From positions 2,852,001 through 2,916,000 of the forward strand of contig JAQGEQ010000380.1 in assembly GCA_034620365.1 (NCBI GenBank): a DNA stretch of 64,000 nucleotides. Direction: 5' to 3'. Below, piece after piece: positions 1-64,000 of this stretch (position 1 is the stretch's first letter; each line of letters starts with the position of its first letter). The translations under genes and the position numbers were made by a program. This DNA is from Pegea sp. RAD2-039. Lineage: Eukaryota > Chordata > Thaliacea > Salpida > Salpidae. The notes under the pieces are model-generated. The model saw nothing but the letters and a program-made list of their open reading frames with translations, ran no database searches and was not told where the DNA came from.

Positions 1-496
1 CACTTTTTAAACACTTAGAAATAAAATTGTTTTTTAAATAAATTCATAAATTTAACTGTAGTTATGATAGAATATTGCTAAAAGTAACTCTGTAACCACT
101 GAACTAACTTTTTAGCAAGCTTTTGATAGCAATGATATTTTCAAGCATTGTCATTTCTCTGATCTCATTTGTTTCTCATTTGTTTTGTTTAAATCAACGG
201 ATTATCTCAAAATATTTTCGATAAAATCATAACTAAAAAGTTTTCTTATATAGATTTGAAGATTATTATAGATATCCCCCCTTCGCATTTATTGAAATAA
301 ATAAATCTCATTATGTATTTTCATTACAATTAGTTCTTACAGTTGTACTAAACTAACATAGAGTAGTAATTTAAGTATCATATGAATGATGATATTTTTT
401 AAAGTATTATAAGGGTGTAAAATAACAAAGATTTTGCATAATGCTTGATATAAGCATTAATTAGTTGTTTATAAATGTAATTATTACCTAAAAGTT
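1..496. other. Upstream flank of androglobin, promoter region expected
   Basis: AT-rich DNA before the androglobin start codon. It must hold the promoter and 5' leader, but I see no clear TATA box, CCAAT box or RFX-type X-box of the kind often found at ciliary genes. A short pyrimidine-rich patch (CCCCCC-like) lies near 276-285. No coding potential was recognised. Confidence 0.5.
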
Positions 497-3400
497 ATGT
501 CTAAGTCTACCAAGAGAAAAGATCATAGAGTCGGGTCTGGATCAAAGAATGAAAAAGATACAGCTAGTTTGTAAGTATTACTAAATTTAATTTATATATC
601 TTTGTTAATAACTTAGTGATTAAAATCATTCTAATCATTTAAAAGATAATAATCGACAATATCTTAATAATGATTATATAACTTACAAAATTACGACAGA
701 TGTTTCAAATTAATTGATAACTTTGTATATATTAAAAAAATTTTTTTGAACTGCATTATTATAAAACTAGTTTAATTTTTTAAAAATAAATTTAAAACAT
801 TATTGTATCACTTTCTATATTTCTCTAGAACTATGTTCTATAAATATGGAATTTTGTCAGTAGTCCATTTTATAGCAACAAAGAAATTAATAAATAAACA
901 AGCTGGTACATAATTGATTGGTTATAATTTCTCGTTTTTTTTTACGCTAATTTGCTTTGCGTAGCTATAGACTATATAGTGACCGCTAATTTACGCAAAG
1001 AATCATTTAAGTTAAATTATTTATAATCAATTAAAATGAAAGTAGGTAATCGACATTCACGAAAAGAATCCAAAGTTTTTCGGTACATTACTAATATAAT
1101 AGTAATTAAAAAAACTTTAAAAGTTGTTTATTTTAATTTAATTCAAGTAATTACATTTGTTGATCCTTTTTATAGGACTGTTTCTGGAGGTATTACTGGA
1201 AGTTCAGATGGAAAAAGAATAAAAGCTTACCCTTTGTGGCCTGAATTTAATGATAATGATATAAACGTCGAAAAATGGGTAAGAACGTAAATAAATTGTA
1301 ACCGATAAAAATTGATTGAGATCTTTTTAATTTCCAAACAAAGTTTTTCAAGAAAATTTGTTTAAGAAAATTGTTTTTATTCTACCTCACAAAATTAAGC
1401 TTTTTTAAAAATTTAATTATTGCTATTTAAATTTTTATAAAAACTAGATAGAATAATTCAAAATTTTTCTAATTAAACAAATTAAAAGCCGATTGTCTTA
1501 CAAAAATCATGTTTTTTATTAGTTTTTGTATTTATTTAATAATTTAGGAAGTTACTAAGTCGAAAGACAGAGGTAAGAGCCCTGCGACATCTCCTGCTAC
1601 TCAGGTTTCGTTTGAAAGTCCTGAAGGTAGGGTTGAGATGCCATCAAATATGCAGGTTTCATCCTGGCTCCGTCCTCCACAGGTCAATTTTTAATTTTCT
1701 TTTTTCTAAGTATTTACTTCTTATTAAATTTCGTTTTTTTGTTTGACTTATTTTAAATGTGTTTTTAACTTATAAGTATCAATTTTTATCCTTATTGTAA
1801 TCGAAACCCTGTCTGTAATACTTCGACCTTATATTGTATCGTATATTAAGAATTGAAGTTTTGTTTTATCTTTGTAACTTGTTTAAATATAGTATTTAGT
1901 TTTATCAGCACTATATATATGTTTTTCTTTGTATGAAATTATTAGAATTTATTAAAAAGAAATATTAAAAAAAGACTTAAGTTTTAATAACTTTTTTATC
2001 ACCTAGAATTAATTAATATCAAATTTTGAGTCTACAGTAACTTAAATTTTAGTAGTTAATGGGGATCATTGATTCATTTTAAAGGTTTAATGAATCGTTG
2101 AAATCATAACAGCTTTTATTAAAGATATTAAACTTTTATTTTATTTAAAGTTTTTATGCAACTAATTTTCGAAAACTTTTATAGGATCTGACCACTTCAA
2201 AGTCTTTCGTTGTTGTTGAGAATGAAGATGATTTTGACTTAATCAACTACAATAGACATTTGCTGCCCTATCCTGTAAATATTTTTATTTCAAATCTATA
2301 TTTTTTATTGTTTAAAACTTTTAAAATTAAAATGATCGCAACACTAATATCATAAACAACTTACAAATAGTTGCAGGCTTATAAACGTCTTTTAATTATA
2401 ACTATTTTGTAGTTAATTCGGTTGATAATAACACAAATTACAATGCTGTGGAACTTGGATACGATGAAGCAAGCAAAATTAACCAAAAATCACCGCAGTA
2501 CAGCCAACAGGTTGTGATTTGCTACATAAGGTAGCATTAGGAAACTGAAAATAGAACGATAAAGTTGTGTTTGATTTCAGCCCAGAGTTGAATGACGAAG
2601 GTAGATGGAAGCCTTGGGAACATATTTATTCATTGTGCAAAGCAGGCAAGGGTCACATACCCCAATACAACCCTTTTGGAAAATATCTAATTCGTCTTTT
2701 TTTCATGGTTCTTATTTGAGATATATTAAACGCTTATAATTAATTTTATTTTTCTTTGATCGATAAGAACATGTTAAAAAGTAACTTTCTAATTTTGTGA
2801 TGGTTAAAATATCTTTTCTATCCGCTAGGGCTGCTGGAGAAAAATTGTCATCGATGATACCTTACCTTACAACTCAGAAGGAGTCTTACTTCTCCCAACA
2901 TCCTCTAATAAAAATGAATTGTGGCCAATGCTATTATCTAAAGCCATAATTAAAGTTGCTTCAGTCAAGTAATTATCAATTTAATTTCTCATTCGTTTGT
3001 TTTGTAAATAACTTTTATATTAACTAATTTGTTGGTTTCAGCTGCAAACACAACAACAACAATATTGAGCTTTCACAATTTTCGGTTATTCATACTTTAA
3101 CTGGTTGGATTCCTGAATTTATTCCATTATGGTTCGTTTCACTTATCTTAAATACAGTTAATTCTAGAACAATCTGTTTCTATCTATGTTAAATGTCTCT
3201 TTTTTTACATATTAGTGTTTTTACTGTCAAACATTTAATGTATTTTAGTCCTATTAACGATACGTGGGAATTTTTGAAGAAGATTTTACCTGAGTGGACA
3301 TATCCTAATGAAGCTAAGGAAGAAGAGTGAGTTAAATGTTGTTATTTTAGCTTGTTTTTGAGTCATTATGATCTTTTAAGCTTCTAATATTTGTATAAAT

Positions 3401-3910
3401 TGAAGATATATTTGTTTTAAGTAGAAAATAATCAACTATTTTGATTTCAAACATTGTTTATGTAATTAAATAAGAATATCATAGAAATAACTAAACAGGC
3501 TTTCATGTAAATTGACTTTATTATATTTTAGACGTAATCACAAGTTTTAAACTAACACAAGTTTTAAACTAACGTGTTAATGTAGTTTAGGTCGTAAAGT
3601 TATCATTCAGTTAACAATTTTATTGAGATTTGTATATGAAGGGTTGTTGAGCCCGAAGAAAAGCCTATTGTAACTCCTTTACCTAAAACTGAATCAAAAG
3701 CACAAAATACAGCAGGAAAAAAAACTTCTAATTTGCATCATGGTAAATGAAAACTATTCTAAACTTTTGGTGAATCTTCTGCTTATAATATGCACCCTTT
3801 TGTTCACCAACCTGAAATGAAAACAAATAAATTTATCGATTAATTATCCAATAATTTGTTTTTAGAAAGCAAAAAAGATAGAAGAACATCTGAACCATTC
3901 AAAGAACGCC
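497..3910 (+). CDS. ADGB: ADGB exons 1-11: N-terminus and calpain-like core
   Basis: Exons: 497-570, 1176-1278, 1548-1682, 2185-2274, 2413-2510, 2581-2707, 2829-2968, 3042-3131, 3249-3326, 3642-3742, 3866-3910. The region aligns by eye with calpain protease core: [15 protein letters not shown], then [22 protein letters not shown] and LTGWIPE correspond to the calpain motifs around DDxLP, EFWxALLEKA and FTGG. The calpain active-site signature (GDCW) upstream is not present, and I see no GHAY-type histidine or NPWG asparagine block after LTGW, so this domain is probably not a protease, as in other androglobins. Introns here are comparatively long (58-605 nt). Exons 9-11 encode a low-complexity E/K/S-rich linker, the part where the family is least conserved. 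Confidence 0.9.
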
Positions 3911-6900
3911 GTAAGCTACATCATCATCAATTCATCCATGATTTAATCTCGGATTTTTACTCTTCTAGAAAAGTCTGATATCGACTATAGTGGAATGCGT
4001 CCTAACAATCCTGAATATGTGGTTTTTGTGACTTTCTCTCAACTCTGTCCTAATCCTGCTCCTTTATCAGTTTTAAAAGACATGGTCAGATACAAGCTAA
4101 CATATGTCCTCTTAAACTAACTGAACTGTTCCACAGGCTGATGGTAGTGAGGTTTTACGCAATATTGGTCTCTCTCAGATCATGTATCACCCAGTTCTTT
4201 TGAAAAAAACAAGATCTATACCTCTAGTTCCGAAACCAGTAGAAGTACCACTACCACGCTGGAAGTTAATTCGTCCACGAGTTAAACCAACAGATAAAAG
4301 TACCAGACAATAAACTGGCTTCTTGTGAATTGTTCATCTAAAATTTGCAGAAGAATTAAAAGATGAGAAACCGGACATGTGGCTGGAAGTTTCTTCACCT
4401 TTTCTTGCCGCCCCTAAACCAAAATCTGATCGCCATAACTCTGCTTTAGATGGTTTAAACGAATTTGATGAACAGGAAGATCAGCCACCAGATTTGACAG
4501 ATGAAGATGGCTTGGTAATCGATGAAATGGGTTCTACTGAAGCTGTTGCTTTAAATATTGAAATAAGTTCTGTGAAGCCAAGTGGAAATGTTTTAGAAAC
4601 CAAAGGTGACTGCTGGTCACGTGGTTTCTATTTTTAAACGTATTTTCATTGGATAGAAACTCGTGATAATAAGAATTTGGCGGCAGAATCTTTGCTGGAA
4701 TCAAGACGGATTTCTTCATCAGAAATTACTGAAAAAAAGAGAATATCTTCCCAACTTACAAATGATCGCTCTGATAATCGAGATGGTAAAAAATATTCAG
4801 CGGCTTCTGATAACTCTAAAGATAGAAGGAGCAAGGATCATGAAAATTTGCAGGAATCTTACAATAACGAATATGTGAGTAAATTCGAATCAACTCTTCA
4901 TTACTATCATCGATGTTTTATTAGAAGCCACCAGAGGAAGTTTTCTTCATCAAAAGCACATGGATTGATTTTGAGAGTTTCTGCAAATCTTTCAAGTAAT
5001 TATTTGCTCATCAATTATTTAAATTGATCAAGATGAACTTTTGAAACAATTTTAAAAGATCTCAATTGAAAACTCTTATTTAGTAATTGTTTTTTGATAG
5101 GAATATCCTGATCTTTCACAAACCAAACACTTATCGCTACATTGCAACAACAAATGAATATAAACCGTCAGTTTTATCAGGAGTTGTTAGCACAATGAGC
5201 CCTTCTTTGATGCCTTCTTCACCTGCTACTGGTAGTGGGAAAAAATAGTTAGTTTGACTGATTAATATTTTCTGTCGTTACGTTTGTTGAAAGCTGCTTG
5301 GATCACTTTTAAGAGAAACTGTTTTTTCAGCTCGATTCAATTAAATTCAAACACCAACTTGAATCATAAGCATGGGAATATCAATGTGAGTTTATTTCCA
5401 TGTTGAAAAGTCTTTTTATTGTCACCAAAATCCAACAAAACTTCTTCAATTTAAAGAATTATATTTATTTACTTTTTCCCTTCTTATTTCATATTTAATA
5501 TCTTTCATTTTAAAGACACTACAAGAGAACAATATTGAGCAAAATATTTCAAGTTTTCTGGTTGTTGATAGTATCAAGCCATCAGAAGTTATTATTTCGT
5601 TTTCATCACTTATTAATTGGCCTGGGAACGATGTGAAGCAGTTTCTATCAAACAAGGACACTGCTGGATTATCTTCAGCTCTTGATGGTTCTTATGTTTA
5701 TAGTATTTATGATTTTATCTAATCTTATTTTAACGGATCAATAATCGCTTTTAGCTGTCAAATTTTGCATTATTATCTAAAAGATAAGTTTTTAAGTCTT
5801 TCTATTTGGATCTACAAATATCTCTATTTGTTGGTTTAGTTACAAGCAACAAAACACAACCAGCTACTTTTACTCTTGTTGTTCAACCTTATTCTTGGAT
5901 GGACATCAAAACATTTCCTCCTGTAATGAGCATTAATAGCAACGGTTAGTCCAAACCTATAATCATTTTAAGTTTAAAAAATGATCTTTAGGAGTATATG
6001 GAAGCTGTTTACTTCTACCTCCTGGAAGAAATATTCTTAGATTAAATGTTCCTTGGAATCTTGGTTTCAGTTTAACTCTATTGTCAACAACTCCATTTAT
6101 ATTTGGTGATGAAGATGTGGTTTTGACGCCTCTCAAAGAAGTTAGTTCAAGTACTGTGAGAAGAAATCAATTAATCAGATGATTGTGATAGGACAGTGAA
6201 CGTTTTAAAGCGGTTGCTAGTGATATAACCGCCAATCTTGATCTTCTAATTGGATTTATAGGAGATATAAAGAGATGGAAGGACGCTTATTTGTCTCTTA
6301 CCAATTCTTACAATCAAGATATTGAAGATTCTGAAACTTACGATATCCACAAATCTGTTTGTTGTGTCTTTTATCATCTACATCACTTTGATGATTATCT
6401 TTTTTAGGCTTTTCATTCCGCTTTATTTTCTTTGATGAGTACTCTTTTAGTGGAACAAAATCCAGCCAACATCCGATACGCATTTGTTCTTCTGACTCTT
6501 GATTTTGACTTTCTTCGCTCACAAGAAAGCACAAAAGATGTTGGTGATCCATCAAGTACAGATCAGGGTAGGAAGTTGCAGAAATTTGTTGTGATTGACT
6601 TCAAATAGTTGCTTTGAATCCAGCTCCACCCTCACTGGATTCTTCCTACGAAGAAATTCACGACAAAGCTGCTTTGAGACTTCAAAAGATTTTCCGTGGT
6701 TCTCTCATTCGCAAAGTGATGGATGAACGAGACAAATCTACTTTAAAAGAAGATTCAGTCCTTCACCTCTTTCAATCTGCTCTCAGATCAAATCCTCTTC
6801 AACACGGAAGCTATCTTCTTAGGTTTGTATCTCTAGAGGATGATTAAAGATGATAAGATGAGTTTGAATGCAGAAAAATTATTGAAAGTAATCCAATGTT

Positions 6901-9900
6901 GCTTAAAAAGTACGACTTCTGTGAGGATACATCCAAGAAGTTATTTTTTAATGAATATAGTGATTCAGCTCCCGAAATTGCTCCTCATCAGTGGGTCGTG
7001 GTGTTTAGGTGAATATTCTTCTTATATTTGACTCACATTCTTCTTGAATAATGAATTGATTGGTATGTGTTGGTGGAAGAGTTGATAAAAACGCTCAATT
7101 TGATGAAATAACCTGAAAATTTCCTCAACGAAATTAAAAGTTTTGTGGATTGGTTTCAGAATATTTTTAATAAATCCGAAATATGGTTTCTAAATATTTG
7201 AAATTTATTAATAAACTTTTAACAAAAGTCGAACTACTATTTCATTTTACGTTGAGCGTATGAGTTCGAATCTACGAAGATATGTAACCTATTAAACGCG
7301 GAAAGTATCTTTTCCAACTATACGTGTCATTGCTATATGGTTGCTTTCTCTTGACCCCTATGTCACTGTCCTAGGTCACACTGGGTGGTGTCCACTAGCT
7401 AATGTCCTAGCTACTATCCACTATAATCATGATCGCTAACATACATCTCTAACAGTTCTATAGTGATGATGGCGACATCTGGAAACCACAGACACGATTT
7501 TGATTGCCATCTTTTACCGCTGACGTAGAACTGATTGTAGCAATTGACAAACATAAATTGTTCGCAATAATCTGACTAACTTACATAACAGAGGTGTCTT
7601 CTATACTGAAGAAGATCGAGTTTGTGTTCCTAAATTATATGGGAATTCGAACAAATATAATCTTCACATTGTTGATAATGATACAGGAGAAGAAATTAGA
7701 AGAGTTTTCTACAAACCAGTTTCTCACAAATATACTAAAAATCAGGTAAAGTTGTCACAAGGCTGCATCTGCTGATATGTGAGTTTTGGTTTTACAGAAA
7801 GGTTATACTTTCGTGGCTGAAGTTAAAAACTCAGAAAGTCCCATCCCGTCTGGAAAATGGACTATGAGGTTGGTTGGGTATACTTCTCCTCTGCCATGTC
7901 CTATCAACAACATCATGACTTCAAACTTCCAGATAAAAGATTTTCGCGATTATTATTCTCCAAATATAAAGAATATTATTTGTCGGTATGAAATCTCTCA
8001 CATAGAAACATTTAATTTCTGAAACTGTCGATTTAACTACAAACAACTATCTGCAGATATATTGTGCAATGTAAAGTTAGTCAAGTTACCAGCATACAAG
8101 TAGAAACCTCTCATAAAAATGTCAAGATTCAAATTGAGGTTAAAACAACTTTCTATTATTTAATTGTGACTAATTCAAACTGGATTCTCACGAAATATCT
8201 TCAATCTGTGATTTGTTTATGTAAAGATTACAAATCAGAATGAGGTTGTTGCCAAGAAGCAAGGAAAGGGTCACCTGTTTCTTCCTTATTGTTATTTTGT
8301 TGGAAAAACAACTCCCAAGCCAGAAGCGGACGCTTCAACACCTACACCAGGAGTTGGCAAAACTAGTATTCATATTTATACTTGTTTATTTAAAAATAAA
8401 ACAATTTAATTTGATGATTGAAATCAGTTTTCTATTTTAAGTATTCATGAAAGATACTTTTCTTTGACAGAGTCAGGAAAAGCAAAACAAAGTCTTCGTG
8501 TAAGTTCACCCAAAGATGACTTCTTTAAAAAGAAGGATAAGAAAATATTTTTGGAAGAGGATGAAGATTTGGTGAGTGAACAGAGAAGATTTTATTTGAC
8601 TTGTTGCTAAACTTCAGATGAATCTCTTTATAATTTCAGAAACTTTTGATTATTTCAGGAAAAACGATTATATTACATTGAAGTGAAAGTGATGGACAAC
8701 ACGTGGCCCCTAAATGAGGCCCAGCAACAATTTGTTGCTAAATTAAAAGAAACTGAAAAAGAGGAGCTCAAATTAGTTTCCACAAAGAGTAAGTTTTCTC
8801 AAATCTTCTCAATTAGATCCTCAATTCTTCTCAACAGCAAGCAATGATGACTTGTTCTCACTTGATAAAGAGCTGCGTACTCGTCGACTTTCAAAAGAAG
8901 ATAAAACTAAAAGACACAAAGATAGTAAAACAAAAAAAGGCAAAGATGAAGTTGGTGGCCGATCTATTTCAAGCTACGAAGTAACCAATTGCTCGCATCA
9001 ACTACTTCAATTCAGCAAATTGTTGCCAGGTCAACTACGACCAAGCCCAAGCAATCTGGACAATGAGAGTGGTATGTGACAGTGACCGGGCCGATGATAT
9101 TGAGATCAAAAAAGATCGATCTAGAGCTCGAGAAGTTAGGGCGATGAAGCAAGCATGGGAAGGATTAGAAGAAGGAAGAGCCGAGAAGGTTTTTGTGGCT
9201 AATATCCGATAAGCTTAAATATTTGTATCTGTTAGGCGAAAGACTCCAGACAAAAATATTTGCAATCACTGTTAGTGAAGGAGGAAGCAGAAGAGAACTC
9301 TTTTGATCAAGAGCATGGTGAGATATTTTATTTAAACTTTTGATTTATTCAAATCTCATCAAAAAACAAATTTAGATTCTAAAAATGAAAAAGTTAAGGA
9401 ATCAAGTTCTGATTCTTCATTCGAATCCGTACTCGGCGTTGAATTTCCTCCTTTCAGGTAAACTCCATCAACTTCACCAAGATCTTCAATGATACTCTTT
9501 TGAAGATAATAGTTTTTCAACAAGTTTATCAAATATTTGCTGATTACAGTTTAGTTTGTGAAGAGAATAATCAGAGTAAGTATTATGATGTTGATCAACT
9601 AAATGAGATGGAAATGGAGCACCAGAAACAACTCCTCTTAAAAGATGAAGAAAAGAAACAATCTAGAGATCAACATATGGCAAAAAGTCTGAAAAATTGT
9701 CTTCTCATAAAAGATCAAATGATGACAGATTGTAACAATTTGCAGGTGAAGTTGTTTTTGTATACTTCAGTAGATTTCGATACTTTTAACAATTGTAACA
9801 TAATCCAAACATTTTTCTTGCAGTCTAAAACTGACTTATATCGTAATCAGTTGATTAAACCGCGAGCTGAATATCGTAAGATACTATTAGCTGATGCAAA

Positions 9901-10015
9901 GTTTGAGCAAGATAAAAAGGATGCTGCAGCAGTTGAAAATTTGAACCTCTTAGCGGAATCTAAAGATTTAAAAGGAGCTAAAAGTCCTAAAAGTGGAAAA
10001 AAAAAGAAAAAATAA
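497..10015 (+). CDS. ADGB: Androglobin (calpain-like / permuted globin / IQ protein), complete, 37 exons
   Basis: Androglobin is a large chimeric protein of ciliated and flagellated cells, needed in vertebrates for sperm flagellum formation and induced in ciliogenesis. I assembled 37 exons on GT-AG borders; they total 4842 nt, exactly 1613 codons plus TAA, against roughly 1670 residues in human. Recognisable blocks in order: N-terminal PLWPEF and EKW motifs (residues ~45-59), a calpain-like core with [10 protein letters not shown] and [10 protein letters not shown] (~210-256), LTGWIPE (~275), the globin segments and IQ motif (~845-1065), KGYTFVAE and FRDYYSPN motifs (~1117-1175), RAMKQAWE (~1413), and a coiled coil ending in a lysine run (1485-1613). 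The ATG at 497 opens a peptide ([10 protein letters not shown]) resembling the vertebrate N-terminus. Exon coordinates are in the block entries. Exon borders at 6555/6609 and 8980/9030 are the least certain. Confidence 0.95.
571..1175 (+). repeat. ADGB intron 1 with a short inverted/direct repeat module
   Basis: This 605-nt intron is mostly featureless AT-rich sequence. Around 944-1000 there is a compact structure: CTTTGCGTA (955-963) is exactly inverted as TACGCAAAG (992-1000), separated by 28 nt. CGCTAATTT occurs directly at 945-953 and 984-992. A near copy of the left side (TTTTTTACGCTAAATTGCT) lies near 12490. It may be the remnant of a small mobile element or a chance palindrome. Confidence 0.4.
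3539..3572 (+). repeat. 17-bp tandem duplication in ADGB intron 9
   Basis: The unit CACAAGTTTTAAACTAA occurs twice head-to-tail with no mismatch, inside the 315-nt intron between exons 9 and 10. This looks like a simple slippage duplication of no evident function. Confidence 0.8.
3969..5944 (+). CDS. ADGB: ADGB exons 12-20: central linker region
   Basis: Exons: 3969-4084, 4137-4299, 4351-4605, 4657-4874, 4925-4995, 5101-5247, 5331-5385, 5516-5687, 5840-5944. Family motifs seen: [55 protein letters not shown] and [13 protein letters not shown], each with a close counterpart in vertebrate androglobin in the same order. The acidic and serine-rich stretch in exons 14-15 (E/D/K/S runs) is a disordered linker. 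Introns shrink sharply here: 52, 51, 51 and 50 nt follow exons 12-15. All phases join without a stop. Confidence 0.9.
5992..7008 (+). CDS. ADGB: ADGB exons 21-25: circularly permuted globin with embedded IQ motif
   Basis: Exons: 5992-6140, 6192-6356, 6408-6555, 6609-6822, 6874-7008. In androglobin the globin fold is permuted: helices C-H come first, then an IQ calmodulin-binding motif, then helices A-B. The IQ motif is clear in exon 24, [11 protein letters not shown] (residues ~973-983; Q, RG and R in the canonical spacing). Exon 22 begins DSERF, matching the vertebrate start of the E helix, and continues to [15 protein letters not shown] over the F-H region. The vertebrate distal Gln (E7) and proximal His (F8) are not found: the aligned exon-22 positions read Val and Ser/Tyr. 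Exon 25 aligns without gaps to the A-B segment (LLR to WVVVFR). The intron inside each pair of exons is 51-53 nt. Confidence 0.88.
7009..7591 (+). other. ADGB intron 25, unusually long and GC-richer, possible old insertion
   Basis: This intron is 583 nt while its neighbours are 47-105 nt. From about 7225 to 7580 the base composition shifts towards G+C, unlike the flanking intron and intergenic DNA. A tRNA-type B-box-like string (AGTTCGAATCT, 7263-7273) starts this patch, which could point to a tRNA-derived SINE. I could not find a matching A box, a poly-A tail or target-site duplications, so a conserved intronic regulatory element is an equal alternative. Confidence 0.3.
7592..10015 (+). CDS. 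ADGB: ADGB exons 26-37: C-terminal domain and coiled coil
   Basis: Exons: 7592-7745, 7798-7985, 8057-8138, 8227-8365, 8471-8571, 8659-8788, 8838-8980, 9030-9188, 9236-9317, 9376-9457, 9550-9745, 9824-10015. Conserved family motifs: [77 protein letters not shown], and [11 protein letters not shown] near the end. The terminal exon closes with a basic run (KSGKKKKK) like the lysine-rich tail of vertebrate androglobin. Exons 35-37 are rich in E/K/Q/L heptads and should form a coiled coil. The acceptor at 9030 fits homology ([12 protein letters not shown]), but the matching donor could instead be 8951 (GTTGGT). Confidence 0.88.
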
Positions 10016-10213
10016 AGAAATATAATCAATAGTTTAGTCTAAAGAAGATAAATCGCTCATTTTTAATTTTACTTAAAAAATATTCATATTTAGTATTTAT
10101 CCAAAAGATTTCCAACATATACTTGCTGTGTCCACTTTATCAGTTTTACAAGATTTAGTAGCCTAGTAACTTTATAAATTGAGTTTTTTTAAGTGTTTGT
10201 AGCTTGCAATAAA
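10011..10213 (+). terminator. Polyadenylation signals of ADGB
   Basis: AATAAA at 10011-10016 overlaps the TAA stop, and a second AATAAA lies at 10208-10213, 193 nt after the stop, followed by TTGT-rich sequence. The second would give a short conventional 3' UTR and is the likelier functional signal. In DNA this AT-rich the hexamer is common by chance, so the cleavage site is uncertain. Confidence 0.45.
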
Positions 10214-13200
10214 AGATTGTAAAATAATTAAGGAAATTTGAAATATTCAAATGTGAAAATCAATTCACTGAAATCAATTCACTTTCGATTTATTTGAGTT
10301 TGATCAGATTTTTAAAGGTTATGAATTAAAAGTTCCCTCAATAAACTAGTGTATTAAGAAATAAGTTCAGTTTTACTTTGAAATTAGTTTGAAATAACTT
10401 AAAAAATACATTTAGATATTTTAAATAATTGTCTCAAATCTTACATAATGTGTTCACAAATTGAAATCAAAAGTTAGATTGAAAAGTTATTTGTTTCTTG
10501 GCGAGAACCTAAATCTGAAATCTTTCAACTTAAAAACTTATCTTTGTAGAGAGATTTTTACTTAAAAAAGCCCGAAGAAGAGAAATTTACATCAATACTT
10601 TAATTTGTTTTCAAATATTTTTTCGTCTAACAACCTTTTAAAATAATAAACACTTTGATTCATTCTTAATTTTGAAAATGTTTTAATTGAGTTTTCTTCA
10701 ACAATTGACTGATTTATTTTTTATTAACTTTAAAGTTAGTATGCAAAAATCAATCATAATTTTGGCTGTTATAAAATGCTGTAAAATTTTTCTAAATTAG
10801 TTGATCAAAAATTTTAGAAATTTTAAAAACATGAATTATAAGGGGAATTTTTATTCTTTATTTCATTCATCGTGAATTGTAAAATTAAATATTGTAGTAG
10901 TTTTTAGTGAAAATAGTACAGAGTATAAAAGATAAAGAAAGTTTACAAGACGTGACTAAAATTCAATTTTACACATGAGTAAATACAAGGCCCTAAATTA
11001 TTTGCAAAAAAAAATGTTTTGCAAAAATAACTATTTTTTGCTTAAATTTTTTTATTATATGTGTCCTTTTTGAAAAAAAAAAACTTATTATGATGATTTA
11101 ATGTTCAAGAAGATTTGTACAAATACTTCTTAAAGTTGCATATGTTTTTCTAAAATAAGCTTATCGGCTGAAGCTTAATTATTTTTTTTAGATATTCTTA
11201 TAAAAAATTGATACACAGACCTAATGTCCTTGTTGCTAAGTCTGCTAATTTGTTATTGTTTTAGTACATATAAATTATATTTAATCATTAAAAATGAACT
11301 TGATGCCTTTTCTTCTGTTGGGGTTAACCGGTAAAATAGAAACATAATTTCAAAAATACTTGAAGCTGCTGAATACTTAATTTCAAACAAACAAGGCTGT
11401 CAACCTCAAAGTAATTAATTAATCGAAATTTTTGTAAAACTAAAAGCTTGTTTCATATCAAATATGTTAAATTTGCTTTATTAGAATATTTTATAAAGAG
11501 CAAACTTAGTACCATCAAGATAGGTGCTTTGTATCTTCTAGACAACCAAGCAAAAGATTTGTCTGTAAAACAATCGTATTTTACTTGCTTTAGTTGAGCA
11601 GAAAGTTTTTGTAGTTTGATGCCTGATATTGATCTAACTGCTTTAATTAAATTTTAGTGCTGTATAGAGGCATAAGAACAATATTTTTCTTGGAGTCTGA
11701 TTTACAGTAAACAGTTTATAATATTTCACAGAAGTTAAATAATAATGAAATATCACTTGATAACAAATTATAAACATAGAATCCAAGTTTTACTTTTGTT
11801 TGCTGGCAAAAATTTATAAGTTGTTTTTTACTTGTTTGAAAAACATATAAAATTATCTTCATATGAACTTTGCTTTGCATATCAGGTATTTATTAACTCT
11901 AAGGATTATCTTCAAATATGTTTTATATTGTAAATATTGTTTAGCTTTTTTTGCTTTTAATTTTTTACCTGAAGTTCAAACAATTTCTTATAACTAAACA
12001 AATCATTCACAATATAAATTTTTTTCTTTAATCCTACTGTCTTACAAGTAAACTAAATTATATAAAATTATAAATGTTTAATCGTTGTACAAAAAGAGTT
12101 GTAACACCATTCTCACAAAGGTTTAAGTTGACACCAGCTTCAGTTTTGTGAGATGAGGTAACAATTCAAAGCAGGACCAACGCTTTCAGAAGAATGTGTT
12201 TTTTTTGAAAGTTAAACCTATAATCAAAACTTCGTATCTTCTATTTAAGAGTTAAATTGCCTAACTAAAAAGGTTTACATTATAGTTTTAATAAACAAGC
12301 GAAGAAGAACAATTATACAAGATTAGATCCCACTGAAAATTACAGATATTTGCCAATACTTAGAAATATTTGGTTGTTTTAGTTTGGACATTACAATTTA
12401 GATATTTGGTTTTATAAGTAGAAGAAAATATAGCGTCACTGAATTATGAATGTAAGTATTTAGTGATAGTCAACAGAAAGGTTTTATTTTTTACGCTAAA
12501 TTGCTCTTGCAAAAGCTGAAAAACATTTTTACAAATAGCTCAGATGTTTGAAATTGAAAAAAAGTTGTACAAAATCTATTTTCATCAAAGTTAAGCTTTC
12601 ATCCGATGAAAAAAGGCCTAGTTGTTACGGTTTTGAACATAATAGATATGATAAGTATGAACTAAGACTTATTTTGTGAAAATGCTTGATTGTACAGTTT
12701 TAATAAAAATGATATTTTTCCATGTGAAATTGGATATAAACAAACGATTACTACAAAAAAAATCAGTAATTAATAACTGTTTATAAATCAGTATTTATTT
12801 TGGTAAATATATTTTGCTCAAAATGTATTCAGTTGGACATATACAGTTGTAGTAGTCTTACACACTTGATATTTTCTCAAGCAAATTTAATTTTAATGAA
12901 GAACTCCTTATAAGGAAAAGTTAAACTTGACGAGTTTATTTCAAAAATTTTCGCGATACATTTCTTAAACAAACTTTTGCAGACAAGCCTCCACATAAGT
13001 AACCTCATATAACACCATAGAAAAAGTTCTTCTTCTATGTTATCACTTGACTTTTATCATTAATGACAGTAAAAAGATACTTTGAACACATTAAGCCAAA
13101 CAATTTCAATTTTTATACATTACATTAAATAAATTATGAGGTTAAACTCAAAACAAGATGTTGATTTGATCTTCTTAACGTTTTCGTAAGTGAAAAGAAT

Positions 13201-16200
13201 TTATTTTCCTATTAGTACATCAAATAATGTCTACCAGTTATCTTGGTCGTATTGCCTAAATTTGCTGTTTGGGTTGGGCTTGTTTAAAACTCATTACACT
13301 GAAGGCTATAATGAATAACAAACTCTTTTGAACCTTTAGATAATCCTCAAACATTAATGGGAAACCATTCAAGCATAAATATTTAATCAAAAAGCGAAGA
13401 CTTCAAAAGATGAAAACGGAAATGCAACTAAAATTGATTACGTCAAAACTGATAAATTTTTGGTGCCACTATTATTTTTATTATAATTACTGCTTTGATA
13501 CCTATTTTTATATCAGGCATTTAAAAAAAAAAAACTAAAAAAAATTAAACTGTAAACAAAGCGGTTGCCACGTTAACAAAGTATTTCATTTTTATTATTA
13601 TTTGGTGTTTAAAAAACAAATCAAAGTAAAGGAAAAAAAGTTGAACGACTTGTTTAAAATATGTAAAAACATTTGATTTTCAAAGATAGAATATCTAAAG
13701 CATCATTAGATTGACATCATTAAAAAAGTGATTAATCAAATCTTTGTATATGAAAGTACTGGCTTTCATATGAGCCCACTATGTAAAACTAATTTGTTGA
13801 AAATACTTAGACAAAGAAAGAAGTTGTAAGCATGTTTAAAAATAAAATGATTGACAAAATATAGTAGAAGAAGCCTGCAGGCAATCATAGCGAATAAAAA
13901 ACACCATTGTTATTTTTATGTTAAAATTATGTTTTCGATAAATTCGGTCGATTGTAACTATTAAATAATTTAACAAGGTTAAGTTGTAAGAAGCAACATT
14001 AATTTTTAAAATCAACCTATACCATCTGATACTTGTTTTGTAATTCTTATTCATAAAATATTGATAGTCAGTTAACTAATAAGTTTTATTAGGATATACA
14101 ACCCGCAACAGTTATTTCACATTTGACAAACTTTCTATCTTAGTTCAAAACATTAATTTAATTATTGTAAAGTTGTTGAAACACAATTATAAAATCCAAA
14201 ATATTTGCAAAATCTCTTCAAAGTTTCAGCAGTTTAACTGGTTTAAAACGTCAATAGAAACTTTATCTAGCATTTTAAAATAAACGTTAAAAAATTATTG
14301 ATGAAATATCATAATTTATTTCGTTTTTTTGCTGCTTAAGGCAACATAAAATCGTTTTATAATAGTTTTGTATGGCATATCCACTACTTTATGTTATTTT
14401 AAAATACGAAGATATATAAAACCTTTCTTCAATATTTTGTTAGAAATATAATTCCAATTTTTAAGATCAAAATAAGAGCTACATTTATATAACTTTTTAA
14501 GTAATTAATTCGAAATTTTAACAACTGTTACTATAAACTACATTTAATAGCTCAAAACTTTGTTGAAAGTTTAGTAAAACTAAACTTTTATTAGCATATC
14601 AAGTTTTGAAGCAATTTTTCTTATTATTTTCATCGTTCAACAACAAAATATGTTAAATGCTTAGTAGCTAGAGGCTGTGTTGATTTCATCCAATAAAATT
14701 GAGTTACAGCAAACTACTGTTAGCAATAGTCGATTAACTAAACAATTTAAGTTTCAAATAATATTTCTTTAATGAAATAATCTCATAAGGTTGAAAAAGG
14801 TACTGTTTAAAACTGTTTTTAATCCAATTACAGTTCGAAGTATTTAATTTGAATAAAACTTAAATAAAAAACAACTTGAGATTTTCTTAAAGAAAAAAAA
14901 TATGCAAAGAATTCATTTAATCAGCTCGCTTTATTTTATCTACTGCTTATAAAATATGTGTTTTTATATAAAAATTTTTTACCAAATATAAAAAAGTCGT
15001 TTTTTAAAGTGCTTATAAGTTTTATCAAACTAAACTTTATTTATTTATTTTATACAATAAATATTAAAAGATACTTTGTGAATATTTTAAATGAATTTAA
15101 ATCTGCAGTTGAAATATATTTTTCACCTTTTATTCGGTAATTTAATTTAAAAGAAAATTCATTTAAAATCACTGAAATGGTGTTGTAATATGAATGCAAT
15201 AAATTTGAACTCCTAATTATGAGATTATAGTTAAAGAACTAATCATAAAATTAGCTTAGAAAGTTCTAATACTACAATAAAAGTTTCTTTTTTAATTTCC
15301 AGCTAAAAAGAGAAAAAAAAATATTATAAACATTATTTATGTAGTTATTACTTGAAATTAACTTTTATCTATAGACATGGAGTACCTAAGTTTTTGCAAT
15401 AAAGTTCATTAGAAATCTTATCTATAGTACTTAACAAAATCAATCTTTCTTTATATTTAATTCTACCCTAAAATTAAAAATCAGTTGCATTGCTGTACTT
15501 GCGTATAAAGAAAGTAATTTATTTATTAATATATATAAAGAATTTTTACAATGTATAAAACTGATTGATATGATTTGTTAAAAAGTATTGAAGATATAGA
15601 CTAGCAGAGAGTTTGTGATTGTAAGGAAAATTCTTTGAACGTTAATGTTTTCTTTAAATTCACTAAAATTAGTGGTACCATTTAGTATTTGTATATTTTT
15701 AAATTTGTGAAAATTAGATTTTTTATTTTGAAATAGAATAATAAGGTTTCAAAGTAGAAAAATCATCTTTGATTATTGTTAGATCAAATTACAAAACGAA
15801 ATATTTTAAAGTTGAAGGTAGATTATTGTGTTATTTTTCGTGCTGAAGATTAGAAAACTAATCTATCCTTACGATATCATGCAACATATGAAGTAAGACT
15901 AAATTTCAGCCAGCATGTATAGATCAACAGTGATAAAACATATAAAAGGTAAGAATATGTAAATTCAACTTCACTTTTTTCTAAGTAAAGTTGATAAAGG
16001 ATCAATATCTTTAAATAAGAGCAAAAAGGCTGTTAAAAATTATTATTTAAAATAATGTAATTTAAGAAAACAATAAAGCCTATATTTTTAAAGTCTGAAA
16101 CTGTGTTAGGGTAATTTGTAGCTATGGTGAGCTATAAAATAATTGCGTTTAGAAGGTTGTGTAATTTTGTCTAAATCATTTTAGGAAATGAAATTTATAC

Positions 16201-19200
16201 GACTATAAAACTATAAGAAACAAAAAGATAGCGCAAAAAGCAATTCTATCTCACTGACAATTTATTTAAGATGGTTAAGTTTTCTTGTTTACAAAAGTAA
16301 CAACTTTATAGGTTTATCCAATAATTTTTAAAATTCTAAGTTACATAATTTACAAAAAATGTTTTGTGCGTGTAGTTAGTGTGGTATAAACTGATACGCC
16401 CAAAGTAAAAAAAGCTTGTTTAAATGTCTATATTTGATTAAATGTGTTCAGTATTTACAATATCAATCAAAAAAATTAATCAAAAAAATTAATAATTATT
16501 TGAAAACTTATCAAAAAGTGAGATTACGTCATCATAAAAAATTGAAAGTATTACAAAACTACAAAATAGAAATATTTTTAACTGTTAGTAATGTAATGAT
16601 TATTTTCTTATATATATTAGTGTTACGAAACTACATAACGATGCTAAATTTACCATATAATTGCCACCTGAAAATATGTTGTTCTTAAACCTCACTTAGT
16701 TTTAGCTGCAGACTTTAGTTTCTAACAATTTCACTGAAAACTAAATGGAAATGTTTAATTTGCTGGAGTAGTAATCTAGCTTTTCCTTTCAGTTAACTTA
16801 GTTTCAAAACATTTAACAAAAAAGGAAACTTTAAAACAATTCCATTTTTTGTAATTAGTAAAAAATAATTTTATCTAACATCAAATAATATGATAGAATA
16901 ATAGATTTTAATAACTTTTATTACAGTTTTTTAATCTGTTGGTCTCGGTAGAAATCTAATCTGGTTTTAGATATTAGTATTTGACTTAGTCTTTGTCTTA
17001 CTAAAGTTTCAAATCGTGTAACCTTAGTTTATTCAAAATGTGGTTAGTAACAAGTCTATGATGCCTTACTTAAAATCTCTAGTGTTTTTAGGTCTGTACT
17101 TGACTCTTCAATTGAGTTGTTTTACTCTTTTCTGACTTTGCAAAGATTCAAAATTTTTTTTAAAACTGAAAAATTGTTTAATACCCAATTTCATGGTAAT
17201 TTTGAATTTGTTTAATAAGTAGTTTTAGTGAAAATATCAAAACTACTTTATAGGCTTGAATTAAATTGTGTTAAAAAGCTTATAGCTTTCGAAATAAAGG
17301 TTGTTAAATCTCTGGTTTCTTGCTTAAGCATTTAAAATAGTGCCTTTCTTCTTATAAAGTATTTAAGTGCTAACTATTATCTGTGTTAAAAACTGTTTTA
17401 AGTGAATGTTTAATCAGCTTGTTAAAGCTTAAACTGATCTGTAAATTGCTTCTAACACTTAAGAAAACTATTAGTTATGTTAGAGTATGAGTCTAAAAAT
17501 ACATAACTGGGCTTAAATATAGGACTTTTTACATTTATTCGATTTTTTTAAAAAGAGAAGTTATTGTCTATCTTCAACTTAAAAAAATGTTATAAGTGCT
17601 TTATATCTTAAATCATTTGCAGCGTTAAAAAAAACTACTACCAAGCAAACTAATTGAAGGTTTACGCAAGTATTTGATGACTACATGTAAATATCAAAGC
17701 AAATTTTACTTTTTCAATATCTTGAAAAATATTGATAGTCAATTATTGAAAGTGTACTTTACAATTTTATAAAAATAAACGCTTTATGAGTTGAAATCTA
17801 ATATCAAAACAATATTGGTTATTTAGTTATGTTTAAAAGTGTACAGATAGCAAAGAAAACATTGTACTGATTGTCGTTCTAGTATTGCTAGTAAAAAAAA
17901 CATAAAATCGTTTATATACTCATGCGCCTACAACCAGTTTTGTAGAATATACAATAACATGAACGTTTGTTTTTCAAAATCACAGTTTATTGAACAAAAC
18001 TTATTTTGACCCAGTATTTAAAATTCTACTTTTTGTATAAATACGTGAAGTCAATTCTAAAAATAGTTTATAAAATCTGAATTAAGTTATAAACATTTAC
18101 AATTCAACTTTATACATTGCAGTTTATCTGAAGACTTATTTGCAGATTAATTATCAATTTAATAATCAAATTCTAATTAAATTGTTATAAACTTGCTTAT
18201 ATACCATCATTTTTATTGAACTTGGTTTTTATTGAATGAACCACTATTTAACCACTATGGTAATGACTGATGTATGCTTTAAACTGAATTTTTACATTTT
18301 GATTATCAGTGATAACATCAGTAGTAAAACATTTTCTTACTAAATCTACTTTTAGGTTATAAGCGTGAGTTGATTTTGTGATTAATTTATTTGAAATAAG
18401 ACTATAATCTGATCAGATTGAAATTCTTTCATAATTAGTAACAACCCATCTATTGTCTAAGTTCTTACACAAAGTATCTTTTTATTAACCGCAAAATCTG
18501 ATCTTAAAACACAGCTCTTAGCATCTGATTATAAAGTAGTTTTTGATAATGTAAAATGTTGAACTCTGATCTCTAAGCATTTTGTAAGCGCAAAATGCTG
18601 ATTTAACTACACTCTTACTAAAGTTTGTAAAATTTTAATTAACTTCAAATATGAGAAAATTGATAAGCTTAAAAATTTGCATTTTAGAGAGCAATCATTG
18701 ATTACTTATTATAATAGTTAATTAATAACTACTTTATTATCAGTAATTACTACTCTTTCAGCTTGCTTGCTACTAGTGACTGTCTTATGACTCGATGTTA
18801 GTACCAACTGGGTTCTAGCTCACCAAGCAAAATCTTTGTCTAAAAATGTTATCAGAGTTAAGTTGTTTTAACCTAACTTTATTTAACCGAAAAGTTTAAA
18901 AGACTGCTACTAAATTAATTTAACTTATTTTCATTCAAATTTGTTGTCTAATCGAAGTTTTAAACATTTTTTTAGAAATTAAAACTAAACTTGTGCCACT
19001 AAATAGAAACAATATATCAAAGAACTTTCGGTTTATAAATTAAATTTATCTTTTAAAGTTTTCTTTATTTCTCAGTTTTAGAATTTTACCAATTTGAAAA
19101 AAAACTGCTTAATAGTATCTATGACTATAAAAGCGTTAAAAAGTTTTTATTTTTCTGATGCTAAAAATAAAAACACTCAATTTGCTTTATTTATTTTGGC

Positions 19201-22200
19201 TTACACCAAACGATAAAGGGGTATACCACATAAGAATTACAAAACAATTATAATGGTTGTAAGGTAAATTCTAGAAACTTACATTTTCGATGATAATTTT
19301 TTTTAAATAGCTTAAAATGTTTACAGGTAAAGTATTCAAATTTTATTAACAAATTTTATTTATAACGGTTTTTTAAAATTGTTTACATATAACTTAATTA
19401 TAGTGAAAGGTTGAATGCAGATAAAAAGAATATGCAATATTACTGCAACTACAGAAAATAAGAAATAGTTATATGGAAAACTAATTTCTGAAATTTAAAA
19501 TAGTTTAAGCAAATTATATCTCGTAAAATAATTAAAAAAAAGTGTACTTTTATATATTTAATCTTTTAATATCTTTCTTACACGACTAACTTATTATACA
19601 AAAATAACTCTCAAAAATTGTCTTTTTTTTGTTTTGAAATCTTGCCCTAGCTTGGTTTTAAATAGTAATGAAACTTTAAGTTGTTTATTTGATTGTAGCA
19701 TCTTTGTATGAAGAGAGTAAAAACGTAAAGATATTGTAATAAAAAACTTACTCAAATAAATTTATGTCTCACGGAAAACCTATGAATTCGAAAAATAGAA
19801 ATATCTGAGTAAACAAACGTTTATTTTGACTTAATTTAAAAAGTTTAATTTTTTCTTTTTGTTCATTCTTATGGTTGCTTCATAATGAACTTTATATATA
19901 AATATTTATTTGTTTAAAAGTTTATATCGACCATAAGTAAGGATGGTGCTTGAATTATAAAACTAAAGTGCTTTAATTTAATTTTTTATCCCAAATTTAG
20001 TACATACACTTCTTACTATATGGATGTAGTATAAGAATGTGTTTGCGTTTAAATGATATTATATACCTTCTAAAAATTATTAATTGAAAAACTTTAATTG
20101 AAATTATTTGTCAAATGCTGCATTAAATCAGTCAAACATTTAGATAAAGTATTATCTTGCTCGTGATAGTGAAATTAGGATTAGTTTTTGTTGAAGGCAG
20201 ATTGTTTTTTTTGTAGAGTTAAAGCTTATAAGTTTCCATAGTTTCGTTTTTGTACTTTTGAGAAAAAAATTTCACAATTCTATAAGACACATTGAACACT
20301 TAATAAAAACGAATTTGAAAAATTTCTTTAAAAATTTTTTATAAATAGCCATTGAAAACTGTTCACGAAAACCTCTAAATATAAACTTTGTGTTTTAGTA
20401 GGTAGAAAGTTATAAATGTATCTTAATCTTTTATAACTTCAGTCTAACCCTTTTGAAAGTTGAGTAACTGACTTTCTAACAAAACTTATTTTTATCTATA
20501 CTTATTTTTGATTTTTTTGATATAATAGATTCATCGATTTTAGAAATTTATAAGTCCATCTAAGGTTATTTTTTTGTTTTTTAATGTTTTTTTTTGTAAC
20601 CCTCTTAAAATATATTTCGAACTAAATATAAAAAATTAAGAAGCACAAATATAAGTTTATAATTTAGAGTATTATATCAAAAAATAGCTGTAGACACGTT
20701 TACTTGACAAAACTTTACTAAACAAAAAGTTTTCAGATGTGAACTACAACAAAGTGAACTTTAAGTAACATTTTTTCTAATACAAAGCTTTTTTACATGT
20801 AATAAATATCCATATGTCTATTTCTATTAGTCACTATTTTACATTTTCTGATTATTCGCTTTTGTTTCCCAATGTTCTGTAACATAAGGCAGTGTAAAAG
20901 CTTCGATCTTAGGCTTATTATATATACTTTATGTGACGTTTTTTCTCAGTCGCAAGCTGCAAATATACAAGAAAAACATTTTGTGCTAACCAGTTGATGC
21001 AGAAAACCAATTTCATAAACTAACTTGTATTTGCCAGGAAGGTTTTTGAAAGTTAATTTGCTATTAGTCATATATTCTAAAGCTGTTTTTCCACATTTTT
21101 TCGTTTAACAAAACCATTACGCCGCTAGATTACTCAAAAACTTGAATTAGAAGAAGTTAATTGAGTTTGAAACACATTTCAAACAAATTTTTCTGCTTAG
21201 GTATAGGCTTAGGCTTCTAAATATACTTTTTCTAAGTTATTCTACATTTTAAAAATAAGTTTATGAAAATTTCTTTTTTTAGATCGAACAGCATATAATC
21301 AGCTTAAAAATTCGCACAAATTAAGTATTGTCCCACAATTTCCTTTCAACCTAAAAATCATTTTTGAGACGTATTAGCTCTATCATGGCATTAGCTTCAG
21401 TTGCTTTGTACATTTGAGCATTAGTAGTAAGATGTGTTTGTGTTTTTTTAACGTAGTACTGTTGATAGGAAAGTATTATAGTGCAAGGTAAAAAACAATT
21501 TATTCAGTTTTTCTATTCTATGATTAAATCAGTTTTGCTTATGTTGAAAATCAAAAGTTTTCTTTAGATGGCAAACAAGTGCAAAGTCTCTTAGTACTTT
21601 ATACTCAACCAATTAATCAGAGATAGTAGATTCAATTTATATTATTCTTTCGGCTTTACACATTTATGTACGCCACATTACAACATATAACAATTAAGTA
21701 ATTGAATAAACCTTTTATCTGTCTTTGTTATTAAATATTTACATATTTTCTAAACTGTTGTTATTTTACTAAACAATCATTAGAATATAATAGACATCAA
21801 GCTTCTTGTAATTTAATTTTAAAAAGATAAATTTTACTTGTACCGAAATCTTTTTAATAATATTCTTCTTGATGTTTAAACTTCAAACAGAAACGCCTTT
21901 AATCGATTCAGTAAAAAGATGTGCTTGATTCTGGCTTTGATTGTAATTTTTTAAAAATTACAAAACTATTCTTGATGAAAGAAATCTTACTTGAAGGTCG
22001 AATTAGAAAATATATTTTATCGAAATTTTATGGTACAAATGAAAATATATGGATTTATTTAATTTGTTGAAAAAAAATATAAATACAAATAAATTATTTC
22101 AAAAATGTGTTTACAGGCCTTATAAAATTTTTTCTTAAATAGATTCAACATTTGTGTTTAACAGTTTATTGGAAGTTTTATTTTTTAATCTCGACGCTTT

Positions 22201-24370
22201 GAAGTCTGCGAATTTGCAACACTGAGAATTTATTTTTTTTCAATAGCCCGTCATAAGTTACATAATATATGACACAAAACCTTAGAGTATGAAAGAAGAA
22301 GTTTGTTTACACTAAAGGTAAAGTATAATTGTTGATAAAGCTTTATTGAGTTTTTAAACTTGAATTAACATTAGAGTCACAATACATAAGTCAATCCTTT
22401 TTGAAAGAGTAAAATTATCCAAAAAATTTTTATTTATTTTTTTCTATTTAATTTTTTATTAAGAAAAGTTTTATTTTTATTTTTGTTGAACTTTGCTAAC
22501 ATTTGAGAGGTTTTAAAATATATTTCTTTCTTAAACTGTCTACTTTTTTGTTAGCTAAAAATACTCTAAGAGTTTAAAAATTTGTATAGTGTCGCTGAAA
22601 AGCAAGTTAAATATAATGATTAATTATTAACACCTTTCTTTATTTTGCTTAATATGTTAAAAAGGTGTTTTTGAAAAGTTTTTATTTTTTTCAGATACCA
22701 TATAACCGCACTATCTTAATTTAAAACAAAAGTAAATACAAATACGCAACAGATTAGCTAAAAAAGTCAAATATTTCATAACTTTTCTAATACCAGATAC
22801 TCAACTTTAAGTTATTGGTTCAAATTCACAAGTATAATTGTAAGTATGTGTCTGATTACGATTGAAAGATTTAAGCGGTTTGTATTTAGATAATATTTTT
22901 AAAATTTCTATAAAATATTGAAAATGCTTGCAACTATTTAAAGAACCACATTTACTTTCAGTAAGTAAGTTCTATTCAAAGAATAGTTTTTCAGTTTCTT
23001 GATTATATTTCAAAACGTTTTACGGAAATAGATTTTATTAAACTAATAATAAAGTAAAAGTATTTAGTTTTAAAGCTTTTTAAACAAATATTTATCGAAG
23101 CATTCACCCTAATTAAGAAATAATTTACGATTTGAAATACTACATTTTTATCAAAACATGTTGGAAAAAGATTTTCATGTGATAGATAACTTCAAATTTA
23201 TCGTGGGAACGAGAAAAACAGGTTATTTCAAACAGAAATCATATTAGACGCTTTTTACTACCGTACGTTCTACATCTGTCAATAACATTGAAGACTCGTG
23301 CAACTTTATCCCGTGGGTTCTTTTTTTCTACATCTGTTGGAAAGATTTAACTGAATTAGACGCAGTAAAAGCACAAGGCCAAGTTCTCCTGCTGTTATAG
23401 CTATTGGTGACAGGATACAAAATTATTGTGGAAGTTTTAAAGCATAAATTAAAGAATAAAGCGAAGTGATGCGTTTTATGGTTTTAAAGCTTATGGGAAT
23501 GTAAACGAATTTAAATTTTTGCTTTATTGTCACGTTGCTTTTGTCGGAAAGCTTGCAGCTGGTTAAAAGTTTCAGCTTTCAATTCCTCCAACCGTTAAAT
23601 ATTGATGTTACAATTTTGATATGCTGCCCGAGTATTAGAACTTTTTGGAAGTTGGAAGAAAACATTTCTTCCGAAAAGTTCTTTTATAGCTAATGTAGAA
23701 GTAAAAAACGAATCCTATTTTAAACTAAGTCAGCAGAAAGTTTATCAAAAATCTAATATGTAAATTCTTATGTAATGAAATTTCCTATATCTGTTTTGAT
23801 TATTTAAATAATTAAAGTTTATTTTTTGAGCTTTAAAATTCAATAATAAGTAGAAGTAGATGATGTTTTTTCCAATATGTAAGCTCTCATACATATTTCC
23901 TAATATCTTATGCAACCTTTTAGCTTCTGTTGCATAATATTCAGACATAAGTTATTCCATCTAACTTCAACAAACACTTTCTTGACGATCAAAACCATCT
24001 GAGTTATTTTCTTGAAGTTGTTTATGACATATACTTTCCGTGAAACATCGAAGCAGCAGGTGAGTTTTGAATATAGAAAATCAATTTAAAGATTATGTCC
24101 ACTTGTTTAAACTATACTTGATAACTGAGTCTGTGACAGATGTCAATAAAACTGTCAGCTTCATATAATTAACTAAACAAAAATTAGCCATTATGCGTCT
24201 ATTAGTCAGTAACTAAAACCTGTTACATGAAGTTAGAGTTCAAAAGTTTTCATCAACAAACTTTCTTAAGAGCTTTTACATTGAACGGAAATCCTTTATT
24301 TGTTCGGCATACAATTGTTTATAAACTACTGCGCAATAAGTCTAGAAAGAAATGAAAATCGTGGGCTACT
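10214..24370. other. Intergenic, no supportable gene
   Basis: About 14 kb of uniformly AT-rich sequence with homopolymer A/T runs. Open frames here are short, start with rare or no context and have biased K/N/I/F/Y/L composition expected of random AT-rich DNA. I recognise no protein family, RNA gene, terminal repeats or poly-A-tailed insertion. A modestly GC-richer patch near 23200-23420 contains CTACATCTGT twice (about 60 bp apart) but nothing interpretable. Confidence 0.6.
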
Positions 24371-24374
24371 ACTC

Positions 24375-24463
24375 ACCGCAATCACCACACCAGTCTGCGG
24401 TAGGGCGAGAAAGTGACCTTAAGTTAATCCTGACCACATAGATAAATGCGCTTATATTGTGGT
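24375..24463. promoter_or_regulatory. Five RUNX binding motifs in 89 bp, one next to a GATA site
   Basis: Sites in order are ACCGCA (24375), ACCACA (24384), TGCGGT (24396), ACCACA (24433) and TGTGGT (24458). The first three occupy 27 bp in mixed orientations. ACCACA at 24433 is one base from AGATAA at 24440, a RUNX-GATA pairing. In DNA of this composition a six-base site of this type is expected about once in several kilobases, so the clustering is very unlikely to be chance. Confidence 0.6.
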
Positions 24464-24911
24464 TGCTAAGTATTTGGGTTGATAATGCAAAGTTGCAGTT
24501 TTAAAGAACGCAGCAGTGAGCTGTTGCTGCTGTTTCGAATACAGTTTTGTTGTTGGATGAATAAAGAAAGAGAAATGGAAAGGAGAAGACCATTTCGCAC
24601 CAAACACACTTTTATGTCACCCGATCGAAGAGGCGACAGTCGGCCGAGTTGAACTTGAATCTGGCAGTGAAATTATTCATGCGTAACTGCACGCGTCATT
24701 TTCTCTCGCTTCTACCGTCTCCTCATCCTCCCTCTAACCTTCACCAACGAATATACGAAGAGAAGAGTCAGGAGCAAGCTGCAAAGCGTCGCTCTGAAAT
24801 AATTGAAGAGAGAAAAAATAGTGGTTTGTCTGAGAGTTCGGTGAAGACTTTTTCGTACTAACATTGATGTTGGCTTCGCTTATGCTTGAATTTAACGTGT
24901 TGTGGTATACG

Positions 24912-24943
24912 GCTCGCCACAATAGATGCATGTTATGGCGAGC
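24912..24943. repeat. GC-rich 8-bp hairpin in the RUNX-site island
   Basis: GCTCGCCA (24912-24919) is perfectly inverted as TGGCGAGC (24936-24943) around a 16-base loop containing ATGCAT. It lies just after the RUNX site at 24901. It could be a structured 5' leader element if this region is transcribed, or a palindromic protein-binding site. Confidence 0.5.
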
Positions 24944-25069
24944 GAGCAACAAAGGGCAGGGTTTTAGTGTTAGTTTTCATTTAAGTTGTGTGTAAAAATT
25001 GAAATATATTTTTTCTTAGCCTCTAGATGAACTAAATAATTGTGGTTGCGTATTGAAGCGAGGTTAAAG

Positions 25070-26760
25070 GTAAGGTTGGTGGTTCTAAACTGCTAGCTAG
25101 AAAGGAAAGTTTTGAGGGTTTGTGTCATTAGCTTCTTGTTAATAAGATTTTGTAAATTTCGTTTTATTCGAGTTTAAGAGAAATGGGGTTACAGTGGTTT
25201 AGTATTTATTCAAATGAGTTAAAGTAAAAGTTTCAATTTATATTTTAAGAACAATGAAACTTTGTACTTAGTGAAATTGTATTAGTTAAGTGCACGCATC
25301 ATTAGACATTAATTTTTGTTTTTTTATTAAGAATAGAGACCTCAATTTGAGTATTGAGCTTTTAACCACGTGCTTACTTTTAGTAACCTTTAAATTTTGT
25401 GTATAAATTTGGCGAACATGTTATTACGTGATGAATGAAGGCTTACCAGACGCATTGCTTTCAAACCGATGTTTACCGATTTATTTCGAACCCTCGGCTT
25501 CGGTAGAAACACGAGAACGGCCATTTTTCATTCACCATTAAGCTTCATAAATTCGTATTTACGCAATTGGCCAGTCTGTAGTTAGTGGTCTCCTTGTTGT
25601 CTTATTTTTATTTGTCATTACATAAAGTAATTATGATTTTAATAACGGTTAACATTGTTCCTAGTTGTTAATAATTTGACAGATTATTTTTTCAATGAAG
25701 AATATGATGTTATTTGAGTTTATTTACTGTTCAAATATTACAAGAGCAATTAGAAAGAATATGTGATTGATAAATAAAGTTATTAATTAAGACATATTTA
25801 AAACCAGTCGATTAAAAATTGGTCGTAGATTTAAAGTCTGATATACAGTTTTATGTTGATATCTGTTAGAATTGATTTTTATCAAATAACTCTAAATTTT
25901 AACTCAAGAAAAAATAGTTGAAAAAAACTTGATTTTAAAACATCTCTACAAAGCTTCTGTCTATTTACTTGAAATATTATGCTAGAATTTTATAACCAAG
26001 TTTCGTTCTTTGTTTCTAGCGTAACCTTTGTACAGAGTAAAGAAATTTAAAATTTGATTTTAGCTAAGCTAGATAAAGTCCTTTAATTTGAAGCTTTATG
26101 ATTTGCTTCAGTGAATGATATCATTTTTTACTGTAAAGTCAACATCAGAAAAATAGTTTCTTAATGTGGGAATAAAAGTTACTAAATTACAAATTCGCAC
26201 TAAAAGGAACTTCACTACTAGAAAAAAAACTTGATAATGAGTTTAGAAGACAGTTTTTAATATTTTTTGAATTTAGAATCTCTTCAAAGCTTCAATTTCA
26301 ATATTATTACAGAGGGCGTTTTAATTTAATAGTGTTTTAAAGAAAACTTATCATAATTTGCTTTTTATGGAGTAAACAAACATGTATACAGCAAAGAATT
26401 ATGTTAAATTATAAAAAAATGAAAATAAATGCTTTTTAAGTTTACGAACAGGTTCATGTTATAATAATAATTGCATAATAATATTCAATCCAATTTCTAA
26501 ATGAAAGTATTTTTTGTCAATTGAAATATCTATTTAGTATTCAAAGCTGTTCTTTTATTTTCTTTTCTCGGCGAGCCATTTATATGAAAGTAAAATTAAA
26601 AGTTTAGTCACGTATTTAGAGGTGCAAGCATTTTCGTACAAACAAAATACAATTTTTATTTCAATTTGACTTATTGAAATTCCATCATGTTGAAAAAAAA
26701 CTTTTGTCTAAAGAAACAAAACTAAACTTGAAAGATTTGTATCAAGCAAAAAGTCTCCCT
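25070..26760. other. Non-coding stretch, one GC-richer patch
   Basis: Mostly AT-rich. From about 25430 to 25600 there is a patch with raised GC and CpG, including a forkhead-like TGTTTAC (near 25471) and two ACCGAT motifs close together. It may be a regulatory element tied to the island just upstream. No coding frame or repeat is recognised. Confidence 0.4.
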
Positions 26761-26898
26761 TGAAAATTGTTGGATACTGTTGATGCAGCATGGTACAAAC
26801 GGCGTGCGCTGAAAGAAAAAGAGGAAAAAGAGAAAAAAGCCAAAAAAGGGGGAAGAGCTGATGGTAGTAGAGGTAAATGGTTGGTTCCGCGTCGTTAA
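26761..26898 (+). other. Orphan coding-like fragment, K/E-rich, unidentified
   Basis: A frame open from just after a stop at about 26760 to a TAA near 26896 reads AAWYKRRALKEKEEKEKK, then a basic and Gly-rich tail ending KWLVPRR. The composition (Trp, many Arg/Glu/Ala, GC-rich codons) differs from random AT-rich frames nearby. TGCAG at 26780-26784 and GAG|GTAAAT near 26870 could bound an internal exon, but a second frame over the same bases is also open, and there is no ATG in this one. I recognise no family. It could be a stray exon, a processed pseudogene scrap, or purine-rich regulatory DNA. Confidence 0.25.
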
Positions 26899-29800
26899 AC
26901 ACGTCATAGCACAAAATTGCGCTGTTTTAAGTATCTCATTCGGTTCGTACGCATTTTTTCAAGTGTACTAGACATTGTAAATTGAGTTGCTACTGAAATT
27001 ACTGCGTTCAGTCACATAAGTAAAAATCTTTTGACAATTTTAGAACTGCAAGGCTTACAAGCACACACAAACAAACTCTTTACACTGGTCAAGCGAGTTT
27101 ACAGAAGTAATTAATGTCATTTAAGTTTAGTTTGAAATGAAAAAAAGTCAGGTGATAATCTAACACAAGCTGACCAATAGCGTAAATTTCATAAATCTTA
27201 AAGTTTACAAATTTCATTGAAATAAATACAACTCTAATTTAATCAGTTATTTACTAAACAATTTTTTAGTGGTTAATTGAATACATTTTTGTGAAATAAA
27301 ATTATATTTATTTTTATTTGGAAATAGATTTTGGGTTTATGAAAAAACTTCAGGCTTAACACGTTGGCTTATGCTTTAAAATGTTGAATGAAATCAAATA
27401 CCATTGATGTTTACATTGCCTAAAATCATAAAAATATTTTCTTTTACAAAATTATCTGACACAAATTTTTGTTATGCTGTTATCCAACACTTGAAGTGAA
27501 ATATTTGAATCTATTTAAACTTTTATTTATAATCAATGAATTATTCAATTTTCAAATCTTTATAATAAATCTATTTTTGTTTAATGTTTTAGCTTGTGGG
27601 AAAAAATTCTTCAATATTTTGTTGGAATTAACCAATATAAACTGATAAGTAAGGAATTCTCAGCAATTAATAATTTAATTTTGGTTATAAAATTGTAAAA
27701 AGTTAAGAAATTTTTATATAGAATAAGTTTTATAAACTATTTAGTAAAAGTTTTTTAGAGATAGTCTATATAAAACAATTCTAAAAATTAATCATTTCAT
27801 TAAAACTTATATAATAGCAAACTCGCAAAAAACACAACATACTAAACTTCGTTCTCTAAAATAGGAGAGAGTAGTTTTGTAAAAACCTTAGGATGAGACA
27901 GACTCATGTAAGAGGAAGAAAAAGGAGTGGCTTGTGAGGCTACTGATAATAACTGACATTCTCAAGTTCAATATTGTCTATCAGAGAATTGTTTAAAACT
28001 CAGCTTTATTAATTAACAAACTAAACCATTTAATTGTAGACTTTAAATACTTTTATAACAATTTTAAAAATACTTTTTTTTTCGGTGTGTTAAAAGCAAA
28101 AGAAACATGGCTTCAGTTTAAAATTTGAATTTTTCTAGGAACTTTTTCTAAGTTTTGTTTTGGCGGTTACTATGTAGGAAAACTATTTGAATATCTATTA
28201 CGTCATCTTGTTTAACTACTTCTATTTTACTTAAAAATATCTTTTTTCGGCTAATATCAACTTTACTTGAAGCTAACCTTTCGATATTTCAGCATTTGAT
28301 AAACTTGTCAATTTATTATTGAAATAAATTGCATAACATTTTTTTTGTAAATATTGAAAATTTACTTTTAATCATCAAATATTTTCAAATGCTAGTAAGA
28401 TTTTATTTTAATTCTTATAAAATAAAATTTATCTAATTAGCTAAAAGCTTTTTCAAAAAAATTCAACTGGTAGTGAGTATTGCTATTTTTCACAAAGAAA
28501 AACGGTAAATATTGAGAAAATAGCTTTTGAATAACATTTGGAACTACTAAAATTTTCAGATTAAGTCGAATAAAGGCTCTATTTAAAAATTTATTTTGGG
28601 GAAATACTATCAACGGATGCAAACTAAACAAGAGCTGCTTATAAAAATATTTGATGGATTCTGCTGCTTAAATTGTTTTGTTTTAATCGTAAATTTTATT
28701 TAAATATTTCAGCTTCTGTTGAGAATAACTCGGTTTTGTTGTTTTATTTAAAAGGTATTATTTAATTTTATCTTGCATTTTGTCTAAAATACCAGCAACA
28801 TTTTTACAAGAAAGCATTTGTTACAAATTATTACAGGTTGTAGCAATCTGTAGAAAAACATTTAAAAGATTTAACTTTTTTTTTAGCTTTTTATGCTTTC
28901 TATTCTTGAGAAAATCAGTGATAATACAGATAAATTAGTTTTTTAAGGTGACCTCTATTAGATTAGATTTTATAAAAGATTTTCAGCCTATATATCAAGT
29001 TTTATGTATATAGAAGTATACTTAAGAATATTACCAGAATAATTAAAACATACTTCAGAAAAGAGTTGGAATTTATTTGAAAAGCTTCTAGATTTTAAAA
29101 GCTGTTAACAATTTATATTCTGATTCAAAGTTTTCAAAATGACGTTTATATTTTAGTGGAAGATAATGCTTCTATTGTGAGAACTTTAAAGTAGTTTGGA
29201 AAGAAAAAAACTTTATTTACTGGTTGCATTTATAGCTGAAATTTTTGAAATGCATACAAATACTGCTTGTTAAATACAGCAGAAATATTTGCACACATAA
29301 CTCAAAAATATTTTCACTAAAGTATTTTGATAAAAATGATTAAATGATTTTTAATTTAAAATATATGATTTTTCGGGTTAATCTGTTTAAGTTAAAATAA
29401 GGAGAACTAAATACGCAAATGTACTTTGCATCAAAATCATAATTTATTTTTTTATTTATTTTTTATTTTATCTATTTTTTTTAATTACTTTTTTATCAAA
29501 TGCAAATTTATAATTTTACGATGATGCTAGTTAGTTAGTTTTTATCAATTAAGTTATAAGTTATGTTATATAAAATTAGTAATATAAGTTAAAAAAACTT
29601 TAGTGAAGTTATCATTAATAATTAGTTACAACTGTTTTTGCTCGTCATAGGATGTAGTACTTTACATTATCTATTTAACATCATCAGTAATATATCAAGA
29701 CTAGCATAATATATTTTAAATTTATAAAAAATTTCTTATAAAATTTATTTTGAATTGATTATTAATATCTAGAAAGTTTGTTTATCCCATTTAATAACAA

Positions 29801-32440
29801 TAACACATCAACAGTTGTCTAAGGTCAGACACGTTCATTTAATTACATAGCAATTAACTATCCCTTTAACTACGATGCCATCTTTAGTATAAGAAGATTT
29901 CAATAAGGTTGTCGATTTCAATAATTCATTTTGGCATGTTTGCACACACTGCTAGAAAAACCATTGGTTTGATAAAAAATAAAATTTAGTTCTTCAAAAT
30001 TTCATAACATTGCTTTCATTATTATGATTACTTTTATCATAATATTATTTATTTTTAATAGTTGTTTTAATTATAAAGATTAAATAAGAATTAACTTAAA
30101 TTCTTTAGCCTTTTCTTCAATTTGCAAAGTAACTTTTCTTAATTTGAAAGAAAATTTTAAGTTTAACTTGAAAATCGATTTTACTATAGTAACAACAAGT
30201 AACAACATTCGATTATTTGTATAACTCTAATCTTAAAACACATGTGACACTGGTATAATACTGTAGAATTACTCTTAAATTATTTGTTTAAATTATGTTA
30301 TGATATAGAAAATTGAGTAAAACGATTTAAAGTTAAGTAGCAAAACAGCTTCATTGATAAAAACCAGCTACTTTCAAATGTTAAGTTTGTCTCTATACTG
30401 TCATGATGACTATGAGTTTACAGAACAGTACACATTTTGTCATTGTAAGCAAAAATGTGTGACATACATCGATCTAAAAATCGATTTCTTCGAATATAAG
30501 CTTCTGCGTTTTGTAACTGAAACCACATCCAGTAAAGAAGCCGCTAATCATTTATAAGCTTTACCATTAGAAATAACTTAAGAAGTGACAGTAGCATTTA
30601 GGCTACTAGTGAATTGTAGTCTAAAGTTAAACGTTGTAAATAAAAAAATCATATTACTTCGACTTTACACGATTATTGTATTATGAGAGTTGTAGAAATA
30701 AAGTGGGTTTAGATACGAAAGTATTTTATTAAAATAAATTTTTTTTTAGTTATGAAAATGTAGAATGGTAACTTATGAATGCATTGAAAATTTTTAAACA
30801 TTTTTGTATTAAAAACTTGAAAGATTAATTTCTTTTGAAGAATGAAATATTTATGGCTTTCTTCTTACACTATTTTAGCGGTACAAATGCCATTTATCAG
30901 CTATTGTTTATAGATAAGCTGTTTTATTTTCTATTTGTAACTACAAATTATGGCATGCCATGATTGTAATCGATATAAAACTACTACAGATACCTTCAAA
31001 TTTATTGACGGTGAAAATCCAACAAATTGTTTAAATATGTTTCTTAAACAACAATAAATTTTGTTGTTGTTTCTCAATATACTAAGTTCAAATGAACTCT
31101 TATCTTTACAATACAAATATGATGGTAGAATGGTTTCTTAAAATCCAAGAAATGCTTCTGTTAAATTTATCAAAAAAGTCTTTTAGTTTTATGTACATGT
31201 AGATACATTCTTGATAAGAACAGTTCAACAATTTTACATTACGAGATTAAATTACTTGCAATATTTTTTTCGAAAACTAAATTTGAAAATAGTATCAAAT
31301 AATTCAAATAATCTGCATAATTTTGTAGCCAGTATAAACAAGAACTTTATTATTGCTTTAATTTTTTACACATCGGTAATATCTATTTTGATTTTTAATT
31401 TTTATCAGAAGTTTACTTGTCTACTTTATTTAGTTCTTAAGTTGAAAAAACTGCTTACGGAAGTTTATATTTTGACTGAAAAACATGATATTGTAACAGA
31501 AAAATGCAATTTGTGAAATGAATTAATTTTTAAAGCAATTTTACTTACAGCTGTTAGATGCTTAAAACCATTCAACCATAACTCCATATATTAGCTATAA
31601 AAACTCAGAAAAAAAACTTGCTTTTATAGGTAGCAAAGCAAAAAAAGCAAAACAAATTTTTAAGCTTAACTCCGAAATTTTCATACTAGTTTAAAAATCA
31701 AATATCATATTTCATAAATAAAAACACAACTATAAGATTACTTTACTTAAATGTTTGTTGTAACTTAATCTCAACTTTAAGTATTTTTAGATTAACAAAT
31801 CAGTTTTGGGTCTTAATTTCATTTCAAAGTAAATTTTGAAGGATGTATACTCCTCAACTGATATAAAAGTCTACATGTTTTCTCTTATTGCAAGGTTAAA
31901 TGTAAACATGTCTCTAGAGGTCCTATTAGTGGAGTTAAACCATATTACATGTTAATTTTAATGATTGAATTTCTTCATTAATCATATATAGTTATCTCAA
32001 TTCTCATAACCTTAATCAGGTCTTTGAGAAAAAAAAAATTGTGAAAAAATGTTTATTTGAGTTATTCTGAAAGAAAATTTTTAATTTCTGCTTTGTAAAG
32101 TAATTTGAAATAATTTCAAGTTTTCTATTAAAATAAAACTTTTTTTTATAATAGTTTAGATTCTCTATAAATTACATCAAAATAGTTTTATGATAAAATT
32201 AAGTTGAAATTAAAAAAAGTGAAAATGAATGATTTCATAAGAATTATATATTTTAATTCAATAAACATAATATCTATTATAATTATAAGTTTCATTCAAA
32301 GCTTATATATGTAAAAAATACACCGATGAAGTTAAGAATACAAGTTCAACACTATAACTCAAAGTTTTTATTAAGTAAACTTCTACTATATTTAGTTTTA
32401 ACACCACGCTAAAACAAGCTCATATATTAGGGCAGTTTGC
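26899..32440. other. Non-coding stretch, nothing recognised
   Basis: AT-rich DNA. A patch near 27840-27960 has somewhat higher GC and a small TTCTCT...AGAGA inverted repeat. Another near 30400-30560 contains two ATCGAT palindromes within 20 bp and one ACCACA. Simple T/A-rich low complexity is prominent at 29440-29480. No gene or mobile element is supportable. Confidence 0.55.
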
Positions 32441-32450
32441 CAATGAGTCT

Positions 32451-32577
32451 TTATGGAGTAGCGCTTTTTACTACAAAAGCCCCCATAAGCTAACAAAACA
32501 CAATTCACGTGGTTTGCTTGCCGTGAAATGCAGCTGTTTATCTTAGCATCTCTATTTAGATGCTGTTGTCATTTCAC
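32451..32577. repeat. Cluster of three inverted repeats (hairpins), possible structured ncRNA
   Basis: Hairpin A: TTATGG (32451) with CCATAA (32483), enclosing GCTTTT (32463) with AAAAGC (32475). Hairpin B: TTCACG (32504) with CGTGAA (32522). Hairpin C: GTGAAATG (32523) with CATTTCAC (32570), then CAGC with GTTG, and inside these AGCATCT (32545) with AGATGCT (32558) around a six-base loop. B and C share bases 32523-32527, so they exclude each other. The local GC content is raised. The large asymmetric internal loop in C does not fit a normal pre-miRNA. The type of element is unknown. Confidence 0.5.
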
Positions 32578-35500
32578 AGAAACCTCTGGAGCAACATAGC
32601 TCTATACTTTATAGTAATAACACGCATGATTAAACTTCAGACAGTTAAGAATTAAATAGCAGAGTTCACTTTTCTGATACATTCCTTTGTTACTAGCTTA
32701 AACGTTTATCAAAAAATTTCTCGCATTTTCCTTTAAACTGTTTTCTTGTATTAACTCCTTCTGTTGCTTAAGGAGTAGTGTTTGTGGTTTACTGAATATC
32801 ACTACTTTGAAGTTAAGTGATGGCAGAGGCATAATATTACTGACTGTATACTTAAATGACATGTCGCTTGAGTTTAAAATTTCGCGGTAAATTGTAAATT
32901 ATATCGATTTTCAGTCAACAACCTACACATGTTTGTAATTTTTAAACGTTCGGCGAAATACTTTATTTGCTTACAAAAATGTTTTCTAATTATGAAATTA
33001 TATCAGTGAAAGATTTAATATACACACTATTAACACAAAATTGAAAAAAACAAACAAGAAGCACTAGCGGAAATGGGTGTTAAGTAGTAGGTCATATTGC
33101 CTTCTACATTCGAGTCTGGAAAGTTTAAACTTAATGAACGTTCCTTGAATTGAGCTTCTCTGAAATGAAGTCAAATTTTGATGCGTTACTAACTCAGCAG
33201 GAAAAATAAAAACTAGGCTATTAGTTGACATGGCGATGACAAGGTTATCTGTATAAGAGTGAGTTATTTAAGACAAGACTTAACCTTATAGTAGTATAAT
33301 TTCATTTTTCAATGTCAGACTCTTATAATTCTTATTTTATCTAAAAGAAAGATAAATCTTAAATTCAATATTTTTTTCACTTCTATGCTTTCTAATTTTT
33401 AAAAAATACCTTTTAAAGATGAATTGATTTTTTACATAACCAGCACATTAGCGTTATATTCAAGATTATTATAAGAAACAACTTTTCCTACAAATCAATT
33501 AACAACTTCATTTGTCAATCTTCTTATTAGCTGTGAGAATTTATGACAGGCGGTTAATAAGCATGGCAATGGTTTTGTAAAAAATGATTGAAGATGTGAA
33601 GATTTGAAAACAGTTCTACTTACTATAGTGGCCTTGAAAAGAATCCATCCATCAAAGTTGAATTTTGAAAGGAGTTTTTTAAGTTTCCACCTAGCCAGTT
33701 GTTTATTATTTCTACATGTTAATTCTGCTCATTAAAATCAATTTATTATTGATGTCTGCATATATTCTACACTTTTAAATGTTTTGAACATTTGAAGTGT
33801 TATACTCGCGTTGAACAGTGTAGATCTTAGATTACAAAAAACACAATGGCAACATTCTAATTGGTTTAACTGCCGTAGATTGAATGCAGTCAAGATTTTA
33901 TGACAGTGACTTTTTGGCATAAAATTCATTTACAGCTATATTTTCAGTTAGCTACAAAACAATTATTATTCTTTAAACTATTTCAATTGTTAAGATAAGA
34001 TTTTTTAATTCTAATTTAAGAACATTTGTTTTCACAAAAGTATATTTTTCTTAGATATGGATCCATTTTTACATCTAAAGTGATTTTATAATCAAAATCT
34101 TTTGTTCACATCTTATTAACAAGCCTTGCCTGTAAATGTGAAGCACAAGAGAATGACGAAATAACAGGTTTCAGCTCACTACCAATAATTTGCGATTTAT
34201 TTGTAAAACTAATATTTTACCAATCCTCAAAAATTAACTTTTCGATTTTTTGACAGTAAGCCGAGATAATCAATTAACAAGTCAACAAAATTCGGACATA
34301 ACATGGAGTTTTGAACCAACACCATTAGGATAAGTCAGATAATATTATTAATTATGAAAAGCTCAAAGTACTTGAGTAACAATTTTCAACTTTAAAAAAA
34401 TAACTTTGTGTAAAATAATAACCAAAAAAGTTTTTGGTTGTTCACTTAAAAGATACTCTAGGATTTACCAAAGAAGAAAATTTTCCAACATCAATTTTTA
34501 AAGCTGGAAGTAGTGCAAGGCTTTAGTACCTTTAAAGATTATGAATAAATAAAATTGTAGACTCACCACATTATGGTGATATTACACAGGGTAATCATAT
34601 CTCTGTTATAATGCGAAACTATTTTTATTTCTCAGATTTGGTATACAAATATTTTGTTTTGAGATCTAAATGAAAAAAATTTGCGATCTTGTTTCTTTTC
34701 TTATTTCTTTTACAAAGTTTTTTTCTATAAAAAATCAGAACATAAATTTTAATCAATATCTCAATTAAAACTTTGTTTAATTATCTAACTAGCTTGTGTG
34801 GTCAATAAGCTTAAAATATGACTTAAAATGATGAAAGATGTAAATTCTAATGAAGAGTTTTTGTTTAACTTATGACGGGTGTTAATTGAGTTTTATTTCT
34901 GGAAACTGTACAACAATCCATCAAATGTTTGTCTAAAAGATCAAAGTTATTAATAATGTATATTTGACGCTTTTTTGGTAAAAAAAACTTTTATTTTTTT
35001 TATTCAATCGCCAGTAAACTCAAATTGACTTTCCAAATTTATACAACAGTTTCTTCAAGTTAAAAGTAAAATAATCCACTGCCAAATTTACTAAAATAAT
35101 TTTACGTCAAACTGAAGTATGAAACTTCTAACTGTAAACTATTAAACGATAAAAAACGTTTTACCTAACAGTCTAACTAAACAATTGATAGGTTTATGTG
35201 TCCTGTAGTATATTATAAGTTTCTGCAGAGTATTGGACGTGAAAATTTTTGCTTTCTTATATTGTCAAATAGTATAAGCGGAGAATGAGCTCAAGCAAAA
35301 GACTTATTTTTTGCCAATCTTTCATCAATATCTTAAAATAATGAACGTTTTGTAGCTGTAAGCAAACAATTTTCAAAGCTAAGTTTGCTTGAATGAGAAA
35401 ATTATCAAGAAAAATGTTATCTCAAAATTCAACAAGCGCAACAAATTTATTTAGATCTAAAATTTTTAATTCTATTAATTGGTTCATTAAAGTTTTTATT

Positions 35501-38500
35501 CAATCTGTATATTCTAGTTTATGCTTAGATTTATTCTTAGATAAGAAATCTTACATTGAAGTTACTAGGAAAAAGATGTTTGTTTAAACACCAAAATAGA
35601 TTGTTTAAATGTGGTAAAGATTATTTAGTTTTACGCTACCGAATTATCTACTGATTGATCAAAAGTACTAAACATTGTTCTTAATGTTATAATTTAATAA
35701 TCTTGATACAGATATAGAAATATAGAATTAATCAATATTTTGGTTTTAGATGTTATCTATATGTATTTCATTTTTACAAAAACCTTTTGCTTAGTTTGAT
35801 GTGTTGTTGGTTTGTTTAGTTTAGTGTTGCACAGTATGCTTAACTAACTGTCATACATTTCAACAGAAGTTTTGACTGTTAATACTTATTTTTCTATGAG
35901 TTTTTTTTCTTGTTGCAAACTCAATGTTTCAAGTATCGCTCAAATAGGCAAGAGAAATTACTTGAGTCAGTTTTTTAGATATGTTATTTATATGTCTGAT
36001 ATTCTTTTGTTTGTCCATTATTTTTTTACAAAAATACTTAATAACTATTCATATGTTGTAATTACCCAAAGCATTTAACATTCTTATTCTATACTTAGTA
36101 CACTTATGTAAGTTATATAAGATAAACTATAATCAACACTAAAGTTGTTTGCTGAGATGCTTTGTTATATTCTTTTTAAGCAGTAAATGATTTCATAAAT
36201 GTTTGGTTTTCTTTGGCGCCAAAGCTTAGGTTTATTCAATTTATTTTGTTTATCTATACTTTAGATCACGGCTAAAATTTTCCGTATCTCTTTTAGCTTG
36301 AATAAATCTAAAAACTTTTAAAAGTGAAATGATTAATTGAAAGTTTAAAAGATTTTTTAAAGTTATCGGAGTAGAAGAAAATAGAATGAAAGTTTATAAA
36401 ATTTACTAAAAAATGAATTTATTTGCATTTTAACAATAATAAAAGATAGTAAGTATTTTTTTTATTTATATCTGCCAACATTTCAAATTTTCAAAAACGT
36501 AATAGTATAAAAAAAGCATTTATGGCAGTTTACGCGACTTAACGTGTTTTTAAATTAGTAATTTTTATTGGTCTATTTAGTTTGCATACGAACATCAATT
36601 GAGTTATTTGATAAATTATTACTGCTGTTGTTGATCTTATAAATTCGTGGACTTTGGTTTAATTGCTGAAAACAAAATAATATCTTAAGTTGCAACGAGA
36701 CTCAACATATAAAGCAAATTTCTTACAAGTTTATTTCAGGCAAATCGATATAAATTATTCTTATTTGGTTGCTGTATATGAGGGTAAGATAAAAATATAC
36801 TTTTCTAAATGTTTTCTTAATTTTGTTATCTTAATAATAGGTATTTACAAATTTATTTTTAAAGAGTTAGTATTGTAAGCTTTTTTAGCTTGGGTTATTT
36901 GTAAGCGTAAAAGAATAACTTTTACTTTATATAAAATCAAACCGAAGTTAAAGTTTTGTGACTTCAACTATAAAAGATCTTTTCATCACAATAACTTACT
37001 TGAGGAGTTAAAACTGATAAAAACATATGTTTCATCGTTTTAGTCGTTTCACGAAAAACGTCAGTTTTATCACGTCTACCTCAGCAGTCTTAATTATATC
37101 GACTTTGAGTGAATAAAGTAATAGGAACTAACTAACTCTGACATAACTAATTAGTTTTTTGCAAAATAACATAGTTGGTGCCTAGCCATAATATCTTCTA
37201 ACATGTCTTTTTCTGTCGCTGTCACATAAATTCTGTCTCGAGAGGCTATCTTCAGTAGAGGTTTAGTGACTAAAATAAATTCCAATGTTAATATCTTTAC
37301 TATACTTCATTTCATTGGATGAATTGATTTTGAGGTGAAACTGATGTCAAATTTGTTTAAAGAACGTTTGCTTTAGTATAAATTACTTACTACAAGTGTG
37401 AAGTACTTTCGTTTAACTAATTGCATCTAAATTACATCTTAATGAGATTTTATAACGACTTTATAGAGTTGAGTATTGTTTTATATAATGATAAACTTCT
37501 AATTCAGTATCTGAAATACAAAACGATTTATAGGAATTGATAAGATTAGAATAATTTTATGAATAAATTGTTTTGTAAATTTTATAATCCAGCGGCACGA
37601 TGTTTTTGTGTAAAATTACTTTTAATCATAATTTCAATTTTCAATTTAAAAAACTGTTTAATTAAACTTTCGATAATTTTCAAACATTCTAGAATTTCTT
37701 CTTTTAGCTAACGTTAAACTAAAGATAGAGAACAAAAATTAGTCACTTATTTCTACTTTTAAACTTTATTCATTTTCAAACCTAAATTACGTTTAAAAAA
37801 TTTTTAGTCCGTGAAGGCTTCACTTAAAGGTGAATAGCTATTTTATTTCACTAAAGTTCTTTCATAGACTCTTTGCCAAATAAATTTCTTTGAAGTTTTG
37901 TTCTTTAGTTTTAATCTGCAAACAAAATTTTATTAATGAGCATCTTATAGTTCATATACTTATATATTCATGAAAAACGAAAAAAATATGTTATTTATAA
38001 TCTCTTTTTTACATTGATTATTATATTAAATGTGAATAATGAATCATAATCTTGCTTTTTAAATTATTCAAAGATATTGTTGTATTCTTTTTCTTTCTTA
38101 AGTAGTCATAAATTTTGTTTGCAGACTAAACACACTTTCTAAGATAGTAAATGCCTAGCTTGATTCAGTAAACTTTTTGTTTTACTTTACCATAAAAACA
38201 GAATATTTGGAGAAAATAACGCTCAGTTTAAGTCCTCTTTGAAAGTAAAATATCAAAAGTAAGCTCATAATTTAGTTTTATGAATTTTGCAGCCTTTAAT
38301 TAAATGAGCATGTTAGTAAAGAATCAGTTAATCATATGATTAAAATGTAAGCTTGTTTCAAATTCTTATAATTTTTCTAATAAATTTATTAATTTTAATT
38401 TATTAGTTATGAAAATTATTCTATATAATAACAAATCTTGATAAAGAAGTAATTAAAAACAGGTAATTAACTTCTAAAAGATCTGATTTTCAAAATATGC

Positions 38501-41500
38501 TAAACTATTTTGCGAAAGTTTTAAAGTATTTACCTCATCATGAAAACTACAAAACAGCATACGAAATCAAATCAAGCTAATTCTTAAACCAATGCAATAT
38601 TTTCATCATCATTCACTTGATTAAAATTCATAAAATCAATTTTTTTTACAAAGTTTTCAGTATAAGTTATTTAATATTTATATTCTCATTTAGATTTTTG
38701 ATTTTCACTTCAAAAATACATTTGATAAAACAAATGGTAAAGTGTAAACTAAACAAAACACTTCTAAATGTACTAAATTCTTTTTTACAAATATATTATG
38801 CAATTTACTTTTTAGAAATACTTAGAAAGTAGGCAGAAGTATCTATTTGTTTCAGTTTAGTATAAATCAATCATTCTAAAACAGTGAAACGGTTTTAAGT
38901 TATGACGAAACTTATGAAGTAAAAAAAAACTCACTTTTGCATTATACAAATAAAATTTGTGATCTTAAAGAGTTTTATTTAATAACTGTTTCGATGATTG
39001 ATAAACTTTAAAACTCGAAGTGACAGTTTATTGATTACTCAGGTAACTCAGATTAGAAGTAAAAAGGTCTAATATGTAATTACATTTATACTATTAAAGA
39101 ACTTTTCTGTAGAAAATTTACAATTTTTACAGACTGTTTTCTTTGTAATAAACTTGTTAATTAATTTATATTAATTTGAAATTATATACTATTTAATATA
39201 ATATGGATGTCTAATATTTATTTAATGGTGTTAATAAGACTTAATTTTAGATGAAGATTTTCTTTTTTATGGATGATTTTTTTTATTGATTTTATTTTTA
39301 TTGAAATATTCTATGCTAGAAATGTTTATTGTTTGATAAATGCAAAGCTTGAAATCTGAAATTATATTTTTACTGAATCTTAAAATACTTTAGTTTATTT
39401 ACTTTTTATGAAAGTTGTGTTGTATAAAGCTGCAAATATCTAAAATAAAGTTTATAAAGTAATATTTTAACAAAAACATTTATTTTAAAACTATTTTTTT
39501 TTTCAAAAGTAAAATATTTAAAGTTTAAGAATTTTACAAAAATAACAACTGCCTCAGTTTACCATTAAATACTAAGTTTTAGAAATATTTGTACATATTT
39601 TTACTAACGATTACCTTCTGTTGCGGCAATGTGCTTTCAATATTTGGAAAAAAATTATTAATCAATTAAGAAAAATGAATTTTACCACAAAATTCATTAA
39701 ACATTTTAAAATAGTCTTACAAAAAACTGTTATCTTGTAATTTTTGAGATAAAAATGCTGAAATTTCATATTAAACATATTTTATATAAGAGTTTTATTT
39801 TTTCAACAGGCATAAGTGTTAAAATGATTAATTGATTTTGACTGATGTATTTTTGTTTTCCTTCTAAAGTATTTAAAGAATGTGGAAAGATTTGAAAGAA
39901 TATAAAAACATTAAAGGTAAGAACTTGTTTACATGTGCTTTGGCAAAAGTTCTACAGTGAATCAATACTTAAATAAGTTTGAACTGAATCACACTTTCAA
40001 CACTCTCGTCTAACTTTACTTTAGCTAAATACTTTCTAAGCACAAACAAGTTTTGGATAGATCTATAATAGATTGTTAAAAGTGTAGCAATTGCTTTAAA
40101 CTTTTCTCGAGTATCAATATTTTATCGAGATATCCAACTTGATTTTCTAAATAGTTTTCTGTATTATGTTGTTACTCTTATTTAATAATAACTTTATCAT
40201 AAACATTTATACCCCAAAAATAACGTAAACCTCAGCTGAGGTTGGTATAATCAAATTTATCCTTTATCTATTGCTTTTAAATAATTACTAGCATTTTTTA
40301 ATTAAAAGTAATTTTATAATTTTCTTTAGTTTGTGAATTCAATAATTTATAGTTTTGAAATAGGATACCAGCATGATTCAAATGGTGCTCTAGAGTAATG
40401 TTGTATTGCTAGTTTTTTTTTCAAAATATATTTTGAGACACTGAAAAAAATGTTCAGCATACTAAATTGTGATATCAACATTTGATTACTTTGCCAAGTT
40501 CTAAGTATAACAATCGATTAATTTTGAAAGCATCTAAGATTAGACACTACCACCATGATAGCTACAGCATTAAACCTCAAACAACGAGTTTAAACTGTAG
40601 AGTATACGATTTTAAGGTTTTGAAACATTTCATAATCCTTTGTTTGCAATTTAGGAATAGAGCTTTTATGAAAAAAGGTTATCATGTTTGTTTTTCTAAT
40701 TTTTTAGTGAAAACATTACTAAATATATCTATTTGAAGTTATACAAAACAATTTTGTGATTAATATGTTTGGTTTGTGAAAATTAAAACCATAATTCTAA
40801 AACCAAAACTAAATTTAAAGTCAAAATCAAATTCTAGTTATCTAGTTAATATTTTTTCCTATCTATTAAAAAATATGATACTTTTTAGCCGACATTGCTT
40901 AATAGAGTTCACTAAATTCGATAAAAAATGTAAAACAGTGACTACATCAACCTTACAAAAAAGAATTTAAAACTTATTTAAATAAAAGTAAAAATTAGAT
41001 AAAGTAATTTAAATAGAAGCTTTAAAAATAGAATTTGTTAACCATCAGAAAGGGAGTTGCCTTTAAAACAACTATATAGTCCTTACATAATAATTACAAC
41101 TTTTATCTTACAGAATGTCTGGGTGAAAATTCTGTTGAGTAAAAGTGGCTAGTTATTTGAAGTAAACCAGTGCAACTTAAGATAACTTTTTATAGATTTA
41201 TGATTGCCAACAAATACTCAGCAAAAATCGAAAGAAATATAAAAAAATTAGCCGACCTTCACGCTTTATAACAAAAAGCTTTGTTTTGAATGATTAAATT
41301 ACGTTTTGTTTATTTTTTTGTCTGAATTATTGTCTTGGGAGAAGTTTTTGTAAAAAACTGTCTCAAAACTGTAGAACCATTTATCAGTCAAGTTTATCAA
41401 GTGTTTTATCTGTAAATAACAATTATATAAAACTAGACTAATTTTTATTTGTATATTTTCAATAACTTTTGTTTAAAAGTTTGAATATCATCAAGAGAGA

Positions 41501-44500
41501 TAGTTTTTGTTTGTGTAAAATTTTATATTTTTTCAAACTTAGGAGATACTGAACATATTTTGGCTTTCAAATCAATAGCAATACTGTTAGAGTATTCAGC
41601 TTAAATAAAAACATATAGCCTGTACTAGTAACAAACTATTAATAAATTCTGCTACATAATTTGAGTAAAACATCTCAAGTTAAATTTCTAGTTCAATATC
41701 TCTAGTTTGCAATAGCTTGAAACAGTATTCAATAGTAATTAAACTTGAACTGTTGTTGAGTGAAGCAGATATCGCTTAAATAATTTTCATTCTTAATCTA
41801 TTGAGTATTTTTATTAGCATGATTGAGCAAGAAAAGCTCTTAAATTTAAAATCTTACTTTGTATCTTCCGGTTTAAATAAGTTTATTTTTAGATTCTAAT
41901 GCGTTCGTATTTGTAACAAGTGATGTAACTAATTAAATGAGAATAGTCATTACTGGATACGTAAGTCAATATTACACATGTAAATTACATTTTTAAATGA
42001 TAGGTAAAATATTATGAGTAAACTTAATTCAAAGTATATTGGCAGCAATTAGCTCTCAATTTATTGGATTTTTATTAGAAATTTTTTTGGCTCAAGAAGT
42101 TTGTTTTGTTTCTGGTTAAATTTTTAAAATATTTTACTTCACTCTAATGATATTTTATCAGAAATTTTTAGAAAGTAATTTTCAAAGAGAACAGTCTAAT
42201 TTGTAATAAGAAGTTGTTATCATACACAAATAAAGAATTGTGCATTGAGTAATTACATTAAAGATAGCAAATCTTTTGTAAACAAACGAAATTTAGAAAA
42301 TGTTTTGAATTTCTTTTTTGCTTGATATTTGAAAGCGTCAATTCTGAGTTTAAACTCCCTAAGTTTAAAAAGCTAGATTTTGTTTTAAAAACAAAGTTGA
42401 TCTTATATTTTAGAGATGAAATTGTATTTTGTATTCAACTGTTTTCAACAAATAAGCTTTAATAATATGCCATCATTAACTAATGCATCTATAAATAGTT
42501 TTAAAGCTCTGACTGATTGTATAAGAAATATTATTTAAGCAAGTTTTTGGTTAGTATTGAAAACTCAAATTTTTTTAGTTGTACTGCATCCAACATTTTT
42601 CTAAGTTTTTATGCTGCTGTAAAAGTTAAAAAAAAGCAAAGTAAAAATAACCAAATCCTAAAGTAAATGAAAAATTGCTATATGGCAGTAATTGAATATA
42701 TTTTTTCACACTCATATTTTCGCTTATGTAAAATATCGAAGATTCGTCGACGCGATTTTAAAGATCTTAATCTTTAGAAGTAAGAAGATGATATCACTTT
42801 CGCAAATGTGTGCAACTGAAAATCTAGTAAAAATGTTTCGTATCTTTTAGCAATTTTTATTTTCCCAATTTTAAAACGATATCAAAAGGTTATTTTTATC
42901 TCATCTGAAACAAACTGAGTTGGCTTTCTAAAGAAGAGGTGTACGATAAATGAAAATTTATTAGATAGTAAGAGACAAAAAACGCAACGTACCACGCGTT
43001 TCCAGCGAGTTTAAATTTTATCGCGCTTTTTTCTTCACTTATGATTGGTGCACATTATTCAGTCGGTTAATATTAATAGCGTATCTCTCAGAAGTTTGAT
43101 TACAGTCAAATAAAGATTAATTATTATTTCTAGTTTGATGTAACCAACACATGAAGAAAGTTGCAACAACTAAATAAGTTTTAAGCTATTGATATCAAAG
43201 ATAACAATTTTAAATTAAAGTTTTGTTAAAGATTCCAAAAGGATATTTGTAAATATCAAGATAAGTTAAACAATTCCTACTTTTGAGTTATCAAGGAGCT
43301 ATGTAATGCTAATTATGTCTAGTGGTCGTTTTGTTTTGTAAAATATGAAAAAAATGAAATATACAATACGAATATGAAATATATAAGACTTTTATTGAGT
43401 TCCATTATTTGTGGTTAGAACAAACAAGATTTTTCTAAACTGTAAAGATATTTTATTAAAAAAGCTTCTTGCTAAATATCGAAAATTATTTAGTACTTTC
43501 ATGCTTAGCTTTGTTTTCAACCAAAAACTCGTGAGCTATATTTGAAAGCTTTTGCAAATAATTGAAAGCCTGGAGTGTTTTCTCAGCTTTATTAGATTTA
43601 TTCTTGATGTGTATCTATATTTTGAAACTTATAAAAAGAAAAATTAGCAGTTTGCAAAACTTTTGTCTCTACGGAATTTAAATCCTAACAGAGTATTTAA
43701 TAACCGTTGCTTAATATATTTATCTAAAGTTGAAATGTAAATACGATATAAAATTACCAGAACAGACACAATAAGGCTTAGACACCTTTAAAATCAAATA
43801 TTTACATTTATGATATTATGAAGAATTGTGTGAAGAAGCAAACACTGATAAAAGTAGTGCTTAACTTCATTTACTTGTTGTATTAATTGCTAACTGATTG
43901 AGATTGTTAAAGAAATAGCAACAAGACTTTATAATATTTTTTGAAAATTGGTTAAAAGAATAGAAGTTGATTGTTTTTTAATAGTTGTAAAACACATCAC
44001 TGTTTATAGAATTGCATTTTTATGGATAATTATAGAAGCCTACAAACCTACAAAATTACTTAAATACTTTATGCTTCTCAGCTCATTAACTTAACAAGTT
44101 TTTCTTTTCAAGATTGATTTACTGACTCTAATAAATTCCAATTAACATTTTTTTTTTTTTAAATACACAAAGTATTTACTTACAGCCGAATTTTTTATTA
44201 AAATACTTAAAAAATTGTTTAAAAATTATTTAAGTTATTAAATGTTCAGTTTACATTTATGGAAAATTTATTCCATTTAAAACCAACACAGCATAATCAT
44301 AATGAAATTTACATGACCAGCTTCATATAAGAGTCGGCTGTTTATTGACGACTGATATCATTAAAAATGCCTTTTTTCTTGCAAAACCTCTGTAGGCTTC
44401 TTGTTTTAAGATTTTTACAATCTGTAACTAAGAATCTTCGGCTACAAGTATTAATCGTCTGGAAAGCTCAAATGACAAATAACTATGTAAAGAATACTTG

Positions 44501-45060
44501 CATATATTTGCTATTTAGTTTCAGAATCACTTAGTTTGTGATAGCTGAATTGATGAGAGTTAGTTATACAAGCCTTTATTTAGCTTTTATCTGATACTTA
44601 ATAAAGTAGTTCAATGACCCAGCATTTGAATTCTTAACTTACTTAGTTTTGAAGCGCAGACTTTATTTATACTTTTGTATATATGATGTTTATTAACTGG
44701 TTCATAAGTTACTCTTCATGTACTGATATTATTAGAGCTGTTTTTTTACAGTTTTATACGCTTTTTAATTCATGAAATAAAAGGCTTTGAAAATTGAATA
44801 GCTTTGCAAAAATTAATTTTAAATTAATTTAAGTTTTAATTGTCAACAGTATTTAGGCAAAGGTAGAACCAACAAAGTGAACTACACATAAACATAGCTT
44901 ATAGAACATTTTGTAAATGTTAAATAACTGTTTGGTTGTTATTCTATACAGGGTTTATTTGCGCTACTTTCAGCATTTACTAAACACTTTTAACTTAACA
45001 ACTTTCAGAAGTTAAATTTTTATAACTTTTTTTCAAAGAACTTGAAAAAACTAAGGTGTT
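32578..45060. other. Non-coding stretch, nothing recognised apart from small patches
   Basis: AT-rich throughout. Minor items seen: a RUNX-type TGTGGTTT at 32783, an ACCACA at about 34566 inside a TCACC...GGTGA inverted repeat, the palindrome AACTAATTAGTT near 37147-37158, and a CpG-rich patch near 42955-43085 described separately. Open frames are short and of random composition. Confidence 0.55.
42955..43085. promoter_or_regulatory. CpG-rich patch with inverted CCAAT motif
   Basis: In roughly 75 bp there are about seven CpGs (ACGCAACG, ACGCG, AGCGAG, TCGCGC), whereas flanking kilobases have almost none. ATTGG (an inverted CCAAT box) follows near 43044. This might be a promoter or enhancer in the RUNX upstream domain. 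No gene starts downstream that I can identify. Confidence 0.25.
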
Positions 45061-45138
45061 TTCATCTGTTCCATAAAAATGTTAGAAAATGGCGGGAAAT
45101 CCGATCCAGTTTCATGCCTTGCCAAATTACTACAAAAC

Positions 45139-45197
45139 TATTGGCCAATGGTTTTATATAAAGTAAATAAAACCACCTCTTCTTTTGCTTTCACTCA
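45139..45197 (+). promoter_or_regulatory. CCAAT / TATA / Inr-like core promoter motifs
   Basis: ATTGGCCAATGG (45140-45151, a palindromic CCAAT element) is followed by TATATAAA (45155-45162) and an initiator-like TCACTC at 45191-45196, about 38 bp after the TATA start. The patch is GC-richer than its surroundings and is 3 kb upstream of the RUNX coding start, so a proximal RUNX promoter is conceivable. TATA strings are frequent in AT-rich DNA, so support is limited. Confidence 0.25.
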
Positions 45198-45299
45198 GCA
45201 GCAGTATTGGGGTCTTCTTATAAACCCTTGCTTTCATTTCTTTTATTTTTGGGATTCTTGGATGAAAACTTGTGAATATCCTTTATAACCTTCATACAC

Positions 45300-47810
45300 A
45301 TGTCTGCAAATGATGTTTAAGAATTTCTATAAAATCATTCTACTAGCACTAAAAACACAATTGATAAACTTCTTTTTACAAGATTTGCTGTTAAAAAATT
45401 TCAGTTTTGTACAACAGTTTCTCCTTCTCTCAATTTTAATCTAAAACTTTAAAACAGTATCTGCCATGGTTTGTTTTGAAATCAGATTAAGGCTGTTAAG
45501 ACTTCGACTTTTAGATAAATTTTCATCAAGGTTATAAATATGACGAAGGCTCGCATAATAAGCTACTGTATACCATCATGTTGTTAAGTTGTAATATTTA
45601 AACTATTTATACATTATCTTTAAAAAATATTAAGCCTTGAATTGAAAAAATTTACCAAAAGTTTGTTTGATAAACAGCTGAATGTGGTTTATCTTCTCTT
45701 GAAAATTGCTTTTTGTAGTTTTGATTTAAAAAAAGTTATTATTAAAGAAGTCACACAAGTTAAGCAACACGAAAGCGTTAGTTATGTAAAAACTATTTTA
45801 AGATTTTCTTATTTTTAGAAAATATTATTTTTCAACATAGCTAAAGTTTAAACTGAGACAAATTTATTTTGTTTTTGTTGGAAAATTAGATAGCATCATT
45901 TATCTAAACTAAATAAATAAACAAATAAAAAAGTCTTTTGTGTTATAAGCTATATATATTTTTAATAAGATAGCAGCAAAGTAAACTCTCAGCTTTAGAT
46001 TATTATAGTAACTTATACTGCTAAGTATTTGTGAAAAACTTTGATGGGCTTATTTAATAACAACATTTTTAGGTTTTACTTGACTTAATATAGATAATTC
46101 TTCAACTTTTAAGAGTTTACACTGTTGGTTTAAGATGTAGAGCTATTTTTTTCAGTTTAACGCAATATTACTGACAAAACCGGTCTTTTAAACATAATGT
46201 CTAACCCGCATGTATATTCCTTTTTTCTTAGTTAGCTCCTTGAACCTTCTCTATTATGTAGTTAGTTTCTCGTTTGCGAATGAAATACTATCTCTCTACA
46301 GAGAGTAGCCTAGATACTGATAGATTAATTTGATGTTTATTAAATAGTAATGTTTGATGGATAAGCCTTCAAAGGAAATCAGAATAGCTTTCTAGTTTAC
46401 TATTAGCCTCGCAAATATCAAAAATTATTTTTGTTACCAAAGTTAAAACCTGTTAACTAGTAGCCAACGTAAAAATCTGTTAGCTACAGCCACATTGTAT
46501 GAAAACTTCCTTTACAGTTTTAAATTGGTTGGAATTAGAATTTAAGCAATTAAATGACTTTGGTAATTGAGATGTTAAGCTGATAAAACAAAAATAAAAA
46601 ATAAGTTTTTTTGCTACTACCTAACTCTAACGAGTAAAAAAAAGTTTGAAGAAAAGAAAAAGAAGATAGTATTACGAAAAGAAGAAAAAGTTGCTCAGTC
46701 AGAATTGAGGTGTAATTATATAGTTGTTTTTATCTGTTATATAAGGTACATCTGCCCGAAGGCAAATTAAAACAATTGACAGCAGCAGTATCAGCTTGTT
46801 AGAAAGTTTTTTTAAACACCTAAGGTGTTTGTACCACAAGTAATTTTTCAAACGCCAGATTAGTGGTGCTGTAACTACAGCTATTTGGTTTCACAGTAAA
46901 CCATGTTTTATTTTTATATCAGTGGACTGTAAAAGCAGAGAAAGTTAGTTGAGGTAAACCCACTATTATACAATGATCTTGTAAGCTTTGAGATGTTAGT
47001 TTTCAACTGGTATCCAAAAAGAACAAATTTTTACTTAATTTTTTTGCTCTACTAGTTAATTCTATATCTATTGGGAAAAAATACTTGCTAAATTTTATAA
47101 TAGTATTGGAACAGTTTTCTTCAAAGTGAGTTTGTCGAAAGCAAACCAATTTCTCTGGTCTATATGTGTCAAATTTTGTTATCTCTAATCATTCTGAAAA
47201 TAGTTTCAAGTATTAAGTAAAGTACGAGATGAAACTATAAAAGTCTGTATAATGCTATTACGAGTTTTTATGGCAAAATTATTTCTGGGTGCTTAATACA
47301 AGCAGCTTAAGTATAGAGAAGCGGTGTAAGTTTTAGGCATAAACAAACAAGCTCTTATAAATCAACCAAAAAGAAAAAAAAACTCATGATAAACGTTCAA
47401 TTTTTTTGACTCAAATATATTTGCTAAACAAATATGTGTTGGTAAACCACTTTCTTTAGTAGGAAAAAAAGAAAACTTGATTATGACAATAGTGTAGTAG
47501 CTTACAGAATCAATTTATTCTCTAGAAAATATTATAACTCTTATTTTTTCTGTTTCATATTTAAGTCACTTTTAGTCGCGAAAGTTATTTTGAATATTTT
47601 TTTGGTAAACCAGTTCCAACTTTTAGAACAAAACTTTCTCATGGTATAGGTAAACAAAATTAACAAGGGTGTTTTCTAGTTGCTTTTTAAAAATTGTTTA
47701 ACTTTTTTACATGTTAGAAGGTTTTCCATTCGCAGTATAACCTAATAAATAATTTAAACTTTGAATTTTTTCTATTTTAAAACGGAAATGTAGTAATTGA
47801 TATAATTTCT
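45300..47810. other. Non-coding stretch upstream of RUNX
   Basis: AT-rich DNA with small self-complementary words only (for example CTCTCT-AC-AGAGAG near 46296-46309 and GCTGTA-AC-TACAGC near 46868). No coding sequence, RNA gene or mobile element is recognised. Confidence 0.5.
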
Positions 47811-47831
47811 TTTTGCAGGTCAGTTATAGGG

Positions 47832-47882
47832 CCATATTTGGTGTATATAGGTTTTAGGGTAAATTGTAAGATTCAACACCTG
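47832..47882. promoter_or_regulatory. CArG box and E-box upstream of RUNX coding start
   Basis: CCATATTTGG (47832-47841) is a perfect CC(A/T)6GG CArG box, the SRF recognition sequence. TATATAG follows at 47844-47850 and CACCTG (an E-box) at 47877-47882. They lie about 300 bp before the ATG of the first visible RUNX exon and upstream of its probable splice acceptor, so they would be either promoter-proximal or intronic. Confidence 0.35.
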
Positions 47883-48133
47883 TTGCTTTGAGCAGAGCGA
47901 ATATTTGATTTTATAATTCAGTCCGATTGAAGCAGAATTACTCAACACACAGCAAATAAACCTGAAGTGAATAATTTGGTTCAAGTCCGGATACCTGCAT
48001 TTACTAAAGTCAGCATCAAACGCTTCAAAGCTTGGTAAATTTGTTGATAAATTTTGAAATTATTTATGATTTTAGCGTAACAAATTTACGAAAATTTTTT
48101 GGTATAAGCGTTACAAACCTTATAACTTTATTG

Positions 48134-48161
48134 TACTGACAAAGATCTATTCAAAATACAG
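48134..48161 (+). promoter_or_regulatory. Branch point and splice acceptor before RUNX exon carrying the ATG
   Basis: TACTGAC (48134-48140), a near-ideal branch-point sequence, is followed 21 nt later by ATACAG ending at 48161. The ATG lies 15 nt further on. This suggests the first coding exon is spliced to a non-coding or alternative 5' exon upstream, for example the island ending at 25069. Confidence 0.45.
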
Positions 48162-48176
48162 TGAAAATTAAAAAAA

Positions 48177-61386
<13,210 letters not shown>

Positions 61387-64000
61387 GTTTGTACTTCCTT
61401 AATTTCTATTTTAAAAGAAAGGTTTCAAGATGTAAGAAAAGAGAAAGTTTTTTTAGATATTAAACTACCCTTCAAGATTATTTTAGGAGTTGAAACATTA
61501 AACTTGTTAGTTCTTCATCATCATCTATTCTTTTATCAAAAAATATATTGTTCTTGATAATAAGTAGTTGATAGGTTTGAGAATCAATTAAAATGTCTTC
61601 GTATCTTCACAAATCTTTTTATCTCAGCTCGTGATAACAAGCCATCTAAATATATATTAGATATCTATGCATGTAAACTTGCAATTGCTTTCAATGTTAA
61701 TTTTGTATTTAGCTGTGAAATTAATTCAAGCTTCTTAAACAATTTGATGCTGATTTTTTAAAGCTTTTAAAACAGATTTTTTGTTTCGAATTAAGTCTAA
61801 TCGAAGTAAAGTAATTGTTTTCAGATACTTCTGATACTTTCGATGTGTAATCCTAAATTTAATTAAATCATCAGCGACTAATAACAAAATTGAATTAAAC
61901 TTGAGCTCAAATTTAAAATGATTCTTTTAATGATGACTATTTCCTGTTAATGAAATTAAAGTTTGAAATTCAAACATTTTCATTTTAAATCATTCTATTC
62001 AACTGGTGTATTTTCGTAAAGTTTTCCACTGAATAGTTTTCCACCGATTTCCCTGAAATTAATTTGTTGTAATTTATTCTCTATATGTAGAGTTTGCTTG
62101 AATTTATAGTAGAAACTCTAGCCAGATTAATTACTTTTTTTTCACAAAAGTTAAACTTTCAAACAAACATTTTTTTATTTGTAAATATTTTTAACTTTTA
62201 TTTAAATTAAAAAAAGATTTTTACAATTTATAAATTTACTTTGTAATGTTGTATTAGAAAAATTTCTTTTTTCTTCTTTCCTTTACTCTGTTGTAGCATT
62301 AAGAGATGAATATAGAAGTATTAACATTGGATTATTCTTCCTTTCTTAATCAGGCTTGCTTCCATTATCATTCATAGCCAAGTAACCACTGTAGGTTATT
62401 AACTAAATCCCACGTGCCTACACTTTTCATTTAACATACAAGCCAAACTTACTTCTTATACCTTTAAGTGATAAACCTAAAGTCTACTGGGTATAATTCA
62501 CTTAGAACTCGGCTCAATATGAGCTTAGTAGAGTCACTGATATATTTTGCATAAATTATTTTAGCTGATGCTCTTAGCCACAAGAGAAAATGGTTTCTGA
62601 CCATTATACGTAACAAAAAATCATATGTTAGCTTGATTCCAATATCTTAATTATTTATTATAAAATTTACCTTTTAAAGTTCTCCTTATATTGTAATTTG
62701 AAAAATATATTTTAGTTAGTATTTTCTAAATATTCGCCCAAAATAAAAGTTAAACTTTAAATTCTGCTCAAAGAAACTGAATAAACGAGAATAAGTAAAC
62801 TTAAAGTTTTATGGAACAAATCAGTATTAGTTTTCAACTTTATTGTAAAATTATTAAGGCTGTAAAGTTACCTGATGTTTTTGAAGTATACAGATAATTT
62901 GAAATATTCAAGAACCCACCAAAAAAGTGATATTTATTCATTTATTAAATCAAATAAAGTACCATCGCTCAACTACACACTATCGATATATCATCGTTTA
63001 AAATAAATACTGTAGTAATTTTATAATTTATGCAATTACTATAAAATTCTCTACTGCCAGATAATTATTGAATGTTTGATACTCCTAACTTTTAACTCAA
63101 AGATGATTTAGTTTTCGTATAAATTAAACTCTCACAACTTGACTAAATAATTGGCGCTATTAAAAAATATATTTGTTCCAATGAATTGTGTAGGTGTGTA
63201 TATATAGAATAGGTTAGCCGCATAAAAGGCCGACCAAAAAATATTGTATATGTGGTTTCAGTCTAAAGTAGTTTGAAAAGGTTGAGAATTTTAGTGTAAA
63301 GTAAATAGCAATAACCAATGTTATCATTAATTGCTTTTTTATAGTTCAATTTATTCCATAATTTCCTAATAAAGACAAAGTTTGTGTCTTAAGCAAAATC
63401 GCTTTATGAAAGAAAAATTTTACCAAGTATTCTGCTTTTAAAATCTTTTTTCAACAAAGATTTATATTAACCATTTCTTATGTAACCAATAATTTTCATA
63501 AAGTGATTGATTACTTGCTGATATTTTATAATTTAATCGCTGCAGTTATTAATCAAAAGCGATGTTCGTAAAAAACTCGTAAGATTTTATTGAAATAAAT
63601 TGAACTGAAGAAACCATCGTCCATCACTCTTCTGTTCTTGAGAACCAGGGTGAAACTAACAGATAGAAATACATAAGAAAATTGCACAAGCGAAAAGAAG
63701 AATTAGCGTTAATCACAGAGTCCCTTATGACTTAATAGTATATTCTAGTACTTTCAGGTGCTATAACTTTTTAATTTGTGCTAATTTAACAGTTTTGGAG
63801 ACTTTTGCAAAGGTTAAATGATAAGAACAAAAAACTTATTTTACATTCAGAATATTGAAGCGTTAAATGTTTGACACAAACTCAAATTCTGATTGATATT
63901 TTTATAAGCTAATAAAATAAGTGATCACTTCAAGATACTTCAAATGCTGTCAACATCTTGATTCAAACTGACAGAGCAAAAACAAGTCAATTCCACATCA
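61387..64000. other. RUNX downstream intron, gene not finished
   Basis: AT-rich, no further coding exon supported. A patch at 62340-62640 is less AT-rich and holds an E-box CACGTG (62411-62416) and a POU-like TTTGCAT (62546-62552). Another at 63190-63260 has AGGTGTG (T-box-like), TATATATAG and TGTGGT (63251-63256). They may be regulatory; none is certain. Confidence 0.5.

Follow-up and report, generated by a model that had tools for sequence, protein, structure and literature searches.

The window analyzed here, a stretch of 64,000 nucleotides, comes from an AT-rich genome of 105.7 Mb (15 sampled loci average 28% GC) and carries a RUNX gene. Pfam Runt matched three exons at window positions 48264 to 49740 and had no other matches in the genome. 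The joined Runt domain aligned with structurally solved RUNX1 (entry 4l0y) at 3.7e-64, with GRSGRGKSF and a second stretch of 14 residues unchanged, and its third exon has the 105-bp length given for that Runt exon in deuterostomes and Nematostella (PMC2527000). The exons placed within the window are as follows.

47819..48378, plus strand: predicted RUNX leader and first coding exon, with the ATG at 48177
48865..49020, plus strand: RUNX Runt-domain exon (Pfam Runt)
49631..49735, plus strand: third RUNX Runt-domain exon, 105 bp (Pfam Runt)
50210..50308, plus strand: probable downstream RUNX exon, placed from frame and splice signals, with no Pfam match
58980..59143, plus strand: probable downstream proline-rich RUNX exon, with no Pfam match

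About 3.9 kb beyond the window, a frame ends in EDVWRPY (L019). We take this exon to be the C-terminal end of RUNX and infer that it is joined to the gene; with that attachment, both the Runt domain and the C-terminal VWRPY expected of a RUNX family member were found. VWRPY recruits Groucho. CBF-beta had a single match in the genome. Based on the single RUNX, its conserved Runt domain and VWRPY end, and the one CBF-beta, we conclude that a reader of RUNX sites exists in this organism. A first-pass annotation of the window had called it non-vertebrate DNA with a RUNX gene downstream of a cluster of RUNX sites. The Runt matches bear out the gene, which has its ATG (48177) 23.7 kb past the cluster on the downstream side, and the non-vertebrate label rests on single matches for RUNX and CBF-beta in the 105.7-Mb genome. 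Gnathostomes have three RUNX genes (PMC4236176), and the single gene here speaks for an invertebrate.

The gene upstream of the window encodes otubain (L018; Pfam Peptidase_C65, 4e-21; OTUB1). The plus-strand gene that follows at 1 to 10 kb and ends at about 10 kb matched calpain (5.6e-8) and, with a score under the cutoff, IQ; we take it to be androglobin. Seven other frames of 1 to 10 kb, including one minus-strand frame, were searched in Pfam and gave nothing that passed the thresholds applied. Within the interval from there to RUNX at 48 kb lies a GC-rich island with seven TGYGGT words, one of which adjoins a GATA-type word.

24300..25100, no strand: GC-rich island; 300-bp windows spanning 24200-25099 have a GC of 0.37-0.45, and the window as a whole has 0.265
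24375..24380, minus strand: RUNX site 1, TGCGGTg, doubling as a strong minus-strand splice donor (GCG/GTGAGT; the slash marks the predicted exon border)
24384..24389, minus strand: RUNX site 2, TGTGGTg, starting 9 bp from site 1
24396..24401, plus strand: RUNX site 3, TGCGGTa, doubling as a plus-strand donor (24400, score 11.1)
24433..24438, minus strand: RUNX site 4, TGTGGTc, matching PuACCPuCA
24440..24445, plus strand: WGATAR (GATA-type) word adjoining site 4, a word of frequent chance occurrence in AT-rich DNA
24458..24463, plus strand: RUNX site 5, TGTGGTt, matching PuACCPuCA
24901..24906, plus strand: RUNX site 6, TGTGGTa
25041..25046, plus strand: RUNX site 7, TGTGGTt, matching PuACCPuCA and ending 23 bases short of a predicted donor at 25070

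The counts first reported for TGYGGT proved exact, with three in 27 bp, five in 89 bp (24375-24463), and seven in 672 bp (24375-25046). The accompanying background of one site per several kilobases was about right, as we measured one per 2 to 3 kb. The sampled loci, which take in the CBF-beta locus and both 10-kb flanks of the window, hold 55 sites in 143,489 bases across 15 loci, with a maximum of two per 89 bp. Base composition was considered as well: 200-bp bins with a GC of at least 0.35 (14 loci) hold 14 sites in 24.6 kb, or 0.5 to 0.6 per kb, and the island holds 7 in 0.8 kb. The remainder of the 38-kb interval has 15 sites in 37.3 kb, or 0.40 per kb, which equals the genome background.

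The cluster is not a product of chance. When positions 24300-25100 were shuffled, none of 5,000 replicates reached seven sites, three in 27 bp, or five in 89 bp; for 24201-25200, the 27-bp figure was 0.0002. When the full 64,000 nucleotides were shuffled within blocks of 1 kb, none of 300 replicates had four sites in 89 bp and one had three. The window total, 32 sites against 19.1 expected, was reached in 0 of 100 shuffles. We also compared one-degenerate 6-mer classes, tabulated up to 199 copies in the window. TGYGGT alone among the 2,408 classes with 10 to 39 copies gets at least four in 89 bp, and among all classes with fewer than 60 copies one other, TYCTCA, gets five. Four in 89 bp were reached by 12 of 727 classes with 60 to 99 copies, whereas among 684 classes with 100 to 199 copies, 82 reach four and 3 reach five. 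With no motif preset, TGYGGT ranked first for enrichment in island 24300-25100 among 6,144 degenerate 6-mer classes (7 versus 0.58; Poisson, 2.6e-6, or about 0.016 after multiplication by 6,144, under a null cruder than the shuffles). Poisson estimates for the whole genome put clusters of five in 89 bp at about 0.002 to 0.05 occurrences and triples in 27 bp at 1 to 10, so the triple by itself is unremarkable genome-wide.

The quality of the individual sites varies. The RUNX consensus is given as RCCRCA in one source (PMC2527000) and as Pu/TACCPuCA in another (PMC4236176). Three of the seven sites (24433, 24458, and 25041) match PuACCPuCA, and five match the looser Pu/TACCPuCA, the two extra ones (24396 and 24901) having A at the seventh place. 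Sites 1 and 2 carry G at that place and do not match Pu/TACCPuCA; they stand in tandem in the same orientation with starts 9 bp apart, a spacing that is the local repetition in the island. We looked for TGTGGTTT among the seven sites and found it at none. Sites 1 to 3 lie in CACC-like sequence without a PuACCPuCA match, and we take them to resemble T-box or KLF words. These words could accordingly be read by another factor, as a T-box, KLF, or similar element, or could be a functionless accident, but we consider this quite unlikely. Enrichment peaks at the RUNX word itself, three of the seven sites fit the consensus, and the Poisson expectation for such clusters argues against accident.

We surveyed the interval for genes that the island might serve. 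The open reading frame survey, which detects frames of 45 codons or more if their composition is coding-like and misses shorter exons, listed from 10.1 to 48.1 kb just four island frames and the minus-strand frame 26745-26894. The Pfam search covered the plus-strand island frames 24565-24858, 24470-24646, and 24834-24989 and found no match for them; the further frames are 24737-24976 and 26745-26894 on the minus strand, as well as 16395-16688 and 31187-31516, which are long but lack coding-like composition. Rfam, searched with the window at gathering score, gave no match, and the tRNA search was likewise negative. Because the survey shows few frames and the three searched have no family match, the island most plausibly serves RUNX, with a non-coding gene or a gene of short exons as further possibilities. 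RUNX sites in excess of chance were found in what we infer to be DNA of the RUNX locus, since no other coding gene was found in the interval.

Other origins of the island itself were considered and rejected. A repeat was dismissed because a DNA search, which skips simple repeats, placed the island DNA only once in the genome and no tandem array is listed there, a coding gene because the three plus-strand frames were searched without a family match, and an RNA gene because of the Rfam and tRNA results. Elsewhere in the interval, patches at 25400-25599 and 26800-27099 have a GC of about 0.4 and a CpG observed/expected ratio of 1.1 to 1.5, contain no TGYGGT, and are possible further regulatory elements.

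The strongest plus-strand splice signals of the interval were located with a donor matrix of generic weights rather than weights trained on this genome, and they fall at the island and just ahead of the RUNX start codon.

24060..24065, plus strand: predicted splice donor CAG/GTGAGT, the best plus-strand score in 10-48 kb (14.6), 240 bp before the island
25070..25075, plus strand: predicted splice donor AAG/GTAAGG, the second-best plus-strand score in the interval (12.3), at the downstream end of the island
47805..47818, plus strand: predicted splice acceptor TTTCTTTTTGCAG/G, the best plus-strand acceptor of the interval (12.3)

This acceptor would open an exon whose first base, 47819, precedes the RUNX ATG (48177) by 358 bp, and no other plus-strand acceptor between 10 and 58 kb scores at least 11. 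Ahead of the RUNX donor at 50309, the plus-strand donors that score at least 12 are 24060 and 25070 only, and the third best of 10-48 kb is 24400 (11.1), which overlaps RUNX site 3. Donors of at least 12 number 17 in 280,000 sampled strand-bases; the two strands of 24000-25100 together hold 3. In a test devised after the region was seen, three such donors in 24000-25100 were reached in 1 of 2,000 shuffles (P = 0.0005) and two on the plus strand gave a P of 0.013. At a score of at least 12, one strand of the 38 kb has two donors versus approximately 2.3 expected and one acceptor versus approximately 2.9 expected. The number of strong signals is thus ordinary, and only their places speak. The CAG/GTGAGT form recurs at 50309 (14.6), the predicted end of a RUNX exon. 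The other RUNX junctions are weak (donors 4.8 to 7.8, acceptors 2.1 to 6.7, with one acceptor left out), so a strong splice score is no requirement in this gene. The donor after the RUNX exon end at 48378 (48379) has the weak form AAG/GTTTGT; the same form occurs at 61387, where another RUNX exon may end.

The third strong donor, on the minus strand at 24376 (GCG/GTGAGT, 12.9), sits at the left edge of the island and would suit a RUNX-bound element that drives another transcript, such as a non-coding RNA, perhaps leftward from the island. We regard such a transcript as improbable, given that the donor overlaps RUNX site 1 and may owe its score to that overlap, that the window has neither an Rfam match at gathering score nor a tRNA, and that three island frames lack family matches, although these searches would miss a non-coding RNA of a new kind.

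The places of the plus-strand signals and the low ATG count of the leader together suggest a distal first exon, non-coding and located at the island, which would be joined to the leader of RUNX by splicing. For an exon ending at 25069, no ATG is open to the donor in any of the three frames, so the exon would be non-coding, which fits the requirement for the ATG at 48177. For an exon ending at 24059, one ATG (24024) is open to the donor, but its frame, as judged by eye, runs into a stop downstream of 47819, within the leader. The leader itself (47820-48176) contains one ATG versus about 5 to 7 expected, and one or none occurs in 2.4% of interval stretches of the same size. The island (24350-25069) has 13 ATG versus 14.5 expected; since ATG is not depleted there, a long leader across the island is improbable. 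A shorter exon, for example 24940-25069, would be lean in ATG (1 versus 3.4 expected). On the plus strand, 23900-25100 contains one TATAWA word (24320) and two TCAKTY words.

An island without ATG depletion and without a clear core promoter also suits a RUNX-bound distal enhancer that loops to a proximal promoter near 47.8-48.1 kb. Such an enhancer shares the evidence of site enrichment, and the GC/CpG patches near 25.4 and 26.8 kb would suit a spread-out regulatory region. It has, however, no need of the interval's strongest plus-strand donors at the island, and we consider it possible but somewhat unlikely.

We tentatively favor, at a little short of an even chance, a cis-regulatory element of RUNX itself, with the island working as a distal promoter. 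RUNX together with CBF-beta would bind the close-set TGYGGT sites of the 24.3- to 25.1-kb island, and transcription would start within the island. The bound RUNX would alter the rate of these starts and so feed back on its own transcription. The first exon, predicted to be non-coding, would extend to 25069 (to 24059 given a start further upstream) and would be spliced over approximately 22.7 kb to the exon from 47819, just ahead of the start codon. Close-set sites could give a steep response to the RUNX level. Given the apparent presence of VWRPY, self-repression via Groucho is as open as self-activation, and either sign of the feedback would be compatible with the gene. Autoregulation of RUNX, as proposed in the first-pass annotation, is a reading that fits the significance of the cluster, the failure of the survey to find another coding gene in the interval, the intact Runt domain with its CBF-beta, and the predicted splice signals to the leader.

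The annotation had also drawn a parallel with vertebrate distal promoters, which turned out to be looser than claimed. The P1 promoters of gnathostome RUNX1, RUNX2, and RUNX3 lie upstream across a very large intron, carry several RUNX sites, and are presumed to be auto- or cross-regulated (PMC4236176, PMC3974841, PMC5648507), and the element predicted here has multiple sites like them and would resemble them in its position across a long predicted intron. Gnathostome P1 promoters have one conserved tandem pair of (Pu/T)ACCPuCA in the 5'UTR (PMC4236176 and PMC3974841), whereas five sites in 89 bp and two more, in mixed orientation, occur here, with three of seven matching PuACCPuCA and five of seven Pu/TACCPuCA. 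Lamprey P1 promoters are described as having no tandem pair (PMC4236176), and RUNX1 P1 with tandem RUNX sites is said to have arisen later, presumably in ancestral vertebrates (PMC5648507). Like the island, here a predicted distal promoter, the distal promoter P1 of lamprey RunxB has several single RUNX sites; its three sites are dispersed (-506, -282, and +131; PMC4236176) and far less dense than those here. Gnathostome P1 encodes its own N-terminus (PMC4236176), unlike the first exon predicted here, which would be non-coding and would supply no distinct N-terminus in frame. Because of the missing coding first exon and the differing site layout, we do not file the island as a P1 promoter, though it may work like one.

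Self-regulation of RUNX in a non-vertebrate, to which the first annotation had drawn attention, is no novelty in itself. Drosophila Lozenge and the GATA factor Serpent activate an autoregulatory loop on lz (PMC6366919). The present locus is like lozenge in that an invertebrate RUNX would be under its own product and in the GATA-type word beside site 4; the parallel rests on the summary of fly work in PMC6366919. Our searches of the open PMC literature, which say little on subscription journals, turned up no invertebrate RUNX gene with a distal cluster of RUNX sites. A dense RUNX cluster in a predicted distal promoter outside vertebrates would be a new layout. We consider it rather unlikely that non-vertebrate RUNX genes, too, are driven by RUNX from a distal promoter followed by a long first intron. 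If true, the two-promoter, self-feeding layout of RUNX1 to RUNX3 would be older than ancestral vertebrates or would have been invented twice. A single invertebrate RUNX with such a cluster makes the age of self-regulation and of the two-promoter layout directly testable.

According to PMC4236176, RUNX and SUPT3H are neighbors at gnathostome RUNX2 and in amphioxus, Nematostella, and Amphimedon. Our search with the TFIID-18 family did not show this linkage within the RUNX contig (C6); the two TFIID-18/SPT3 family matches lie on other contigs, at C20:341871-342140 (L020) and C11:462351-462602 (L021).
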